Part shown: positions 1 through 64,000 of the stretch, piece by piece | Layout: the number at the start of each line of letters is the position of its first letter | Position numbering within the stretch: position 1 is the first letter of the stretch | Assembly: GCA_016342755.1 (NCBI GenBank) | Contig: JAEINS010000014.1 | Coordinates: 1-64,000, forward strand | Direction of reading: 5' to 3' | Source: Melioribacteraceae bacterium | Lineage (GTDB): Bacteria > Bacteroidota > Ignavibacteria > Ignavibacteriales > Melioribacteraceae | DNA: 64,000 nucleotides | The notes under the pieces: model-generated | The model's database searches: none | What the model saw: only the letters and a program-made list of their open reading frames with translations | Told to the model about the DNA's origin: nothing | Position numbers and translations under genes: made by a program

Positions 1-78
1 TTTCCTTTCCCCACAGATTGACCGCTTACGCTAATCAATCTGTTATACGTTTGCTTGTATCGTAGATTGCTTGCAATC
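1..78. repeat. Dispersed palindromic repeat, copy 1
   Basis: A unit of about 78 bases that recurs at 114-191. It has two inverted repeats: ACAGATTGA (14-22) against TCAATCTGT (34-42), and GATTGC against GCAATC (65-76). The two copies differ at only a few positions, and a shorter relative occurs at 7353-7410. No reading frame or T-tract is present, so it resembles a repetitive extragenic palindrome more than a terminator. The element may start before the window. Confidence 0.7.
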
Positions 79-113
79 GCGTAAATAGATTCTTCTTTAA
101 TTTTTTATCTGTT

Positions 114-191
114 TTTCCTTTCCCCACAGATTGACCGCTCACACTAATCAATCTGTTATACGTTTGCTTGTATCGTAGATTGCTTGCAATC
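114..191. repeat. Dispersed palindromic repeat, copy 2
   Basis: Near-identical direct copy of 1-78, offset by 113 bases, with the same ACAGATTGA/TCAATCTGT hairpin and downstream GATTGC/GCAATC palindrome. It lies just past the 3' end of mnmA. The two tandem copies are separated by about 35 bases of AT-rich sequence. Confidence 0.7.
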
Positions 192-209
192 TGCGTGAAC
201 AAAACCATA

Positions 210-1307
210 CTAAACTTTCTGTATTATTCCGCCGACAAGTACATATCCGTCTTTATCATAAACAACTAAAGACTGCCCGGGAGTTATTGCGCTTTTGTTT
301 TCATCAAATTTCAAGATTATTTCATTATCATTAGCTTTTACAACCTTTGCCGGTTCTGGATTATCTTTATACCTAATTTTAGCTAAAACGTCTAAACCTT
401 CTTCCAATTGAGATTTACTGATATAATTCAAATCCTTTGCAACAACATTAACTTCAAAAGTATCTTCCTTAACTCCTAGAATTATGTTGTTTGATACAAC
501 ATCAATATCAGTTACGTAAACTGGCTGACCTAAAGCAATTCCCAAACCTTTTCTCTGTCCAATAGTATAAAATGGAATTCCCTTATGTTTGCCGACTTTT
601 TTCCCTTCAAAGATAAAATCTCCTTCTGGAATTTGTGCAATTTCTTCAGGAACCCTTTCCCTTAAAAATCTTTCATAGTTATTATCCGGCACAAAACAAA
701 TTTCCTGGCTATCAGGTTTATTAGCATTTTTCAAACCATATTTTTCTGCCATTTCACGGATTTCTACTTTTGTAAACCCGCCTAATGGAAATAAAGTTCT
801 ACTAAGACTTTCCTGTGTTAATCCCCATAAAGCATACGACTGATCTTTAGTTGCGTCAATTCCATTTTGAAGTCTATATCTACCGGAATCTTCATCAAAA
901 TCAACCAAAGCATAATGTCCGGTTGCTACATATTTTGCATCAAGATCATCAGCTTTTTTAAGAAGTTCTTCCCATTTTATTTTCCGGTTGCAAACAACAC
1001 AAGGATTCGGAGTTCTTCCGCTCAAATATTCGTCTACAAAATCTGTTATTACTGTATCTTCAAATTCTTGAGTGAAATCTACTGTATAGTGAGGTGCACC
1101 TAAAGAAGTTGCAACATTTTTGGCATCATAAATTGCGTCTAAAGAACAGCATCCCGATTCATGTTTAGGAGCTCCGCCAACTTCCATGAATCCCCATGTC
1201 TTCATAGTAATACCAATTATTTCATAACCCTGTTCTTTTAATAAAGCAGCAGCAACAGATGAATCAACACCGCCACTCATTGCAACTATTACTCTTTTAT
1301 TGTTCAT
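210..1307 (-). CDS. mnmA: tRNA-specific 2-thiouridylase MnmA
   Basis: Cytoplasmic enzyme that activates U34 of Lys, Glu and Gln tRNAs with ATP and inserts sulfur to make 2-thiouridine. The 365 residues are the normal family length. The PP-loop SGGVDSS is at residues 11-17. The two catalytic cysteines sit in the expected contexts, NPCVVC (Cys103) and QEICF (Cys204), and GHYA is at 130-133. The C-terminal region has the beta-barrel expected to hold the tRNA. A GAAGG ribosome site precedes the ATG. It stands alone, flanked by repeats on both sides: the palindromic units at its 3' end and the MITE-like element upstream of its start. Confidence 0.97.
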   Translation of the reverse strand: MNNKRVIVAMSGGVDSSVAAALLKEQGYEIIGITMKTWGFMEVGGAPKHESGCCSLDAIYDAKNVATSLGAPHYTVDFTQEFEDTVITDFVDEYLSGRTPNPCVVCNRKIKWEELLKKADDLDAKYVATGHYALVDFDEDSGRYRLQNGIDATKDQSYALWGLTQESLSRTLFPLGGFTKVEIREMAEKYGLKNANKPDSQEICFVPDNNYERFLRERVPEEIAQIPEGDFIFEGKKVGKHKGIPFYTIGQRKGLGIALGQPVYVTDIDVVSNNIILGVKEDTFEVNVVAKDLNYISKSQLEEGLDVLAKIRYKDNPEPAKVVKANDNEIILKFDENKSAITPGQSLVVYDKDGYVLVGGIIQKV

Positions 1308-1364
1308 TTATGTTTCCTTCAATAATACTCACTTTTATTTGCCTGCACGCCATTTTTTTGACGG

Positions 1365-1435
1365 GTCATCCCGAACAGTTTTATCGTGAGGAATCTTTCT
1401 TTTAGATTTCTCAGTCGTTTCTCCTTCGAAATGAC
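1365..1435. repeat. MITE-like dispersed repeat
   Basis: About 71 bases bounded by imperfect terminal inverted repeats, GTCATCCCGAA (1365-1375) and TTCGAAATGAC (1425-1435), which match at 9 of 11 positions. A nested inverted repeat GAGGAATCT (1388-1396) / AGATTTCTC (1404-1412) would form the inner arm of a long hairpin. The GAGGAATCT and TCATTTCGAA elements resemble a widespread class of short bacterial palindromic repeats, from memory. Only one copy is in the window, so repetitiveness is inferred. No coding capacity. Confidence 0.5.
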
Positions 1436-1602
1436 ATAATTATTAATTACAAATATAATTATTTTGATTAGGACTTGCTATCTGAATTACAGTTCACTGA
1501 TAATTAGGCAGCCCAAGACAAAATGCGTATATAAAAGAATTGACTTTCATATAAAAATAGCTTTATCATTACGTGTACATTTGTTCACTATACGTAATAA
1601 TA

Positions 1603-3252
1603 ATGCTTGATCTACGAAAATATAATATCACAAAAAAAGATGATAAATCTGTAAGTATAACTAGGATTTTCTCCAAACTTCAGCGTAAACAGCGATTTGA
1701 TATCTACGATTACAATATGTTATTTCAAGATGAAAAAACAAAAAAGATAATTCGTAACGGTTCCACACTTGGCTGCTTCTACATCGAATCCCCGGGAATG
1801 CGTTCCTTATTAAAAAAACTTAATTGTGATACTTTTGAAATGCTTGTTGCCGCCAGTTCTATAATTAGACCAGGGGTAGCAGAAAGCGGCATGATGCAAG
1901 AGTTTATTGCTCGGCACAAAGATCCCCAAAAGCGAAAATATCTGGTTCCCGAGATGGAAAAATATTTGGGTGAATCTTATGGTGTAATGATTTATCAGGA
2001 AGATGTTATAAAAGTTGCTCATCATATTGCAGGTCTTTCTTTAGAGGAAGCCGATTTATTAAGAAGAGCAATGAGCGGAAAAATGCGCTCTAGTAAAACA
2101 ATGGAATTACTGCATGATAATTTCTTTTTAACAGCAAAAGGAAAGAAATTACCGGATGATATAATTAAAGAATTATGGCGGCAGATAAGCAGTTTTGCGG
2201 GATATGCGTTTTGCAAAGCTCATAGTGCCTCTTTTGCATTACTCTCGTTCCAAGTAGCGTACTTAAAGGCTCATTACCCTGCTGAGTTTTTGGCAAGTGT
2301 ACTAAGTAACCGTGGCGGATATTATTCAGCAGCGGTGTATATTCATGAATGTAAACGATTAGGGCTCAACGTTTTTCTTCCATGTGTTAACAAAAGTAAA
2401 ATTAAATATTATGGCAAAGACAAATATCTCTCGATAGGATTAATGGCTGTAAAAAGGCTGTCGCGCAAAACAATGTTAAATATAACAGGAGAACGAGCTA
2501 AGAATGGTAAATATACTTCTTTAGGGGATTTTGTTGATAGGGTTGATATAGCTCCAAAGGAAACTGAATTATTAATTAAATGCGGAGCTTTTGATTTTCT
2601 AGAGCAGAGCAGACCGGCATTAATGTGGTTATCATACTTTTGTTTCAAGTCTAAAAACACAATACAATATTCTCTCTTTGATAATGAGGAATATTTACTA
2701 TCACAAGGTTTTATGAATATCCCACAATACCAAGTTGCACAAATATGTGCAGTAGAATATGAAACATTCGGATTTCTTGTTTCTCACCACCCTCTTGATT
2801 TCTTTGCAAAGTTTATAAATCATAAAAAAATTGTAAAGGCAAAGGATATGTCTAATTATAATGGGAAAGTTATAAAAATGATTGGATGGTTTATGACCTC
2901 GAAACGTATAAAAACAAGAAAGGGTAAAATAATGAAATTCCTTTCGCTTGAAGATCTTAGCGGTACATTTGAAGCCGTTCTTTTCCCGAATGTTTATTCG
3001 TTATATGCTGAAGAAACTTTATCTGCCGGAGCCTTTGGTATTGTTGGCAGAGTTGATACGGATAATGGAAATAATATTGTCGTAGAAAGAATAAAAGCGT
3101 TATCCACCAAAGAATTGCAAACCGAACAAACAAAGGATAGTGCCGAAAATATATACTACGGAGAAGTTGACGCAGTTCATGATGAAGAATTTGAACTATC
3201 AAAATCACTTAACAAGAAAATCATTAACTCATTGTACGGAAAAGGTGCATAG
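1603..3252 (+). CDS. DNA polymerase III alpha-type protein, C-terminal half (fingers to OB fold)
   Basis: About 549 residues that align by eye with the fingers and C-terminal part of bacterial DnaE/ImuC (DnaE2) polymerases. GCFYIESPGMR is at residues 57-67, RPGVAESGMM at 89-98, YGVMIYQEDV near 127-135, FAGYAFCKAHS at 198-208 and LKAHYPAEF just after. A helix-hairpin-helix region and an OB fold (IGWFMTSKRIKTRKGK onward) follow. The PHP and palm domains with the catalytic aspartates are missing here; they are encoded by the next gene at 3309. About 35 basic N-terminal residues have no evident DnaE counterpart. The ATG at 1603 is preferred to an in-frame GTG at 1573, but no strong ribosome site decides it. 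It is probably an accessory polymerase subunit rather than the main replicase. Confidence 0.85.
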   Translation: MLDLRKYNITKKDDKSVSITRIFSKLQRKQRFDIYDYNMLFQDEKTKKIIRNGSTLGCFYIESPGMRSLLKKLNCDTFEMLVAASSIIRPGVAESGMMQEFIARHKDPQKRKYLVPEMEKYLGESYGVMIYQEDVIKVAHHIAGLSLEEADLLRRAMSGKMRSSKTMELLHDNFFLTAKGKKLPDDIIKELWRQISSFAGYAFCKAHSASFALLSFQVAYLKAHYPAEFLASVLSNRGGYYSAAVYIHECKRLGLNVFLPCVNKSKIKYYGKDKYLSIGLMAVKRLSRKTMLNITGERAKNGKYTSLGDFVDRVDIAPKETELLIKCGAFDFLEQSRPALMWLSYFCFKSKNTIQYSLFDNEEYLLSQGFMNIPQYQVAQICAVEYETFGFLVSHHPLDFFAKFINHKKIVKAKDMSNYNGKVIKMIGWFMTSKRIKTRKGKIMKFLSLEDLSGTFEAVLFPNVYSLYAEETLSAGAFGIVGRVDTDNGNNIVVERIKALSTKELQTEQTKDSAENIYYGEVDAVHDEEFELSKSLNKKIINSLYGKGA

Positions 3253-3308
3253 AATAAGATAATACTACATTGATACTACGAGCACTAATAATAAGAAGAT
3301 ATTAATAA

Positions 3309-4949
3309 ATGATAAGTTTACATGTACATAGCAATTACTCGCTACTACAAGGCACAATACGCGTAGAAGACCTTGTAGATTACGCAGAAAAAGAAGGCAG
3401 CAGCTTTGTTGCTCTTACTGATACAAATGTTATGTACGGTTTAATAAAGCTGGCAAAGTTGGCTGTAGCTAAAAAGATTAAACCAATTTTAGGAGTCTTG
3501 ATTGATGATCCTAACAATATTGACGAGCATTGTATTTTTCTTGCAAAAAACAATAAAGGCTACTCTCAGATCTGCCGATTTATTACTGATAGAAATATTA
3601 GGGAAGACTTTTCTATTTCGGAGCTATTCTTAGAAGATTTAGAAAACATGTTCCTCATAACTTCTTCATTAGAACTATTAAAGAAAATAGAATATACACC
3701 AATAGTTAAAAAAAATCTTTTTGTTGAATTGTTTGTAACAAAAAAGTGGAAACCTAAAGTTCGGCAGTTATACGAATTTGCACGAGAACAGAATCTGGAA
3801 ATAGTAGCCACACATCCGGCATATTTTTATAAAGCTGAAGATTACGAACTTCATAAGGTTGTTTCGGCTATAAAGAAAAATACAACTCTTGCTAAACTTG
3901 AAGACACAGATATTGTTGATCCGGAGTTTTATCTACGGACTCCCGAAGAGTTCGGTAAACTATGGAAAAGTCTTCCCGAAGTAATATCTAATGCAGAAAG
4001 AATTGTTAAAGAATGTAATGTTGATTTAGAACTGGGAAAATATAAGTTCCCGCACTTCCCTCTTCCTAATACAGAAAGTGATGCTTTTAATTATCTTTCA
4101 AGAATTTGCGGCACAGAGTTAAGAAAAAAATATACTGTATTAACTACTCAGATAAGGGAACGCTTGGAATATGAATTAAGGGTAATTGATCAGCAAGGGT
4201 TCACTGATTATTTTTTAGTCGTCTGGGAAATAATAAAAGAGGCACACAAACGAAATGCTCTAACAGTTGGAAGAGGTTCAGCCGCAAATAGTTTAGTTGC
4301 ATACTGCCTCAATTTTCATCAAGTTGATCCCATTGCTCATAATCTATATTTCGAGCGGTTTCTAAACATGGCGCGAACTTCTCCGCCTGATATTGATATA
4401 GATTTTTCTTGGGCTGAACGAGATGACATAGTTAAATATGTATTTCAAAGATTTGGATATGACCGTGTGGCAATGATTTCAACGATGATAACTTTTCGGG
4501 CTAGATCAGCATTTAGAGAAGTTGCTAAAATTTTTGGTCTTTCTGAAACCAAGATTTCTCAATATCGTAAACATATACCATGGACTAGTGCAAAAAATCT
4601 TCCAACCATATATGAACATTTTCCAGAATCAAAATCACTTAAATATGATTTTACTACAGAGCCATTAAAATCGATTGTTGAAATTGCTTCACGCCTCAGT
4701 GAATTTCCACGGCATATTTCAATACATCCCGGAGGAATTGTAATTGCACCATCTTTAATTACAAATTTTACGGCTTTGGAATACGCTGCAAATAAAGGGA
4801 TTGGAATAATTGTTACTCAGCCCGATATGTATTCAATTGAAGATATAGGGTTAGTTAAAATTGATTTGCTCTCTCAGCGATCTCTAGGTGTGTTAAGGGA
4901 TTCTATTGATATGATAACGCAGAATGTTTCTGAAACAGAGAGTATTTAA
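3309..4949 (+). CDS. DNA polymerase III alpha-type protein, N-terminal half (PHP and palm)
   Basis: 546 residues that match the N-terminal half of DnaE-type polymerases. The PHP domain begins with HVHS (5-8) and has ALTDTN near 35-40. The palm has GRGSAA at 321-326, the catalytic motif PDIDIDF at 360-366 (Asp361, 363, 365), and the third catalytic Asp519 in VKIDLL. The protein stops 27 residues after Asp519, at the linker that normally leads into the fingers. The fingers, helix-hairpin-helix and OB domains are encoded upstream at 1603-3252, separated by 56 bases. The two halves appear to complement each other with little or nothing lost. A weak AAGAAG ribosome site precedes the ATG. No intein motif is visible at its C-terminus. 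Confidence 0.87.
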   Translation: MISLHVHSNYSLLQGTIRVEDLVDYAEKEGSSFVALTDTNVMYGLIKLAKLAVAKKIKPILGVLIDDPNNIDEHCIFLAKNNKGYSQICRFITDRNIREDFSISELFLEDLENMFLITSSLELLKKIEYTPIVKKNLFVELFVTKKWKPKVRQLYEFAREQNLEIVATHPAYFYKAEDYELHKVVSAIKKNTTLAKLEDTDIVDPEFYLRTPEEFGKLWKSLPEVISNAERIVKECNVDLELGKYKFPHFPLPNTESDAFNYLSRICGTELRKKYTVLTTQIRERLEYELRVIDQQGFTDYFLVVWEIIKEAHKRNALTVGRGSAANSLVAYCLNFHQVDPIAHNLYFERFLNMARTSPPDIDIDFSWAERDDIVKYVFQRFGYDRVAMISTMITFRARSAFREVAKIFGLSETKISQYRKHIPWTSAKNLPTIYEHFPESKSLKYDFTTEPLKSIVEIASRLSEFPRHISIHPGGIVIAPSLITNFTALEYAANKGIGIIVTQPDMYSIEDIGLVKIDLLSQRSLGVLRDSIDMITQNVSETESI

Positions 4950-4964
4950 TAAAACAGATAAAGT

Positions 4965-6866
4965 TTATTCTGTATATTGATACGCTTGAACAAAGACAAT
5001 ATTAGGGTTCGTGAAGTTTTGTTCTCCTAGCTTTAAGTTGAAGTAGATTCTTGCTCTGTCTCCTAGGGTCTCATCAAAGTTTGCACTGAGACCATATCCA
5101 ATTGCTCCTAACTGCATTCCTCGAACCAGTATTTCTTTTTTATTCTCGGTATCTCCATCAGGTGTAAATCCTTCTCCATTCACTTGGCCAACTGCAAGAT
5201 AACTATTTTTAGGTAATCCTGATATTGATATCTTTTGACTAAAATATGATGTAAAATTTGATCCTCCTGCTAGTGTTAAATTTATTCCAAAGGTTCCATC
5301 AAGCATGTTCTCTTCTGTCATACTGTCTGCTTTTGCTCCTGTTACTTCAATTTTTCTATCATACACTCTGATGATGGGGCTTTCTCCATTAAAGTAATTC
5401 ATATCAATTTCATCTAAGAGTCTGTTTGCTCCTGCTCGGTTAGCTTCATCTAGTGTTGCTAAGCTAAAGTATGCTTTCCCAAAATAGAAGTGTAGGTTAT
5501 GGCCTCTTGGCGCCATTCCTTTAATATGTGACAAGTCCATGGTCATAGTTTGTCCATCAGTTCCTGGTATGATCATTTCTTTTGGTAGTAATCGTATTTC
5601 TTTTTCTTGTTCTAAATCATCTTCTGTTTGTGGTTGTGTTACGTGGAACGTTACGTCAGCAATGCTATAATATTCATCTGGTGCTTTTACGCTTAACTGA
5701 TATATTCTGTTTCTAACATCATCTAGAGTCACTTCTCCATTTATATCCGTTGTTCCACTGTGTTCTATATTGTTATTATATGATAATTGCACAATTGTTC
5801 CTTCCACATCTTCCCCGTGGTAGAGTCCATTTACTGAGAATAGAAAATCTACTTCACTTGGTAGTCTGTTGACGTTTCTTGTTTCTGTTATTTGATCTCC
5901 ATCAGTTATTTCCATACTATATTCTGTAGTTTCTATTGGCGCACTTTGTTCTGTTCTCATTAATTTTACGTCTATTGTGTTTAATTTTTTTAAAGACCTT
6001 GCTCTTCCTATTTTAAGATCTGAATCAGACATTTTTAGTTTAGAGTTTATATTCCCCAAAATTATTTTATTATAATTATTCACTTCTTTTTTTAGTTGTA
6101 ATCCAGGTGTCGAATTATTTATCATTCCCGATGCTTGTTGGCTATTAATTAAGATTCTATACGGATATACTGATTTTGCCAGATTTGTATTCCACTTATA
6201 TTTTAAAAATCCGTTTTCTATTTTTGCTTCTAACTTTGCAACTTCTTCTCCAGTAACATTAACTATTTGTATTGTTGCTACTCCATTTTGTTCTGGTAAG
6301 TAGCCGGCAAAAATTACACTTCCTTTAATGGATGTATTTGTTCCAGCTATATTGTAATTGAGCGGAGCTTTATTGTTGTTTTCTTCAACATCTGTTAGTA
6401 CCCCATTTTCAAATCGTACCATTCCTATGATGTCTGTATATGCAGTGTCTGATATTCCATCTGCAGAAATTATTGCCATAATATGTTTTAATCTAAGATT
6501 ATTTTCATCTTTTACATATAATGTATAGCTTGTTGGTGTTGTGAATGTGCTAAATATTTCTGACGTCGCATTTGTTGTTTTCTCTAATGTTTTTTCTAGT
6601 TCCTCAGTACTAGTTGTATTGTGCATTTCTCCTGCTTGATTATATTGTTTTGAGAATTCTTGATCTGCAGTTTCTTGAGGACTCGCTAAGGCTGTCCCGC
6701 TTGCTGTAAGTAAGGCAAGTGGCATTGCTACATATTTAGTGAACCATCCCATTTTTGAAGGCTTTTTTAGAGTTTTGGGCTTATTTTCTTGCTTAATCAT
6801 TCCTTCTAGTTCAGACTCATTAGTAGAAGTCGACCAATACCCGCTTGGAATAGTTAGTTGTGCCAT
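4965..6866 (-). CDS. Secreted or anchored multi-domain protein of unknown function
   Basis: 633 residues from the ATG at 6866, which has a strong AAGGAG site 7 bases upstream; the frame is open further upstream but would overlap acpS. A polar N-region of about 40 residues precedes a hydrophobic stretch ending in TALA (about 41-61), so export with a long n-region is likely. Residues about 196-242 (IQIVNVTGEEVAKLEA to YPYRILI) resemble the beta-sandwich of type A T9SS sorting domains, but the segment is internal. Further on, GTTDINGEVTLDDV resembles a carboxypeptidase-regulatory-like Ig fold. It contains no cysteine. I do not recognise a named family. It is downstream of acpS on the same strand and converges with the polymerase half; the 15-base gap holds part of a weak hairpin. 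Confidence 0.7.
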   Translation of the reverse strand: MAQLTIPSGYWSTSTNESELEGMIKQENKPKTLKKPSKMGWFTKYVAMPLALLTASGTALASPQETADQEFSKQYNQAGEMHNTTSTEELEKTLEKTTNATSEIFSTFTTPTSYTLYVKDENNLRLKHIMAIISADGISDTAYTDIIGMVRFENGVLTDVEENNNKAPLNYNIAGTNTSIKGSVIFAGYLPEQNGVATIQIVNVTGEEVAKLEAKIENGFLKYKWNTNLAKSVYPYRILINSQQASGMINNSTPGLQLKKEVNNYNKIILGNINSKLKMSDSDLKIGRARSLKKLNTIDVKLMRTEQSAPIETTEYSMEITDGDQITETRNVNRLPSEVDFLFSVNGLYHGEDVEGTIVQLSYNNNIEHSGTTDINGEVTLDDVRNRIYQLSVKAPDEYYSIADVTFHVTQPQTEDDLEQEKEIRLLPKEMIIPGTDGQTMTMDLSHIKGMAPRGHNLHFYFGKAYFSLATLDEANRAGANRLLDEIDMNYFNGESPIIRVYDRKIEVTGAKADSMTEENMLDGTFGINLTLAGGSNFTSYFSQKISISGLPKNSYLAVGQVNGEGFTPDGDTENKKEILVRGMQLGAIGYGLSANFDETLGDRARIYFNLKLGEQNFTNPNIVFVQAYQYTE

Positions 6867-6900
6867 ATCATGTCTCCTTAATATGTTATTTATATTACAC

Positions 6901-7278
6901 TTACATTTTTGTATAAAGAATTGCAAAACATGTTACATAATTTCTGGAGTGGCTCATACTAATCTGAAGTTCTTTATCATCGCCTAAAAATTCTTTTAGT
7001 TTTCCATACAGATGTACAATAGGTTTACCACTTTTTTCGTTGAAGATTTCTATATCCTTCCAGTTAAAACCTTCATTCCATCCGGCAGATAATGCTTTAG
7101 CTATTGCTTCTTTTGCAGCAAATCTGGCCGCCAAATGCTGATATTTATTTTTTTTCGGTAAACAGTAATCAAGTTCAGTCTGAGTGAAAATCTTATTTAA
7201 AAAATGATCAGCGTATTTTTCAACACTTTCCTGAATACGTTCAATTTCTTCTATGTCAATTCCGGTTCCGAAAATCAT
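6901..7278 (-). CDS. acpS: Holo-[acyl-carrier-protein] synthase
   Basis: Transfers 4'-phosphopantetheine from CoA to the serine of acyl carrier protein. The 125 residues are the usual AcpS length. The Mg-binding motif GTGIDIEEIERI is at residues 4-15, the second signature RFAAKEAIAKAL near 53-64, and SMSHSRNYV near the C-terminus. A copy of the dispersed palindrome lies 75 bases upstream. The next gene on the same strand starts 34 bases downstream. Confidence 0.96.
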   Translation of the reverse strand: MIFGTGIDIEEIERIQESVEKYADHFLNKIFTQTELDYCLPKKNKYQHLAARFAAKEAIAKALSAGWNEGFNWKDIEIFNEKSGKPIVHLYGKLKEFLGDDKELQISMSHSRNYVTCFAILYTKM

Positions 7279-7352
7279 ACTGATAAAATTCCAAATTATA
7301 AAGGATAAGTTTCATTCGAAAATTTAATTAAATAAAGTCTTTGTTAGTATTG

Positions 7353-7410
7353 CACAGATTGACCGCTCCGCTAATCAATCTGTATTACAATTCTAAGTAC
7401 TTGCAATTGC
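7353..7410. repeat. Dispersed palindromic repeat, shorter copy 3
   Basis: CACAGATTGACCGCT and CTAATCAATCTGT repeat the hairpin of the units at 1-78 and 114-191 with a shorter loop. They are followed by a TTGCAATTGCA palindrome where the other copies have GATTGCTTGCAATC. It lies between the 3' end of ggt and the start of acpS. There is no T-tract, so a terminator role is not evident. Confidence 0.6.
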
Positions 7411-7416
7411 ACTTAA

Positions 7417-9105
7417 CTAATACCCGATTGCTTTTCCAAATCCACGGGAATCACTTGCACCCCAGAGAGTTCCATTTTTATCAACCATAATTCCCTGGGC
7501 ACGTCCTACAACTGTTTCAATTCCAATAGTTTGTCCGCGGTTTTCTAACGATTTTTTCACATCTCCGGACATACCAAATTTTTCGTAATCAATTCTATCG
7601 GGCATCCACTGATGATGGAATCTTGGCATATCTATGGCTTCCTGAATATCCATCCCAAAATCGATACAATTTAATATTACCTGAAGTACAGTAGTTATTA
7701 TTCTTGAACCGCCCGGAGAGCCGATCACAATATATGGTTTATCATTTTTTGTAACAATTGTCGGGCTCATAGAGCTAAGCATTCTTTTATTTGGCTGAAT
7801 TGAATTAGCTTCATTTCCTAAAAGTCCAAACTGATTTGGAACACCGGGCTTAGCACTAAAATCATCCATTTCATTGTTAAGTAAAAATCCTGCTCCATCA
7901 ACAACAACTTTACTTCCATATCCGGAATTTATTGTTGTAGTAACACTTACAGCGTTTCCAAACTTATCAACTACGCTATAATGGGTTGTTTCATTACTTT
8001 CATAAATCGGGATATCACAAGGCAATATTTCTTTGGAAGGAACAGCTATGTCGCCAATTTTAGAAGCTATTTCTTCAGCATATTTTTCTGATGTTAACCA
8101 TTCTTTTGGAACATTGTAAAAATCTTCATCACCCAGATGCTGTGAACGATCGGCATAAACATATTTTAAAACTTCAGAAACTGTATGAATATATCTGCTG
8201 CTTCCCCATTCGTTTTTTTCAAAGTTAAAATTTTCAATAATATTTAAGGCTTGTGCAAGCGCAATTCCGCCAGAAGAGGGCGGCGGCATAGAGATAAACT
8301 TATAATCTTTATATTCACCGGTTATTGGTTCTCTCTCAACAGGTTCATAATTTTCTAAATCTTCAATTTCAATAAATCCGCCAAGTTCGCCCGACTGTTT
8401 CACAATTAATTCCGCGACATTACCTTTATAAAAACCGTCTCTGCCATTTTCTTTTATAAGTTTAAGTGTATTTGCCAAATCAGTTTGAACAAACATTTCA
8501 CCTTCTACTTTAGGTTGTCCCTTATTAGTAAATATTTTTTTTGATGATTCATACATCAAAAAATATTCCCGAAATCCATTTATATCATTTGCCATTCTGT
8601 AACTAAGTGGAAATCCGTTTGCGGCTAACTCAATTGCCGGCTTAATAACTTCTTTAAGTGATAAGGTTCCATATTTTTCCAAAGCGTAAATCATACCGGC
8701 AACACTTCCGGGAACTCCGCCGCTCGACCATCCTTCGGTACTCATTCCGGAAATAACATTTTTCTCATCATCTAAATACATATCTCTGTGAGCTTTTGCG
8801 GGAGCTTTCTCGCGATAATCAATTGATGTATTTAAACCATCTTCAAGATGAATAACCATAAATCCGCCACCGCCAATATTTCCGGCATAAGGGAAAGTTA
8901 CAGCCAGCGCAAATCCTACCGCAACAGAAGCATCAACGGCGTTACCACCTTTTTTAAGAATATCGGCACCAACTTTTGAGGCAAGCTCACTTGCGGAAAC
9001 AACCATTCCATTCTCGGCTTTAACCGGATCTTTAATTGCGGCATTAAGATTTAATGAAACAAAAAATATTAAAAGAAATACTTTAAAAAATATTCGCGTC
9101 AACAT
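7417..9105 (-). CDS. ggt: Gamma-glutamyltranspeptidase
   Basis: Periplasmic N-terminal-nucleophile hydrolase that cleaves gamma-glutamyl bonds, for example in glutathione. It is made as a precursor that self-cleaves before a threonine. The 562 residues begin with a signal peptide (FFKVFLLIFFVSLNLNA). The cleavage and nucleophile site is NETTHYSVVD, followed by the small-subunit motifs NSGYGSK and IGSPGGSRIITTV. The large subunit carries NIGGGGFMV and the substrate-binding DYREKAP. Its start overlaps the end of the MCE gene by 23 bases, so the two are probably co-transcribed. Confidence 0.95.
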   Translation of the reverse strand: MLTRIFFKVFLLIFFVSLNLNAAIKDPVKAENGMVVSASELASKVGADILKKGGNAVDASVAVGFALAVTFPYAGNIGGGGFMVIHLEDGLNTSIDYREKAPAKAHRDMYLDDEKNVISGMSTEGWSSGGVPGSVAGMIYALEKYGTLSLKEVIKPAIELAANGFPLSYRMANDINGFREYFLMYESSKKIFTNKGQPKVEGEMFVQTDLANTLKLIKENGRDGFYKGNVAELIVKQSGELGGFIEIEDLENYEPVEREPITGEYKDYKFISMPPPSSGGIALAQALNIIENFNFEKNEWGSSRYIHTVSEVLKYVYADRSQHLGDEDFYNVPKEWLTSEKYAEEIASKIGDIAVPSKEILPCDIPIYESNETTHYSVVDKFGNAVSVTTTINSGYGSKVVVDGAGFLLNNEMDDFSAKPGVPNQFGLLGNEANSIQPNKRMLSSMSPTIVTKNDKPYIVIGSPGGSRIITTVLQVILNCIDFGMDIQEAIDMPRFHHQWMPDRIDYEKFGMSGDVKKSLENRGQTIGIETVVGRAQGIMVDKNGTLWGASDSRGFGKAIGY

Positions 9106-9994
9106 TTATCCCTTCTCCTTCTAACTGCTCGGTCAGAATTTTTGTAAGTTTCTCTAATTGCCGCATCGAATTTTTAATCTGAATTAAAAACTCTTCATCA
9201 TATAAAAGTTTGCCAAGATTATTTTCTTTATTCTGAACTTGTAAAGCCAGCTCATTAATTTTCTTAATTAGTTTATTTCCGTTTTCTAAAAGTTTTTTCG
9301 ACTCAGTCAGAGTTTCACTTATATCAGTTTTATTCTCTTCAATAAGCATTCTGGAAGCTTCAGTAAACTCAATCCCGGATGTAATCAGCTTTTTAATTCC
9401 CGCTCTGTTTTCTTCTATTGAAGTATTTAATTTTTCTGTCAGATTTTCAATTCCGGCAAGAGTTGATTTTACATTTTCATTAAAAGTTTCATCTGCCAGA
9501 AAAGAATTAATATTTGTGAGTGAAATTTTAACTTCCTTAATTACATCAACAAGATCAGTCTGAACCGAACTTAACATTGCCATTGCCGTAGAAATATCTC
9601 CGGCAAAAATACCATTCTGAACATTTTCAAAATCCAGAATACCATTATTATTTCCCGGGCTAATTTCAATCTTCTTTCCACCCATCAAATCCAGCATCAT
9701 AACGGAAAATTTTGCGTCAGATCTTAAAACAACATCATTATTCATAGTGCATTTAACTAAAACACTGTTGTTGGTTGAAATAATATCTTCAACAAATCCC
9801 TTTTTAACACCGTTTATAGTAACGGCATCACCCTTTTCTAATCCGGCAACAGAATCAAAATTAATCTTTAAAATTTTCTTTTCCGAAAACAGATCGATGT
9901 TTTTTGTCCAGCCGTAAACAAATATCACTAAAATGATACTTACTAAAACGGTTATTCCGACTTTAATATTAGTCTTTTTCTGATTTTGCATCAT
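9083..9994 (-). CDS. MCE/MlaD family lipid-transport protein
   Basis: 303 residues. An N-terminal membrane anchor (about 10-28, VGITVLVSIILVIFVYGW) is followed by one MCE domain with the typical FDSVAGLEKGDAVTINGVKKGFV segment. A long, mostly helical C-terminal part with repeated leucine and isoleucine spacing follows. MlaD-type proteins are inner-membrane-anchored substrate-binding parts of phospholipid ABC transporters. No MlaE permease or MlaF ATPase is present in this window. It overlaps its upstream neighbour by 26 bases and ggt by 23 bases, so it sits in a tightly packed operon. Confidence 0.88.
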   Translation of the reverse strand: MMQNQKKTNIKVGITVLVSIILVIFVYGWTKNIDLFSEKKILKINFDSVAGLEKGDAVTINGVKKGFVEDIISTNNSVLVKCTMNNDVVLRSDAKFSVMMLDLMGGKKIEISPGNNNGILDFENVQNGIFAGDISTAMAMLSSVQTDLVDVIKEVKISLTNINSFLADETFNENVKSTLAGIENLTEKLNTSIEENRAGIKKLITSGIEFTEASRMLIEENKTDISETLTESKKLLENGNKLIKKINELALQVQNKENNLGKLLYDEEFLIQIKNSMRQLEKLTKILTEQLEGEGINVDANIF

Positions 9995-10340
9995 TAATAT
10001 ATTTCTTTAGTTTTAATAATTCTTCTTTATTGATTTGTTTGTCATCCAGAAAATCTTCAATTTTATTGAAAAATTCTTTTGAAGTCTCATAAGTTTCACT
10101 TATTGATTTTTCTTTAATTACATCAATATAATCATTAAATAAAACATTAACTGAATCTTTAATTTCGGAATTTTCTAAAATATTGATTTTTTCAGATAAC
10201 ACTTCTGTAAAATAGTCTTCAACTTTCCCTTTTCCAAAATCATAAATATCGTCTTCGTATTTTTGATAAAGATAAAAAGATATGCCAATTATAACTATTA
10301 AGAGTGCAGCAGATTTTAAGAAACATCCAATAAATTTCAT
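9969..10340 (-). CDS. Small single-pass membrane protein, unknown function
   Basis: 123 residues. One hydrophobic segment near the N-terminus (LKSAALLIVIIGISFYLY) is followed by a charged, helix-rich domain with many Lys, Glu and Asp. The start overlaps the CorC-like gene by 4 bases and the end overlaps the MCE gene by 26, so it belongs to the same operon. I do not recognise a family. The domain facing away from the N-terminus has no cysteine and no catalytic-looking motif. Confidence 0.65.
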   Translation of the reverse strand: MKFIGCFLKSAALLIVIIGISFYLYQKYEDDIYDFGKGKVEDYFTEVLSEKINILENSEIKDSVNVLFNDYIDVIKEKSISETYETSKEFFNKIEDFLDDKQINKEELLKLKKYINDAKSEKD

Positions 10341-11626
10341 CTGGATTTATCTTCAAGTCTATCTATAAGAACTTTGCTAATTCTTTTATTATCAACTTCT
10401 TTAACCGTGAACTTGAAACAATCATGTTCAAAATTAAAACCTTCATCCGGAATTATTGCCGCTTTATTAAAAATAAAACCGCCAACAGTGTCGTAATCAT
10501 CGTTCTCGGATGATAAATTGGACGCAAGAAGTTCGTTTATTTCATCAATTGAAACTTTACCAAGAACTAAATAAGAACCATTTTCTAATTCTGTAATTTC
10601 ATTTTCTTCATTGTCATATTCATCCCTAATTTCGCCAACAATTTCTTCCAGAATATCTTCCAGCGTTACAATACCGGAGGTTCCGCCATATTCATCAACA
10701 ACAATTCCCATGTGCCTGTTTTTTTGCTGAAAATCGCGCATAGTATCACTAATCAATTTAGATTCGGGAATGAACAGGGCATTTCTCGAAATTTTCCGTA
10801 GGGAAATGTTTTTCTGAGTTTCAGAATTATTAAGAAAAGGTAAAAGATCTTTTGCATAAATGATTCCGATAATATCATCGAGATCATTTTTGTAAAGAGG
10901 AATTCTGCTGTGTCCCGATTCATTAATTAAATTAAGCAGAGAATCAAAATCAGTATCCGAAGAAACCGCTGTAACATCAACTCTGGGAGTCATTACCTCG
11001 CGGACCGAAATAGTTTTGAAGGAAACAATTCCGTGTATAAGTTCATGTTCATCATCTTCAATAGTTCCTTTTTCTCTGCTTAGACCCGCAAGATCAGATA
11101 TTTCGGAGGAAAGAATAGCAGTTTTACTTTTATCAAACTTTATTCTTGAGGTAATTAGTTTTAATAAATCCGTTAAAATAGCGGCAACAGGGTATATTAA
11201 AACACTAACCCAGTAAAGAGGAATTATAATGACTTTTGCAAACTGATACGGTTTTTTTGTAGCCCATATTTTAGGAGTAATTTCACCAAAAATTAAAACC
11301 AATACTGTTAATAATATTATTTGCAGCAGCAAAATAAAATCAACATTTATATTATAGGAATCAGCAATTTTTAATGCCAGAGCAACAGATATAATTGAAG
11401 CACCGACATTAAAAATTGTATTCCCTAATAATATTGTAACAAGTAATCTTCGCGGAGCTTTTATTAGATTAATTATGTATTTGTTAATTAATCCTTTACC
11501 CTCTTTAATTTCTTTAAGTTTCTTTTTATCAAGAGAAAAAAGAGCAACTTCCGATCCAGAGAAAAAGGCTGATAATAATAAAAACACAGCCAATAACGAA
11601 AAACTATAAAACCAATCTACTTCCAA
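10337..11626 (-). CDS. CorC/HlyC (GldE-like) membrane protein with CBS pair
   Basis: 429 residues with the standard CNNM/CorC order: a DUF21 membrane domain of about four hydrophobic segments (residues 5-150), a CBS pair (REVMTPRVDVTAVSSD near 205 onward, SRIPLYKNDLDDIIGIIYAKDLL), and a C-terminal CorC_HlyC domain (GIVVDEYGGTSGIVTLEDILEEIVGEI). The family is linked to divalent-cation handling. In Bacteroidota one branch, GldE, lies directly after ssb and is tied to gliding and T9SS; the same ssb order is seen here. That suggests GldE ancestry but does not prove it. It lies 34 bases downstream of ssb. Confidence 0.9.
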   Translation of the reverse strand: MEVDWFYSFSLLAVFLLLSAFFSGSEVALFSLDKKKLKEIKEGKGLINKYIINLIKAPRRLLVTILLGNTIFNVGASIISVALALKIADSYNINVDFILLLQIILLTVLVLIFGEITPKIWATKKPYQFAKVIIIPLYWVSVLIYPVAAILTDLLKLITSRIKFDKSKTAILSSEISDLAGLSREKGTIEDDEHELIHGIVSFKTISVREVMTPRVDVTAVSSDTDFDSLLNLINESGHSRIPLYKNDLDDIIGIIYAKDLLPFLNNSETQKNISLRKISRNALFIPESKLISDTMRDFQQKNRHMGIVVDEYGGTSGIVTLEDILEEIVGEIRDEYDNEENEITELENGSYLVLGKVSIDEINELLASNLSSENDDYDTVGGFIFNKAAIIPDEGFNFEHDCFKFTVKEVDNKRISKVLIDRLEDKSR

Positions 11627-11660
11627 GTAGCAATTGAACCTAAATTGTTATACATACTAA

Positions 11661-12116
11661 TTAAAAAGGTAAGTCGTCATCAGGATTACCAGAAGCAACA
11701 TCTACCTTAGGTTCCTGACCAACTAAAGGCTCTTCTACATTATTTCTGGAATAACTAGTATCTCCACCGCCTGCCGAACCGCCCGCGTCTAAAGGAATCA
11801 TACTAAATGTATCTGCAATAACTTCTGTGAAATATTTTTTTACACCCTGGTTATCTTCATATTCACGGGTTCTTATTCTGCCTTCAACATAAACTCTTTT
11901 CCCTTTTCCAAGATTCTGCTTCATGTAATCAGATAAGTTAAAAGCTACAATATTATGCCAGGTTGCTTCTTTTTGCCATTGACCGTCTTTGCCTTTATAG
12001 CTGTGATCTGTAACCATAGAAAAACTGGTAACTTCCACGTTTGATGTGGTGAATCTTGTTTCAGGATCCTTCCCGATTCTACCGATGAGCATAATTTTGT
12101 TTAGCGAAAATGCCAC
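11661..12116 (-). CDS. ssb: Single-stranded DNA-binding protein
   Basis: Binds single-stranded DNA during replication and repair, and recruits partners through its C-terminal tip. The 151 residues have an OB fold at the N-terminus (NKIMLIGRIGKDPETRFT, then WHNIVAFN and GKRVYVEGRIRTREYED). An acidic tail follows, ending in DDDLPF, the usual partner-binding tip. The linker is Gly/Ser-rich. It heads the operon with the CorC/GldE-like gene. Confidence 0.97.
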   Translation of the reverse strand: MAFSLNKIMLIGRIGKDPETRFTTSNVEVTSFSMVTDHSYKGKDGQWQKEATWHNIVAFNLSDYMKQNLGKGKRVYVEGRIRTREYEDNQGVKKYFTEVIADTFSMIPLDAGGSAGGGDTSYSRNNVEEPLVGQEPKVDVASGNPDDDLPF

Positions 12117-12292
12117 AAAGCCTCCAAATATGATTATTGAAAAACAAAGTTATAATTTAGGAATTATAAATAAACTTTCAAGTATTATGATTTAAATAGC
12201 CAATGAAAATTTAATGTGTAAAATATAATTATTTTTGATTGATTAAACCAATTGTATTTTTAGGAAGTTTGTTTAAGGCGGAATAGAAAATA

Positions 12293-12330
12293 ATAAAAAA
12301 GCCGGCAAAACAATTTGTGTTACCGGCTTA
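12293..12330 (-). terminator. Intrinsic terminator after the FadL-type porin gene
   Basis: Read on the minus strand, AAGCCGG (12323-12329) pairs perfectly with CCGGCTT (12299-12305) across a 17-base loop, followed by a run of T. It lies 29 bases past the stop of the porin gene. Confidence 0.85.
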
Positions 12331-12357
12331 AAACTTATTTATTAGTGATATTAAATT

Positions 12358-13668
12358 TTATAATGAATAATTAAAATTCAAACCAATTAAATGAGCTGAT
12401 GATTCATATTTACCATTTAAATCAATTTCCTGTCCACTTATTGGAATAAATTCTTGAGAATTATCAATTTCTCTTTCCATAAAGTGTAAGTAGAAATATG
12501 CAAAATCAACAGAAAGTTTTTCTGTTATATTATATCCAATACCTAAGTTAAAACCTATTCTATCAGCATCAGGTAAAGTAGGATCTAATCTTTCATCTTG
12601 CACAGGGTTTTTATCAAATAACAATCCAGCTCTTAAAGCAGTACCGCAATTTAATATATACTCACCGCCGCCTCTAATTATAAAACTGTTTTCATACTCT
12701 CTATGAGAAGTTGAGATATTACTTCCTGTTAACGGATGAACCCATTCATCAAAAGTTACTTCTAATTTATCATAACTTTCCCAGCCATTATATTGAAAAT
12801 CAGCAGTTAATGTTAAATTATCGTTAGCAGTATAAGCAGCACCAAATGCTATCATCATCGGTGTTGTCATAGGAGCAGAAATTTTCCCGTAAGGAAATGC
12901 TTTCATCCCTTCTGCCATTTTTGCGTCTGCTTCATTTGGATATGTTGTTGTAGCATCACCTTCAAAGTCATATTCAATTTCGCTCTTAAAAGCCAAACCT
13001 AATGATAAACACTTTGTTGGCTTGTACATTATAGCAGCATTAAAACCAATAGCTGTAGCGTCACCTTCCATTTCCATCATTGAATCAGAGAACATAAGAT
13101 AAGGTTTTGCCGCTATTCCGGTTGGTAAAAGACCTTGCATTTGTCTTGTAATTAAAACATCAGCATAAGAATATGTAACACCTGCAGAAACTGAAAATTG
13201 ATCAGAAACTTTGTAAGCTAAAACACCGGAAAAATTAAATGTTCTAATTTCAGTTTCAACTGCACTATATCTGCCAACCCAGTCATCTTTCCATTCTGTA
13301 CCTAATCCGTAAGGATTATTTAATGCAAAACCGACAAAAAACTTGTCGCTTAATTGATGTGTTGCATAAATATTAATTGGTGTAAAGAAATTTGGTTCTA
13401 ATTCAGATTCAGTACTGAGTGATCCAACCGGTCCGGTGAAAGTACTTGATGGCTTAATATAAGTAGCACCTAAACTAAAATGAGTACCGCTTAATTGAGT
13501 CATACCGGCTCCGTTAAAATAAACTGCTGATGCATCGTTAGCTAAACCTGTAAATGCACCGCCTAAAGACATTGCCCGCGCTCCGTGTTCATTAATCTGG
13601 AAACCGCTTGCAAAAAGTGATGAGCTTATTAGTAAAACACTCATAACAGTTGTAAATAACTTTTTCAA
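12358..13668 (-). CDS. FadL/OmpP1/TodX family outer-membrane transport protein
   Basis: 436 residues. A signal peptide (about 1-20, ending LFASG) leads directly into GFQINEHGARAMSLGGAFTG, the N-terminal hatch signature of FadL-type barrels, followed by NDASAVYFNGAGMTQL. Alternating beta-strands fill the rest. FadL proteins move long-chain fatty acids or other hydrophobic compounds across the outer membrane. The start is a TTG at 13668: no in-frame ATG is near, and AGGAGG sits 6 bases upstream, a near-ideal ribosome site. It is monocistronic, with its own candidate promoter and terminator. Confidence 0.92.
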   Translation of the reverse strand: MKKLFTTVMSVLLISSSLFASGFQINEHGARAMSLGGAFTGLANDASAVYFNGAGMTQLSGTHFSLGATYIKPSSTFTGPVGSLSTESELEPNFFTPINIYATHQLSDKFFVGFALNNPYGLGTEWKDDWVGRYSAVETEIRTFNFSGVLAYKVSDQFSVSAGVTYSYADVLITRQMQGLLPTGIAAKPYLMFSDSMMEMEGDATAIGFNAAIMYKPTKCLSLGLAFKSEIEYDFEGDATTTYPNEADAKMAEGMKAFPYGKISAPMTTPMMIAFGAAYTANDNLTLTADFQYNGWESYDKLEVTFDEWVHPLTGSNISTSHREYENSFIIRGGGEYILNCGTALRAGLLFDKNPVQDERLDPTLPDADRIGFNLGIGYNITEKLSVDFAYFYLHFMEREIDNSQEFIPISGQEIDLNGKYESSAHLIGLNFNYSL

Positions 13669-13704
13669 ATTATACCTCCTCTAATAGTATAAATTAAATA
13701 GTGT

Positions 13705-13735
13705 AAAATGTAATATCCTCCTTAAATAAGCCAAA
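13705..13735 (-). promoter_or_regulatory. Candidate Bacteroidota-type promoter for the porin gene
   Basis: On the minus strand, TTTG (13732-13735), 19 bases, then TACATTTT (13705-13712), 7 of 8 matches to TAnnTTTG. It is placed to give a leader of about 30 bases before the TTG start. Short motifs like this occur by chance in AT-rich DNA. Confidence 0.4.
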
Positions 13736-13822
13736 GGTTACCTTATAACTTATTTTAATGCTGAAAATAAGAATTTGTTGGAACCTAAACAAATAGATTT
13801 TATATGAAATGGAAATTTTGTT

Positions 13823-16171
13823 TTACAATTCTACAATGGTTACACCTTCTCCGCCCATTTCAATTTTAGCATAATAGTAGTTTTTCACATAGTCATTTTG
13901 TTCTAAAATTTCTTTTACCAGCATTTTTAAAACACCTGTGCCCTTGCCATGTAAAATTTCAACACTATTTATATCAGAAGTATAAGCATCATCAAGAAAT
14001 TTAATAATCTCAAACTCTGCTTCTTCAGGTCTCATGCCTCTAATATCGAGTCTTGAACTTGGGAGAGAACTTATAAACTGTATTCCCATTGAACGGGAAT
14101 TATTTATATTTTGTTTTTTTGCGGGAAGTAATTTGGAAAGTTTTACTTGCAGCTTAATACTGCCCGATGAAATAACAGCTTTATTCCTCGATAAATTTAT
14201 TTCTAAAATTTCACCGGATGTGGAAGTTCCTTCTACCTGCGCATAATCGCCTACTTTAAATTTATGATCTTTTTTTATTGGCTCACTAACTTCTTTAAAT
14301 GTTACTTTCCGGGTTTTAAGTTTAAGCTTTTCAATATCCGATTTTTCTTTTTTTATTGTCTCTTTTTCAGCATTAGATTCTCTAATATTTTTAATTGCCT
14401 GCTCAACCCTTTTGTTTACATCCGAAAGATAATTTTCAGCTTCACTTTTGGCATTTTTAATTATTTCCGCTTTTTTATTATCAAGCTTTGCAACTTTATC
14501 TTCATATAATTTGGTTAAACCCTTCAGCCTGGCATTTTCAATTTCCAGCTTATTTAATTTTTTTTGAAGTCGTTTAGAATTATTTTCCAGTTCAACTAAA
14601 AATTCTTCAACTTTAGTTTTATCCTGATCAAGATTTTCCTTTGCCAGATTTATAAATTTCTCATCAAAACCAATTCTCTTTGCAACTTCAAAAGCATAAC
14701 TTGAACCCGGAATTCCCTGCTTAAAAAGATACGTAGGAACAAGATTATCTAGATCAAATTCCATAGACGCATTTTGAAATCCTTCCTGATCATTTGCCAG
14801 CATTTTTAAATTACCATGATGCGTAGTTGCCAAAACTTTTGCGTTAAGTTTATTTAAGGCAATTAAAGTTGCAGATGCTAATGCGGAACCTTCATAAGGA
14901 TCAGTTCCGGTTCCAATTTCATCAATAAGCACTAACGTTTCTTCATCAGCTTTTTTTAATATTTCCTTAATGTTTGTTAAATGCGAACTGAACGTACTTA
15001 GATCATCTTCTATCGATTGCTCATCACCAATATCTACAAGTATTTTTGAAAACAAATGGAGATTCGAATCAGGATTTGCCGGGATATGAATTCCGGCCTG
15101 AATCATACATGATAATAAAGCAACAGTTTTTAGAACCACAGTTTTACCGCCGGCATTTGGACCGGTAATTAAAATCACATTTTCACTGCCGATTTCAATA
15201 TCTAAAGGAACCGTTTTATTTCTTGAAAGTTTTTTAATTAAAATAGGATGTCTTGCATTCAGCAATTTAAAAGATTTATCTTTTTCTATAGAAGGGAACG
15301 AACCCAGAATCTCCATTGAATATTTAGCCTTAGCAAAGATGGCATCTATTTCAGAAATCAGTTTTAATGATTGCTGAAGCTCAAAACTTGCGTTACCAAT
15401 ATGTCTGGTTAACTCTCCTAAAATTCTTTCTATTTCCCTTTTCTCGGCAAAATTCAAAGAAAGAATCTCATTATTTAATTCAAGAGTCTCTTCAGGTTCA
15501 ATATAAACAGTTTGTCCCGTTGCTGATTCAGAATGTATAAATCCTTTAACGTGGCGTTTATGCTCGGCTTTTACCGGCATAACCATCCGTCCGTCCCGCT
15601 GGGTAACATATTCATCCTGAACAATATAACTGCTGCTCAATTCTTTTAATATCCGGGTTATAACTTTATTTATATTTTCATTTTTATTTCTGATATCACG
15701 GCGTATTTCTTTCAGTTTCTGACTTGCATTATCACTGATATCCCCAGATTCAGTAAACACTTTTTTTATAACCTGCTCAAATTGTTTATCTACAAATAGA
15801 TTTGAAGCCAGATTGTTTTTTAATGTATCCGATTTATCAAATTTCATTAAATAGTTATGCAGCAGTCTGGAAGTTTCAGCAAGTTTTTTTATTTCTAAAA
15901 TTTTATTCTTTGGAAGAACTGTATTTTCAATTTTACTTTGCGAAAGAAATTTATACAAATCCGGGATGTAGCTTATTGGTGGATAATCTTCTTCAATTAA
16001 GATTTCTTTAGCTTCATTTATATAATTTCCTGCTCTTAAAATTCCATCAATATCATTTAGCGGACTAAGGTTTTCAATTATACTTTTCCCAATTTCGGTA
16101 ACAGCATATTTTGATATATAAGAAAGGACTTTATAAAATTCGAGTTTTTCAAGAATGGCTTTATCAATCAT
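13823..16171 (-). CDS. mutS2: MutS2 family DNA/ribosome-associated ATPase-endonuclease
   Basis: 782 residues, the usual MutS2 length. The core and clamp regions lack the mismatch-binding domain of MutS1. Walker A GPNAGGKT is at 337-344, with the Walker B LVLIDEIGTGTDP and the TTHHGNLK switch after it. A long coiled coil follows (about 510-640), then a C-terminal Smr domain with LDIRGMRPEEA and the HGKGTGVL nuclease motif. MutS2 proteins suppress recombination or rescue collided ribosomes, depending on species. It is last in the yqeY-cvpA-mutS2 run, 8 bases after cvpA. Confidence 0.96.
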   Translation of the reverse strand: MIDKAILEKLEFYKVLSYISKYAVTEIGKSIIENLSPLNDIDGILRAGNYINEAKEILIEEDYPPISYIPDLYKFLSQSKIENTVLPKNKILEIKKLAETSRLLHNYLMKFDKSDTLKNNLASNLFVDKQFEQVIKKVFTESGDISDNASQKLKEIRRDIRNKNENINKVITRILKELSSSYIVQDEYVTQRDGRMVMPVKAEHKRHVKGFIHSESATGQTVYIEPEETLELNNEILSLNFAEKREIERILGELTRHIGNASFELQQSLKLISEIDAIFAKAKYSMEILGSFPSIEKDKSFKLLNARHPILIKKLSRNKTVPLDIEIGSENVILITGPNAGGKTVVLKTVALLSCMIQAGIHIPANPDSNLHLFSKILVDIGDEQSIEDDLSTFSSHLTNIKEILKKADEETLVLIDEIGTGTDPYEGSALASATLIALNKLNAKVLATTHHGNLKMLANDQEGFQNASMEFDLDNLVPTYLFKQGIPGSSYAFEVAKRIGFDEKFINLAKENLDQDKTKVEEFLVELENNSKRLQKKLNKLEIENARLKGLTKLYEDKVAKLDNKKAEIIKNAKSEAENYLSDVNKRVEQAIKNIRESNAEKETIKKEKSDIEKLKLKTRKVTFKEVSEPIKKDHKFKVGDYAQVEGTSTSGEILEINLSRNKAVISSGSIKLQVKLSKLLPAKKQNINNSRSMGIQFISSLPSSRLDIRGMRPEEAEFEIIKFLDDAYTSDINSVEILHGKGTGVLKMLVKEILEQNDYVKNYYYAKIEMGGEGVTIVEL

Positions 16172-16179
16172 TTTAACTA

Positions 16180-16725
16180 TTAGTTTGTTGAATCAATTTC
16201 AATATTTTGGTAATCACTTTCACTTTCTAAAAAATCTTTAATAATATTTTTGGTATCGGTATCTTTTCCCAAAATAAAATCGATTGTAAATGGCAAAACA
16301 TTATAAACTTTTGAATATAAATAGGATTCATTAGCATCTTTTTCATTAGGGAAATTGAAAATATTTAGGAAAAGTAAAAATCCGCTAATAAAAAATACAA
16401 TTTGTACAGCACCGGAAATTCCGCCTAGTAATTGATTTATGAACCGATTTACTTTATCAACCGGATGAATTATTCTTTTGAGAATAGAAATTATAATCAC
16501 TGTTATTAGGAAAATTAAAATACCGGCAACAATTTCGGATAAATATATTTCATCATTAAAAACCGGAGAAATAAATGCGCCTGAAACTTTTGCAAATTTA
16601 AATGCCAGAACCAGAGCTAAAATAAATCCAATAATTCCAATAATTTTCCTTACAAGACCATCTTTATAGCCAAGCAGAAAACCGATAAGTATTACAACAA
16701 ATATTATTATATCGAGATAAGACAA
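16180..16725 (-). CDS. CvpA family membrane protein
   Basis: 181 residues with four hydrophobic segments. The N-terminal pattern YLDIIIFVVILIGFLLGYKDGLVRKI and the later HPVDKVNRFINQLLGGISGAVQ are typical of CvpA. The family is named for colicin V production in Escherichia coli, but its molecular role is unsettled. It sits between yqeY (4-base gap) and mutS2 (8-base gap). Confidence 0.88.
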   Translation of the reverse strand: MSYLDIIIFVVILIGFLLGYKDGLVRKIIGIIGFILALVLAFKFAKVSGAFISPVFNDEIYLSEIVAGILIFLITVIIISILKRIIHPVDKVNRFINQLLGGISGAVQIVFFISGFLLFLNIFNFPNEKDANESYLYSKVYNVLPFTIDFILGKDTDTKNIIKDFLESESDYQNIEIDSTN

Positions 16726-16729
16726 ATTA

Positions 16730-17176
16730 TTAACTCAAAATTTTATCAACAATACCTTTAATAACTTTACCGTCGGCTTTACCTTTTAACGCTTTTATAG
16801 CCGCCGGCATAAGTTTAGGAAAATCACTTTTTTCTTTAGCACCAACTTCATCGGCAATTTTTCTAATTTCCGCTTCAACTTCTTCATCAGTCAATTGCTT
16901 TGGCAAATACTCATGAATAATTGCAAGTTCAGCTTTTTCTTTTTCAGCAAGTTCAGTTCTGCCGGCATTATCAAATTGTTCAATTGCTTCTTTTCTTTTT
17001 TTTGCAGCCGCGGTAAGCATTTTAATTTCATCTTCCAAAGTTAGTTCTTTATCTGTACCGCTTTTTTCAAATTCTAAAATTAGTGCTCTAATCGAGCGAA
17101 TTGTCTCTAATCTAATTTTATCTTTTGCTTTCATAGCAGCTTTAAGATCATCATTAATTTTATCTTTTAAACTCAT
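16730..17176 (-). CDS. yqeY: GatB/YqeY domain protein
   Basis: 148 residues. SLKDKINDDLKAAMKAKDKIRLETIRSIRALILEFE at the start and KLMPAAIKALKGKADGKVIKGIVDKIL at the end are the family signatures. The fold equals the C-terminal tRNA-recognition domain of the GatB amidotransferase subunit, but the standalone role is not well defined. An AGGAGA site precedes the ATG. An intrinsic terminator ends only 14 bases upstream of the start, so its transcript must either read through or start in or before that hairpin. Confidence 0.92.
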   Translation of the reverse strand: MSLKDKINDDLKAAMKAKDKIRLETIRSIRALILEFEKSGTDKELTLEDEIKMLTAAAKKRKEAIEQFDNAGRTELAEKEKAELAIIHEYLPKQLTDEEVEAEIRKIADEVGAKEKSDFPKLMPAAIKALKGKADGKVIKGIVDKILS

Positions 17177-17190
17177 GTTCTCCTCAAAAT

Positions 17191-17221
17191 AAAAAAAGGC
17201 GGAACCGTAATGGTTCCACCT
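17191..17221 (-). terminator. Intrinsic terminator after the exbB-exbD-exbD operon
   Basis: Minus-strand GGTGGAACC / GGTTCCGCC forms a nearly perfect 9-bp stem with an ATTAC loop and is followed by seven T. It lies 29 bases after the second exbD and immediately before yqeY. Confidence 0.88.
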
Positions 17222-17249
17222 ATAAATTTTACAAAGTATTCAGACTATA

Positions 17250-17663
17250 TTAGCTTTTCACCATAGCTGAATAATTTATTCTTCGGCAATATGCTTTTCT
17301 AAGTTCCTGCTGAATATCCATTAAAATACCCATTGAAGAGTTTTTATCAGCACGCAAAGAAACAATTACGTTTGGTACTTCTTGTCTCTTTTTATACATA
17401 ATTGATTGGATATCCTTTATCTGAACAATAGCATCGTTCACCTGAATTTTTTCATTATCACCAATCCAAACATAAGAAACTAATCTTTTGTTTTCTATTT
17501 TCTGAATTGCTTCAGCTTCAGGCAATGAAAATTTAACAAATACTTCTTGCTCTCTCATAGTTGTAGCAACCATAAAGAATAACAAAAGCATAAATATAAT
17601 ATCAGGCAATGAAGCTGTTGATATTCCCGTAGAACTTTGAGATCTTTTCTTTTCAAATTTCAT
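17250..17663 (-). CDS. exbD: ExbD/TolR family biopolymer transport protein (second copy)
   Basis: 137 residues. One N-terminal membrane segment (LPDIIFMLLLFFMVATT) contains the conserved aspartate that is protonated during proton-driven rotation or coupling. A periplasmic alpha/beta domain with IVSLRADKNSSMGILMDIQQEL follows. It works with the ExbB-like pump stator to energise outer-membrane transport, via TonB or a Tol-like partner. It is third in the exbB-exbD-exbD operon, 14 bases after the first exbD. Paired exbD genes are common in Bacteroidota-type genomes. Confidence 0.92.
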   Translation of the reverse strand: MKFEKKRSQSSTGISTASLPDIIFMLLLFFMVATTMREQEVFVKFSLPEAEAIQKIENKRLVSYVWIGDNEKIQVNDAIVQIKDIQSIMYKKRQEVPNVIVSLRADKNSSMGILMDIQQELRKAYCRRINYSAMVKS

Positions 17664-17677
17664 ACTATTTACCTTTT

Positions 17678-18208
17678 TTAGTTGCCAACTTTTTCTGGTT
17701 CTGCAATTGATATTGTTTCACGAACTTTATCTTTAATAGGTCCTTGTTCGTCAGGAGACAATTCTCTATACTCTTTTCCGTAAATACCTCTAGACAATTC
17801 ATCCTTCATTTCCTGATAAGCACCTTTAACCTGATCTAACGTTTGAATATACATATTATAGTTAGTAGTTCTTTCAGCTTTAATCGAAACAATTAATTTT
17901 TTGTTAGCAGGCAAATCTAATTTACTCTTAATTCTCTCTTTAAGATTATCTTTGATCTGCGGAATAGCAATAATTTCACCGCCAAGCAAAACTTGTCCGG
18001 CTTCATTAACCATTATAGCAGCCATTCTATCTTTAGATATTGGAGCAACTTCAACATCTTCCTGATATTCCGGAAGTGTCATACCAATACCAGTATCAAC
18101 ATCAATAGTAGTAGTTACAAGGAAGAATAATAACAGTAAAAAAGTAATGTCGGCCATTGAACCAGCTTCAATATCGGCACCACGATCTTTTTTCTTTTTC
18201 ATTAACAT
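17678..18208 (-). CDS. exbD: ExbD/TolR family biopolymer transport protein (first copy)
   Basis: 176 residues. After a basic start (KKKKDRGADIEAGS), the membrane segment MADITFLLLLFFLVTTT carries the conserved Asp. The periplasmic domain is longer than in the second copy and ends in an acidic/Pro-containing tail. The differences suggest the two ExbD proteins form a heteromer rather than being redundant; this is inference. It lies 26 bases after exbB. Confidence 0.92.
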   Translation of the reverse strand: MLMKKKKDRGADIEAGSMADITFLLLLFFLVTTTIDVDTGIGMTLPEYQEDVEVAPISKDRMAAIMVNEAGQVLLGGEIIAIPQIKDNLKERIKSKLDLPANKKLIVSIKAERTTNYNMYIQTLDQVKGAYQEMKDELSRGIYGKEYRELSPDEQGPIKDKVRETISIAEPEKVGN

Positions 18209-18234
18209 TTTTAGACTCAGTTTCTGTTATTCAA

Positions 18235-18921
18235 TTATTTCTTTTTAATATCATATAATGTATCAATTAGTTCAATTGAACTTTCTTCCATATCACCAAC
18301 TAATTTATCAATTCTAGAAACAAAAAAGTTATAGAAAAATTGAAGAAGAATTGCAGAAATAAGACCAAATAATGTAGTTAAAAGAGCAACTGAAATACCA
18401 GTAGCAACAATTGCAGGAGACATTTGGTTTGCAGCAGCAATATCATCAAACGCGCCAATCATACCAACAACAGTTCCGGTAAAACCAAGCATCGGAGCAG
18501 TAGAGATAAATAAAGAGATCCAGATCATTCCTTTTTCTAAGAATCCCATTTCAATTGCGCCATAAGTCATAATAGCTTTTTCAGCAGCTTCAACACCTTC
18601 GTCTGCTCTTAATAATCCAGCATGAAATACTGATGCAATAGGACCTCTTGTATTTTCACATACTTTCATTGCTTCTTCTGGACCACCGTTTTGTAATGCT
18701 TCTTTAACCTGCAGGATAAATTTCTTAGAGTTTGTACTAGCTCTTAATAAAGTAAAAGTCTTAGCAACACTAAACGCTAAACCTAAAATTAATACAATTA
18801 AAATTGGGTGCATAAAATCTCCACCAGCAACATATTTTTCTTGTAATAATGATAAAGAAAATCCACCTTGCTCAGCTTGCGCTATAATTGAAGTGAAGCC
18901 TAATAATCCTGTTAAATGCAT
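18235..18921 (-). CDS. exbB: ExbB/TolQ/MotA family proton channel protein
   Basis: 228 residues with three membrane segments. The large cytoplasmic loop lies between the first and second, and the conserved FISTAPMLGFTGTVVGMIGAF segment and ISVALLTTLFGLISAI line the channel. It forms the stator of the proton-driven complex with the two downstream ExbD proteins. A GGAGG ribosome site lies 9 bases before the ATG. It is first in its operon; no TonB gene is in the window. Confidence 0.93.
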   Translation of the reverse strand: MHLTGLLGFTSIIAQAEQGGFSLSLLQEKYVAGGDFMHPILIVLILGLAFSVAKTFTLLRASTNSKKFILQVKEALQNGGPEEAMKVCENTRGPIASVFHAGLLRADEGVEAAEKAIMTYGAIEMGFLEKGMIWISLFISTAPMLGFTGTVVGMIGAFDDIAAANQMSPAIVATGISVALLTTLFGLISAILLQFFYNFFVSRIDKLVGDMEESSIELIDTLYDIKKK

Positions 18922-19072
18922 AAGAGTTAACCTCCGATATTAATAAAATATTTTTTTGTAAAACTTTTTCAATAAAATAAATTTCATTTTTCAAGATTAA
19001 GTATTTAACTAATAAAAATCAACTTATAATTTGTTTCAAAAATAAATTTAACATGTAAAAACAATGACATAA

Positions 19073-20065
19073 CTAGTTTATTATTAGTTTTATACTTACC
19101 GGATAATGATCGCTAAATCCGCCTAAATACTTTGAACCTCCAAATGTTGGAAATGAAGTCCCTTTATATTTACCTTCCTTTTGTACTGCAAATTCAGGTT
19201 TTATTACCTCAAAAGAATCTTTAATGTATCTGTCTTTTAATCCATTTGAAATTATAATCTGATCCAGCATATTCCAATCATCTCTATATTTATATGAACC
19301 TAGTCCATTTTCGAATGCTTTGTAAGATGTGTTAAACATCACAGCATCACTTTTTGAATATTCTTTGTCTGCTAATATTTCTTTAATCGAATTATTATCA
19401 GGTTCATCGTTAAAATCACCCAACACAATTATAGATGCATTAGTTTCTGAATTGTTGATACTCTGTATCGATTTTTTTAAAACTTTTGCCGCGGCAACTC
19501 TGTTTGGCTCAGATTTTTCAGCTCCGCCTCTTCTGGATGGCCAGTGATTTACAAACACATGAATGTTTTTGTCTGCTTTAGTTCGTAAAACAACCTCCAG
19601 AACAGATCTTGTAGGATACTCATCAAGAAGTATAACCTCATGTGCTGCTGTTTTTTCCAATCCAAACAAATCAGCATTAAAAATTAAGCCGCAGTCAATT
19701 CCCCTGTTATCGGGAGCTTCAGCATAAGCTGTTTTATAATTTTTAGATTTTAGATGTTTTTCAATCAGACTTAATAAAAGGTGTTCATGTTCAACTTCAA
19801 CTACACCTAAAATATCAGGACCTACTCCGTTATTCATATAGTTTATAACTTTAGCAAGATTAGCAAATTTTTGCTCAATTCTAGCGTCTGTCCATTGCTT
19901 TTTCCCTTCAGCTAAAAATTCTTCATCTTTTTTATCCGGATCATCTATATTATCAAAAAGATTTTCCAAATTATAACTAGCTACATAAACTGTATCTTGC
20001 GAAAAACAAACGGAAAGCGAAATTACCAGAAACAAAAATATCTTTTTTAACATTGTTTTCTTCAT
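19073..20065 (-). CDS. Secreted endonuclease/exonuclease/phosphatase family protein
   Basis: 330 residues with a signal peptide (LKKIFLFLVISLSVCFS). The EEP fold motifs are in order: VASYNLENLFD near 27, PDILGVVEVE, the His-containing HVFVNHWPSRRGG, IVLGDFNDEPD, and a C-terminal GFSDHYPV with the catalytic Asp-His. These supply the metal and catalytic residues of DNase I-like phosphodiesterases. The substrate cannot be told from sequence; extracellular nuclease or phosphatase is likely. It is a single gene, divergent from polA. Confidence 0.88.
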   Translation of the reverse strand: MKKTMLKKIFLFLVISLSVCFSQDTVYVASYNLENLFDNIDDPDKKDEEFLAEGKKQWTDARIEQKFANLAKVINYMNNGVGPDILGVVEVEHEHLLLSLIEKHLKSKNYKTAYAEAPDNRGIDCGLIFNADLFGLEKTAAHEVILLDEYPTRSVLEVVLRTKADKNIHVFVNHWPSRRGGAEKSEPNRVAAAKVLKKSIQSINNSETNASIIVLGDFNDEPDNNSIKEILADKEYSKSDAVMFNTSYKAFENGLGSYKYRDDWNMLDQIIISNGLKDRYIKDSFEVIKPEFAVQKEGKYKGTSFPTFGGSKYLGGFSDHYPVSIKLIIN

Positions 20066-20194
20066 TTTTGAATTAAGAATTAAAAAATAGAAAAAACTAA
20101 AATGATTTCATAATATTAAATTAAGTAAAAATAAGACTCCTTTTATTACATTGGGAAGTAAATAAAAAATTATTGAAAAGACCGAAAGAAAATT

Positions 20195-22975
20195 ATGGAT
20201 TCATCAAAAAAGAAATTTGTTATTATAGACGCTATGGCTTTAACATATAGAGCCTATTTTGCTTTTATCAGCAGACCTTTAAAATCCCCAAGCGGAGAAC
20301 CTACTTCAGCGGTTTATGGATTTATAAATCAGTTATTTAAAATAATTGAGGATACAAAACCGGATTATTTAGCTGTTGCATTCGATTCTAAAGAAAAAAC
20401 ATTTCGTCATGAAATGTACGATAAATACAAGTCATCAAGAGCTTCGATGCCCGAGGATATGATTCCGCAGATACACAGAATAAAAGAAGCAATAGATTTG
20501 TTTAATATTCCGGTTTACATTTTGCCAGGTTACGAGGCCGATGATCTGGTTGGAGCGGCTGTAAAACAGGCAGAAGAAAAAGGTCTGGAATCTTTTATGG
20601 TCACACCGGATAAAGATTATATTCAGCTGGTTACAGAAAACACTAAGCTTATTAAACCCGGTAAATCCGCCGAAGAACTTGATATAATTGATATTGCTAA
20701 GGTTCTTGAACTTATGGAATTTGAACCAGTCTACATGATAGATTATTTAGCTCTTGTTGGTGATGCTTCTGATGATATACCCGGTGTTGCCGGAATTGGA
20801 CCAAAGAGTGCCACGCCGCTAATTAAAGAGTTTGGAACAGTAGAGAATATTTACAATAATATTGATAAAATTTCTAAAAAAGGAATTCAGAAGAAATTGA
20901 TTGAGTTTAAGGAAAATGCGTTCCTTTCTAAAAAACTTGCTACAATTGTACACGATGTTAATTACGATTTTGAATTTGAAAGGGCAAAATTTACAAACCC
21001 GGATTTTGAAAAACTTAATACCTTATTTAATGAACTTGGGTTTAAAAATTTTCCAAATAAGTTACTGAAAGTCTATAATTCTGATTCAGAAAATCAATTA
21101 CCGGAAGAATTAACTGAAGCTGAAACTTCCAAAGTATTTAATAAAGAAAATGTAGTTTACAAACTTATCACCGCTAAAAATGAAGCCAGGGACTTAGCAA
21201 ATAAATTATTAGAAAAAGACCTGTTCGTTTTTGATACTGAAACTGATTCCCTGGATCTACATGATCTAAACTTAGCCGGAGCTTCCTTCTGCACTGAACC
21301 CGGCATTGCATATTTTGTAGCGGTTAATCCATTTGCCGAAATCTCGACCGATCTGTTTTCACCTGATCTTTCAGATAGATTATCATTAACTGATTTTGTG
21401 AAAATATTTAAACCGGTTTTCGAAAAAAAGTCCATCAAGAAAGTTTGTCAGAATGCTAAATATGATTTTGCAGTATTAAGGAATTACAATATTGATGTGA
21501 ATAATCTTTATTTCGATACCATGTTAGCTAGCTATTTAATTGATGCTGATGAAAAACACGGAATGGACGCACTCTCGGAGAAGTATTTAAATTACACGCC
21601 AATTCCAATTACAGAGCTGATAGGTGAAAAGAAAGACGCTAAAAAAATCTTTGAAGCAGATTTACAAAAACTTTCTGATTATGCATGTGAAGATGCTGAT
21701 ATAACTTACCAATTATACGCTGTGTTGAGCAACGGACTTGAAAAAGCCGGTTTAACTAAACTTGCCGAGGAAATAGAATTTCCACTTGTAAAAGTTTTAG
21801 AAGACATGGAACGTACCGGGATAAAACTTAATACAAAAAACTTAAAATCTTTTAGCAGCGATCTTCAAATACTTTTAGACAACTATACCGCAAAAATATA
21901 TGAACTTGCTGATACAGAGTTCAACATAAATTCTCCAAAACAATTGCAAAAAATTTTGTTTGAAGATTTAGGTTTGCATGCGGCTAAAAAAACAAAAACC
22001 GGATTCTCTACTAATGCTCAGGCTTTAGAAGCATTAAAAGGTGATCACGAAATTATAGATATTATTTTGAACTACAGACAGGCCGCAAAATTAAAATCAA
22101 CTTATGCTGATGCACTTCCCTCTTTAGTTAAACATGATACAGGAAGAATTCACACTACTTATAATCAAACCGTGGCTTCTACAGGAAGACTCTCAAGTCT
22201 TGATCCCAATCTCCAGAATATCCCTATCAGAACTGATCTTGGCAAAGAGATAAGAAAATCATTTGTAGCTAAAGATAAAGATCATCTCATTTTTAGTGCT
22301 GATTATAGTCAGATTGAATTGAGAATTATGGCAAGTATCTGCGGTGATGAAAACTTAACAAATGCTTTTATGAATGGCGAAGACATTCACAAAAGTACGG
22401 CTGCAAAGGTGTTTCAGGTTAATCCGGATGAAGTTACACCGGATATGCGCAGAAAAGCTAAAGAAGTAAATTTCGGAATTCTATATGGTATTGGTCCATT
22501 TGGATTAAAAACTCGTTTAGGTATTCTGCAATCGCATGCTAAAGAAATAATTGAGACTTATTTTGAAACATTTTCAAAAGTTAAAAATTTTATTGATGAA
22601 TCAATTGTTACGGCGCAAAAAAATGAATTTGCGGAGACACTTCTTAAACGAAGAAGATTTCTTCCAAATATAAACAGCAAGAATAGAGTTGTTCGTCAGT
22701 TTGAAGAAAGAGTAGCTATAAATATGCCTATTCAGGGAACCGCTGCTGATCTTATTAAAATAGCTATGATAAAAGTTCATAACGAGTTATTGAAACGAAA
22801 ATCTAAAACAAAAATGATTCTTCAAGTACATGATGAATTAGTTTTTGACATGCATAAATCCGAGATAGAAGAATTAACACCCGTTATAATTGGCTTAATG
22901 GAGAACGCATTTAAACTAAATGTACCATTAGTTGTTGATTATGGTATTGGTAAAAATTGGTTAGATGCGCATTAA
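20195..22975 (+). CDS. polA: DNA polymerase I
   Basis: 926 residues with all three domains. The 5'-3' flap nuclease is at about 1-290 (EADDLVGA, TPDKDYIQLV, GDASDDIPGV). The 3'-5' proofreading domain keeps its catalytic residues (VFDTETDSL, NAKYDFAVL, DYACEDADITY), so proofreading is predicted active. The polymerase has motif A FSADYSQIELRI, motif B RRKAKEVNFGILYG and motif C LQVHDELVFD. It fills gaps in repair and Okazaki fragment processing. It is monocistronic and converges with the MutS-like gene across a perfect hairpin. Confidence 0.98.
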   Translation: MDSSKKKFVIIDAMALTYRAYFAFISRPLKSPSGEPTSAVYGFINQLFKIIEDTKPDYLAVAFDSKEKTFRHEMYDKYKSSRASMPEDMIPQIHRIKEAIDLFNIPVYILPGYEADDLVGAAVKQAEEKGLESFMVTPDKDYIQLVTENTKLIKPGKSAEELDIIDIAKVLELMEFEPVYMIDYLALVGDASDDIPGVAGIGPKSATPLIKEFGTVENIYNNIDKISKKGIQKKLIEFKENAFLSKKLATIVHDVNYDFEFERAKFTNPDFEKLNTLFNELGFKNFPNKLLKVYNSDSENQLPEELTEAETSKVFNKENVVYKLITAKNEARDLANKLLEKDLFVFDTETDSLDLHDLNLAGASFCTEPGIAYFVAVNPFAEISTDLFSPDLSDRLSLTDFVKIFKPVFEKKSIKKVCQNAKYDFAVLRNYNIDVNNLYFDTMLASYLIDADEKHGMDALSEKYLNYTPIPITELIGEKKDAKKIFEADLQKLSDYACEDADITYQLYAVLSNGLEKAGLTKLAEEIEFPLVKVLEDMERTGIKLNTKNLKSFSSDLQILLDNYTAKIYELADTEFNINSPKQLQKILFEDLGLHAAKKTKTGFSTNAQALEALKGDHEIIDIILNYRQAAKLKSTYADALPSLVKHDTGRIHTTYNQTVASTGRLSSLDPNLQNIPIRTDLGKEIRKSFVAKDKDHLIFSADYSQIELRIMASICGDENLTNAFMNGEDIHKSTAAKVFQVNPDEVTPDMRRKAKEVNFGILYGIGPFGLKTRLGILQSHAKEIIETYFETFSKVKNFIDESIVTAQKNEFAETLLKRRRFLPNINSKNRVVRQFEERVAINMPIQGTAADLIKIAMIKVHNELLKRKSKTKMILQVHDELVFDMHKSEIEELTPVIIGLMENAFKLNVPLVVDYGIGKNWLDAH

Positions 22976-22985
22976 TGTTAGTCAG

Positions 22986-23009
22986 GAAGGATTACGTTGG
23001 TAATCCTTC
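22986..23009. terminator. Convergent hairpin between polA and the MutS-like gene
   Basis: GAAGGATTAC (22986-22995) and GTAATCCTTC (23000-23009) form a perfect 10-bp stem with a 4-base loop. It starts 11 bases after the polA stop and contains the last codons and stop of the MutS-like gene. It lacks a good T-tract on either strand, so its efficiency as a terminator is uncertain. Confidence 0.5.
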
Positions 23010-24806
23010 AATTTCCATTATCTTTAATGCGTTTGTTGTGGGGCATGGTCCTTCCGTAAGCTTATAATCGAATGACATTACTTTTTCAACAATTGATTCT
23101 TTAAAGTGATAATTCTTTACATAATCAATTTCTTCAGAAATCCTCACTAACTCAAGATCATGAGTTGATACAATATTATACACTTTTTTATTTGCTAAGA
23201 ATTTAAGAAGAGCTCTGCTGCCCACAATCCGCTCAACATTGTTTGTACCCTTGTATATCTCATCAATAAGTACAAGTGATTCCCTATCGCTGGTTTCTAT
23301 CGATTCTAAAATACCTTTAAGCCGTTTAACCTCGGAATAAAAATATGATATTCCGTCAACAACAGAATCACTTACTTTTATACAAGAGTATAAATCAAAA
23401 ATTTTTAGTGATAATTGTTTAGCGTCAACAACTGACCCGGAATAAGCCAGCAAAATATTACAGCCAACTGTCCTTAAAAAAGTGCTTTTCCCAGACATAT
23501 TTGAACCGGTAATAATATTTGTTGATTTACTAGAACTAATTTCAAAGCTATTAGCAATTTTATATTCACCTTTTATAAGTGGATGTCCAATACCCTCGGC
23601 AGTAAACAACGCATGACTATTGCCAATTTCCGGGAATATATATTCTGGGTTTAGAAATGAAAAATTTGCCAATGAACAATAGGCTTCAAGTGTCGTCCAT
23701 GTTTTAAGCCAGAGTGGAAATTGGTTTTTTATTGTAGCTCTAAATTTTTCTATTTTGATAGCAAGAATATAATCTATTGGGCAGACAGCAATAATAAAAA
23801 GCCAGACATATGGATTCTTTCTAAAATTTAAGATTTCCACAGTAAGTTTAAGAGAATTCAAGGATTTTGAAGGTGATACTTTGGAGTTGATGATTGGTTC
23901 TAAAAACTTTTTCAAGTTTTCATTTTTCTTATAGTTATAAGTCTCAATAAATCTAAAAACAGAAGAGAATTTTCTTACTTCATCATATAAAAATTCTGAA
24001 GTTGTTTGAATATTTCGTGAAAATTTATTGCCGGCCATATATAAAAACATATACACTAATAAAGGCTGATAATAAAAATTCTCTGTTATTCCCAAAGTCC
24101 AGACAGTAATAAGACTAATATTAAGCAGTGATAAAAAGCCTAACAATAAAGTATAAATCTTTAGCCCTTTCTTTTCCTTCTCTTCATTTAACCATGAAGA
24201 AATTTCTATTTTATTTATTCCTGATTTAAATGCTAAACGTGAGGTTAACAAAAACCGGTTTCTAAATCTTGGAAGTTTTTTTAACTCTTTAATTATTTTT
24301 TGTCTTCCAACAATGCTTGTTATTTCTTTATCCGAATTACTGAACCATTTCCGCAATTTCTGTAATCCGTTTACGGACACGGAAAAATTTATAAGCTGCA
24401 GTAATGAGTTGTCGCCTAGAATGTTAAGATCAATTTCCAATGGAGAAATTTGGCTCAAATATTCTTCTCTGATTTTAGGAATCTTTTCCCAATTTAATTT
24501 AACACGTGCTAGGAACTCTTCTTTTATTAGTATATATGCTTTAAACTTCTTTAGAGATAAATCAATTTTGTTGTGAATAACAATCAGTATTAAAAATAGG
24601 GATGTAAAGGAAAGTCCAATAAAAACAGCACTTATTTTAAACTTGAGAACAAATAACGAAATAAACAGTATAAGACCTGATAAAAAACAGACTAATCTTA
24701 TTAATGAGAACTTCCTGCTTTTAGTTTCTAATTTTTTGATTACTAATGTTAGTTTATTTATCTCTTTTTCTATATCTTGAACTAATTTTGCTTTTAGAAT
24801 ATTCAT
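22992..24806 (-). CDS. Membrane-associated MutS-family ATPase
   Basis: 604 residues. Two hydrophobic segments lie near the N-terminus (about 38-85: LVCFLSGLILFISLFVL and VFIGLSFTSLFLILIVI), with further hydrophobic stretches near 210-260 and 335-350. The C-terminal half is a MutS domain V ATPase: Walker A GSNMSGKSTFLRT, Walker B LVLIDEIYKGTN, and STHDLELV. It lacks the mismatch-recognition domain, so classic mismatch repair is unlikely. Membrane MutS-like proteins of this type occur in Bacteroidota and others without a settled function. It is divergent from the rhomboid gene, 17 bases apart. Confidence 0.85.
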   Translation of the reverse strand: MNILKAKLVQDIEKEINKLTLVIKKLETKSRKFSLIRLVCFLSGLILFISLFVLKFKISAVFIGLSFTSLFLILIVIHNKIDLSLKKFKAYILIKEEFLARVKLNWEKIPKIREEYLSQISPLEIDLNILGDNSLLQLINFSVSVNGLQKLRKWFSNSDKEITSIVGRQKIIKELKKLPRFRNRFLLTSRLAFKSGINKIEISSWLNEEKEKKGLKIYTLLLGFLSLLNISLITVWTLGITENFYYQPLLVYMFLYMAGNKFSRNIQTTSEFLYDEVRKFSSVFRFIETYNYKKNENLKKFLEPIINSKVSPSKSLNSLKLTVEILNFRKNPYVWLFIIAVCPIDYILAIKIEKFRATIKNQFPLWLKTWTTLEAYCSLANFSFLNPEYIFPEIGNSHALFTAEGIGHPLIKGEYKIANSFEISSSKSTNIITGSNMSGKSTFLRTVGCNILLAYSGSVVDAKQLSLKIFDLYSCIKVSDSVVDGISYFYSEVKRLKGILESIETSDRESLVLIDEIYKGTNNVERIVGSRALLKFLANKKVYNIVSTHDLELVRISEEIDYVKNYHFKESIVEKVMSFDYKLTEGPCPTTNALKIMEIEGLPT

Positions 24807-24823
24807 GCTGAGTTAAAATAATT

Positions 24824-25468
24824 ATGAAAAATGATTTACTAAAAATAAAAAAATCGATCAAAGTTGCATCATGTTATATTTCCATAATCTGGTTAATTCA
24901 ATTTTTTGAAATTATTACATCCATTTCTTTTTCTCAATTTGGTGTTTATCCCCGCACCACTTTTGGGCTGATTGGAATTTTAAGTTCACCATTAATTCAT
25001 TCAGATTTAAATCATTTAATTTCCAATACATTCCCTCTCCTCTTTTTATTGCCGGCAATTATCTATTTTTATGATGAAAACTCGAAGACAATTTTAGCTA
25101 TAAACTATCTTGTTCCCAATCTGCTAGTCTGGTGTTTTGGCAGGGAATCATTTCATATAGGTTCTAGCGGCTTTTTATATGCGCTAGCATTCTTTATTTT
25201 TTTTAGCGGTGTATTTAGAAAAGATATAAAGTCGGTTTCACTCTCTCTGATTGTCGCATTTTTATATGGCGGATTGATTTGGGGAGTTTTACCAACTAAT
25301 CCCAGGATATCATTTGAATCACATCTATTTGGAGCCATAGTAGGAATTGTTTTAGCATTTATACTTAAAAATAATAGTAAGACAAAAAAGTATAGTTGGG
25401 AAGATGAAGAGGTGGAGTATGGTGGTGATCTGGAGGTCTCCTATAAAAAAGGTTATCCACATTCATAG
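24824..25468 (+). CDS. Rhomboid-family intramembrane serine protease
   Basis: 214 residues, largely hydrophobic, with about six membrane segments. The rhomboid signatures are present: HSDLNHLISN (the HxxxN of the second helix), the catalytic Ser in HIGSSGFLYAL, and the catalytic His in FESHLFGAIVG. These enzymes cleave membrane-anchored proteins within the bilayer. The tail is hydrophilic and tyrosine- and glutamate-rich. Substrates are unknown. Confidence 0.88.
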   Translation: MKNDLLKIKKSIKVASCYISIIWLIQFFEIITSISFSQFGVYPRTTFGLIGILSSPLIHSDLNHLISNTFPLLFLLPAIIYFYDENSKTILAINYLVPNLLVWCFGRESFHIGSSGFLYALAFFIFFSGVFRKDIKSVSLSLIVAFLYGGLIWGVLPTNPRISFESHLFGAIVGIVLAFILKNNSKTKKYSWEDEEVEYGGDLEVSYKKGYPHS

Positions 25469-25534
25469 TTCTTATTGTATTTTAAATCTTACATTTTTAT
25501 TTTGTACTACAAATAAAAATAATTAGGAGCTGAG

Positions 25535-25765
25535 ATGGAAACGGCCATTGTAACAACAAAAGGTCAGGTAGTAATTCCTTCAAATATCAGAAAAAAATTT
25601 GGCATTAAATCTGGGACAAGAATTCAGTTTGTTGAAGATAAAGGGAAACTTGTTATAATACCAATTACGGAACAAACAATTGATCTAAATTTGGGAATTC
25701 TACGAACAGATGGAAATCTTATGAAGTCATATTTAACAGAGAAGAAAAAAGAGAGAGCAAAATGA
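25535..25765 (+). CDS. AbrB/MazE-type antitoxin
   Basis: 76 residues. The swapped-hairpin DNA-binding domain is evident in TTKGQVVIPSNIRKKFGIKSGTRIQFVE, followed by a short C-terminal tail that would contact the toxin. It has a good AGGAG ribosome site. The next gene, a PIN toxin, overlaps its end by 4 bases, which is the classic antitoxin-first arrangement. It probably represses its own promoter together with the toxin. Confidence 0.9.
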   Translation: METAIVTTKGQVVIPSNIRKKFGIKSGTRIQFVEDKGKLVIIPITEQTIDLNLGILRTDGNLMKSYLTEKKKERAK

Positions 25766-26169
25766 AACAAAGAGGAAAATATGTGATTGATTCTTTTTCA
25801 ATTATCTCATATTGTGAAGGCATCAAAAATTCTGTTAAAGTTTCTGATATATTTAAATCTGCCCTAAATAATGAAATTGAAATTTATACGTCTGTAATTA
25901 CTTATGGCGATATTTTAAGCTTAATACATAAACATGCTGATTCAGTTAAAGTTGCGCTCTTTATAAAAACATTTGAACAGTTGCCGATAAAGGTTATTAA
26001 TATTACTAAAGAACAAGTTGAAGAAGCTGCAAAGTTAAAGGCAGAAAACAAACTTGGTTTTGCTGAATCATATACCGCGGCTTTAGCAATTAGTGAAAAT
26101 GCTTGTTTGATAACTGGCGAGAAATTATTAGGTTCACTTAAAAATAAAATAGATATTCTTTTTATATAA
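25762..26169 (+). CDS. PIN-domain (VapC-like) toxin
   Basis: 135 residues. PIN ribonucleases use four acidic residues; all four positions are acidic here, but three are swapped between Asp and Glu compared with the usual pattern. They are YVIDSFSI (Asp), SVITYGDIL (Asp where Glu is usual), FAESYTAALA (Glu where Asp is usual) and LITGEKLL (Glu where Asp is usual). The protein is paired with an AbrB-type antitoxin, overlapping by 4 bases. The toxin would cleave RNA. Whether the swaps reduce activity is unknown. Confidence 0.85.
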   Translation: MKQRGKYVIDSFSIISYCEGIKNSVKVSDIFKSALNNEIEIYTSVITYGDILSLIHKHADSVKVALFIKTFEQLPIKVINITKEQVEEAAKLKAENKLGFAESYTAALAISENACLITGEKLLGSLKNKIDILFI

Positions 26170-26187
26170 AAATTATGAAAGTTTATT

Positions 26188-27573
26188 ATGAACTATGATT
26201 ATGATTTAATAGTAATTGGCACCGGCCCCGGAGGCGAAGGTGCTGCAATGAAAGCCGTGAAATCCGGGAAAAAAGTTGCCGTGTGTGATGAATATCTTTT
26301 AATCGGCGGCAGCTGTACTCATCGCGGTACAATCCCCAGTAAGGCGCTGCGTCATACCAGTGAGGTTATAATTGATTCCGGCAGCTCTGGAACTACTAAT
26401 TATCAGACTATATTAAAGTCTGTTGCAAAAGTAGTCGATCAGCAGGTTAAACTGCGAAGGAATTTTTATGATAGAAACAATGTTGATATTCTTGATGGAC
26501 GGGCAAGGTTCATCGATAAAAACACTATCGAAATAAAAATGTCTTCAGGAGGCAAAAAGAAATTTACTTCGGAGTATTTTGTGATTGCTACCGGCTCACG
26601 TCCATATCACCCGCCGGATATTGATTTTTCACATCCTAGAATTTTAGATAGTGATTCTGTTCTTGATATCAATGATAATCCGCAATCCATCATGATATAT
26701 GGAGCCGGAGTAATTGGGTGCGAATACGCTTCTATATTTAGAGGTTTGCAGATTAAGGTTAACTTAATAAATACTCGCGATAAACTGCTCTCCTTCTTAG
26801 ACTATGAAATTATAGACGCATTAGGATATCATCTTCGTACAAACGGTGTGGTAATTAGGAATAATGAAGAATATGAAAAGGTTGTTCCTGATGAAAAAGG
26901 TGTAACCATTTATTTGAAATCCAACAAAATTATTAGATGCGATTATTTATTCTGGGCTCAGGGCAGAACCGGAAATTCTGATAATATGGATATTGAACAA
27001 CTCGGCATTGAAACTGATTTACGCGGATCAATTAAGATAAATAAGAGTCATCAGACAGTTGTTGAAAATATTTATGCGGTGGGCGATGTTGTAGGTTATC
27101 CTAATCTGGCAAGCGCATCATATGATCAGGGACGTTTTGCTGCAACACATATAGTTGATAAAAACTCTGACTATAAACTTGTTGAGCATATTCCAACTGG
27201 TATTTACACTCTACCGGAAATTAGCTCAGTAGGATTGACTGAGAGAGAACTCACAACGCAAAAAGTGCCTTACGAAGTTGGTTATTCTTACTTTAATCAT
27301 TTAGCAAGAGCACAAATAACGGGGCGTACAACAGGAATGCTGAAAATAATATTCCATAGAGAAACTTTTGAAATTCTTGGTGTACACTGTTTTGGTTATG
27401 GTGCTTCAGAGATTATTCATATAGGACAAGCTGTAATGTCGCATAAAGATGAAGGTAATTCTCTTAACTATTTTATAAATACAACATTTAATTATCCAAC
27501 TATGGCTGAAGCTTATAGAGTTGCCGCTCTTAACGGATTAAACAGGATTGCAGAATTAAATCCCTCAGTTTGA
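26188..27573 (+). CDS. sthA: Soluble pyridine nucleotide transhydrogenase
   Basis: Flavoprotein that moves hydride between NADPH and NAD. The 461 residues have the FAD site [18 protein letters not shown] near 7-24, then [17 protein letters not shown]. This keeps a single Cys instead of the disulfide pair of related dehydrogenases, as is typical of SthA. The NAD(P)-binding site [13 protein letters not shown], the second FAD motif [12 protein letters not shown] and the C-terminal dimer domain follow. It is 18 bases after the toxin gene and ends inside its own terminator hairpin. Confidence 0.93.
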
Positions 27574-27590
27574 GGGATTTAATTTTTAAG
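27554..27590 (+). terminator. Intrinsic terminator of sthA, overlapping its stop codon
   Basis: AATTAAATCCCTCA (27554-27567) and TGAGGGATTTAATT (27571-27584) form a perfect 14-bp stem with a 3-base loop, followed by a short T-run. The TGA stop is the first three bases of the right arm. Confidence 0.85.
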
Positions 27591-27635
27591 TTCTTTAGAT
27601 CAAATCTGCTCATCGATAATCATCATTTATACATC

Positions 27636-28814
27636 TTAGAAATGTGCGTTTATTAAAGGTAACACTTTAAAAGGTGCCGGATTATTTTTGGCGATATTAA
27701 TTAGCCCAATCTGAATACCGTTTAAAACCTTAGCTACGTTGAACAATCCAATTGAGAAACCATTTTGTTCCGAATTTATCTTATTATAAACGCCAATTGC
27801 TACGCCCTTCATAAAATCAATATCATTCCAAATAACCGATGTAGTAATGCCAACAGCTTTAGCTGCTTCTATTTTATAACCCGCAAAATTAAAGAAACTT
27901 ATAGTCTCAAAAGATTTTATCATTCCGGCAGTAATATTTATTCCCGTTATATTGGCATCTTCACTAAATATTGCGGCTCCGCCAATATTCAGTCCATTAA
28001 TACCTTCGAGCCCGACTAATGCTAAACCGGAAATATTTATACCGGTCATTTCACCATTTGATACATTTGCTAACAGACTAAAGTTAAATCCCTTCATATT
28101 ATTTTCCGAAACCATTGCTAATCCGGCAAAGTTAAGTCCAATTAAATTACTCTGACTTACTAAAGCCAGCGAGCCAAAATTTAATCCATATAAATCATTA
28201 CCAACACAGGCAAGGCCGCCAATGTTAATCCCTTTCATTTTGTTTTCACTAACCAGAGCTAATCCGCCAAAATTAATCCCGCTAATTTCGCCACCCGATA
28301 CTAATGCAAGGCCGCCAATGTTAATCCCTTTAATAGAACTTTCAGAAATACATCCCAGACCGGCAAAGTTAAAACCAGTCAGATTACCTTCAGCAATTAA
28401 ACCTAATCCTGAAAATGAGATTCCGGATATATCCCCTTCTGAAATTACTCCTAAACCAGCTATGTTGATCCCGGCAATTTTTTCATGGGCAATAACACCG
28501 GCAACACCAAAATTAATTCCTCTTAAAACTGCGGCATTGGCAGCAATACCCAGAGAAACACCATTAATTATTCCTTCATAGTTTTTACCGGGTTTCCAAA
28601 GAGAAACATTAATACCGTTTATATTTTTAATATCACAATCGCTTAGATTAAATCTAATTCCGGTAAACTCTGATGAATTACCAAAACCGATACCATAATT
28701 TTTTAGGGGAATTCCAAATGAGGATTTATTGCATTTTGTAGAAAGTGAATCCTGAGCTGTAATACTTGAAATTGATAAAAAAGAAATAAAAATCATTAAA
28801 AACAGTTTTTTCAT
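27636..28814 (-). CDS. Secreted surface-repeat protein with 16-residue repeats
   Basis: 392 residues with a signal peptide (MKKLFLMIFISFLSISSITA). Residues about 85-290 are at least eleven tandem repeats of the form GLALVSENKMKGINIG, period 16, with Gly, Ile and Asn at fixed places. This suggests a beta-solenoid or an outer-membrane repeat barrel. It resembles the surface-repeat proteins of Leptospira and Bacteroidota genomes (LA_2272-like), from memory. Function unknown; surface exposure is inferred. It is monocistronic and converges with sthA. Confidence 0.8.
   Translation of the reverse strand: MKKLFLMIFISFLSISSITAQDSLSTKCNKSSFGIPLKNYGIGFGNSSEFTGIRFNLSDCDIKNINGINVSLWKPGKNYEGIINGVSLGIAANAAVLRGINFGVAGVIAHEKIAGINIAGLGVISEGDISGISFSGLGLIAEGNLTGFNFAGLGCISESSIKGINIGGLALVSGGEISGINFGGLALVSENKMKGINIGGLACVGNDLYGLNFGSLALVSQSNLIGLNFAGLAMVSENNMKGFNFSLLANVSNGEMTGINISGLALVGLEGINGLNIGGAAIFSEDANITGINITAGMIKSFETISFFNFAGYKIEAAKAVGITTSVIWNDIDFMKGVAIGVYNKINSEQNGFSIGLFNVAKVLNGIQIGLINIAKNNPAPFKVLPLINAHF
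27944..28562 (-). repeat. Tandem 48-base coding repeats in the surface protein
   Basis: The region encodes the 16-residue repeats of the surface protein, about thirteen degenerate units. The amino-acid pattern is well kept while the DNA has diverged, so the array is old. A long open frame on the opposite strand here is a by-product of the periodicity. Confidence 0.65.
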
Positions 28815-28879
28815 CGTTTTACCATATATGTTAGAATTTGGTATTAAGACGAATCTAGAAGCTAAATGGTTACAAAATT

Positions 28880-30181
28880 TTAGCTTAATAAATATTTTTT
28901 TACATCTTCAAAGTTTTTTGAAATCTTTATTGAATTCTTTTCTTTATGCAGACAAGAGTCTAATCTTTCCGGGATAATAATTTCTTTGCCAAGAACAGAT
29001 TCTGCAACTTCTTTAAATTTTGCCGGATGTGCAGTTTCTAAAACAACTCCAATATAATTTGAAGGATCGTTATCTTCATAAAACTTTTTAAGCGCTAAAT
29101 AACCTATTGCTCCATGCGGATCAATAGTATAATTAAAATTTTCAGATACTTCTTTAATAGCCAGCTTAGTTGTTTCGTCATTATATGTAGAAGAATCCAC
29201 ATCCACTTTAATAAGTTCTAAGTCATCATCATACAACTCAATAATCCTCGATAGATTACTGGGATTACCAACATCCATTGCATTAGACAATGTAGCAACT
29301 GATTTCCGGGGATTAAATTTACCCGATTCAATAAACTCAGTAAAAACATTATTCATATTGGTCGCGGAAATAAATTTAGAAACAGGCAGACCCATTTTTT
29401 TTGCAATCAGGCCAGCAGTTATATTACCAAGATTCCCGGATGGAACGGAAAAAACAATTTCTTTATTTAATTCTTTTAACTGCTTAAATGCCTCAGCATA
29501 ATAAACCGACTGTGGAAGCAACCTAGCGATGTTTATTGAGTTTGCTGATGATAGGTACAGTTTGTTCTTTATGTCATTATCAAGAAATGCAGTTTTAACA
29601 ATTTTCTGACAGTCATCAAATGTACCATCAATTTCCAAAGCTATAATATTATTTCCATAAGTTGTAAGCTGTTTTTCCTGATTGGAGCTTACTTTGCCGC
29701 TTGGATACAATATAAATACATTTATTCCTTCAACATTATAAAAGCCACTTGCAACCGCACTGCCTGTATCACCAGATGTAGCAACTAAAATATTTAGCTC
29801 CTTATCAAGATCTTTTGCAAAATAGCCCATTGTACGAGCCATAAATCTTGCGCCAAAATCTTTAAACGCTAATGTCGGACCATGAAATAATTCCAGTATT
29901 CCCAGGTTATCAGATAAGATTTTCACAGGCGATTCAAATGTAAAAGAACTCTTAACAATTTCGTGTAACTTATCTTCGGTTAAATCGTCACTTGTATATT
30001 TTGAAATAATTTCAAATGCAATTTCTGATAAGCTGTATTTATCTATATTTTCAATAAAAGTTTTATCAAAAGCCGGAATAGTTTCAGGCATAAACAGACC
30101 GCCGTCATCGGATAACCCTTTCATAACAGCTTCTCTGAATGTTACTCTCAACTCTTTATCATTTGTACTATAAAATTTCAT
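28880..30181 (-). CDS. thrC: Threonine synthase
   Basis: PLP enzyme that converts O-phosphohomoserine to threonine, the last step of the pathway. The 433 residues have the PLP lysine in GPTLAFKDFGARFMA near 100, and the phosphate-binding ATSGDTGSAVASGFY. VEGINVFILYPSGKVSSNQE is typical of this class. It is last in the operon, 1 base after thrB. A stem AAGCTAAA/TTTAGCTT around the stop lacks a T-run. Confidence 0.97.
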   Translation of the reverse strand: MKFYSTNDKELRVTFREAVMKGLSDDGGLFMPETIPAFDKTFIENIDKYSLSEIAFEIISKYTSDDLTEDKLHEIVKSSFTFESPVKILSDNLGILELFHGPTLAFKDFGARFMARTMGYFAKDLDKELNILVATSGDTGSAVASGFYNVEGINVFILYPSGKVSSNQEKQLTTYGNNIIALEIDGTFDDCQKIVKTAFLDNDIKNKLYLSSANSINIARLLPQSVYYAEAFKQLKELNKEIVFSVPSGNLGNITAGLIAKKMGLPVSKFISATNMNNVFTEFIESGKFNPRKSVATLSNAMDVGNPSNLSRIIELYDDDLELIKVDVDSSTYNDETTKLAIKEVSENFNYTIDPHGAIGYLALKKFYEDNDPSNYIGVVLETAHPAKFKEVAESVLGKEIIIPERLDSCLHKEKNSIKISKNFEDVKKYLLS

Positions 30182-30182
30182 A

Positions 30183-31115
30183 TTAAATTACTCTCGGTCC
30201 TTTTTTGTTAATCTTAGAGATATAAACTGTTGATTCAACTTTCATAGCGTCTACAACCGATTTCATCGCATCACCAATCAGATTTGCCGTTTCTTCACGA
30301 ATACTTAACGCAAAAATTGACGGTCCTGATCCTGAAATATTACAGCCTAAAGCACCGGCATTATTAGCGGCATTTTTTATTTCATAATAATTTGGAATTA
30401 AAGCTGCTCTAACCGGTTCTATAATAACATCGTTTAACGATCTGGAGATTAAATCATAATCCTTACGGTACAACCCAGATATTAACCCGCCTACATTGCC
30501 CCATTGAGTAATAGCTTTTTTAAGTTCAACTTCTTTTGGTAGCAATGCTCTCGCCTCAGAAGTTTTTATCTCAATTTCAGGATGTATTACTGTACAGTAT
30601 AAATCGTCCGGTGTCGGAATCTCAATTATATCAACCGGATCATAACCTCTTATAAGTGTAAATCCGCCATATAAACAAGGTCCAACATTATCTGCATGAA
30701 TTGCCTTGCTGGCAACCTCTTCACCTTTAAGCGCAAATTCTGTCAGTTCTTTTTTAGTGAGTTTTTTTTCAAGCAATTTATTTAACGCGAATACACCGGC
30801 AACAGCACTTGCCGCACTAGATCCAAGTCCGCTGCCTAAAGCCATTTTTTTATTTATTTCAACTTCAACGCCAAAACCTACATTCAGATATTCCAGCATT
30901 TTTATTAGTGCCATTCCTGCAGTGTTTTTTTCTGCTTCAAGCGGAAGTTTTCCGGCATCACCTGTGATTTTGGTTATTTTAACACCCTTCTTTTCAACAA
31001 CCCTTAACACTAATTCATCACCGGGATAATCGATTGCAAAACCCATGATGTCAAATCCACAAGCTATATTTGATATTGTAGCCGGAGCAAATACTTTTAT
31101 CTCTCGTCCTATCAT
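30183..31115 (-). CDS. thrB: Homoserine kinase
   Basis: GHMP-family kinase that phosphorylates homoserine with ATP. The 310 residues show the N-terminal FAPATISNIACGFDIMG, the ATP-binding GSGLGSSAASAVAG (about 93-106), and the C-terminal GCNISGSGPSIFAL. It overlaps asd by 4 bases, consistent with translational coupling. Confidence 0.96.
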   Translation of the reverse strand: MIGREIKVFAPATISNIACGFDIMGFAIDYPGDELVLRVVEKKGVKITKITGDAGKLPLEAEKNTAGMALIKMLEYLNVGFGVEVEINKKMALGSGLGSSAASAVAGVFALNKLLEKKLTKKELTEFALKGEEVASKAIHADNVGPCLYGGFTLIRGYDPVDIIEIPTPDDLYCTVIHPEIEIKTSEARALLPKEVELKKAITQWGNVGGLISGLYRKDYDLISRSLNDVIIEPVRAALIPNYYEIKNAANNAGALGCNISGSGPSIFALSIREETANLIGDAMKSVVDAMKVESTVYISKINKKGPRVI

Positions 31116-32176
31116 ACAATCCCTTCCAGAAAACCTTTTTCTTTTAACAGTTCCGCAATAAGAATAGTACCACCGGCAGCACCTCTGACAGTGTTGTGCG
31201 AAAGTACAACAAATTTATAATCGAACAAATTACATTCCCTAAGCCTTCCAACCGATACAGCCATTCCCTTTTCCAGATTACGTTGAATTTTTGGCTGAGG
31301 GAATCTGTCTTCTTCAAAATAATAAATAGGTTTCTTAGGAGCGTATGGAAGATTTAATTCTTGAGGTAACGATTTAAATTCTTCAAATGCTTTTATTATT
31401 TCTTCTCTACCTGCTTTAGTTTTAAGTTTAACCTGAACACATTCTAAATGTCCGTCAATAACACCAACTCTATTACACTGGGCACTTATATTAATTGATG
31501 TGTTTTTAATCTCGTTCCCTTCAACAGTACCAAGTATCTTTAATGGTTCAGATTCCATCTTTGGTTCTTCGCCGCCAATAAAAGGAATAACGTTATCAAT
31601 AATATCCATGGATGATATTCCCGGATAACCGCCGCCGGATATAGCCTGAAGTGTTACAACATTCACACTTTCTAAACCAAATTTATCTTGAAGAGGTTTT
31701 AAAGCAAGTGTTAATCCAATAGTAGAACAATTTGGATTTGTTATAATAGCACCTTTACCAAACTTTTGTTTTTTAATTAGCTCTAAATGTTCATGATTTA
31801 CTTCCGGAATTACTAAAGGTACATCTTTATCAAAACGATGATTTTTAGCATTTGAAACTACTATATATCCGGCTTTAGCAAAGTCCTCTTCTATTGCGCC
31901 TGCAAACTCAGCATCCATAGCGGAAAAAACTAACTTTGAACTTAAATTCGGCTTACACTCATTAACAATCATGTTGCCATATTTATTATCCAGGGGTGTT
32001 TGCATTATCCAGTTTGTAGCATCTTTATATTTTTTCCCCGCTGATCTTTCAGATGCTGCTAGTTCACTAATTTCAAACCACGGATGATTAGATAAAAGTT
32101 CTATGAATTTTTGTCCCACACTTCCTGTTGCACCTAAAACAGCAACTGGTATTTTTTCATTCTGCATATTAAACAC
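31112..32176 (-). CDS. asd: Aspartate-semialdehyde dehydrogenase
   Basis: Reduces aspartyl phosphate to aspartate semialdehyde with NADPH. The 354 residues show the nucleotide-binding VAVLGATGSVGQKFIELL near 12-29, the catalytic cysteine in TNPNCSTIGLTL and the HTVRGAAGG C-terminal motif. Insertions and overall pattern suggest the archaeal/fungal-like subclass. It sits between thrA (2-base gap) and thrB (4-base overlap), an unusual but logical order that completes the route from aspartate to threonine in one operon. Confidence 0.95.
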   Translation of the reverse strand: MFNMQNEKIPVAVLGATGSVGQKFIELLSNHPWFEISELAASERSAGKKYKDATNWIMQTPLDNKYGNMIVNECKPNLSSKLVFSAMDAEFAGAIEEDFAKAGYIVVSNAKNHRFDKDVPLVIPEVNHEHLELIKKQKFGKGAIITNPNCSTIGLTLALKPLQDKFGLESVNVVTLQAISGGGYPGISSMDIIDNVIPFIGGEEPKMESEPLKILGTVEGNEIKNTSINISAQCNRVGVIDGHLECVQVKLKTKAGREEIIKAFEEFKSLPQELNLPYAPKKPIYYFEEDRFPQPKIQRNLEKGMAVSVGRLRECNLFDYKFVVLSHNTVRGAAGGTILIAELLKEKGFLEGIV

Positions 32177-32178
32177 CT

Positions 32179-34629
32179 TTAATAGTTTGATATTCTTAAC
32201 ACATCAGCAAAAACTCCTGTTGCAGTAAATCTGGCTCCGGCTCCGGCTCCTCTGATGATTAATGGTTTTTCAATATAATTTTTTGTTGTGAATGCAACTA
32301 TGTTATCGTTACCCGATAAGTTATAAAACGGATGATCACTTTCAATTTCTTCAATCCCAACTTTAGCCACGCCATTTTCATATCTTGCTATGTAACAAAG
32401 TTTCTTGCCGGCTTTCTCAGCTTTATCAAGTTTATTTTGAAAATCTTCATCTGAGTTTTTTAAATTTTCAAAAAATTCATCAACTGATTTTGCCTTTCTG
32501 GCACCTGCAGGAATTAGATTCTCAATCTTAATATTCTTTAGTTCAAATTCTTTACCGGATTCTCTAATAAGAATTAATAACTTTCTTGCAAAATCAAGTC
32601 CGTTAAGATCATCCCGTGGATCAGGTTCTGTAAAGCCTTTCTCACGCGCGTCTTTTACAATTCCACTAAAGCTTCCGCCTTCCTGAATTGAGTTAAATAT
32701 ATAACTTAAGGTTCCGGAAAGAACACCTTCAATTTTAATAACTTCATCACCGTTTGCAATTAAATCGTTTAATGTACTAATAATAGGCAATGCAGCACCT
32801 ACATTTGTTGAATACCTAAAATGAACATCATTATACTTGGCCGATGTACGCAGTTGTTTAAATTCTTTATAACTGCTGGAGTTTGCAATTTTATTTGGAG
32901 TAACTATCGATATATTCGCATTAAGTATATCATTATAAAACGGGATATATGTTTCGCTTGCTGTACAATCAATAAATATGGAATTTGGCATGTTTAATTC
33001 TTTTATAGTTTCAATATATTTTGCCGGATTTATCTTTGTCTTAGAGCCTAATAAATTTTTCTTCCAGCTCGCTAAATCAATTCCTGAAGTATCAAAAATC
33101 ATTTTTTTGCTATTTGCTAATGAAACTAATTTAAAGTCAGAATTTAATTCTTCATTTAGATATTTTATTCTTTCATTTAATAATTCAAGAAACGAATTAC
33201 CAACAAGCCCTGGTCCAACCATAAATAAATTAGTAGTTTTAACTTTCGATAAAAAGAGTGAATCGTGAAGAGTATTTAAAGCCTTTTCTAATTGACTTTT
33301 TAAAATTACAATAGACATATTTAGTTCGGAAGATCCCTGAGCAACAGCTTGAATGTTAATTCCATTCTGACCCAGTGAGTGAAAAACCTTGCCAAAAACA
33401 CCGGTAGTATTTATCATATCATCACCAACAACAGCAATAACAGATAAATTATTTTGCAAAGTAACTTCTCTAATATCACCGTCACGCATTTCATATCTAA
33501 ATTCATTCTCAATAGCTTTTTTAGCTTCTGTACCATGTTCAGGAAGAACTGCCAGACAGATACTATGTTCAGATGAACCCTGAGAAATCATTACGACACT
33601 AATACTTTTATTAGCAAGTGCACTTAATAATCTTGAAGCAATACCGGCAACACCAATCATTCCTCCGCCAGATATTTTTAATAATGTAATATCATCAATT
33701 GAAGAAATCCCTTTTATATTAAAAGAAACATTTTGCTGCCGTTCAAGAATCAAAGTACCTTTAAACGAAGGTTCGAATGTATTTCTTATTCTTATTCTTA
33801 TTTTCTTTTTAAGTGCCGGAATCATTGTAGGAGGATGAATAACTTTTGCACCAAAGTGTGAAAGCTCCATCGCTTCTTCATAAGTAACAGCTTTAATTGA
33901 GAATGTATTTTTTACTTTTCTCGGGTCTGCGGTTAAGATACCGTTAACGTCAGTCCATATTTCAATTTCTTCAACATCAAGTGCCGATCCAAATATTGAA
34001 GCTGTATAATCGGAACCGCCGCGTCCCATTGTAGTTGTTACATTATCTTTATCCGATGAGATAAAGCCAGTTATAATCTGTGTTTTATCGTGGGTTTTGT
34101 AGTAGCTGTATATATTCTCATAAGTTACGTCAAAATCAACTTTAGCATTTCCAAAACTACTATCAGTTTTAATAAGCGTTCTAGCATCCAAATATTCTGT
34201 AGATAATCTTTTTGCATTCATCGCTTCAGATATAATTGAACAGGATAAAACCTCGCCAAAACTGGCAATATAATCTGATGATCTTTTTGATAACTCTCTA
34301 ATTAAAAAGATTCCGTGTAATAATTCTCGAAGTTCTTTAAAACAATATTCAATTTTCAAATTGATTTTTTTTCTCTTGGAAACCGGAATCAGATTGTTAA
34401 TAATTTCAAAATGTCTTTTTTCAAGTTCTGAAAGTTTGGTTAAATAAGTTTCGTCCCTATTTAATGCTAAATCACCTATTTCAAAAAGTGTATCTGTAAC
34501 ACCTTGAAATGCGGAAAATACTACAGAAATTTTCTCTTCGTTTTTTATATACTCTTTTAAAATTTCAATTACATTTTCAATACGCTTAAAATCTCCAACA
34601 GAAGAACCGCCAAACTTTAAAACTTTCAT
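32179..34629 (-). CDS. thrA: Bifunctional aspartokinase / homoserine dehydrogenase
   Basis: 816 residues. The aspartokinase domain (about 1-290) begins KVLKFGGSSVG and carries TMGRGGSDYTA. Two ACT-type regulatory domains follow (about 305-455), with SQGSSEHSICLAV and AQGSSELNMSIVI. The homoserine dehydrogenase domain then starts LFMVGPGLVGNSFLELL, with GVLSGTLSYIFNS and EPDPRDDLNGLDFARKLLIL. The ACT pair implies threonine feedback inhibition. It is first in the thrA-asd-thrB-thrC operon. Confidence 0.97.
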   Translation of the reverse strand: MKVLKFGGSSVGDFKRIENVIEILKEYIKNEEKISVVFSAFQGVTDTLFEIGDLALNRDETYLTKLSELEKRHFEIINNLIPVSKRKKINLKIEYCFKELRELLHGIFLIRELSKRSSDYIASFGEVLSCSIISEAMNAKRLSTEYLDARTLIKTDSSFGNAKVDFDVTYENIYSYYKTHDKTQIITGFISSDKDNVTTTMGRGGSDYTASIFGSALDVEEIEIWTDVNGILTADPRKVKNTFSIKAVTYEEAMELSHFGAKVIHPPTMIPALKKKIRIRIRNTFEPSFKGTLILERQQNVSFNIKGISSIDDITLLKISGGGMIGVAGIASRLLSALANKSISVVMISQGSSEHSICLAVLPEHGTEAKKAIENEFRYEMRDGDIREVTLQNNLSVIAVVGDDMINTTGVFGKVFHSLGQNGINIQAVAQGSSELNMSIVILKSQLEKALNTLHDSLFLSKVKTTNLFMVGPGLVGNSFLELLNERIKYLNEELNSDFKLVSLANSKKMIFDTSGIDLASWKKNLLGSKTKINPAKYIETIKELNMPNSIFIDCTASETYIPFYNDILNANISIVTPNKIANSSSYKEFKQLRTSAKYNDVHFRYSTNVGAALPIISTLNDLIANGDEVIKIEGVLSGTLSYIFNSIQEGGSFSGIVKDAREKGFTEPDPRDDLNGLDFARKLLILIRESGKEFELKNIKIENLIPAGARKAKSVDEFFENLKNSDEDFQNKLDKAEKAGKKLCYIARYENGVAKVGIEEIESDHPFYNLSGNDNIVAFTTKNYIEKPLIIRGAGAGARFTATGVFADVLRISNY

Positions 34630-34652
34630 GCTACATTCCCATTTAAAATAAA

Positions 34653-34709
34653 AGTAACTGCAAAAATACCATTTTAACTTACTTTTTTCAAGGTATACAT
34701 GCAGTTACT
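34653..34709 (-). promoter_or_regulatory. Inverted repeat in the thrA leader
   Basis: AGTAACTGCA (34653-34662) and TGCAGTTACT (34700-34709) are perfect 10-base arms. A nested ATACC (34666-34670) / GGTAT (34692-34696) adds a second stem. On the minus strand the structure is followed by TTTTATTTT and then, 24 bases on, the thrA start. It could be an intrinsic terminator or attenuator for transcripts from upstream, or an operator, since its distal arm overlaps the candidate -10 at 34707-34712. No Thr/Ile-rich leader peptide is present. Confidence 0.5.
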
Positions 34710-34735
34710 ATAAATAATTATGAGTTTTATATCAA
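34707..34735 (-). promoter_or_regulatory. Candidate sigma-70-like promoter of the thr operon
   Basis: On the minus strand, TTGATA (34730-34735), 17 bases, then TATAGT (34707-34712); each hexamer matches the sigma-70 consensus at 5 of 6. It would give a leader of about 70 bases before thrA. The organism may use the TAnnTTTG type more, so the call is tentative. Confidence 0.4.
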
Positions 34736-34752
34736 CTCAGCCTAATTTACAT

Positions 34753-35307
34753 CTATAATTTTTCACTAAGCAACTCTTTTCTCGGATTTGCAATTACCAA
34801 CTTATTTACTAACATCCCTTTTTCAGCTATCACTAATGCGCCAGAATCAATGGCAGATGTTACGGCAGCAACATCACCGGTTAGTGTACAATATGCTTTT
34901 CCGCCCAAAGCCATTGCTAGTCTTACTTCAATCAATTTAATATTTGATGATTTTGCGGCAGCATCAGCACCTTCAATTAAAGACGCGACAGAAAATGCTT
35001 CAAGAATACCTAGTGCTTTTAATTCATCAACTTCATTTTGTCCTGATATAGCCGGGAAAATATCCGGGTGAACATTAGGTATAACAAATGTATCTATTAC
35101 CGAACCTCTTACTATTTCTTCCGCGCTTGTTACCGCAGCCTGAACAGCGGCTACATCGCCACCAATCAGAACCATATATTTGCCGGAACAAATTGAACGG
35201 GACAATATAAGTTCAACCTCAGAAGTTTTTAACATTGTATCAGAAGCAAGCATTCCGGATGCTATACTTGAAAGTTCAATTAATCCAATTGAATTTTTAT
35301 TTATCAT
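34753..35307 (-). CDS. pduT: PduT-like tandem-BMC microcompartment shell protein
   Basis: 184 residues made of two BMC domains. The first has IGLIELSSIASGMLASDTMLK, SICSGKYMVLIGGDVAAVQAA and IPNVHPDIFPAISG. The second has LGILEAFSVASLIEGADAAAKSSNI and LGGKAYCTLTGDVAAV. The cysteine in SICSGKY corresponds to the one in PduT that binds a central [4Fe-4S] cluster in the trimer pore. It would carry electrons through a shell facet. It follows pduS by 8 bases. No other shell protein or signature enzyme is in the window. A small hairpin TGAGTT/AACTCA lies just past its stop. Confidence 0.92.
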   Translation of the reverse strand: MINKNSIGLIELSSIASGMLASDTMLKTSEVELILSRSICSGKYMVLIGGDVAAVQAAVTSAEEIVRGSVIDTFVIPNVHPDIFPAISGQNEVDELKALGILEAFSVASLIEGADAAAKSSNIKLIEVRLAMALGGKAYCTLTGDVAAVTSAIDSGALVIAEKGMLVNKLVIANPRKELLSEKL

Positions 35308-35315
35308 AGATTTTC

Positions 35316-36629
35316 CTATTTCTCAATTATAATATAGTTCTCATTTATTTCTTTCACGGTACCGGAAATTGAAGCATGAACTTTTGCACTTAGTTTTCCC
35401 TCAACTGCATCAGCAATCAAATCAAATTCATTTACAATTGCTCCTACTTTAACGCAGGGTTCGGATGGCACTCCAATATGCTGATCCAATATTAGTTTAA
35501 CTTTAGTTGGCGCAGGAGAACCGCTTGTAAAAGGAGTTTTAACATTGTACTGTGTTATATCAAGCTTTTTCATCAATTGTTTCATTGGTACTCTTCTGCC
35601 ATCTTTAATTGGATGTACCTCAACTGGTTTTGTCTGTGTAAATTTAATATCTTTAGATTTCATCGATACTTTTGCCTGATCACATGCTTCCCGCGGATAC
35701 AAATCTTCAGGACAAGAATACAATGAACATAATCCGCACGAGCAACAAAGTTCAGCATACTGGTTCCAGAAATCTTCGCCGGTTGTTGTAAACTCTAAAG
35801 AACGCATTACTTTATGAGGCTGAACATCGTATCCCAGAAGATATCTTGGGCAAAGTTCAGTGCAAAAGCTACATTGATCGCATGCAGACTTTCCAATTTT
35901 ATTTTGGTTTTCCTGAGATCGGTTAAGACGTTTAATTAAGTAATGATCTTTGGGCAAAACTATAATGCCGGAGCAAGTTTTTGTAACCGGTTTATCCAGA
36001 TCAAAAGATAAACTTCCCATTAAAATTCCACTTTCCATAATCGCGAAATCTTTTATTTTTAATCCACCGGCAAATTCTATAATCTCTCTATATGTAATAC
36101 CAATCGGCACAAAAAACGTTGAAGGTTTTTTTACCATACCAGTAACAGTAACAAGTTTTTTTGTAACAGGAATACCTTTATTTGCGTTATAAACATTATA
36201 AAAGGTTTCAACATTATTCACTACACAATCAACATCTAACGGAATGCCTGCTGCTGGTATTAATCTTTTTGTGGCTTCATAAACCAATTCATATTCGTCT
36301 CCCGCCGGATAATAATCACCCAGCTCAAGAACTTCAATTGTTGAATTTGAAACTTTATCTCTTATGTTAGCAACAGCTTTAGAGTTTTTTGCTTTTAGAC
36401 CAAACTTTGATTTAGAAGCACCTGTAGAAGAGATCATTAATTCCATACCGGAAATAATTTCTTCTCCAAAATTTTCCATTAACTCAACATCTTTGTGAAT
36501 CAACGGTTCACATTCAGCACCATTAGCCAATATATATTCTACATTTGATTTAGCTTTAATATGTGTTGGAAAACCGCCGCCACCAGCACCTATTACGCCT
36601 GCATCAAATATTTTTTTTTCTAAGGACAT
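35316..36629 (-). CDS. pduS: PduS-like flavin/iron-sulfur oxidoreductase
   Basis: 437 residues, related to RnfC. The N-terminal GAGGGGFPTHIKAK and NGAECEPLIHKD bind NADH/FMN, and an SLBB-type segment follows. Two 4Fe-4S ferredoxin motifs lie near 265-315 (CDQCSFCTELCP and CCSCGLCSLYSCP). A C-terminal barrel-sandwich region ends the protein. PduS passes electrons to cobalamin or other cofactors in microcompartments and interacts with PduT, whose gene follows. Its start abuts the stop of the phosphatase gene. Confidence 0.93.
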   Translation of the reverse strand: MSLEKKIFDAGVIGAGGGGFPTHIKAKSNVEYILANGAECEPLIHKDVELMENFGEEIISGMELMISSTGASKSKFGLKAKNSKAVANIRDKVSNSTIEVLELGDYYPAGDEYELVYEATKRLIPAAGIPLDVDCVVNNVETFYNVYNANKGIPVTKKLVTVTGMVKKPSTFFVPIGITYREIIEFAGGLKIKDFAIMESGILMGSLSFDLDKPVTKTCSGIIVLPKDHYLIKRLNRSQENQNKIGKSACDQCSFCTELCPRYLLGYDVQPHKVMRSLEFTTTGEDFWNQYAELCCSCGLCSLYSCPEDLYPREACDQAKVSMKSKDIKFTQTKPVEVHPIKDGRRVPMKQLMKKLDITQYNVKTPFTSGSPAPTKVKLILDQHIGVPSEPCVKVGAIVNEFDLIADAVEGKLSAKVHASISGTVKEINENYIIIEK

Positions 36630-37865
36630 TTATTTAACCTTTTTAATAATCACAATGGTTTTATCATCCTGATACTTGCTATCATCAGTCGAGAATTTTA
36701 TAACATCATCCATAATTGCATATACAATCTCTTTTGGAGTTTTATCAATGTTTTTTAGAGTAACTTCCTCTAATCTCTTTTCACCATAAAACTCAAAATT
36801 ATTATTTGCCGATTCAACAATTCCATCGGAGAAAATTACAAGTGTATCACCTTTTCTAAAATTAATACTATCCGTTTCATAAGCTGAATTTGGTGCCGGA
36901 CCAAGTAAAGGACCGGTTGTATCAAGGTATTGAATTTCTTTAGTTTTGCTGCGTACAAATAATGGAGGATTATGCCCGCCATTTGCGAATAAAAATAATC
37001 CGCGGCTATCGTTAGAAATTTCACCATAAAACAATGTAGTAAATCTATCGTCACTAAAAATTTTATTTACAAGATTATTAAGTTTATACATCATTGGCGA
37101 AATTTTAATTTGGAAATTACAAGCCATACGCACAGCGCCGGAAATATACATAGCTTCGGCCGCGGCACTTAAGCCTTTAGAAGCCGCATCACCAACTACA
37201 ATACCCAGTCTCGATTCATCTTCACCAATTCTTAAATAATCAAAGTAATCGCCGCCTAAAGTTTCAGCAGGCAAAGCAACTCCAAAAATTTCATAGTTAT
37301 GAAAGTTTAATTGATGTTCCGGCAATATACTTTTCTGAAGCTGTTTTGCTTTATCAATATCGTCTATCAGATTTTTACGATGAGCGGTTGATTTTCTTGA
37401 GTGCAAACTTGAAGTTAAAAATGTAGCGACGATATTTAATGTATAACGTAAGCTGTCATCTATGTTTTCACTATTAACAGCCAATAGATATTCATAATAT
37501 TTACTGCCATTAATTTTTAATTTATCTCCAATACCGGTGGCAAGGAACTTGTTTATTCCCTTCTCTCTTAATTTTTCATTTGTCTCTTCAGATAAAATTG
37601 TTCTTTTTTCTGTAACTTCTTTTAAAATTTCATTTTCTTCTACAAACAATTGAAAGTCATCATCAATCCTGGTGACATTATCAGTCTGAAAAAGTAATCT
37701 GTAACATTTATTAACAGTATCTAAACGCCATACTCTGCCGCCGATTATAGCATTGTTTTCGTTATTTATTATTAATTTAATAACATTCTGAAGCATCTCA
37801 ACTTCATTGTTATAATGCTGTGTCTCTATAGTTTCAAGAGTTCTATATAATTTTTTCTGTTCCAT
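36630..37865 (-). CDS. SpoIIE-type PP2C serine phosphatase with N-terminal GAF-like region
   Basis: 411 residues. An N-terminal sensory-like region (about 1-155) precedes a helix with AKQLQKSILPEH near 175, typical of RsbU/RsbP phosphatases. The catalytic domain has PAETLGGDYFDYLRI, GIVVGDAASKGLSAA, FANGGHNPPLFV, DTLVIFSDGIVESAN and DDKTIVIIK, with the metal-binding aspartates intact. Such enzymes dephosphorylate anti-anti-sigma proteins. No anti-sigma or STAS gene lies nearby. Its start overlaps the upstream peptidase stop (TAATG). Confidence 0.93.
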   Translation of the reverse strand: MEQKKLYRTLETIETQHYNNEVEMLQNVIKLIINNENNAIIGGRVWRLDTVNKCYRLLFQTDNVTRIDDDFQLFVEENEILKEVTEKRTILSEETNEKLREKGINKFLATGIGDKLKINGSKYYEYLLAVNSENIDDSLRYTLNIVATFLTSSLHSRKSTAHRKNLIDDIDKAKQLQKSILPEHQLNFHNYEIFGVALPAETLGGDYFDYLRIGEDESRLGIVVGDAASKGLSAAAEAMYISGAVRMACNFQIKISPMMYKLNNLVNKIFSDDRFTTLFYGEISNDSRGLFLFANGGHNPPLFVRSKTKEIQYLDTTGPLLGPAPNSAYETDSINFRKGDTLVIFSDGIVESANNNFEFYGEKRLEEVTLKNIDKTPKEIVYAIMDDVIKFSTDDSKYQDDKTIVIIKKVK

Positions 37866-39133
37866 TAATTAGTATAAAACTCCATTATTTTTCTAATTGT
37901 CCGCTTACTTACTTCATTAAATTCCTGATCTTTAAGAGTAAGCATTATACTGTTTTTTGTTGATCTGTAAATGCCGTTTTTAGAATAGCCGCCACCTTCA
38001 AAAACTCCTATTATATCGGAGTTACCTGCTGTATCAGTAGTTGGAACAGATACATTTTCATTTACTAAATCTTTCCATTTTTTTTCGAAGTTAACAAGAG
38101 TTGTAATGTTTTCTTCCCAGGGTTCAACATCTAAATTATAAAACTCGTTGTACGCGTTATCATAAAAATATTCATCAGCTAAACCAGCTAAACCATGCCC
38201 AAATTCATGAAGAAAAACTTTCTCGGCACTTTTATTATCAACTATACATACATTATAGAAATTATAAATACCGCCTCCGCCGTATTTATCGGAGTTTACT
38301 AATATGTAAATTTGATCGTACGGAGCATTAGAAGCAACATCTCTAAGAACTTTGTTTTCATCTGTCATTAAATATCTTTCACTATCAAAAGTATAATAGG
38401 AAGTACCTACCAAAGAGTTCTTCCAAACATTGTCTTTCGGAATATCAACACCGCTATCATTTGTGTAGGCATCAATTCCCCAAATATTAATCTTGTTTTT
38501 ATAGCTGTCAAATGGCGAGTTGTTTAAAAGATATCCCGCAAAGCGTTCACATTCTTCATGAAACTTTTCAATCTCGTTTTTCGAAAATCCTTCTGGAATG
38601 AAAACTACATCGAGACATTTAGAAGCTTCTCCGCTATAATGGACTTTAAAATTTTGATAGCTGTTTGAATTCCCTTTCTTTATTAAATAACTTGAAGGAT
38701 CAATCACGTATTCAAATTTTTTATGAAATATATTTTCACGGTCACGACTGAATAATTCCAACCTGCACGAATCTTTTGGATAAGGCATTACAACAGTTTC
38801 ACTAAAAGACTGCACAACTGATTTACCTTTTGATGTAGTTATATATTCGTTAAATAATGAACAATATCCTTTTGAGAAAATAAGTTCGTTATTTTTTATG
38901 TTATACAATTTTGCATAACACTGTCCGTAGCCAAACTCATCTATTAAATTTGTTTTTGAACCGCTCCAAACAGGTTCCTCTCTAACTTCATCAAGAGAAT
39001 AATATTCTGCATCAGCACTTCCGCTGTGTATGTAATCAACTCTTAATGATTTATCTTCAAAATAATCTTCAAACTTAATTTGAGCAAATAATGATGATGA
39101 TATTAAAATAATTGCCAGCAAAGTATATTTCAT
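37865..39133 (-). CDS. M64 (IgA-peptidase-like) secreted metallopeptidase
   Basis: 422 residues with a signal peptide (LLAIILISSSLFAQ). The zinc motif HEFGHGLAGLADEY (HExxHxxGxxxD) sits in the second half, after LDVVFIPEGFSKNE, which is typical of the M64 family. The Clostridium IgA peptidase is the namesake, but most bacterial members have unknown substrates. It lies between pyrE (16-base gap) and the phosphatase (1-base overlap). Confidence 0.88.
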   Translation of the reverse strand: MKYTLLAIILISSSLFAQIKFEDYFEDKSLRVDYIHSGSADAEYYSLDEVREEPVWSGSKTNLIDEFGYGQCYAKLYNIKNNELIFSKGYCSLFNEYITTSKGKSVVQSFSETVVMPYPKDSCRLELFSRDRENIFHKKFEYVIDPSSYLIKKGNSNSYQNFKVHYSGEASKCLDVVFIPEGFSKNEIEKFHEECERFAGYLLNNSPFDSYKNKINIWGIDAYTNDSGVDIPKDNVWKNSLVGTSYYTFDSERYLMTDENKVLRDVASNAPYDQIYILVNSDKYGGGGIYNFYNVCIVDNKSAEKVFLHEFGHGLAGLADEYFYDNAYNEFYNLDVEPWEENITTLVNFEKKWKDLVNENVSVPTTDTAGNSDIIGVFEGGGYSKNGIYRSTKNSIMLTLKDQEFNEVSKRTIRKIMEFYTN

Positions 39134-39149
39134 TTATTACCTTCAATAA

Positions 39150-39728
39150 TTAAGCTTGTATATTTCTTGATCCTGGTTTAATTGCTTCCAGTCCTTGTTT
39201 ACATAAAGGGCATTCATCTTTTTCATAGGTTATAACTTCCATTTGAAGTGTGCTTGTCTGAGGAACACCAAATTTTACTTTACCATTACTTCTATCCACA
39301 ATAATTCCGACACCAACTAATTCGGCACCGGCTTCTTTTACTAAATCAATAACTTCAAACACCGAACCGCCCGTTGTAACTACATCTTCACAGACTAAAA
39401 CTTTTTCACCTTTTTCAAATTTAAAACCGCGTCTTAAAGTCATTTTGCCATCTTGTCTTTCCGCAAATATGAATTTCTTTTTCAATTGGCGGGCAACTTC
39501 TAATCCGACAACAATACCGCCAATAGCCGGAGAAATAACAGTGTCAATTTCAAAGTCCTTAAAATACTCAGAAATATCTTCACAAATTTGTTCTGTGTAT
39601 TCAGGATACTGTAAAACCTGCGCACATTGAAAATATTGGTTGCTGTGTTTACCCGAAGTTAAAAGGAAATGTCCATTTAAAAGTGCGTTAGTTTTTTCAA
39701 AAATTTCAATGATATTTTTATCAGACAT
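39150..39728 (-). CDS. pyrE: Orotate phosphoribosyltransferase
   Basis: Adds phosphoribose to orotate in pyrimidine synthesis. The 192 residues run from the ATG at 39728 ([29 protein letters not shown]); the frame is open for 29 more codons but that stretch is AT-rich and hydrophobic. The PRPP-binding motif is [20 protein letters not shown], with the catalytic Lys/Glu segment [15 protein letters not shown] before it. A CPLCKQG motif near the C-terminus is common in this subclass. It starts past the clpC terminator and may head the operon that ends with pduT. Confidence 0.94.
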
Positions 39729-39799
39729 GTTTAATCCATAAATAATGTTTATAATAAATTTTATTAAATAATAAGTTAACGAAATGTAGAATATATTAC

Positions 39800-39830
39800 A
39801 AAAAAGGGGATCCATTTAAATGAATCCCCA
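39800..39830 (-). terminator. Intrinsic terminator after clpC
   Basis: Minus-strand GGGGATTCATTT and AAATGGATCCCC pair with one mismatch to make a 12-bp stem (39806-39829), followed by six T. It is 26 bases past the clpC stop. A weaker T-run also follows on the plus strand. Confidence 0.85.
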
Positions 39831-39855
39831 ACTTTTTAAACTTCATAATTAAGAA

Positions 39856-42372
39856 CTAATTTTCTTTATTATCTTTTGCCTCAGTTTCTTCATTTTTAAC
39901 TTTTGTTTCAGAAATTCCTTCTTCTATAAGAAAATATAATTCTTCCGTTTGTTCCTTATGTTTTACCAGAATTGTATTTCCTTCCTTAAAATTACCCAGC
40001 AATAATTCTTCCGCTAACGGATCTTCAAGGTATTTCTGAATTGCTCTATTTAAAGGTCTGGCACCAAACTTAGGATCAAAGCCTTTTAAGGCAAGAAACT
40101 CTTTTGCAGACGCATCAAGCTTAATGTTCATCTTGTTTTCTTTAACATTGTTTATCAGATCTTTCATTTCAATATTTATAATCTGTTTTATGTCTTCTAG
40201 TTCAAGATTTCTAAATACAATTGTATCGTCAACTCTGTTTAAGAATTCCGGATTAAATAGTTTTTTTAGTGCGTCTTCAACCGTATGTTTAAGGTTCGTA
40301 TATTTATCATCCGAATTCTCGCCGCCAAATCCAAATCCGCCTGTTGATTTAATATCTCTTGTACCAACGTTGGATGTCATAATAATAATTGTATTTTTGA
40401 AGTCGACTCTTCTTCCTAAACTATCAGTAAGAATTCCGTCATCAAGAACTTGTAAAAGTATATTAAATACATCGGGATGTGCTTTTTCAATTTCATCTAG
40501 AAGAACAACAGAATATGGTTTACGACGAACTTTTTCTGAAAGCTGTCCGCCTTCTTCATAACCAACATATCCCGGAGGTGCTCCAACAAGTCTTGAGACA
40601 GCATATTTCTCCATATACTCACTCATATCAATACGAATAAGCGCATCTTCCGTATCGAATAAATATCTCGCTAAAACTTTTGCTAATTCAGTTTTACCTA
40701 CACCGGTAGGGCCTAAGAAAATGAAACTTCCAATTGGCTTTGTAGGACTCTTTAATCCGGCACGGGTTCTTCTAATAGCTTTTGTAAGCATGGTTACAGC
40801 TTCATCCTGACCAATAATTTTGGTTTTAAGAGCATCACCCATTTTCATGAGTTTATCAGATTCAGCTTGTATAACTCTTGTAACAGGAATCCCGGTCATC
40901 ATAGAAACAACCTTACCAATATCATCCTCAGTTACGTCAAAAAATTCATCACGGGTTTTATTATCCCAATTTTGCTTAGCTTCTTCTAACTCAGCTTGTA
41001 GATTTCTCTCAGTATCACGAAGTTTTGCGGCTTTTTCATAGTCCTGCATTTTAACTACCGCAATTTTTTCTTTTTTGATATCAGCAACAGCTTCTTCAAG
41101 TTTTAATATTTCATCAGAAACTGAATAGTTTCCCATATGAACTCTTGAACCAGCTTCATCTAAAACATCAATAGCTTTGTCCGGTAAAAATCTATCAGTA
41201 ATGTATCTATCGCTTAATTTTACAGATAACTCAATTGACTCTTTACTATACTTAACGTGATGATGTTCTTCATATTTAAATTTTATATTTTCAAGAATTT
41301 CTATAGTTTCTTTAAGTGTAGGAGGTTCAACCATTACTTTCTGAAATCTTCTGTCTAAAGCTCCATCAGTTTCAACAAACTTCCTATATTCATCTAAAGT
41401 AGTTGCTCCAATACATTGTATATCGCCTCGTGCTAATGCGGGTTTAAACATGTTTGATGCATCTAACGAGCCGGAAGCTCCGCCAGCACCAACTATTGTG
41501 TGCAGCTCATCAATAAACAAAATTACATCCTCTGCTTTTTCAAGTTCATTCATAAGAGCTTTCATTCTTTCTTCAAACTGCCCGCGATATTTTGTACCGG
41601 CAACTAATCCGGCAAGATCTAATGTAACAACTCTTTTATCCTGAAGAATTCTAGGAACTTTTCTTTCAATAATTCTAAGCGCAAGACCTTCTGCAATTGC
41701 AGTTTTACCAACACCAGGTTCACCTATTAATACAGGGTTGTTTTTCTTTCTACGACTTAAAACCTGTGCAACACGTTCAATTTCTTTTTCTCTTCCAATA
41801 ACAGGATCTAGTTTATTTTCAATTGCCATCTTTGTTAAATCGCGACCGAAATTATCAAGAACCGGAGTTTTTGTTTTTTCTGCTTTTTTAGATGCCGCTG
41901 CTCCAGGTGATAAAGATTCAGATTTTTCTGATTCTTTACTCCCTAATATATTGTTTAACTCAGCCCTGGCATTATCATAAGTTATATTGAACTGATGTAA
42001 TATTTGCGTAGCTATATTATCTTCATCTCTTAATAGAGATAATAAAATATGCTCAGTTCCAATTACATCGGATTTATATATCTTTGATTCAATTTGTGTA
42101 ATCTTTAATACCTTTTCAGCCTGCTTAGTCAGAGGTATATTTCCTATAGTTAAAGTTCCGCCAGATGTCCTAACAGTTTCTTCAATGGCTTTTTTTAACT
42201 TAATTAAATCACATCCAAGATCGCGTAAAATCTTAACAGCAACACCGTGTCCTTCTCTTATTATACCAAGTAAAAGGTGTTCTGTACCAATGTAATCATG
42301 CCCAAGTCTTAATGCTTCTTCCCTGCTAAGTCTTATAACTTCTTGCACACGTTCCGAAAAATTGCCGTCCAT
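39856..42372 (-). CDS. clpC: ATP-dependent Clp protease ATP-binding subunit ClpC
   Basis: 838 residues. Two Clp N repeats (about 3-145) precede the first AAA+ module, with Walker A GEPGVGKTAIAEG near 213 and Walker B VILFIDELHT. A central region with a UVR-like motif (VKMQDYEKAAKLRDTE) follows. The second AAA+ module has GPTGVGKTELAK and VVLLDEIEKAHPDV. A C-terminal D2-small domain ends the protein. The hexamer unfolds proteins for ClpP. Divergent from floA across 245 bases that likely hold both promoters. No CIRCE or CtsR operator is obvious. Confidence 0.97.
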   Translation of the reverse strand: MDGNFSERVQEVIRLSREEALRLGHDYIGTEHLLLGIIREGHGVAVKILRDLGCDLIKLKKAIEETVRTSGGTLTIGNIPLTKQAEKVLKITQIESKIYKSDVIGTEHILLSLLRDEDNIATQILHQFNITYDNARAELNNILGSKESEKSESLSPGAAASKKAEKTKTPVLDNFGRDLTKMAIENKLDPVIGREKEIERVAQVLSRRKKNNPVLIGEPGVGKTAIAEGLALRIIERKVPRILQDKRVVTLDLAGLVAGTKYRGQFEERMKALMNELEKAEDVILFIDELHTIVGAGGASGSLDASNMFKPALARGDIQCIGATTLDEYRKFVETDGALDRRFQKVMVEPPTLKETIEILENIKFKYEEHHHVKYSKESIELSVKLSDRYITDRFLPDKAIDVLDEAGSRVHMGNYSVSDEILKLEEAVADIKKEKIAVVKMQDYEKAAKLRDTERNLQAELEEAKQNWDNKTRDEFFDVTEDDIGKVVSMMTGIPVTRVIQAESDKLMKMGDALKTKIIGQDEAVTMLTKAIRRTRAGLKSPTKPIGSFIFLGPTGVGKTELAKVLARYLFDTEDALIRIDMSEYMEKYAVSRLVGAPPGYVGYEEGGQLSEKVRRKPYSVVLLDEIEKAHPDVFNILLQVLDDGILTDSLGRRVDFKNTIIIMTSNVGTRDIKSTGGFGFGGENSDDKYTNLKHTVEDALKKLFNPEFLNRVDDTIVFRNLELEDIKQIINIEMKDLINNVKENKMNIKLDASAKEFLALKGFDPKFGARPLNRAIQKYLEDPLAEELLLGNFKEGNTILVKHKEQTEELYFLIEEGISETKVKNEETEAKDNKEN

Positions 42373-42617
42373 ATTATTTCCTAACTTCTATTTTATAAAC
42401 TTTTAATACATAATTAATTTCAATATAAATATTGTTACCAAAGTAATCAAGGCGAGAAATATTTATTCAATAAAGTTGTGATGTGTATAACTAAATATAA
42501 ATATTTTAATGTAAAATACTTATACAAGAATTATTTAATTGTAATAGTGGTTTTTAATTTATAGTTTTTCGGGACGACTTACCAAGAAATTTATTAAATT
42601 TTGTAAAAGGAGCTGTT

Positions 42618-43613
42618 ATGGATGTATTTTCAGGATTATCCGTTTTTGTAATTCTAGGAATTGTAATACTAATTTTCTTTTTCTTGTATTTTGTACCAAT
42701 AGGATTGTTTGTAACCGCATATTTCTCCGGTGTAAAAGTAAAGATAATGAAAGATCTGGTTGGAATGAGATTAAGAAAAATTCCTCCGTCAATAATTATT
42801 AGAAGCAAAATTACTGCTTCTAAAGCAGGCATTACTGTTGATACTTCTAAACTTGAAGCACATTATCTTGCTGGTGGTAATGTAATAAATGTAATACAGG
42901 CATTAATTTCTGCTAATAAAGCAAATTTAGAACTCTCTTTTGAAAAAGCTGCCGCAATTGATTTAGCCGGACGTGATGTTTATGAAGCTGTAAAAATGTC
43001 TGTTTTACCAAAAGTAATTACTACTCCTAAAATTGCCGCGGTTGCAAAAGATGGTATACAATTAAAAGCCGAAGCCAGAATTACAGTTAGAGCTAACTTG
43101 GAAAGATTGGTTGGTGGTGCTACTGAAGAAACAATATTAGCGAGAGTCGGTGAAGGTATTGTTTCTACAATTGGTTCGAGTGCTACATACAAAGGTGTAC
43201 TTGAAAATCCGGATAGTATCTCAAAAGTTGTTTTAGCAAAAGGACTTGATGCCGGAACAGCTTTCGAAATTCTTTCAATTGATATTGCTGATGTTGATGT
43301 TGGCAGTAATATTGGAGCCGCTCTTCAAACTGATCAGGCAGAAGCTGATCTTAAAATTGCCAGAGCTAAAGCAGAAGAAAGACGAGCTAAAGCTTTTGCA
43401 TTTGAACAGGAAATGAAAGCTGAAGTTGCAAAAATGCGTGCTAAAGTTGTTGAGGCAGAAGCTGAAATACCAAAAGCAATTTCTGATGCGTTTAGAGCCG
43501 GTAACTTAGGAATTATGGACTATTATAAACTTAAAAATATTGATGCTGATACACAGATGAGATCTTCTATAGCTGATACAGATGAATCTGGAGACGATAA
43601 AAATAATGGATAA
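42618..43613 (+). CDS. floA: Flotillin-like protein FloA
   Basis: 331 residues. One N-terminal membrane hairpin (about 7-35) is followed by a PHB/SPFH-like domain. [25 protein letters not shown] and the C-terminal helical [44 protein letters not shown] are characteristic of FloA. The protein organises membrane microdomains. It has a strong AAAGGAG ribosome site. The small membrane protein gene overlaps its end by 8 bases. Confidence 0.96.
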
Positions 43614-44043
43614 TATTTTTGAAATATTAATCTTAGGTTTGTTTATACTTTTTAATGTTTTTGCTTCATGGTTTCAGAAAAAGAAAAAAGAACAAGAAAG
43701 AGATTCACAAGAAGTTGAACAAATTGAATCAGAAGAAAAATTTGAAGAACCTGTAAAATCAATTGAAGAAATTCTTTTTGGAACCTCGAAAAAAAATGAG
43801 GTTCCAGCTCCTGACTATTCTGAATTTGAACAGACTAAAACTGCTTATTCGGATGAAAAAATGAAAAGAGCTGAAGATATTCTTAAAAGGCAAAAAGCCA
43901 AGGTTGAACAAATTAAAGAAGCTAAAAAAACATTTAGAAAAAAGAATAATTCATTAAAAGTAAAATTACATAATCCGGAAAACCTTAAGGATTATATTTT
44001 AATTACTGAGATATTAAATAAACCAAAGTATTTTGATTATTAA
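43606..44043 (+). CDS. Small membrane protein with coiled coil, downstream of floA
   Basis: 145 residues from the ATG at 43606. A hydrophobic N-terminal segment ([19 protein letters not shown]) is followed by a long charged coiled-coil region, with many Lys, Glu and Gln. It ends in [21 protein letters not shown]. That last motif resembles one I associate with conserved hypothetical proteins next to flotillins in Bacteroidota, from memory. It overlaps floA at its start and the helicase start at its end (1 base), so the three look co-transcribed. Confidence 0.75.
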
Positions 44044-46040
44044 TGGCAAAAAAATATACTCTTAAAAAAATTAATAAAGCGGGTTTCAAGCCTAAAATGG
44101 ATGAAACCCGTTTTAGCATAAACTATCAGAATCAATTAAATGCGGCTCAATTTGAAGCTGTATCTTCCATTGAAGGCTCGTACCTTTTAATTGCCGGTGC
44201 AGGAACCGGAAAAACACGAACACTTGTTTATAGAGTAGCCCGTTTAATAGAACTGGGCTACGATCCTAAATCTATTTTGTTGTTAACTTTTACTAGAAAA
44301 GCATCTCGCGAAATGATGAATAGATCAGCTCTACTTTTAGATAACAGATGTTCAAAAATTAAAGGAGGTACTTTTCATTCGTTTGCAAACATTACTCTTA
44401 GAAAATACGCAAAGGCTGTTGGACTCGATTCAAACTTCACAATTTTAGATCAAAGTGATAGTGAAGATGTTATTAATTTAATTCGTTCACAACTGAATCT
44501 TGCAAAACTTAAAAAGAGATTTCCCAATAAAAAAACTATTTATAGAATTTTGAGTCTTCATGTAAATACAGAAGTTTCAATTGATAAACTTATTGAATCA
44601 GAATATCCGCATTTCTTAGATTTTTCTGAACAGATAAATAAGATATTTAAAATTTATAAAGAATATAAACACAAAAACTTCTTATTGGATTATGATGGTT
44701 TGCTTCTCTATTTACGGGACTTCCTTTTGGATTTAAGTCCTGCTGCTAAAAATTTTCTATCAGAAATTAAATTCATTATGGTTGATGAATATCAGGATAC
44801 AAATAAACTTCAGGCGGAAATAATTAAGGGACTAGCCCAAATTAATAAAAACGTAATGGTTGTTGGTGATGATTCACAATCAATTTATTCTTTTAGAGGA
44901 GCTGATTTCAAGAATATAATTGAGTTTCCAAATATCTTCCCAAATACAAAAATTATAAAACTTGAAGAAAACTACCGAAGTACCCAGCCAATTTTGGAAA
45001 TGACAAATCAAATAATTGAAGCTGCAATTGAGAAATATCCTAAGGAATTATTTAGCCGGAAAATTGGCGGAGAGTTGCCGGCAATTGTAAGTACAAATAA
45101 TGAGAACATGCAGAGTCAGTTTATTGTCGATAGAATCTTAGGTTTACGTGAAGAAGGTGTTTCATTAAATGATATATCGGTGTTATTCCGCTCATCATAT
45201 TTTTCATTTGATTTAGAAATTGAATTGAACAAAGCAAATATTCCGTATGTGAAAATTGGCGGAATAAAATTTATAGAAACTGCTCATGTTAAGGATGTAC
45301 TGGCATTCTTACGTATAGCTGCAAATCCAAAGGATGTTATTAGCTGGTATAGAGTTTTATTACTTCACGAAGGTATTGGTCCGGTAAAAGCTCAAAAAAT
45401 ATTAGAACAAATTATGTCGGGTGAATTAAGTGTAAAAATTCATCCAGAAAAAACACCGGCTAAAGATTTGAAATATAATTTATATGACTTGTTCGAAACT
45501 TTATATAAACTCCATAATAAAAAAGAGCTGCCTTCTGATTAAGCTGAAATAGCTTTACAATATTACCTCCCGATCTTTAGGGATAAATATGATGACCATA
45601 ATAAACGGAAAAAAGATTTAGATATTTTTCAAAATATAACTGAGAATTATTCAACGTTAGATACACTTTTATCTGATATGGCTTTAGAACCGCCTACTGA
45701 TAGCGTACATGATGTGTCTGAGGAAGATAAAGAAGATGAAGTGTTAACACTCTCAACCATACACTCCGCTAAAGGATTAGAATGGCATTCCGTATTTGTT
45801 ATTCATGCAATGGAAGGGTTTTTTCCCTCAGCTCAATCAGTAGACAACATTGAGGCTTTAGAAGAAGAAAGACGTTTAATGTACGTAGCCTGTACACGCG
45901 CAAAACAAAATTTATTTATCACCTATCCAATGAATATATTTGATAGATACAGCGGAACTACTTTTTCTAAACCATCACGTTTTATTTCTAATCTTGGCGA
46001 AGAAATTGCTGAACAGTGGCTGCTGGAAGAAAATTGCTAA
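44043..46040 (+). pseudogene. UvrD/PcrA-type helicase interrupted by one in-frame stop
   Basis: The frame codes for a full-length superfamily 1A helicase of 665 codons except for a single TAA at codon 500 (45540-45542). Before it come GAGTGKTRTL (Walker A), LLTFTRKASREM, TFHSFAN, FIMVDEYQDTN, VGDDSQSIYSFRGAD and LEENYRSTQ. After the stop the same frame runs on as AEIALQYYLPIFRDKYDDHN, then STIHSAKGLEWHSVFVIHAMEG and EEERRLMYVACTRAK, the normal C-terminal motifs. Only one codon is off, with no frameshift. It could be recent inactivation, a sequencing error, or two expressed parts (44043-45542 and an internal ATG at 45678). The first 20 residues are basic. Confidence 0.9.
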
Positions 46041-46723
46041 AACTTCCCTTTTAGCAAACCCCGTAAATCGCTTTTGGGAATTGTGGCATTCCCCTTCCAT
46101 GTCCATAAATAAATATCTTCATTTCTCCATTTCAATTGTTTTAAAGTCATGGTTGGCAATAAATTTTCTTCACCTAACGCAAACTCTACTTCTAAGCGGC
46201 CTTTGTTTTTTATAATATCATTTTCCTTAGCCAGAGAACGCTTAATTGAAACATCTATCATCTCAAAACCAAATCCCTCTTTTGCCGTCCATGTATCTGG
46301 CAACGTAAATACAGGCGCAACATACGCGGTTATCATTGGGATGCCCATATTATGAGGGATTTTTATTTTTTCAAAATAGAGTTTAGAAAGCTGTTTATCA
46401 GCATCAAACCGGACAGAATCAATATTGATTAATATCTTATAAGTTTTTGAGTTCTCTTTATAGAAGTCTTCAATTTGTTTTAATTTCAATGCGTAAAACT
46501 TCTTTTCCAACTTATCTTTAAACTCTTCAACCCTTATTTTGTATTCATCGCTGCTCTCATAAGGATCACGTTTTATTACCTTTTTTGTATTCGACTGTTC
46601 ATAAAGTTCTTTTGCTGAATCAACAAAGGCAACAAGTAAACTATCAAACTCAGGTTTTAAAATAAATTCTTGAGAGAATAAATTTATACTAGAAAATAAT
46701 ATTATAAATAAAAGATTTTTCAT
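46037..46723 (-). CDS. Secreted protein of unknown function
   Basis: 228 residues with a signal peptide (KNLLFIILFSSINLFSQ). The mature part has one charged helical stretch (KKVIKRDPYESSDEYKIRVEEFKDKLEKKFYAL) followed by beta-rich sequence ending WRNEDIYLWTWKGNATIP. I do not recognise a family. It overlaps the end of the helicase frame by 4 bases in convergent orientation. It is on the same strand as the his operon and 50 bases downstream of hisIE, so read-through from that operon is possible. Confidence 0.7.
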   Translation of the reverse strand: MKNLLFIILFSSINLFSQEFILKPEFDSLLVAFVDSAKELYEQSNTKKVIKRDPYESSDEYKIRVEEFKDKLEKKFYALKLKQIEDFYKENSKTYKILINIDSVRFDADKQLSKLYFEKIKIPHNMGIPMITAYVAPVFTLPDTWTAKEGFGFEMIDVSIKRSLAKENDIIKNKGRLEVEFALGEENLLPTMTLKQLKWRNEDIYLWTWKGNATIPKSDLRGLLKGKF

Positions 46724-46773
46724 ATCCTGAATATTTTTTTGTTAACACTCTATTATCGGTAACAACAACTTAT

Positions 46774-47379
46774 TTATTTATGGCGCTCTGATAAGTTTTT
46801 AACAATTTCTGAAAAATCGATTTCTTTTTCAGCAAGTAAAACAAATAAATGAAAGATCAGATCAGACGTCTCATTTATTATCTCTTCCCTATCATTGTTT
46901 TTCGCAGCTATAACAGTTTCTACCGCTTCCTCACCTACTTTTTGTATTATACGGTTTTCACCTCGTTTAAACAGACTTGTAGTGTACGAGTTTTCTGGCA
47001 AAGAAATTTTTCTTTCTTTTATAAGATTGAATAATTTATTTAAGAAAGAAAGGTCTGAATATTTATCAATTCCAAAACATGAATATCTATCGAGATGACA
47101 TGTATCTCCAACCGGATTGGCATTTATTAAAAGCGTATCATTGTCACAGTCAATTTTAACATCAACTACATTTAGAAAATTTCCGCTTGTTTCGCCTTTT
47201 GTCCAGAGTCTGTTTTTTGTTCTGCTAAAAAACGTAACTCTTTTTTCGTCCAGAGTTTTCTTAACAGCTTCTTCATTCATATAACCAAGCATTAATACCT
47301 GGTTTGTTGAATTATCAATTATTATAGCCGGTACTAATCCGTCTTGTTTTTCGAAATCTATCACTTTAACATCAATCAT
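46774..47379 (-). CDS. hisIE: Bifunctional phosphoribosyl-AMP cyclohydrolase / phosphoribosyl-ATP pyrophosphatase
   Basis: Steps 2 and 3 of histidine synthesis in one protein of 201 residues. The HisI part (1-about 105) shows MLGYMNEEAVKKT, FSRTKNRLWTKGETSGN, DCDNDTLLI and the metal-binding GDTCHLDRYSCF. The HisE part has IIQKVGEEAVETVIAAK and ETSDLIFHLFVLL. It is last in the his operon and overlaps hisF by 4 bases. Confidence 0.97.
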   Translation of the reverse strand: MIDVKVIDFEKQDGLVPAIIIDNSTNQVLMLGYMNEEAVKKTLDEKRVTFFSRTKNRLWTKGETSGNFLNVVDVKIDCDNDTLLINANPVGDTCHLDRYSCFGIDKYSDLSFLNKLFNLIKERKISLPENSYTTSLFKRGENRIIQKVGEEAVETVIAAKNNDREEIINETSDLIFHLFVLLAEKEIDFSEIVKNLSERHK

Positions 47380-48131
47380 AATCTTACATTAATTCCTTTA
47401 TTATTCAAATATTCTTTTAATTCGTTAATGGTCAATTCATTATAATGAAATAAACTTGCGGCTAAACATGCATCAACATTGGCATTATGAAAAGCATCAT
47501 AGAAATCATCCATTGTACCGGCACCTCCAGAAGCTATTACCGGGATAGAAACCATATCTGTTAACTTTGACAAAAACTCTAAATCAAAACCAGATTTTGT
47601 ACCGTCTTTATCCATCGATGTTAACAGTATTTCACCGGCTCCAAGTTCTTCCGCCTTTTTACACCAGCTAAATCCCTCAAGCTCTGTTTCTTCTGAACCG
47701 CCTTTTATAAATATTTTAAATTCATTTGAAACTCTTTTAACATCAATTGCCGCAACAATTGCCTGACTTCCAAATTGTTTTGATGCATTTGTTATTATTT
47801 CCGGGTTCTTAACAATCGAGGTATTTAACGATACTTTATCTGCACCAGATCTTAAAAGTGCTTCTATATCTTTTAATTCAGAGATTCCACCGCCAACAGT
47901 AAATGGAATTCTTATAACTTCCGCTACCTTTTCAACTAATTCTAATAAAGTTTTTCTTTTTTCAATTGAAGCAGTAATATCTAAAAACACTAATTCATCC
48001 GCACCTTCATGATAATACCTTTCCGCTAATTCAATAGCAGAGCCAGCATCACGCAGATTAACAAAATTAGTACCTTTTACAACTCGTCCTTCTTTAACAT
48101 CCAGACACGGAATAATTCTTTTACTTACCAA
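47376..48131 (-). CDS. hisF: Imidazole glycerol phosphate synthase subunit HisF
   Basis: Cyclase half of the synthase, a TIM barrel that uses ammonia from HisH. The 251 residues start SKRIIPCLDVKEGRVVKG, with the catalytic Asp in CLDV near 11 and the second in SMDKDGTKSGFD. IPVIASGGAG binds the phosphate. It overlaps hisA by 11 bases and hisIE by 4. Confidence 0.97.
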   Translation of the reverse strand: MVSKRIIPCLDVKEGRVVKGTNFVNLRDAGSAIELAERYYHEGADELVFLDITASIEKRKTLLELVEKVAEVIRIPFTVGGGISELKDIEALLRSGADKVSLNTSIVKNPEIITNASKQFGSQAIVAAIDVKRVSNEFKIFIKGGSEETELEGFSWCKKAEELGAGEILLTSMDKDGTKSGFDLEFLSKLTDMVSIPVIASGGAGTMDDFYDAFHNANVDACLAASLFHYNELTINELKEYLNNKGINVRL

Positions 48132-48840
48132 TTTTAATTAGCTCCTCTAAATTAATTCTATTCTCGTATATCGCTTTACCCACAATAACACCATAATAAT
48201 TTTCTTCATTAGCTTTTTTAACATCAGCAATATTACTTATGCCGCCAGAAACTATAAAGTTTTTATTCGGGAATTTTAATTGAAGATCTTTATATAGGTT
48301 AAAACTTGGACCCTGTAACATTCCGTCTTTTGCTATATCTGTAACTAAATATGTTTCTAGATCAAGTGATGAACAAAACTCAATATGTTCACTAATTGAT
48401 CTTCCAGAATCTTCAGTCCAGCCCTTAACAAATACGTTTTCATTATTTATATCAGCTGCAACTATAAACTTATCGGCACCAAACTCTGTAACCATTTTAG
48501 AAAATAATTCAGGCTCCTTTATTGATAGAGAACCAACAATAATCTTATCAACTCCAATAGATATAAGCTTCTCAGCATTTTCTAAATTTCTTACACCGCC
48601 GCCAAATTCAATTTTAAGATTAGTGTTTTTTTTAATTTCCTTAATACTCTCAATTATATTAATTTCTCCATTCTTTGATCCTAACAGATCAACTATATGA
48701 AGCCACTTAAAACCATGTGTATCGTATTTTACTGCCTGATCAATGGCAGAATTATTATAGACTGTTACATTATTATAATTACCTTTCTCCAGGCGTACAA
48801 CTTTATTCTCAAGTATATCTATTGCTGGTAATACAATCAT
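48121..48840 (-). CDS. hisA: ProFAR isomerase HisA
   Basis: TIM-barrel isomerase that opens the ribose ring of ProFAR. The 239 residues show the catalytic Asp in LPAIDILENKVVRLEKGN near 8, the phosphate-binding FGGGVRN and FIVSGGIS, and VTDIAKDGMLQGP with the second acid. The gene abuts hisH and overlaps hisF by 11 bases. Confidence 0.96.
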   Translation of the reverse strand: MIVLPAIDILENKVVRLEKGNYNNVTVYNNSAIDQAVKYDTHGFKWLHIVDLLGSKNGEINIIESIKEIKKNTNLKIEFGGGVRNLENAEKLISIGVDKIIVGSLSIKEPELFSKMVTEFGADKFIVAADINNENVFVKGWTEDSGRSISEHIEFCSSLDLETYLVTDIAKDGMLQGPSFNLYKDLQLKFPNKNFIVSGGISNIADVKKANEENYYGVIVGKAIYENRINLEELIKIGK

Positions 48841-49428
48841 CTAACATCTCTCAATAAAATTTTTTAAAAGTTTAATGCCAACAACTCCGGATTTTTCCGG
48901 ATGAAATTGCACACCATAAAAATTATCTTTTTCAATTGATGCAGCAAATTCAATGTCATGCAAGGTAGTTCCGGTAGTATGTTCACTTTTAGGGACGTAA
49001 TATGAGTTAGCAAAGTAGAACTGTTCGTTATTATCAATATCTAAAAACAATTTACTCTCTTTAATTATGTCAACTTTATTCCATCCCATATGCGGCACAT
49101 TTACATTCTTCTTATTAAATAGCTCTGTACTTTCCGGGAAAATACCTAAACACGCTACATCACCTTCTTTGGATTTCTCGCATAACATTTGCATGCCTAA
49201 ACAAATGCCCAGCAAAGGTTTTTTAATGATTCTTAGAAGATTAAAAAGATTTGCAAAATGAAGTTGTTTAACTGCATAAGTAGCTTCACCAACTCCCGGG
49301 AAAATTATCTTATCCGCACTGGTTATATCAAGTTCTCTTTTGGTAATTTTATATTCAACATTAAGTTCGTTTAATGCATTGGCTACTGAAGCGGTATTTC
49401 CAGCTCCATAATCAATTAATGCAATCAT
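48841..49428 (-). CDS. hisH: Imidazole glycerol phosphate synthase subunit HisH
   Basis: Glutaminase half of the synthase, class I amidotransferase. The 195 residues include DYGAGNTASVANAL, FPGVGEATYA, the catalytic cysteine in LLGICLGMQML near 77, and the His/Glu pair in VQFHPEKSG. It provides ammonia to HisF. Its start overlaps hisB by 4 bases. Confidence 0.97.
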   Translation of the reverse strand: MIALIDYGAGNTASVANALNELNVEYKITKRELDITSADKIIFPGVGEATYAVKQLHFANLFNLLRIIKKPLLGICLGMQMLCEKSKEGDVACLGIFPESTELFNKKNVNVPHMGWNKVDIIKESKLFLDIDNNEQFYFANSYYVPKSEHTTGTTLHDIEFAASIEKDNFYGVQFHPEKSGVVGIKLLKNFIERC

Positions 49429-50270
49429 AATAATCCTTTTGTGGTTGGTAATACTCCGTTATTCCTTTCATCCATTCTACATGCTTCATTTAATGACTTT
49501 GCAAACACTTTGAATAAAGCTTCAATTTTATGATGATCGTTTTTACCCTTTGCACGAAGGTATAAATTAGCGCCCATACCAAATGCGATTCCTCTAAAAA
49601 ACTCTTCGGTCATTTCTGTGGGGAAATCGCCAACCTTCTCCCGACTGAAATTACATTTGAAATTTAGAAAGCTTCTGCCGCTTAAATCAATAGAACATTT
49701 TGCAACAGTTTCATCCATTGGAATACAAAAGCCATATCTCTGAATTCCTCTTTTATCTCCGATAGCTTCTTTAACTGCTTCTCCTAAAGTGATCCCGGCA
49801 TCTTCAATTGTATGGTGTTCATCAACATGTAAATCGCCGTCAACTTTTAAAGTTAAATTTAGATTCGCGTGTTTAGATATCTGCTCTAACATATGATCAA
49901 AGAATCCGATTCCTGTGCTAATCTCAGATTCCCCTTTACCATCGATGTCTAAAGCTACATCTATTTTAGTTTCTTTTGTATTTCTGCTTTTCTTTGAGCT
50001 TCTTTTTATCTTAAGATTGTCTGCAGCTTCCTTAAGATTTAAAAAATCATCCGCTTTAATCTTAATTAAAGTCTCAATATTTGAATACTCACTGATTTCT
50101 ATATCTTCATTTTTCAGCAATTTCAAAACACTAATATCAATAACAGATAAATCTTTAGTGTAAAACTGATCAGACATTTTTTTCAATTGAATAAGACCAT
50201 CGACTAGATATTTTGACTTTTCACTATCTAATGAAAAATATTCGGCATCTATACAAAACCCTTTAATCAT
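49425..50270 (-). CDS. hisB: Imidazoleglycerol-phosphate dehydratase HisB with vestigial HAD region
   Basis: 281 residues. From RNTKETKIDV (about 96) onward it is a complete dehydratase, with the metal-binding GIGFFDHMLEQISKHAN, DEHHTIEDAGITLGEA, FRGIAFGMG and NDHHKIEALFKVFAKSL. The first about 90 residues are not found in monofunctional HisB. They start KGFCIDAEYF where the bifunctional enteric enzyme has the FIDRDGT nucleophile motif, and lead into the same RNTKET junction. The HAD phosphatase domain (about 165 residues in Escherichia coli) is shortened and has lost its key residues. Histidinol-phosphate phosphatase activity must come from elsewhere. Overlaps hisC and hisH by 4 bases each. 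Confidence 0.93.
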   Translation of the reverse strand: MIKGFCIDAEYFSLDSEKSKYLVDGLIQLKKMSDQFYTKDLSVIDISVLKLLKNEDIEISEYSNIETLIKIKADDFLNLKEAADNLKIKRSSKKSRNTKETKIDVALDIDGKGESEISTGIGFFDHMLEQISKHANLNLTLKVDGDLHVDEHHTIEDAGITLGEAVKEAIGDKRGIQRYGFCIPMDETVAKCSIDLSGRSFLNFKCNFSREKVGDFPTEMTEEFFRGIAFGMGANLYLRAKGKNDHHKIEALFKVFAKSLNEACRMDERNNGVLPTTKGLL

Positions 50271-51313
50271 AGTACTTTCTCTAATTCTGATAACATAATT
50301 CTATTTTCTATTTCGGTGCCAATAGAAACACGAAGGCAATTTTCTAACTTTTCTTGCGAACTTCTATCACGGATAACAACACCTCTTTCGGCTAATGTTC
50401 TGTGAACTTCAGAAGCATTTTTACATTTAAACAAAATAAAATTAGAGTCACTTTTAAAAACTTTTTGAACCTTTTCTAACTCATTCAATTTCTTAAATAC
50501 AAACTCCCGCTGAGTAATAATTTCATCCACAAATTTTTCTTTTGTTCTGAAATTATTTATTGATTCTACAACAGCTTTTTCCGTTAGTTTATTAATAGTG
50601 TACGGAGCCTTCACTTTTATTATTGTATTAATAACCTCTTTATCCGCCGCACAATAACCGCATCTAATTGCAGCTAATCCCCAAGCCTTAGAAAAAGTTC
50701 TTAACACAATTAAATTTCTTTGATTTAGAATTTCACTAATAACTGAATTCTCTTCATCAAAATCAATGTAAGCTTCATCAACAACAATAATGGCATTAGT
50801 TTTTTCACATAGTTCTAAAATACTTTTAGAACTTAAAGTATTTCCGGTCGGATTATTTGGAGAACACAAAAATACAATCTTCGTATTTTCACCAACTTTA
50901 TTCATAATTGAATCAACCTCTATCTCAAATTGATCAGATAGAAAGGCTTCTCTAACTTCAACATTATTTATATCACAACAAACATGGTACATTCCGTACG
51001 TTGGCTGGACAATGACTGTATTATCAATTCCCGGATTACAAAATATTCTTATTATTAAATCGATCAGTTCATCTGAACCTACGCCAAAAACTAAATTCTC
51101 AATTGGTATGTTTATCAATGCACTTAATTTTCTTCGCATGTTTATTTGCAAAGGATCAGGATATCTGTTCAGTTCAAGATTATAATATTCAAATGTACTA
51201 CCTAGAGTATTTTCATTGGCATCTAGTAAAACCCCCTCTGAATATGAGTCTCTGGCACATGTGTAAGGTTTTAGCCTTTTAATATTATCTCTAATTAAAT
51301 TTTCAATTTTCAT
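50267..51313 (-). CDS. hisC: Histidinol-phosphate aminotransferase
   Basis: PLP enzyme of fold type I. The 348 residues include LDANENTLGS, NRYPDP, GVGSDELIDLIIR, SPNNPTGN, VVDEAYIDF and the PLP lysine in RTFSKAWGLAAIRCGY near 210. It overlaps hisD by 11 bases and hisB by 4. Confidence 0.97.
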   Translation of the reverse strand: MKIENLIRDNIKRLKPYTCARDSYSEGVLLDANENTLGSTFEYYNLELNRYPDPLQINMRRKLSALINIPIENLVFGVGSDELIDLIIRIFCNPGIDNTVIVQPTYGMYHVCCDINNVEVREAFLSDQFEIEVDSIMNKVGENTKIVFLCSPNNPTGNTLSSKSILELCEKTNAIIVVDEAYIDFDEENSVISEILNQRNLIVLRTFSKAWGLAAIRCGYCAADKEVINTIIKVKAPYTINKLTEKAVVESINNFRTKEKFVDEIITQREFVFKKLNELEKVQKVFKSDSNFILFKCKNASEVHRTLAERGVVIRDRSSQEKLENCLRVSIGTEIENRIMLSELEKVL

Positions 51314-52592
51314 TTTCTAATCTCACTTTAACTGCATTTGCATGCGCGTCTAATTTTTCTACTTCAGCTAGTGTAATAACTGTATCAGCAATGTTCTTCA
51401 ATCCATCTTTACTTAACTTTTGAAAAGTAATCGCCTTCATAAAAGAATCAACTGAAACACCGCTGTATGACTTGGCATATCCGTATGTAGGCAGAGAATG
51501 GTTAGTGCCGGAAGCATAATCACCAACTGATTCTGGCGAAAATTCACCAACAAAAACAGAACCGGCATTTATAACTTTTTCTGAATATGATTCGGCATTA
51601 TTAATATTTAGAATTAAATGTTCCGGCGCGTATTTATTACTCAGCTCAAAAGCATCATCCAGTGAATTAACCTTTAGTATAAATGAGGATTTTAAAGATT
51701 CTGTAATGAAACTATTTCTTTCTAATTTATCAGATTGTTCCTCAACTTCTTTGCTAACATTAGCAGCTAAAACATCTGATGTTGTTAAAAGAATTACTTG
51801 TGAATCTACTCCGTGTTCTGCCTGTGACAAAAGATCCGAAGCAATGAATCTGGCATTTGCAGTTTCATCGGCTATAACCAGAACTTCACTTGGACCCGCC
51901 GGCATATCAATCGCACAACCGTCCGGATCAATACTTATAATTGACTTAGCACAAGTTACATATTGATTACCAGGTCCAAATATTTTATCAACTTTTTCAA
52001 TTTTAGCAGTACCGTAAGACATAAGCCCAACTGCCTGAGCGCCACCTACTTTATATATTTCACTTATACCGCAAAGATTTGCAGCATACAAAACTTCATT
52101 TGAAATGACTTTCCCAACCGGGGAACATAATACAACTCTTTTACAACCGGCAATTTTTGCGGGTATACCTAACATTAAAACTGTTGATGGAAGTACGGCA
52201 GTTCCACCCGGAATATAAAGCCCTACATTTTCAATAGCACGAAATTCTCTTGAGCATTTAACTCCCGGCATTGTTTCAATAGAAAATGATTTGGGAATTT
52301 CTTTTTCGTGAAATTTATAAATATTCTGATAAGCAAGTTCCAAAGCATTCTTAGACGATTTTGAAATACTTTTAAGTGAATTATCAATCTCTATTTTGGA
52401 GACTAAAATATCATCGGTTTCAAGAGCATCAAATTTCTTTGCGTATTTGATAACTGAATCTAATCCTCCAAGCTTAATATCGTTAAGAATTGGATTAACA
52501 ATTCCGCTTACTTTTATATTATCAATCGCTTGTCTTAGAAATAGTTTCTTCAATTCATCTTTCGATAAATCATTTAAATTAAATAGTTTCAT
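51303..52592 (-). CDS. hisD: Histidinol dehydrogenase
   Basis: Zinc enzyme that oxidises histidinol to histidine in two NAD steps. The 429 residues show YIPGGTAVLPSTVLM, GAQAVGLMSYGT, DMPAGPSEVLVIAD, LLSQAEHGVDSQ (zinc Gln/His), and GDYASGTNHSLPTYG with the catalytic region before the C-terminal helices. Lies 2 bases after hisG. Confidence 0.97.
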   Translation of the reverse strand: MKLFNLNDLSKDELKKLFLRQAIDNIKVSGIVNPILNDIKLGGLDSVIKYAKKFDALETDDILVSKIEIDNSLKSISKSSKNALELAYQNIYKFHEKEIPKSFSIETMPGVKCSREFRAIENVGLYIPGGTAVLPSTVLMLGIPAKIAGCKRVVLCSPVGKVISNEVLYAANLCGISEIYKVGGAQAVGLMSYGTAKIEKVDKIFGPGNQYVTCAKSIISIDPDGCAIDMPAGPSEVLVIADETANARFIASDLLSQAEHGVDSQVILLTTSDVLAANVSKEVEEQSDKLERNSFITESLKSSFILKVNSLDDAFELSNKYAPEHLILNINNAESYSEKVINAGSVFVGEFSPESVGDYASGTNHSLPTYGYAKSYSGVSVDSFMKAITFQKLSKDGLKNIADTVITLAEVEKLDAHANAVKVRLENEN

Positions 52593-52594
52593 AA

Positions 52595-53464
52595 TTACAC
52601 AATCATATTATCTATTGGCAGCAACAAAATCCCCGAAGCTCCATTTTCCTTAAGTAAAGTATTTATATCCCAAAAAGTATCATTTGGAATTACCGCATGA
52701 ATAGCAACTAAATTATCATCAGCTAAAGGTAATACTGTTGGACTTTTTAAGGAAGGAATAATTTCCAGAATAGTTTTTAGGTTGTTTTTAGGAATATTCA
52801 TCATTAAATATTTCGATTTTTTTGCCGTCAATGCAGAATCAATTCTACTGCAAAGTTCGTCAAGTATATTTGATTTTACAACATCATCACTAAGTTTTTT
52901 TGATTTAATTAATACCGCTTCAGAATTAAAAATGGGAAATGATTTTTTAAGTTTATTCATTTTCAAAGTATTTCCGGTTGAAACTATATCACAAATAAGA
53001 TCCGCAATACCAAGTGAAGGAGCAATTTCAACAGAACCACTAAGCTGAATTATATCTGCCTTTACATTATTTTCATTCAAGAAATTACCAAGTATCTTTG
53101 GATATGAAGTTGCAATAATTTTCCCGTTTATTTCATCAACAGCATCAAGAGTTTTCCCTTCAGGAAAAGCCATCATTAACTTACATTTGCCAAAGCCTAG
53201 TTTTTTTACAACCTCAACATCTTTCTCTTTTTCGTAAATTACATTTTCGCCAACAATACCAATATCAGCAACTCCATCCTGAACATATTCAGGAATATCA
53301 TCATCCCGTAAAAAAAGTAAATCCAAATTGAAGTTTTTAGTTGTTACTAAAAGTCTTTCAGCATAGTTCTCAATGTCAATTCCACATGATCTTAATAGAT
53401 TTAAAGATTTCTCTGATAATCTTCCTTTTTTTTGTACAGCAAGTTTTAAATTATTTTTTTCCAT
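52595..53464 (-). CDS. hisG: ATP phosphoribosyltransferase, long form
   Basis: First enzyme of the pathway, feedback-inhibited by histidine. The 289 residues are the long HisG with a C-terminal ACT-like regulatory domain (about 215-289, ending NGASGILLLPIDNMI), so no HisZ is needed. KLAVQKKGRLSEKSLNLL begins the catalytic domain, and DLICDIVSTGNTLKMNKL binds PRPP. First gene of the operon, 19 bases after the attenuator. Confidence 0.97.
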   Translation of the reverse strand: MEKNNLKLAVQKKGRLSEKSLNLLRSCGIDIENYAERLLVTTKNFNLDLLFLRDDDIPEYVQDGVADIGIVGENVIYEKEKDVEVVKKLGFGKCKLMMAFPEGKTLDAVDEINGKIIATSYPKILGNFLNENNVKADIIQLSGSVEIAPSLGIADLICDIVSTGNTLKMNKLKKSFPIFNSEAVLIKSKKLSDDVVKSNILDELCSRIDSALTAKKSKYLMMNIPKNNLKTILEIIPSLKSPTVLPLADDNLVAIHAVIPNDTFWDINTLLKENGASGILLLPIDNMIV

Positions 53465-53483
53465 TTTATCTCCATTGTATAAT

Positions 53484-53513
53484 AAAAAACCCCAGCAGTT
53501 GCCGGGGTTTTTT
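53484..53513 (-). terminator. his operon attenuator (intrinsic terminator in the leader)
   Basis: On the minus strand CCCCGGC, loop AACT, GCTGGGG (one G-T wobble), with A-tract before and TTTTTT after. It lies between the leader peptide stop and hisG. The leader segment at 53534-53543, just after the leader stop codon, contains GCTGG, which can pair with the left arm CCGGC and would block the terminator. A second leader segment at 53586-53597 (AGCAGTTCCCGC) is complementary to this second segment (CCGC/GCGG) and to the AACTGCT in the terminator. Confidence 0.8.
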
Positions 53514-53545
53514 ATAAAAAATTATATACTATTCCAGCGCCGCAT

Positions 53546-53608
53546 CTAAGGGATTTTATGATGAAAATGATGATGTACTCTATTTGCGGGAACTGCTATG
53601 TTATACAT
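53546..53608 (-). CDS. hisL: his operon leader peptide HisL
   Basis: A 20-residue open frame with five histidines in six positions (HHHFHH at 12-17), ending TAG. It lies between a good Bacteroidota-type promoter and an intrinsic terminator in front of hisG. By analogy with enteric his leaders, ribosome stalling at the His codons when charged His-tRNA is low would leave 53534-53543 free to pair with the terminator's left arm and allow read-through. A ribosome that reaches the stop would cover that segment and let the terminator form. The peptide sequence is directly visible; the mechanism is inferred. Confidence 0.85.
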   Translation of the reverse strand: MYNIAVPANRVHHHFHHKIP

Positions 53609-53635
53609 TTTGCGTTAAACCTAAATTGTTGAAGT

Positions 53636-53666
53636 CAAAAATAAATATTTAATTGTAAATATCAAA
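53636..53666 (-). promoter_or_regulatory. his operon promoter, Bacteroidota type
   Basis: On the minus strand, TTTG (53663-53666), 19 bases, TATTTTTG (53636-53643), an exact match to TTTG-N19-TAnnTTTG. It would start transcription about 20 bases before the leader peptide ATG. Confidence 0.65.
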
Positions 53667-53685
53667 TAAATTTATAATTTATAAA

Positions 53686-56600
53686 TTATAATAACTTTTT
53701 TAGTTCTAGTTTTTTAGCCGGATCTGTAACTGCAGTAATTTTGGCTGCATAACTATCATTATTTTCAATATCTTCGTCTGTAACATAGTAAATATCTAAT
53801 AATCCATCTGTCTTATAACCAGTTCTTAAATAGTTCATTTCACTTAAACAGAGACTCCAACCCTGAAACCAGTTTTCCAAAAGACCCATTTTAACACTCT
53901 TATCAACATGAACAATTAAATCAATATCACTTTTAGCAGTGGCACTGGCATTTTTTGTACTTCCAAAAACGTAAACTCCTTTCACCCCATATTTACGGCC
54001 GTCAAGTTCAGATGCCATCTTTTCAACCATTCCAACTCGCCATTTCCACTGATCATAATCATTTGCATCACTATTTATATTCTGGTAAATACTTATTTCT
54101 CTTCCATTGCCGCTACTATCTGTAGGAGGTAAAAGTAATCCAACAGCCTCATCTAGATCTGCGTTCAAGAGTATCTTAAGTATATTTCCGTTAGTAGCCG
54201 AAGGCACATCTATAACTTTAATTATATTTTCTAAGTCTTTGTATTCAGGTAATAATTCAGTGAAAATATTTTCAGTTACATCAAAAAATCTTTCATTAAA
54301 GAAAATCCCTTCGTCATCGGGATATAATGGAAGATATTGGATTGAAGCTTCTACCAAATCTTGAAAAAAATGAGTACCAAATGATAGATCAGGGATATAG
54401 TTCCCTTTTTTCTTAGCAATTTCTACAAGCATTGCTGTGTTATTTATATCGGAATAAGTAACACTAACACCAAGTTTTATATCGCCACGACTGCCCCATC
54501 TACCAGGCCCCATCAAAATAAATTGTCTTTTAGGAAGAATTTTATTTAGTCTGCCAACCGCTCGTCCAACACGCAGCATAGTTTCTTTCTCAGGAATTTC
54601 TGCATATGCTTGCGGCTCAACGTAAACTATATTGGTTATATCAGACATACGACCGTTGGAAATATATCTATTAGCTGTAAATAACATCTGATCTTCTGGA
54701 ATATCCTTTGGAATAGGATCCGAAAGATTTACATCAAAATAACTTTGCGGTCTTGATTGGAGCAAGTATAAATCAGTACCATCATGTGCAAATTCTAAAT
54801 CTACAGGTGTCTTCATTTTTTCCTGCAGAGTATTAATGATACTATATATTTTTTGAATGAAATTTGATTTATTGATAAGACCATCAAATGTTACAATAAA
54901 TTCTCCACTTTCAAAATCAATATCATAACCCATAGGCTGCCTAATAATATTACCTTCCATAATGGAAATCATTTTTTCTACCATGGGGTATTCTTCTCCA
55001 TATTTTTTAAGGAGATCGTCCATTTCAATAGTTTCAAAATCATTTGTTTCCAGATTAATTACATCAATCTTTCTAGGAGAATATCTATACTGCTCATTCA
55101 CCGAAACATTTACTCTTAAGTTTGGTTGACCCAAAGCTACCAATATTGGGTAATCATCGCTTAATCTATCAACAGCTCTAGTACCTAAGCCCGGTACAAT
55201 TCTTACAAGTCCGTCTTCACGCTTTATTCTTGACGACCATCTAAATTCATTATTACTGAATGCAACACCAGCAAATGCCGGACAGAAATAAGGGCCGATT
55301 TTTGACCCAACAACTTCTTGAATCATGATTCCCATTTCTTCATGGAAATCAATTAAACCACGTTCAGCTCTATATTCTATAGGGTCTGGTCCAAACGTAG
55401 AAGCATATACCTCGGCAATTGCATCAGTTAAAGCGTGAAGTCTTGTTTCTTTTGGACCCTGGTTTGCCAGAAATAAACTTTTATATTTACCAGAAAAAGC
55501 AGCTCCCATCTGATCTTCCATTAAACTTGAGCTTCTTACAATTAATGGTGTATCACCAAAATCATCTAATGCAACAGACAAACCTTTAACAAGATCGGGT
55601 GGAAATTGTGAGTTTTTGAAAAGCTGTATTATATGCGGATATTCTAAACGTACCTCATCAATATCTTTATATTTCTGCTCAATTGTTTCTTCCAGATCAT
55701 TAAAATGCATAAAATGCATTAATGCATCTGAAGCAACATACCATGTTTTAGGAGTTTTGAAATCCTTAAGTAATTCACAATCTTCAGAGCTTTTTCGAAG
55801 AATATGTGAAGCTAGAAATAATCCGGCTGATTTACCACCAAGTTTACCATGACTTCCGGGAGGGAATATCATATTATCAATAAGGTGATAGAAATCTGTA
55901 AGTTTCACATAGTCTTTTGCTATCGATATATATTCCAACTGCTCAGTAAAAAACCTTCTTAGCAATGTTACTCTAAGACCCTTAACTGTGGCTGCCGAAA
56001 GTTTAAATTTTTCTGGTGCCAAATGATAATACTTTCTAATAGCATCACTAATATCAGATAATGAAGTATCCAGGCTTTCAACAGCTTTTACTAAGCCGCT
56101 TGCCTTTTCTTCCTTAACCCATTTTTGAATCTTGGCAAGAATCTGTTCATCCTTAATATTTTCATCCGCAAGATTTAAAATTGCATTTATATATTCGTCA
56201 TAGGTATTAATCTTCCTTCGAATCATAGGTTTATTTTCATCAATAGGTATTTTACTGTCGCCAACCTTTAATTCAATTGTTTGCAAGGCTAAAAGCTTAT
56301 CGGCACCCTCAACCTCTTTCCAGCAAAGATGATGAAGCAATTTCCTTAATATTGAGGCAAATAAATTTGGGTCTGTTTTGCGGAACATATCAAGTACAAT
56401 CTTCCATTCGCCTCTATGATATAGTTCATTGCCACGTTTAACACTTTGCAGTTCTTCAAATACAGATTGAAGATTTCGATGATGAATAAAATGACTAATT
56501 CTATCTCCGACAGTTTTAATGAGCTTAATCTCCTCATCTAAAAACGGATTTGCATCACTTCCAGTTACACCCTTTTTATAATAGACACTTAGTTTGCCAA

Positions 56601-56880
56601 TAGTTTTATCATCTTCATGAAGTTTTACAGTATAATGCCAGGGCGTTTCAATAAAATTTGGAGTAGTATAAACTTTGGTTTCTATAATTAGTTTTACTTC
56701 GCAAAAATTTGAGTACCTTAATCCGCTTGGCAAAGTATTAATTATAAAATTAAAAGCATTATCATCAGAAAAGTCTTCTCTGTTTAAACATTCTTCAATA
56801 GAATAAAGGCAACTCAATTCTTTGGTTTTATCTTGTAATTCGTTTATAATGCTTTCAAAAGGTTTATCAGAAGGTGTCAT
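53686..56880 (-). CDS. GAF-like / PPDK_N / nucleotidyltransferase fusion protein
   Basis: 1064 residues. An N-terminal GAF-like part (about 1-140) precedes a helical region. A PEP/pyruvate-binding ATP-grasp (PPDK_N) domain lies at about 345-725, with GKLGGKSAGLFLA, PLIVRSSSLMEDQMGAAFSGKY and DLYLLQSRPQ. The phosphohistidine and PEP-utilising domains of PEP synthase are absent. The C-terminus has a minimal nucleotidyltransferase motif, GVYVFGSTKNASATAKSDID near 965-984, with a third acid in GLLDIYYV. It may phosphorylate or nucleotidylate a partner, but no substrate is evident. Starts after the gdhA terminator. Confidence 0.82.
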   Translation of the reverse strand: MTPSDKPFESIINELQDKTKELSCLYSIEECLNREDFSDDNAFNFIINTLPSGLRYSNFCEVKLIIETKVYTTPNFIETPWHYTVKLHEDDKTIGKLSVYYKKGVTGSDANPFLDEEIKLIKTVGDRISHFIHHRNLQSVFEELQSVKRGNELYHRGEWKIVLDMFRKTDPNLFASILRKLLHHLCWKEVEGADKLLALQTIELKVGDSKIPIDENKPMIRRKINTYDEYINAILNLADENIKDEQILAKIQKWVKEEKASGLVKAVESLDTSLSDISDAIRKYYHLAPEKFKLSAATVKGLRVTLLRRFFTEQLEYISIAKDYVKLTDFYHLIDNMIFPPGSHGKLGGKSAGLFLASHILRKSSEDCELLKDFKTPKTWYVASDALMHFMHFNDLEETIEQKYKDIDEVRLEYPHIIQLFKNSQFPPDLVKGLSVALDDFGDTPLIVRSSSLMEDQMGAAFSGKYKSLFLANQGPKETRLHALTDAIAEVYASTFGPDPIEYRAERGLIDFHEEMGIMIQEVVGSKIGPYFCPAFAGVAFSNNEFRWSSRIKREDGLVRIVPGLGTRAVDRLSDDYPILVALGQPNLRVNVSVNEQYRYSPRKIDVINLETNDFETIEMDDLLKKYGEEYPMVEKMISIMEGNIIRQPMGYDIDFESGEFIVTFDGLINKSNFIQKIYSIINTLQEKMKTPVDLEFAHDGTDLYLLQSRPQSYFDVNLSDPIPKDIPEDQMLFTANRYISNGRMSDITNIVYVEPQAYAEIPEKETMLRVGRAVGRLNKILPKRQFILMGPGRWGSRGDIKLGVSVTYSDINNTAMLVEIAKKKGNYIPDLSFGTHFFQDLVEASIQYLPLYPDDEGIFFNERFFDVTENIFTELLPEYKDLENIIKVIDVPSATNGNILKILLNADLDEAVGLLLPPTDSSGNGREISIYQNINSDANDYDQWKWRVGMVEKMASELDGRKYGVKGVYVFGSTKNASATAKSDIDLIVHVDKSVKMGLLENWFQGWSLCLSEMNYLRTGYKTDGLLDIYYVTDEDIENNDSYAAKITAVTDPAKKLELKKLL

Positions 56881-56920
56881 TGTTTACTCCATTAAGATCA
56901 AATAAAATGCATAACAATAT

Positions 56921-56960
56921 AAAAAAAACTCCCCTAATAATACTACTAGAGGAGTTTTCT
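56921..56960 (-). terminator. Intrinsic terminator after gdhA
   Basis: On the minus strand AACTCCTCTA and TAGGGGAGTT form a 10-bp stem with one wobble (56927-56936 with 56947-56956), followed by eight T. It is 17 bases past the gdhA stop. Confidence 0.85.
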
Positions 56961-56976
56961 TTGAATCTATAATTCA

Positions 56977-58263
56977 TTAAACCCAGCCGCGATCCCGACA
57001 AGCTTTTGCAACTCTGCTAATTGCAATTATATATGCGGCATCTCTCATATATTCTTTTCTTTTACGCGACAAATCACTTACAGCTTTAAACGCATGGGTC
57101 ATTTTCGTATCAAGTTTTTCTAGTACTTCCTTTTTTTCCCAATAATAGTTCATGTTACACTGAACTTGCTCAAAGTAACTGCATGTAACACCACCAGCAT
57201 TTGCTAAAAAGTCAGGGATCAAAAATATTCCTTTCTCTTTAATTACAGCATCTGCTTCAGGTGTAGTAGGACCGTTAGCACCTTCACCAATTAATTTAAC
57301 CGAATCTTTAATGTTTTTAATTGTCTCACCATTAACCTGATTTTCAATAGCGCATGGTAATAAGATATCAACTTCTTGTTCAATCCACATATTAGCATCT
57401 AAAATTTCATAACCTAATTCTTCAGCTTTTGTTTTATTAATTCCGCCAAATTTATCAGTTACAGAACGAAGTTCAGCTAATTTGATTCCCTCATTTTTCT
57501 TAAATGTATAAGAAGTTTGATCATTTTGATCCCAACATGATACAGCAACAACTTTACCGCCATATTCGTTATATAGTTCAATAGCAAATTGTGCAACGTT
57601 GCCAAAACCCTGTACTGAAGCAGTTGTCTGCTTTATATCAATATTCATTTCTTTTAATGCTTCTCTAACAGTATAAATAAGACCATAACCAGTAGCTTCT
57701 GTTCTGCCTAATGAACCGCCCATTCCAACTGGTTTCCCAGTTATAAAACCCGGGTATTTAGCACCTTGTATAACTTCAAACTCATCCAGCATCCATAACA
57801 TATGTTGTGCGCTTGTCATTACATCAGGAGCAGGAACATCATTTAAAGGGCCAACATTTTTTGCCATCTGACGAGCCCATCCTCTACAAATTTGTTCTTG
57901 CTCAGCCATACTTAAATTATGCGGGTCACAAATAACGCCACCTTTACCGCCACCCAGAGGTATATCAACAACTGCGCATTTCCAGGTCATCCACATTGCT
58001 AAGGCTCTTACAGTATCTTCAGTTTCCTGAGGATGGAATCTTATACCGCCTTTACTAGGACCTCTTGCATCATTATGCTGTACTCTAAATCCTCTAAAAA
58101 CTTTATGTGTTCCGTCATCCATTCTAACCGGAATACTGAAATGAAATTCTCTAAGGGCATTCCTTAGTAAATCACTTGAACCTTCATCAAGGTTTAATTT
58201 TTTTGCAACTCCGTCAAATTGTGTTTGAGCCATCTTAAAAGGATTGAACTCTTTTGTTTCCAT
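56977..58263 (-). CDS. gdhA: Glutamate dehydrogenase (Glu/Leu/Phe/Val family)
   Basis: Interconverts glutamate and 2-oxoglutarate plus ammonia. The 428 residues show the catalytic lysine in KCAVVDIPLGGGKGGV, DVPAPDVMTSAQHM, the nucleotide-binding GFGNVAQFAIELY and ANAGGVTCSYFEQVQ. The start at 58263 is chosen over an in-frame ATG at 58269 because GAGG is 7 bases upstream of it but only 1 base from the other. Monocistronic, with a 7-base dyad about 50 bases upstream of the start. Confidence 0.95.
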   Translation of the reverse strand: METKEFNPFKMAQTQFDGVAKKLNLDEGSSDLLRNALREFHFSIPVRMDDGTHKVFRGFRVQHNDARGPSKGGIRFHPQETEDTVRALAMWMTWKCAVVDIPLGGGKGGVICDPHNLSMAEQEQICRGWARQMAKNVGPLNDVPAPDVMTSAQHMLWMLDEFEVIQGAKYPGFITGKPVGMGGSLGRTEATGYGLIYTVREALKEMNIDIKQTTASVQGFGNVAQFAIELYNEYGGKVVAVSCWDQNDQTSYTFKKNEGIKLAELRSVTDKFGGINKTKAEELGYEILDANMWIEQEVDILLPCAIENQVNGETIKNIKDSVKLIGEGANGPTTPEADAVIKEKGIFLIPDFLANAGGVTCSYFEQVQCNMNYYWEKKEVLEKLDTKMTHAFKAVSDLSRKRKEYMRDAAYIIAISRVAKACRDRGWV

Positions 58264-58269
58264 AACCAT

Positions 58270-58847
58270 ACCTCATATCAAGTAATATAGCCTATAGTCA
58301 GCTAGCAGTTAAATTGATAAATAATTATCAATTACAAAATTCATTTTCGTTAAAATATATAATAGAATTGTTATGTGCAATTATTTATAAATATAATTAA
58401 ATCTTGCAAAAAGCCCATTATAATTGCTTTTAAGGTAGTTTTGTCATTTTCTTAAAAAAACTAAGGTATGTCTTATTTATTTGTTAAGTAAAGCTGCTTT
58501 TATAGTGATTTATTCTAAATATTTATTTTTATTTTTTCTTTAAAAAAACGGATATTATTTTGGATTTCTAGTGAAAAAAAAAGCTTTTCTAAGGATATAA
58601 AAATGTAAATTTTTAAGACTTTATAAAAATGAAAAATAAATTGAAAAGCTCCTTAAAACGTACTCCCAAAATCTATAGCAGATACGGTAATCCTGTTAAG
58701 ATAATAATCTTTTTTTAGTTGCATAAAACATTTTTTTTACCGAAATTACTTGCTACAATTAGAGGAGTAGGTAATTCCCCTTTTCAATAACTACATATTC
58801 GAAGCTGCTTCTATTTCTGAAAAGGATTAAATTTATTAGGTTTTTGA
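58270..58847. other. 578-base intergenic region between gdhA and the signalling island
   Basis: Very AT-rich divergent spacer with several short runs of A and T. It holds the gdhA dyad (58314-58331), an AAAAGCTTTT palindrome near 58579 and GAAGCTGCTTC at 58801-58811. A 29-codon ATG frame at 58629-58718 encodes a basic peptide without further support. I see no tRNA, terminator or exact TTTG-N19-TAnnTTTG promoter on the plus strand. Confidence 0.6.
58314..58331. promoter_or_regulatory. Dyad upstream of gdhA
   Basis: TTGATAA, 4 bases, TTATCAA form a perfect 7-base inverted repeat about 50 bases before the gdhA start. Its size and place fit a repressor or activator site, but such AT-only dyads occur by chance. 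Confidence 0.3.
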
Positions 58848-59078
58848 ATGGACTCAAAATATAACATTACTGAGAAAGATTTATTTGATTTTGTATTTGA
58901 TCAGGAAAGATTAAGTAAATCTAAAATTGAGGTTATCAAAAATAACATTATGGAGTTTAAGGGTCGAATTAAATACTTTAATGACTTATTTGATAATCTT
59001 GATGAAATTGACGAAGAAAGTATTTTGAGAACATCGTTTATTGACAGGAATGATAAATCAGAGTTCATAATATCTTAA
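58848..59078 (+). CDS. Small acidic protein with ITEKDLFDF motif
   Basis: 76 residues, acidic and helix-rich. The N-terminus ITEKDLFDFVFDQERLSK matches the N-terminus of the protein at 62532 (ITEKDLFDFIF). The rest (FKGRIKYFNDLFDNLDEI) also has the same helix-turn pattern, but the chain is shorter. It lies 140 bases before the histidine kinase, on the same strand. I do not recognise the family. By size and context it could be a regulatory partner of the kinase or regulator. Confidence 0.65.
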   Translation: MDSKYNITEKDLFDFVFDQERLSKSKIEVIKNNIMEFKGRIKYFNDLFDNLDEIDEESILRTSFIDRNDKSEFIIS

Positions 59079-59218
59079 CAAAACAGTTTTTAAAGATATT
59101 TTAGAATACTCTATCTTTAGTTTAATGATATTGTTTTTCTTATTAAATAGCTTAATCTGATGTTTAAGTTATTCTTCTATTCTATATATGAACTCTTTCA
59201 AAAGATTGGAAAAATGCC

Positions 59219-60991
59219 GTGAAAATTATTAATGAGTTGCTAAATAACATCATTTATAAGACATCCTATCCTTTTTTAGTTCTGGATGTTGAGAATAAAA
59301 TTGTTGTTTTTCATAATCAGTACGCTCAGGCTATCTTTCCTATTACTATAAATTCTAATGAATTCCCCCCTATCTCGCAATATATAAATGATATTGATCT
59401 AACTAAAAACTTTAATAATAAGATTTTTAATATTATTGATAAAAATGGGAACAACTTAAAATGTATATGTAATTTTGAGTTGTTGGAAACAGAAAATTCA
59501 ATGGGAGTATTTTCAATAGTAAACTATGAATTACCTTCTGGGAAATTTCCTGACACATACGATCAATTTTTGGATAATGAAGTAAAAAAAAGGACATCTG
59601 ACTTAAGTAATATTAATCAGCGATTACAGGAAAGTGAAGAAAGATATAGATGTTTATTTGATGGTTCGAGTGAAGGCATATTAGTAGTAGATGATGAAAC
59701 AAAGAATGTTAAATTTTCTAATTCAACATTCTTAAGAATACTTGCATATAAAAGACTTGATATAACTGATAAGAATTTATTAGAATTTTTCCCTGAATAT
59801 GCTTCTGACTATGTCTCTATACAAATATGTAATGATAAGTTAGATAATAACAATGGTAATTACATACCTTCGGTTCCTTTTTTAAGAGGTGATCAGAGCA
59901 TTGGATATGCTAATATCAGTTTTTCTACTATAACATTTGATAACGCGAAATCAATTATGTGCATTTTCACCGATATTACTATTCAGCTACAAAAAGAAAA
60001 AGCTCTTCTGCGTTTTAATAATGCTTTTAAAATGTCAACCGATGCAATAATTCTAACTGATAATATGGGGCACATTTCTGATCTTAATTATGCTGCATGC
60101 CAATTATTCAACCTCAACTCAATTGATTATGTTTTAGAGAAAAGAGTATCAGAAATTATACCCGGGGTAAATAAAACCGAACTTGGTAAATTAATAGGTG
60201 GTTCATTAGAATCAATTACCCATAATTTTTTTGAGTGGAATGTTGTAGATGAAAATGGAATAATAAAACCAATAGAACTATCAATTTCATCAATGTCCGA
60301 TAATGAAAACAATATTGGCTTTATGATAATTGGCAGAGATATTTCGGATCGTAAAAAATATGAAAGGGAACTTGAAAAGTCTTTACAGGAAAAAGAACTT
60401 TTGTTGAAAGAAATACATCATCGTGTTAAAAACAATCTACAAGTTATTAGCAGTATACTAAGTTTGCAGTCCAGATATGTGCATGATGAAGCAGTTATTG
60501 ATATGCTTGATGAAAGCCAGAACCGTGTGAAATCTATGTCAATAATTCATGAAAGTCTGTGTAATTCTGAAGATATTGCTCATATTGATATGAATAATTA
60601 CATAGATAAATTAAACTCATATATGCAGCATTCATATCCACAGTTTAATACAAAAATTATAAAACAAATAACAAGCAATAATTCCACCTTAGATTTACAA
60701 AAAGCCACTTCATGTGGAATAATTATAAATGAATTAGTATCTAACAGTCTTAAATATGCATTTAATGAAGAAGATGAAAGTATAATTACAGTGAATTTTA
60801 CTCGTGAAAAAAATGATTGTGTTTTAAGTATAAAAGATAATGGCAGGGGCTTGCCGCATGATATCGATTTTGAAAGGACAAAATCATTCGGGTTAAGGTT
60901 AGTAAGAATTTTAACAAATCAATTAAATGGTAAAGTTACAATCGTAAACAAAAATGGGACTGAGTTTCAAATTCAGTTTCCAGCAAATTAG
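59219..60991 (+). CDS. HisKA_2-type sensor histidine kinase with PAS domains
   Basis: 590 residues, no membrane segment. An N-terminal PAS-like region (about 1-105), a PAS (about 140-255), a second PAS (about 262-380, ending GRDISDRKKYEREL) and a HisKA_2 dimerisation domain with KEIHHRVKNNLQVISS (phospho-His about 401) precede the HATPase (INELVSNSLKYAF, DNGRGLP, SFGLRLVRIL). It starts with GTG at 59219; no in-frame ATG is close. The regulator gene follows 12 bases later and its AGGAGG site overlaps this stop. The kinase is cytoplasmic and probably phosphorylates that regulator. Confidence 0.92.
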   Translation: MKIINELLNNIIYKTSYPFLVLDVENKIVVFHNQYAQAIFPITINSNEFPPISQYINDIDLTKNFNNKIFNIIDKNGNNLKCICNFELLETENSMGVFSIVNYELPSGKFPDTYDQFLDNEVKKRTSDLSNINQRLQESEERYRCLFDGSSEGILVVDDETKNVKFSNSTFLRILAYKRLDITDKNLLEFFPEYASDYVSIQICNDKLDNNNGNYIPSVPFLRGDQSIGYANISFSTITFDNAKSIMCIFTDITIQLQKEKALLRFNNAFKMSTDAIILTDNMGHISDLNYAACQLFNLNSIDYVLEKRVSEIIPGVNKTELGKLIGGSLESITHNFFEWNVVDENGIIKPIELSISSMSDNENNIGFMIIGRDISDRKKYERELEKSLQEKELLLKEIHHRVKNNLQVISSILSLQSRYVHDEAVIDMLDESQNRVKSMSIIHESLCNSEDIAHIDMNNYIDKLNSYMQHSYPQFNTKIIKQITSNNSTLDLQKATSCGIIINELVSNSLKYAFNEEDESIITVNFTREKNDCVLSIKDNGRGLPHDIDFERTKSFGLRLVRILTNQLNGKVTIVNKNGTEFQIQFPAN

Positions 60992-61003
60992 GAGGGGCCT
61001 AAT

Positions 61004-62509
61004 ATGAACAGCACTCAGATAATGATTGTTGAAGATGAGCGAATTGTAGCAGAAGATATCCAGGAAACACTGGAGGAATTTGGCTACAATGTAGTCGGTA
61101 TTGAGGATACTGGCGAAAATGCCGTTAACATGGCATCTAAGTTGAAACCGGATTTGATTCTGATGGACATTATGTTGAAAGGCGAAATGAATGGTATTCA
61201 GGCAGCTTTCAAGATAAATGACAATGAAGAAATTCCGATAATTTATTTAACAGCCTATACAGATAATAATACGGCTCAGGAAGCCATTAATACAAATCCA
61301 TCAGGCTATTTAGTTAAACCTTTTAACAAAAGATCCCTTTACGCTAGTGTAGAGATTGCATTAAATAAGCTAAAGGAAAAAAGAAAAACTCAAGATACAA
61401 ACGGAGGATTAGACGAAGAAAACCGTTACCATACGTCTATTAGTGATCATACAATAGAAGAAACCAGAAAACCAATTGCAACAACTTCAAAGAAGCAGGA
61501 GACACCTCACTTACTAAAAACGTTGAGAAAATATAATTTATCTTTAACGGATTTATTAGAAGGAATTAAGACTGAGCATATTAATCAGTTTGAACTTAAT
61601 AAATTGATTGAATGTACTTTTAAACTAGCTGTTTTTAATGTTCGTAAAAACTCTAATAGAATATTTACTATTAACAAAAAGTGGGAATTATCTGTTGAAG
61701 ATATTGCTATTGAGGCAATCTCTAATCTTTTTGTTAAAAATGAAAAAAGAGATATACTTAATATAAAATACTCTTTATTAAACTGGAATACTGAACTAAC
61801 AAACGATTTAGATTCACTTTATTTTCTGCATAAAACTGTTAGTATAAGTGTTAATCAGTATATTAACAAACTTATTAAAGATACAGATCCATTTTTTGCC
61901 AGAGTATTAGATTCTGTTAATCATTTTATGAAAAAAAATAATTTCAAAAAAACAAATTATTTTGGCACTACTTATTTAATTGACGAATCTCTTTCTTCTA
62001 TTTCAGGAACTCCGATTAATTCTGAAGAATTTCTAAATTTACCTATATCGTTTAATCAAGAGAAACCTCATATAGTATATAGAGTTTTTGATTATCTTGA
62101 AGCAAATACTGATTACTTCCCTGCTATTCCTTTAAATGCGTTAGTTAAAAGGATTATTCAGAACTATAAACATACTGAGTTGTCCCAGAGTCAGTTGGAG
62201 CCAAGCCCTATGGGTAAAATATGTGTTGATGATATTGTAAAAAAAGCTTTAAATCAGGTTTACAAGAAAATAGAAGACACATATAAGAAAAAGACTAAAT
62301 TGAGTGATAGTGAAATAGCGGCAATAAATTATACTCTTAAAGACATTGCAAACGATCTTAAAGAAGGGCAATTAAACTGGGGTCTTTATAATTATTTAGA
62401 AATGCATATTACAGATCTTACGAAAGAAGATTATAAAAAGAATTACCAGAATATTATTGAGTATTTAGTGAAGAAACTAAAAACTTTTATTAAAGAACAA
62501 ATTAATTAG
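61004..62509 (+). CDS. Response regulator with large uncharacterised C-terminal domain
   Basis: 501 residues. Residues 1-120 are a receiver domain: acidic pair Asp11/Glu12, phospho-Asp55 in LILMDIM, Thr83 and Lys105. After a linker, about 350 helical residues follow with no HTH, GGDEF, HD or enzyme motif. Within them, KKWELSVEDIAIEAISNLF and INKLIKDTDPFFARVLDSVNHF are the most distinctive parts. The former loosely recalls sigma factor region 2, but I cannot assign it. An ideal AGGAGG site precedes the ATG. Co-transcribed with the kinase. Confidence 0.85.
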   Translation: MNSTQIMIVEDERIVAEDIQETLEEFGYNVVGIEDTGENAVNMASKLKPDLILMDIMLKGEMNGIQAAFKINDNEEIPIIYLTAYTDNNTAQEAINTNPSGYLVKPFNKRSLYASVEIALNKLKEKRKTQDTNGGLDEENRYHTSISDHTIEETRKPIATTSKKQETPHLLKTLRKYNLSLTDLLEGIKTEHINQFELNKLIECTFKLAVFNVRKNSNRIFTINKKWELSVEDIAIEAISNLFVKNEKRDILNIKYSLLNWNTELTNDLDSLYFLHKTVSISVNQYINKLIKDTDPFFARVLDSVNHFMKKNNFKKTNYFGTTYLIDESLSSISGTPINSEEFLNLPISFNQEKPHIVYRVFDYLEANTDYFPAIPLNALVKRIIQNYKHTELSQSQLEPSPMGKICVDDIVKKALNQVYKKIEDTYKKKTKLSDSEIAAINYTLKDIANDLKEGQLNWGLYNYLEMHITDLTKEDYKKNYQNIIEYLVKKLKTFIKEQIN

Positions 62510-62531
62510 TAATAAATTTAGATAATATATT

Positions 62532-63041
62532 TTGCAAATTACTGAAAAAGATTTATTCGATTTTATATTTCACAGGGCCACTTTAGAGTGGCCCAAAATT
62601 AAATTCATTTTAAATGATAAATTTTTATTAAACTATATACAGTTTTATAAAAACTTAAAAAAAGAACTGAATCTTCCAGAAATATCTAATGATGTAAAAA
62701 TAAAATTATTTCAGAAGATACCTTCATATAAACTTGAAAGTCAATATATATTAACACCATTGCAAGGTAATGCAAATAAAAGAATAGATTATATTGATGA
62801 TGAACTTCATCTAAATTTATATTCAAGTTCTAATAATGAATTTTTCGCAAAGGAATTTAGGGAAAAAGATGGTGCCAGATTATATCTTTTTTCAGTACAT
62901 TTTTCTCAAATTCAGAATTTAGATGTAATTATGAAACCCTCGAATGACAAATTTCATTTGGTTAATAACTCGAAATCTCTGTATATCGAAAATTTTAATA
63001 GATTTGATCATTTGGAAGTAAAATTCAACTATTCACTATAG
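62532..63041 (+). CDS. ITEKDLFDF-motif protein downstream of the response regulator
   Basis: 169 residues from a TTG at 62532; only one codon (ATT) separates it from an upstream in-frame stop, so no ATG start exists. It begins ITEKDLFDFIFHRATLEWPKI, like the 76-residue protein at 58848. A helical segment (FLLNYIQFYKNLKKEL) follows. The C-terminal half is beta-rich (EFREKDGARLYLFSVHF). It starts 22 bases after the regulator. Function unknown; a partner of the regulator is possible. Confidence 0.65.
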   Translation: MQITEKDLFDFIFHRATLEWPKIKFILNDKFLLNYIQFYKNLKKELNLPEISNDVKIKLFQKIPSYKLESQYILTPLQGNANKRIDYIDDELHLNLYSSSNNEFFAKEFREKDGARLYLFSVHFSQIQNLDVIMKPSNDKFHLVNNSKSLYIENFNRFDHLEVKFNYSL

Positions 63042-63042
63042 T

Positions 63043-64000
63043 CTAAATTTTATGTGTCATATTTAATATTTCTTCTTCACTCATATCATCAATTTCAGAA
63101 AGTAATAATTCAGAAAATTCTACGAGTGAATACATATTTCGTTGTACTCTGGCACTTTGTTTGTTTTTTGCAGACATATCCTTAAATATTGAATTTAGCA
63201 GCTTCAATATTAGATTTATTCTTTTTATTTCATCAATACTGTATCTATTATTTCTTCCAAAATGATTGCTTATATTATGGAAAATGCTTCTTAGATGTTT
63301 TAATTCATCTGTATTTAAAGCTGTTATTGAGAAATAATTCTGGTTTTCGCCATTAACTAAATACTCTACTGAAGTTTCTAATCGGATACTGTGCCCATCA
63401 ATAGATAGAATTCTTATATTTAATTTTTTAGTTATTCCCCTGCTATGCTCTTGCGAAATAATATCATTAAATTTTGTTTTATCATCATTATGAATTAAAT
63501 CATAAATGTTTGTATTTACTAAATGATTATTTTCAATTCCTGTCAGATTTGAAAAAGCTTCATTTGAAAATTTAATAACACCTTCCTTATCTATTATTAA
63601 TAGCAGAACCTGATTCTCATTAAAAAGCTCGTTGAAATTTATCTTAATATATTTAAGATCAGGAATACTATTATTTACACTTTTAGCTAATTCCTCTTTT
63701 GTAATATTCTCTATTTTTTTATTAATATTTTCAATTATTTTTTTCTGATTAATTAGAGGCTGGTAACTCTCGTTAGAAATACGGTTACTCAGTTCATTAC
63801 TGTCTGTAAAACGTTTTTTTGCAAGATGAATTGTTGTGATTAGTTCTTCTCCGCCGAATGGCTTTATTAAAAAAGCAAAAGGGTGAACTTTCTTCGCTTT
63901 TTTAAGTATATCATCATCACAATAATTGCCAATTAAAATAATAGGGATCTTGTTTTTAGCAAGAATTTTTTCAGCAACCTGAACACCATCCATCTTCCCT
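63043..64000 (-). CDS. REC-PAS signalling protein, partial (start beyond the window)
   Basis: The frame stays open to the window edge, so the N-terminus is missing. What remains begins near the end of a receiver domain (GKMDGVQVAEKI, LIKPFGGEEL). A linker and a PAS domain (about 125-235, VLLLIIDKEGVIKFSNEAFSNLTGI) follow. A helical tail ends the protein, without a kinase core or output enzyme. It converges with the ITEKDLFDF-motif gene, 1 base apart. Probably a third signalling protein of the same island. Confidence 0.8.
   Translation of the reverse strand, partial: GKMDGVQVAEKILAKNKIPIILIGNYCDDDILKKAKKVHPFAFLIKPFGGEELITTIHLAKKRFTDSNELSNRISNESYQPLINQKKIIENINKKIENITKEELAKSVNNSIPDLKYIKINFNELFNENQVLLLIIDKEGVIKFSNEAFSNLTGIENNHLVNTNIYDLIHNDDKTKFNDIISQEHSRGITKKLNIRILSIDGHSIRLETSVEYLVNGENQNYFSITALNTDELKHLRSIFHNISNHFGRNNRYSIDEIKRINLILKLLNSIFKDMSAKNKQSARVQRNMYSLVEFSELLLSEIDDMSEEEILNMTHKI

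What the first reader, a model, noticed from the sequence alone, without database searches (positions are those of the whole stretch)
1603..4949. DNA polymerase III alpha-type enzyme split into two genes in reversed order
The C-terminal half (fingers, HhH, OB) is encoded first and the N-terminal half (PHP, palm with PDIDIDF and Asp519) second, 56 bases apart. The break falls in the linker between the palm and the fingers, and both sides look complete, so the pair could rebuild an intact polymerase. Reversed order suggests tandem duplication followed by loss of the opposite half of each copy, or circular permutation. I know of split dnaE genes with inteins in cyanobacteria, but those break elsewhere and use split inteins; no intein motif is seen here.
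Basis: partly seen in the sequence, partly recalled or inferred. Interest (0 to 1): 0.8.

Follow-up and report, generated by a model that had tools for sequence, protein, structure and literature searches.

The report
Split SOS DNA polymerase (DnaE2)
A damage-response DNA polymerase that other bacteria make as one protein is made here, and in about two thirds of the related genomes searched (Ignavibacteria), from two separate genes that must almost certainly assemble into one enzyme; the gene for one half carries the DNA-damage switch, so the enzyme may exist only when damage calls for its missing half.

Summary
Window 1603-3252 encodes fingers/HhH/OB (C-half) and 3309-4949 encodes PHP/palm (N-half) of a DnaE-type polymerase, cut between the counterparts of E. 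coli alpha residues 574 and 591. The genome also has an intact 1161-aa dnaE. The split is not local: of 58 related genomes searched, 39 carry both halves as separate genes, 8 carry one, 11 neither; all 80 named C-half loci fetched (Melioribacteraceae, Ignavibacteriaceae and relatives) are unfused. Both halves are under purifying selection (dN/dS about 0.1 or less), and the catalytic Asp triad is invariant. A tree places them as one clade within DnaE2 (ImuC-type) polymerases, next to unsplit 1030-1065-aa relatives of the same class. The halves sit tandem C-N, tandem N-C, divergent, convergent or hundreds of kb apart, so the 'reversed order' is one of several later arrangements. No intein or intron was found. 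The C-half nearly always has a LexA box (TAGTGnACAAATGTnCACTA); in this genome the only sites with two or fewer mismatches lie before lexA and before this operon. Unlinked N-halves lack that box. Best reading: a two-subunit, SOS-inducible translesion polymerase. No mention of it was found in the papers searched. Assembly and activity are inferred, not shown.

The parts
1540..1569 (+). sigma-70-like promoter: TTGACT (1540-1545), 18-base spacer, TATCAT (1564-1569)
   Evidence: read from sequence; consensus match only
1571..1590 (.). predicted LexA operator (TAGTGAACAAATGTACACGT on the - strand), just after the -10 box
   Evidence: one of only two sites with 2 or fewer mismatches in the 4.73-Mb genome, the other being upstream of lexA; conserved upstream of C-halves in relatives
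1603..3252 (+). C-half gene: fingers, HhH and OB domains of a DnaE2-type polymerase (549 aa)
2062..2067 (+). C-half R154-R155 (ADLLRRAM), aligned with Taq Pol III alpha R766/R767; invariant in 39 C-halves
   Evidence: alignment, conservation
2665..2679 (+). QYSLF, candidate sliding-clamp motif; L358 (38 of 39) and F359 (39 of 39) are conserved, the Q is not
3253..3308 (.). 56-base gap between the two genes; no LexA-box match at the score cut-off used
3309..4949 (+). N-half gene: PHP and palm domains of a DnaE2-type polymerase (546 aa)
4389..4397 (+). catalytic D361 and D363 (E. coli D401 and D403)
   Evidence: invariant in 40 N-halves; numbering from the alignment
4863..4865 (+). catalytic D519 (E. 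coli D555)
   Evidence: invariant in 40 N-halves

Best explanation
The two genes encode the two subunits of one SOS-inducible, error-prone (DnaE2-type) DNA polymerase. The N-half supplies an inactive PHP domain and the palm with the catalytic Asp triad; the C-half supplies the fingers, the helix-hairpin-helix and OB DNA-binding parts and probably the clamp contact. They associate without a covalent bond across the normal palm-fingers interface, so the active site is completed in trans. Here they form one operon behind a LexA-repressed promoter and would be made after DNA damage. The break probably happened once in an ancestor of these Ignavibacteria; the two genes later moved apart and re-linked several times. 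Shown by computation: the split, its conservation, selection, the clade, the operator match. Inferred: assembly, polymerase activity, induction.
For: Both halves occur as separate genes in 39 of 58 related genomes, one half in 8, neither in 11. 80 of 80 named C-half loci are unfused, median 562 aa. dN/dS in close pairs is about 0.03-0.1 for each half. Palm D361, D363, D519 and fingers R154/R155 are invariant although on different chains. The concatenated tree gives one split clade (support 0.99) on the DnaE2 side, next to unsplit DnaE2s of the same class. LexA box upstream of the C-half here, in 36 C-half loci and in 64 of 78 named loci; in this genome the only other site with 2 or fewer mismatches is at lexA. 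C-N tandems arose on at least four branches, several with gaps of 1-3 bases, as expected for partner subunits. Predicted folds: N-half TM 0.87 to E. coli alpha, C-half TM 0.63 to M. tuberculosis DnaE1.
Against: No complex was modelled and no activity is known. Eight of 58 genomes have only one half, among them G022, G032, G054 and G055, which are 98-99% complete. Distances in the N and C trees correlate only moderately (r 0.50). The single-clade result is strong in the concatenated tree but not for the N-half alone (0.02; C-half 0.81). The genome has no Y-family polymerase, so the usual ImuB partner is missing.
Confidence: 0.8

Rival explanations
1. The halves work apart: the N-half as a separate PHP/palm protein and the C-half as a DNA- and clamp-binding regulator, not as one polymerase.
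For: They are unlinked in many genomes and a few genomes have only one half; the two trees are only moderately correlated.
Against: Active-site residues on both chains are invariant, the two are usually present or absent together, and they re-linked into tandems repeatedly.
Confidence: 0.12
2. The halves modulate the intact DnaE1, for example the C-half competing for the clamp during SOS.
For: Intact DnaE1 was found in this genome and in most relatives searched, and the C-half is the LexA-controlled part.
Against: Does not explain the invariant palm Asp triad in the N-half or the descent from complete DnaE2 enzymes.
Confidence: 0.04
3. The two products are joined into one chain by trans-splicing (split intein or split intron).
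For: Split-intein DnaE is known in cyanobacteria (cited in PMC3919608).
Against: The N-half ends about 6-8 residues after its DnaE homology, leaving no room for an N-intein; no Rfam intron in the window stretch or in family f13 loci.
Confidence: 0.02
4. Decaying fragments or an assembly error.
For: One C-half with an internal deletion (G036) and one in-frame stop in an unsplit relative (G131) exist.
Against: Dozens of separate assemblies, several single-contig, show the same two genes; dN/dS is low.
Confidence: 0.02

Closest known systems
DnaE2 / ImuC error-prone polymerase (ImuA-ImuB-DnaE2 cassette)
   Same: Phylogenetic side, domain content, degenerate PHP site, no C-terminal tau-binding domain, predicted LexA control; in relatives a dinB gene often stands directly upstream of the N-half, as dinB stands before dnaE in Emticicia.
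   Different: Two polypeptides from two genes; no imuA or imuB next to it here and no Y-family gene in this genome.
Cyanobacterial split dnaE (split intein)
   Same: A DnaE encoded by two genes.
   Different: Here there is no intein, the polymerase is the accessory one, and the break is at the palm-fingers junction.
Desulfonema ishimotonii dnaE (PMC6390638)
   Same: dnaE reported as a split gene with two adjacent CDSs in different frames.
   Different: One genome, and a DnaE that carries an intein; not a conserved clade.
Other polymerases split without splicing (Methanothermobacter family-B polymerase, split gene 43 of some T4-like phages; from memory, not checked)
   Same: A polymerase cut between domains and rebuilt from two chains.
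   Different: Other polymerase families.

Membership tests
DnaE2 (ImuC) polymerases | Groups with DnaE2 rather than DnaE1 in a tree | tested here: met
   references: Agrobacterium and Cupriavidus error-prone polymerases, E. coli and Ignavibacteria DnaE1
DnaE2 (ImuC) polymerases | PHP metal site not conserved | tested here: met
   N at the usual Asp of HxHSD in 28 of 40, T at the His of TDH in 31 of 40
DnaE2 (ImuC) polymerases | No C-terminal tau-binding domain (PMC3919608) | tested here: met
   the C-half ends about 50 residues, mostly of low confidence, after the OB domain
DnaE2 (ImuC) polymerases | LexA/SOS control | tested here: met
   operator predicted from sequence only; induction not measured
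DnaE2 (ImuC) polymerases | One polypeptide with palm and fingers | tested here: not met
ImuA-ImuB-DnaE2 mutasome | imuA and imuB in the same genome or cassette | tested here: not met
   no Y-family gene found in the own genome; imuA not searched for
Split-intein DnaE | Split intein at the break | tested here: not met
   N-half tail of about 6-8 residues after the homology; no intein family hit
Error-prone polymerase activity | Low-fidelity primer extension | not testable with these tools
   needs protein

The most novel reading that the evidence does not exclude
The split is itself a regulatory device: polymerase activity is gated by subunit assembly. Where the genes are unlinked, the N-half has no match to this LexA box (0 of 23 N-half loci reach the cut-off) and sits for instance behind purD, or in an operon led by a second lexA with its own operator, while the C-half is under the first LexA. 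The mutagenic enzyme would form only when the damage signal supplies the missing half, or when two repressors are both released.
Probability: 0.3. Interest if true: 0.88.

Novelty: new variant of a known kind. Interest (0 to 1): 0.76.

Why it matters
DnaE-type polymerases are treated as single chains, and the two surveys of bacterial polymerases examined (PMC3919608, PMC12926913; searched for key words, not read in full) do not mention this case. A naturally two-chain C-family polymerase, kept across three families of one order and a further family of the class, would give a clean system for asking how palm and fingers cooperate and whether mutagenesis can be switched by assembly. It also warns that automatic annotation may count each half as a fragment.

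Tried and rejected
Group II or other introns between the halves, or an intein: none found (tail lengths). IS or intron origin of the gap in family f13: the genes between the halves are an ABC transporter and others. Fused relatives inside the split clade: none among 80 named loci. A folded two-chain complex: not run, since the predictor takes one chain and a fusion made by an invented code would be artificial. Tree congruence of the halves (r 0.50) is inconclusive without an outgroup comparison. Phage and plasmid collections: only distant, under 60% identity, hits.

Full report
What is there. Window 1603-3252 (+) encodes 549 aa with the DnaE fingers, HhH and OB parts; 3309-4949 (+) encodes 546 aa with the PHP and palm parts; they lie 56 bases apart in different frames. 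Against solved structures the N-half aligns to E. coli alpha up to residue 574 and the C-half from 591. The window is the start of contig C14 of a 4.73-Mb, 56-contig genome, which also has an intact 1161-aa dnaE on contig C24.

It is conserved. Searching 58 genomes of the family and order (own genome included), I find both halves in 39, only one in 8 and neither in 11 (presence lists compiled by hand from those tables; Fisher P 6e-6, which ignores shared ancestry). Identity to the window's halves is roughly 50-62%. The split also occurs in a further family of the class, f13. Outside that, the nearest relatives are unsplit proteins of about 1000 aa or more. A scan of named genomes returned 80 C-half loci from Melioribacteraceae, Ignavibacteriaceae and other Ignavibacteria bins; none is fused to an N-half. 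Close pairs give dN/dS of about 0.03-0.1 for both halves.

What it descends from. In a tree of both halves joined, the split proteins form one clade (support 0.99) next to unsplit DnaE2s of the same class and of other Bacteroidota, with Agrobacterium and Cupriavidus error-prone polymerases further out and DnaE1s on the other side. The N-half alone does not support the clade (0.02) and the C-half does moderately (0.81), so a single origin is likely but not proven. PHP metal residues are degenerate and there is no C-terminal tau-binding domain, both as in DnaE2 (PMC3919608, PMC12926913).

The order is not a clue. Relatives show tandem C-N, tandem N-C, divergent and convergent pairs, and pairs hundreds of kilobases apart, including on single-contig genomes (G035, G046, G048, G049). 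C-N tandems appear on at least four branches of the C-half tree, some with gaps of 1-3 bases. This argues against reading the reversed order as a trace of tandem duplication or circular permutation and suggests that the two genes keep being brought together.

Regulation. A palindrome TAGTGnACAAATGTnCACTA lies at or just before the start of the C-half in nearly all Ignavibacteriales loci checked and in 64 of 78 named loci. In this genome only two places match TAGTGNNCAAATGNNCACTA with 2 or fewer mismatches: just upstream of lexA, and 1571-1590, between a sigma-70-like promoter and the C-half start. When the halves are unlinked, the N-half has no match at the cut-off within 6 kb upstream (0 of 23; best score 11.1, cut-off 14). 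In several genomes the N-half lies in a lexA-DUF72-dinB-N operon whose lexA is a second paralogue with its own palindrome TACCATACAAATGTATGGTA. In family f3 the N-half often follows purD (the purD name is my reading of the sequence). This pattern is the basis of the more novel reading: assembly as a switch.

Mechanism, shown and inferred. Shown by sequence: palm D361, D363 and D519 are invariant in 40 N-halves; R154 and R155 of the fingers, aligned to Taq R766/R767, are invariant in 39 C-halves. From memory, not checked here, those arginines contact the incoming nucleotide; if so, the nucleotide site is shared by two chains. A conserved LF (QYSLF here) lies near where E. coli alpha has its clamp motif, the position of which I give from memory. 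Predicted models match DnaE structures; the fingers part of the C-half is less confident than the rest, which would fit a missing partner but is weak evidence. Binding, activity and induction remain untested.

Literature. Searches for split dnaE with Ignavibacteria, DnaE2 and ImuB found no description. PMC3919608 lists one Ignavibacteria genome as DnaE1 + DnaE2, and the key-word search of it found no comment on a split there. The library holds only open-licence papers.

Noticed in passing
own genome G000: No Y-family polymerase (PF00817) was found in this 100%-complete genome although relatives keep dinB next to the N-half; the split polymerase may be its only SOS translesion polymerase.
   Followed up: partly
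L120 (G131:C70) 1146-4265: An unsplit-type DnaE2 with an in-frame TAG right at the palm-fingers junction; its genus mate G167 has an open frame there. A second, fresh break at the same place, or a sequencing error.
   Followed up: partly
L038, L048, L067, L073, L083, L089, L092: A second LexA paralogue heading a lexA-DUF72-dinB-N-half cluster, with its own palindrome TACCATACAAATGTATGGTA; most genomes checked have two LexAs.
   Followed up: partly
L046 4187-4206: In G044 the C-half has lost the usual box and has the second LexA's palindrome upstream instead.
   Followed up: no
L035, L037-L039, L041, L044 and others: A DUF72 (YecE-like) gene sits repeatedly next to dinB and the halves, suggesting a role in the damage response.
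   Followed up: no

Follow-up and report, generated by a model that had tools for sequence, protein, structure and literature searches.

A probable ribosome-mediated transcription attenuator of the his operon with covarying alternative helices across an order of Ignavibacteriota

One of the known systems nearest to the element described here is the his leader of Escherichia coli and Salmonella (hisL; RF00514), which it resembles in having a run of His codons in a short frame and alternative antiterminator and terminator structures, all placed before hisG. By description only, it is also like the his leaders of Firmicutes, a different phylum: the accessible text of PMC9413887 reports leader-peptide histidine systems in three Firmicutes lineages, with attenuators made of short frames holding three to five His codons, a terminator, and an antiterminator. 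As of 2010, according to the accessible part of one paper (PMC2965389), demonstrated leader-peptide systems were confined to Proteobacteria and Actinobacteria. Nearer by, in the same branch in a wide sense, the transcriptome of Flavobacterium psychrophilum gave strong hints that amino-acid operons are attenuated by leader peptides, together with a structured element 5′ of hisG, without an Rfam match, that is common to this species and other Flavobacteriaceae; the accessible text gives no sequence or His run for hisG (PMC9723704). Short frames reminiscent of leader peptides have been described for Bacteroides thetaiotaomicron in a paper whose accessible text does not contain the word “histidine” (PMC7366714), the word “leader” is absent from the accessible text of a study of his genes in the superphylum (PMC8305728), and the Bacteroid-trp RNA (RF01692) is a candidate cis-regulatory RNA of Bacteroidetes (PMC2864571). 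The mechanism is known, and published work hints that the wider branch uses it; our literature searches turned up no his leader peptide described for Ignavibacteriota, where older papers on attenuators may mention one.

In the window (the whole stretch of DNA analyzed here, 64,000 nucleotides long), a leader with the form of an attenuator lies on the minus strand between the end of a PPDK-like gene (53686) and the start of hisG (53464). Read along that strand from 53666 to 53484, a promoter, a leader frame, a capture arm, and an intrinsic terminator follow one another in that order. A preliminary description of this stretch had named a Bacteroidota-type promoter and a 20-residue frame with HHHFHH ahead of hisG, and both were found in place. 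The promoter (53636 to 53666, minus strand; TTTG-N19-TATTTTTG) agrees with the Bacteroidota-type consensus in its two boxes, TTTG at 53666-53663 and TATTTTTG at 53643-53636, separated by a 19-nt spacer. The same type is enriched before the leaders of relatives: the pattern TTG-N17-23-TAnnTTTG occurs within 80 nt upstream of 23 of the 47 leaders in the order set, which includes two named loci, and of 16 of 44 leaders from other families, versus about 0.4% of shuffles. The leader frame itself, MYNIAVPANRVHHHFHHKIP (53546 to 53608, minus strand), encodes 20 amino acids and ends in TAG, and its putative control codons, HHHFHH (53558 to 53575), form a run for the very amino acid of the operon behind it. 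That operon is complete as judged by family matches (hisG-D-C-B-H-A-F-IE); hisG is its first gene (52595 to 53464, minus strand; TIGR00070, PF01634, and PF08029), followed in sequence by hisD, hisC, hisB, hisH, hisA, hisF, and hisIE (46774 to 52592, minus strand). Judged by the named relatives of its HisG, the genome belongs in or near Melioribacteraceae (Ignavibacteriota).

Two neighboring proteins are worth recording in their own right. HisB (49425-50270, minus strand) has a stretch of about 90 to 115 residues at its N terminus, ahead of the IGPD domain (residues 119 to 260). Pfam found no phosphatase domain in the protein, whose best alignment was with the later portion of the bifunctional HisB model, at a score under the cutoff. 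The PPDK-like gene (53686-56880, minus strand) encodes a protein of 1,064 residues in which a PPDK ATP-binding domain is combined with a nucleotidyltransferase-like domain at the C terminus. By visual inspection, a similar gene ends upstream of the his leader at another locus (L006).

Within the window, 4 or more His in 8 codons occur in 4 of the frames of at most 60 amino acids, and of these the hisG leader alone is followed within 110 nt by a hairpin before a T-run. Likewise, the 4.7-Mb genome has 5 sites matching CAYCAYCAYNNNCAYCAY (a run of the HHHxHH type), of which only the hisG leader is a short frame ahead of a his gene with a terminator. For comparison among genomes, we assembled 121 hisG upstream regions, consisting of 42 relatives, the 2 named loci, and 77 more genomes of the phylum, whose families are denoted below by the codes of the program (f1, f27, etc.). 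Of 58 related genomes, 42 yielded a hisG, and a short His-rich frame stood upstream of it in 41 of the 42 (all except G054); in the order, a short frame with a minimum of 3 His per 8 codons preceded hisG in 45 of 46 cases. Across the 121 regions, frames that reached this minimum were present in 96 and frames with at least 4 His in 85, versus 3 and 0 of 121 on the opposite strand and 30 and 3 of 605 dinucleotide shuffles. By these counts, the His-rich frame before hisG is not a product of chance. Nor were the absences scattered: the 25 regions of the 121 with fewer than 3 His in 8 codons comprised all 9 from f21 and all those sampled from f8, f10, f16, f19, f37, and f38, along with both from f4, those from f23 and f28, 2 of 3 from f35, 1 of 2 from f26, and G054. 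Families f8, f10, f16, f19, f21, f37, and f38 carry a distant HisG (about 30% identical). The spread of such control in the phylum, which the preliminary description had called less clear, is partly answered by these counts: it takes in most sampled families with a HisG like that of the window and leaves aside the sampled families with the distant form.

The leader and the first gene are separated by an intrinsic terminator with a 13-bp stem, an AACU loop, and a U-run (53484 to 53513, minus strand), whose stem-loop folds at approximately −19 kcal/mol. A simple terminator scan missed this hairpin, probably by counting as stem the U-run, which pairs with an A-run; the terminator expected there from the preliminary description has the support of folding and of a covarying stem in relatives. 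The shuffle z-score of the whole fold was modest (−2.06). With a terminator defined as a structure of −7 kcal/mol or better downstream of the last His codon, one was found in 73 of 96 His leaders and in 44 of 45 within the order; the 23 leaders without one came from f27 (14 of 14), f17 (5 of 5), f32 (3 of 6), and f3 (1 of 11). In alignment A1, which has 45 rows, the terminator stem was paired in 94.3% of 315 cells, and its covariation score exceeded all 500 shuffles and lay far above that of slid partners. The PPDK-like gene ends about 170 nt ahead of the hairpin, and read-through from it would also end there, so the hairpin might be a mere terminator of that upstream gene and the His run without a role. 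We regard this as very improbable, given that a promoter and a leader frame intervene, that hairpin and His frame precede hisG in 44 of 45 leaders of the order regardless of the upstream gene, and that an arm behind the leader frame covaries with the hairpin.

This arm, GCUGG (arm 2; 53534 to 53538, minus strand), is the putative 5′ arm of an antiterminator. It begins seven nt past the leader stop and pairs with CCGGC (53501 to 53505, minus strand), which serves both as the antiterminator 3′ arm and as part of the left arm of the terminator. That a segment after the leader stop could pair with the terminator's left arm had been proposed beforehand, and folding the RNA from the stop to the left arm alone indeed gave this helix, at −8.3 kcal/mol. 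It comprises 5 bp, one of them G-U, and is short in the window: the duplex amounts to −9.1 kcal/mol versus a mean of −13.7 kcal/mol in relatives. In the 73 leaders with a terminator, the predicted pairing of the segment between His run and terminator with its own terminator arm had a mean of −13.65 kcal/mol and that with swapped arms −9.25 kcal/mol, and the observed mean was reached in 0 of 5,000 permutations, both over the whole set and within families. The test retained two misassigned rows of the order, G038 with a wrong T-run and G018 with a wrong frame, as well as G064 of f20, which looked wrong. The letters of the arms vary by family while the pairing is kept; for example, in f1 GCGCCGG pairs with CCGGCGC, in f25 CUCAAGCG pairs with CGUUUGAG, and in f20 GGUAGGCC pairs with GGCUUAC. 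In A1 (45 rows), the 5-pair antiterminator core was paired in 95% of 222 cells, with a covariation score that none of 500 shuffles reached and that slid partners fell far short of, and the extension of the helix beyond the core was longer than in all 10,000 shuffles. The next pair outward, counted over the 43 rows ungapped in the core (2 dropped), was U-A in 13, C-G in 9, A-U in 9, and of some other type in 2; in 10 rows these positions were unpaired. Permutation and covariation tests of this kind remove kinship only in part. On a quick HisG tree of 40 rows, the outward pair switched pairing type at least 10 times when unpaired rows were dropped; a stricter test of independent pairs on the HisG tree yielded just 3 pairs on supported branches, too few to be of use. 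Loss of the His run and the competing arms in relatives would have spoken against an attenuator; both persist throughout the order, and several further families of the phylum have them too, spelled in other letters.

The spacing of these parts is what a translating ribosome would need. Over 65 leaders (G038, G018, and G064 left out), arm 2 started 24 to 40 nt past the first His codon of the run in the order and 20 to 39 nt past it in other families, and it lay within 15 nt of the stop codon in 42 of 42 leaders of the order and 23 of 23 from other families. Part of this regularity arises because the leaders are so short. In the window, arm 2 starts 37 nt past the first His codon, 22 nt past the last, and 10 nt past the stop's first base. 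It falls entirely behind the stop codon, as had been claimed, and this places it at the far end of the range, most relatives having an arm 2 that overlaps the last leader codons. Considering the size of the ribosome footprint, the positions in the 65 leaders fit an arm that is left free by a ribosome stalled on a His codon and covered by one at the stop. Pairing between the His codons and arm 2, which would block the antiterminator if nothing were translated, was slightly stronger than in controls (−7.7 kcal/mol, versus −6.1 reversed and −5.5 shuffled, in 42 leaders).

From this anatomy, its conservation, the covarying helices, and the spacing, we infer stalling, termination, and read-through in the cell. 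RNA polymerase would initiate just downstream of 53636, and a ribosome would follow it through the 20-codon leader. With sufficient charged His-tRNA, the ribosome would reach the stop and cover the GCUGG behind it, leaving the CCCCGGC arm free to form the terminator, and most transcripts would stop at about 53484. When charged His-tRNA is scarce, the ribosome would stall in the HHHFHH codons, which precede the arm by 22 to 37 nt; the free GCUGG could then capture CCGGC during synthesis, no terminator would form, and the operon would be transcribed. When the right arm is included in the fold, the terminator wins (−19 to −23 kcal/mol), and since it does so at equilibrium against a short antiterminator, the switch would have to rely on the order of synthesis. 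The element is in our judgment highly likely to be a ribosome-mediated transcription attenuator of the his operon; very probably, the His-rich frame and the two competing hairpins serve to shut off the operon under ample histidine.

The helices might act instead on translation, by masking and unmasking the region of the hisG start, or the leader might feed ribosomes to hisG by reinitiation. Translation-level attenuators exist (PMC9413887, accessible text), and a short distance from leader to hisG favors reinitiation (PMC4833913, accessible text), whereas here 81 nt separate the leader stop from the hisG start, the U-run after the hairpin is uninterrupted and invariant in A1, and the stem excludes the hisG start. 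Such control in place of attenuation seems very improbable for the window, but it might contribute alongside, above all in f27. In this family, the His-rich frame was present in all 14 leaders of the phylum set and in all 30 loci examined (from 57 genomes with hisG; e.g., L064, L066, L067, L069, and L140-L165), many with GTG starts, and no evident intrinsic terminator was found in either group. The tract from the stop to the hisG match, 87 to 121 nt long with means of 25% C and 9% G, folds weakly (−0.04 kcal/mol per nt in 14 leaders versus −0.24 in f1). Among other 5′ noncoding stretches of two f27 genomes (80 and 71), 1 to 9 and 2 to 4, depending on how the tract was cut, were as rich in C over G, 2 to 12 and 2 to 5 were as unstructured, and at most 1 and 2 were both; the C-rich, unstructured tract is unusual, not unique. 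Leaders of f27 also have a small hairpin whose loop contains the stop codon (GUGC/GCAC in many), with a predicted pairing of −8.1 kcal/mol for its own partner versus −6.4 for swapped partners (0 of 5,000). In 14 of the 30 loci, a TAnnTTTG box lies within 30 nt upstream and ends 4 to 5 nt before the start codon, such that the mRNA may begin at the start codon itself. Family f27 may have a Rho-dependent output, an effect on hisG translation, or a simple loss of the switch. In f17 (e.g., L059 and L060), no strong terminator was found in the His leaders, and this is perhaps a third layout; by eye, the last codons and stop of the leader seem to fall within a hairpin, CATCGCC GATA GGCGAT.

Comparison with described RNA families sets the element apart in several respects. 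The RF00514 His_leader model aligned end to end with the leader of the window at 31.9 bits, under the gathering threshold of 49 (E = 0.0016 for a 351-base search); as one of 45 matches, most of them due to chance, it was not counted as proof. No Rfam family reached its gathering score for the window's leader or over the leaders of 20 related loci. A T-box or other riboswitch sensing tRNA or histidine directly is extremely unlikely here: T-boxes do regulate his genes in Firmicutes and Actinobacteria (PMC9413887, accessible text), but neither the window nor the leaders of the 20 loci matched a T-box model of Rfam at its gathering score, and the RNA upstream of the terminator is mostly the His-rich frame. 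Unlike RF00514, the system in the window has a Bacteroidota-type promoter, and it is simpler: its capture arm sits at the stop or immediately past it, and its His codons pair only weakly with arm 2. From the element before hisG in Flavobacteriaceae it differs in belonging to Ignavibacteriota and in the letters of its arms; a Salegentibacter locus (L007) carries a His leader, capture arm, and terminator.

The same genome may hold a second leader of this kind. Upstream of a trpE-like gene, a leader MYKNTGRNIEIRKTTWWWHTTIDKV followed by a stop, a hairpin, and a U-run (L139:1274-1351, on G000:C43) is a candidate trp attenuator by its sequence; no clear antiterminator was found in it. The presence of MYKNTGRNIEIRKTTWWWHTTIDKV, with its WWW and hairpin, before trpE in this genome was counted in favor of the his attenuator. 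RF01692, which we take to be a trp leader and which is by name for another amino acid than the his leader, had no match in the window and none beside this trpE. A leuA-like gene had no leader, an apparent coding frame extending almost to its start.

Together, the conservation of its predicted parts shows his attenuation to be the rule in this order, a well-supported extension to Ignavibacteriota, and the order-wide and cross-family evidence is new as far as our searches reach. Since His_leader scores the window below threshold, a family could be made from the present alignment, and A1 could seed it in Rfam. We tentatively suggest, as a possibility with less than even chances, that His leaders are an old control shared by Bacteroidota and Ignavibacteriota whose output has been rebuilt, mostly as a terminator with a covarying arm and in f27 via Rho; in f27 the mRNA would then probably often begin at the start codon, and the C-rich, G-poor, unstructured tract would be the landing site for Rho. 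Families with and without the terminator offer a test of how such a switch evolves. For these organisms, attenuation of the his operon implies a coupling of transcription and translation close enough for classic attenuation with promoters of the Bacteroidota type.
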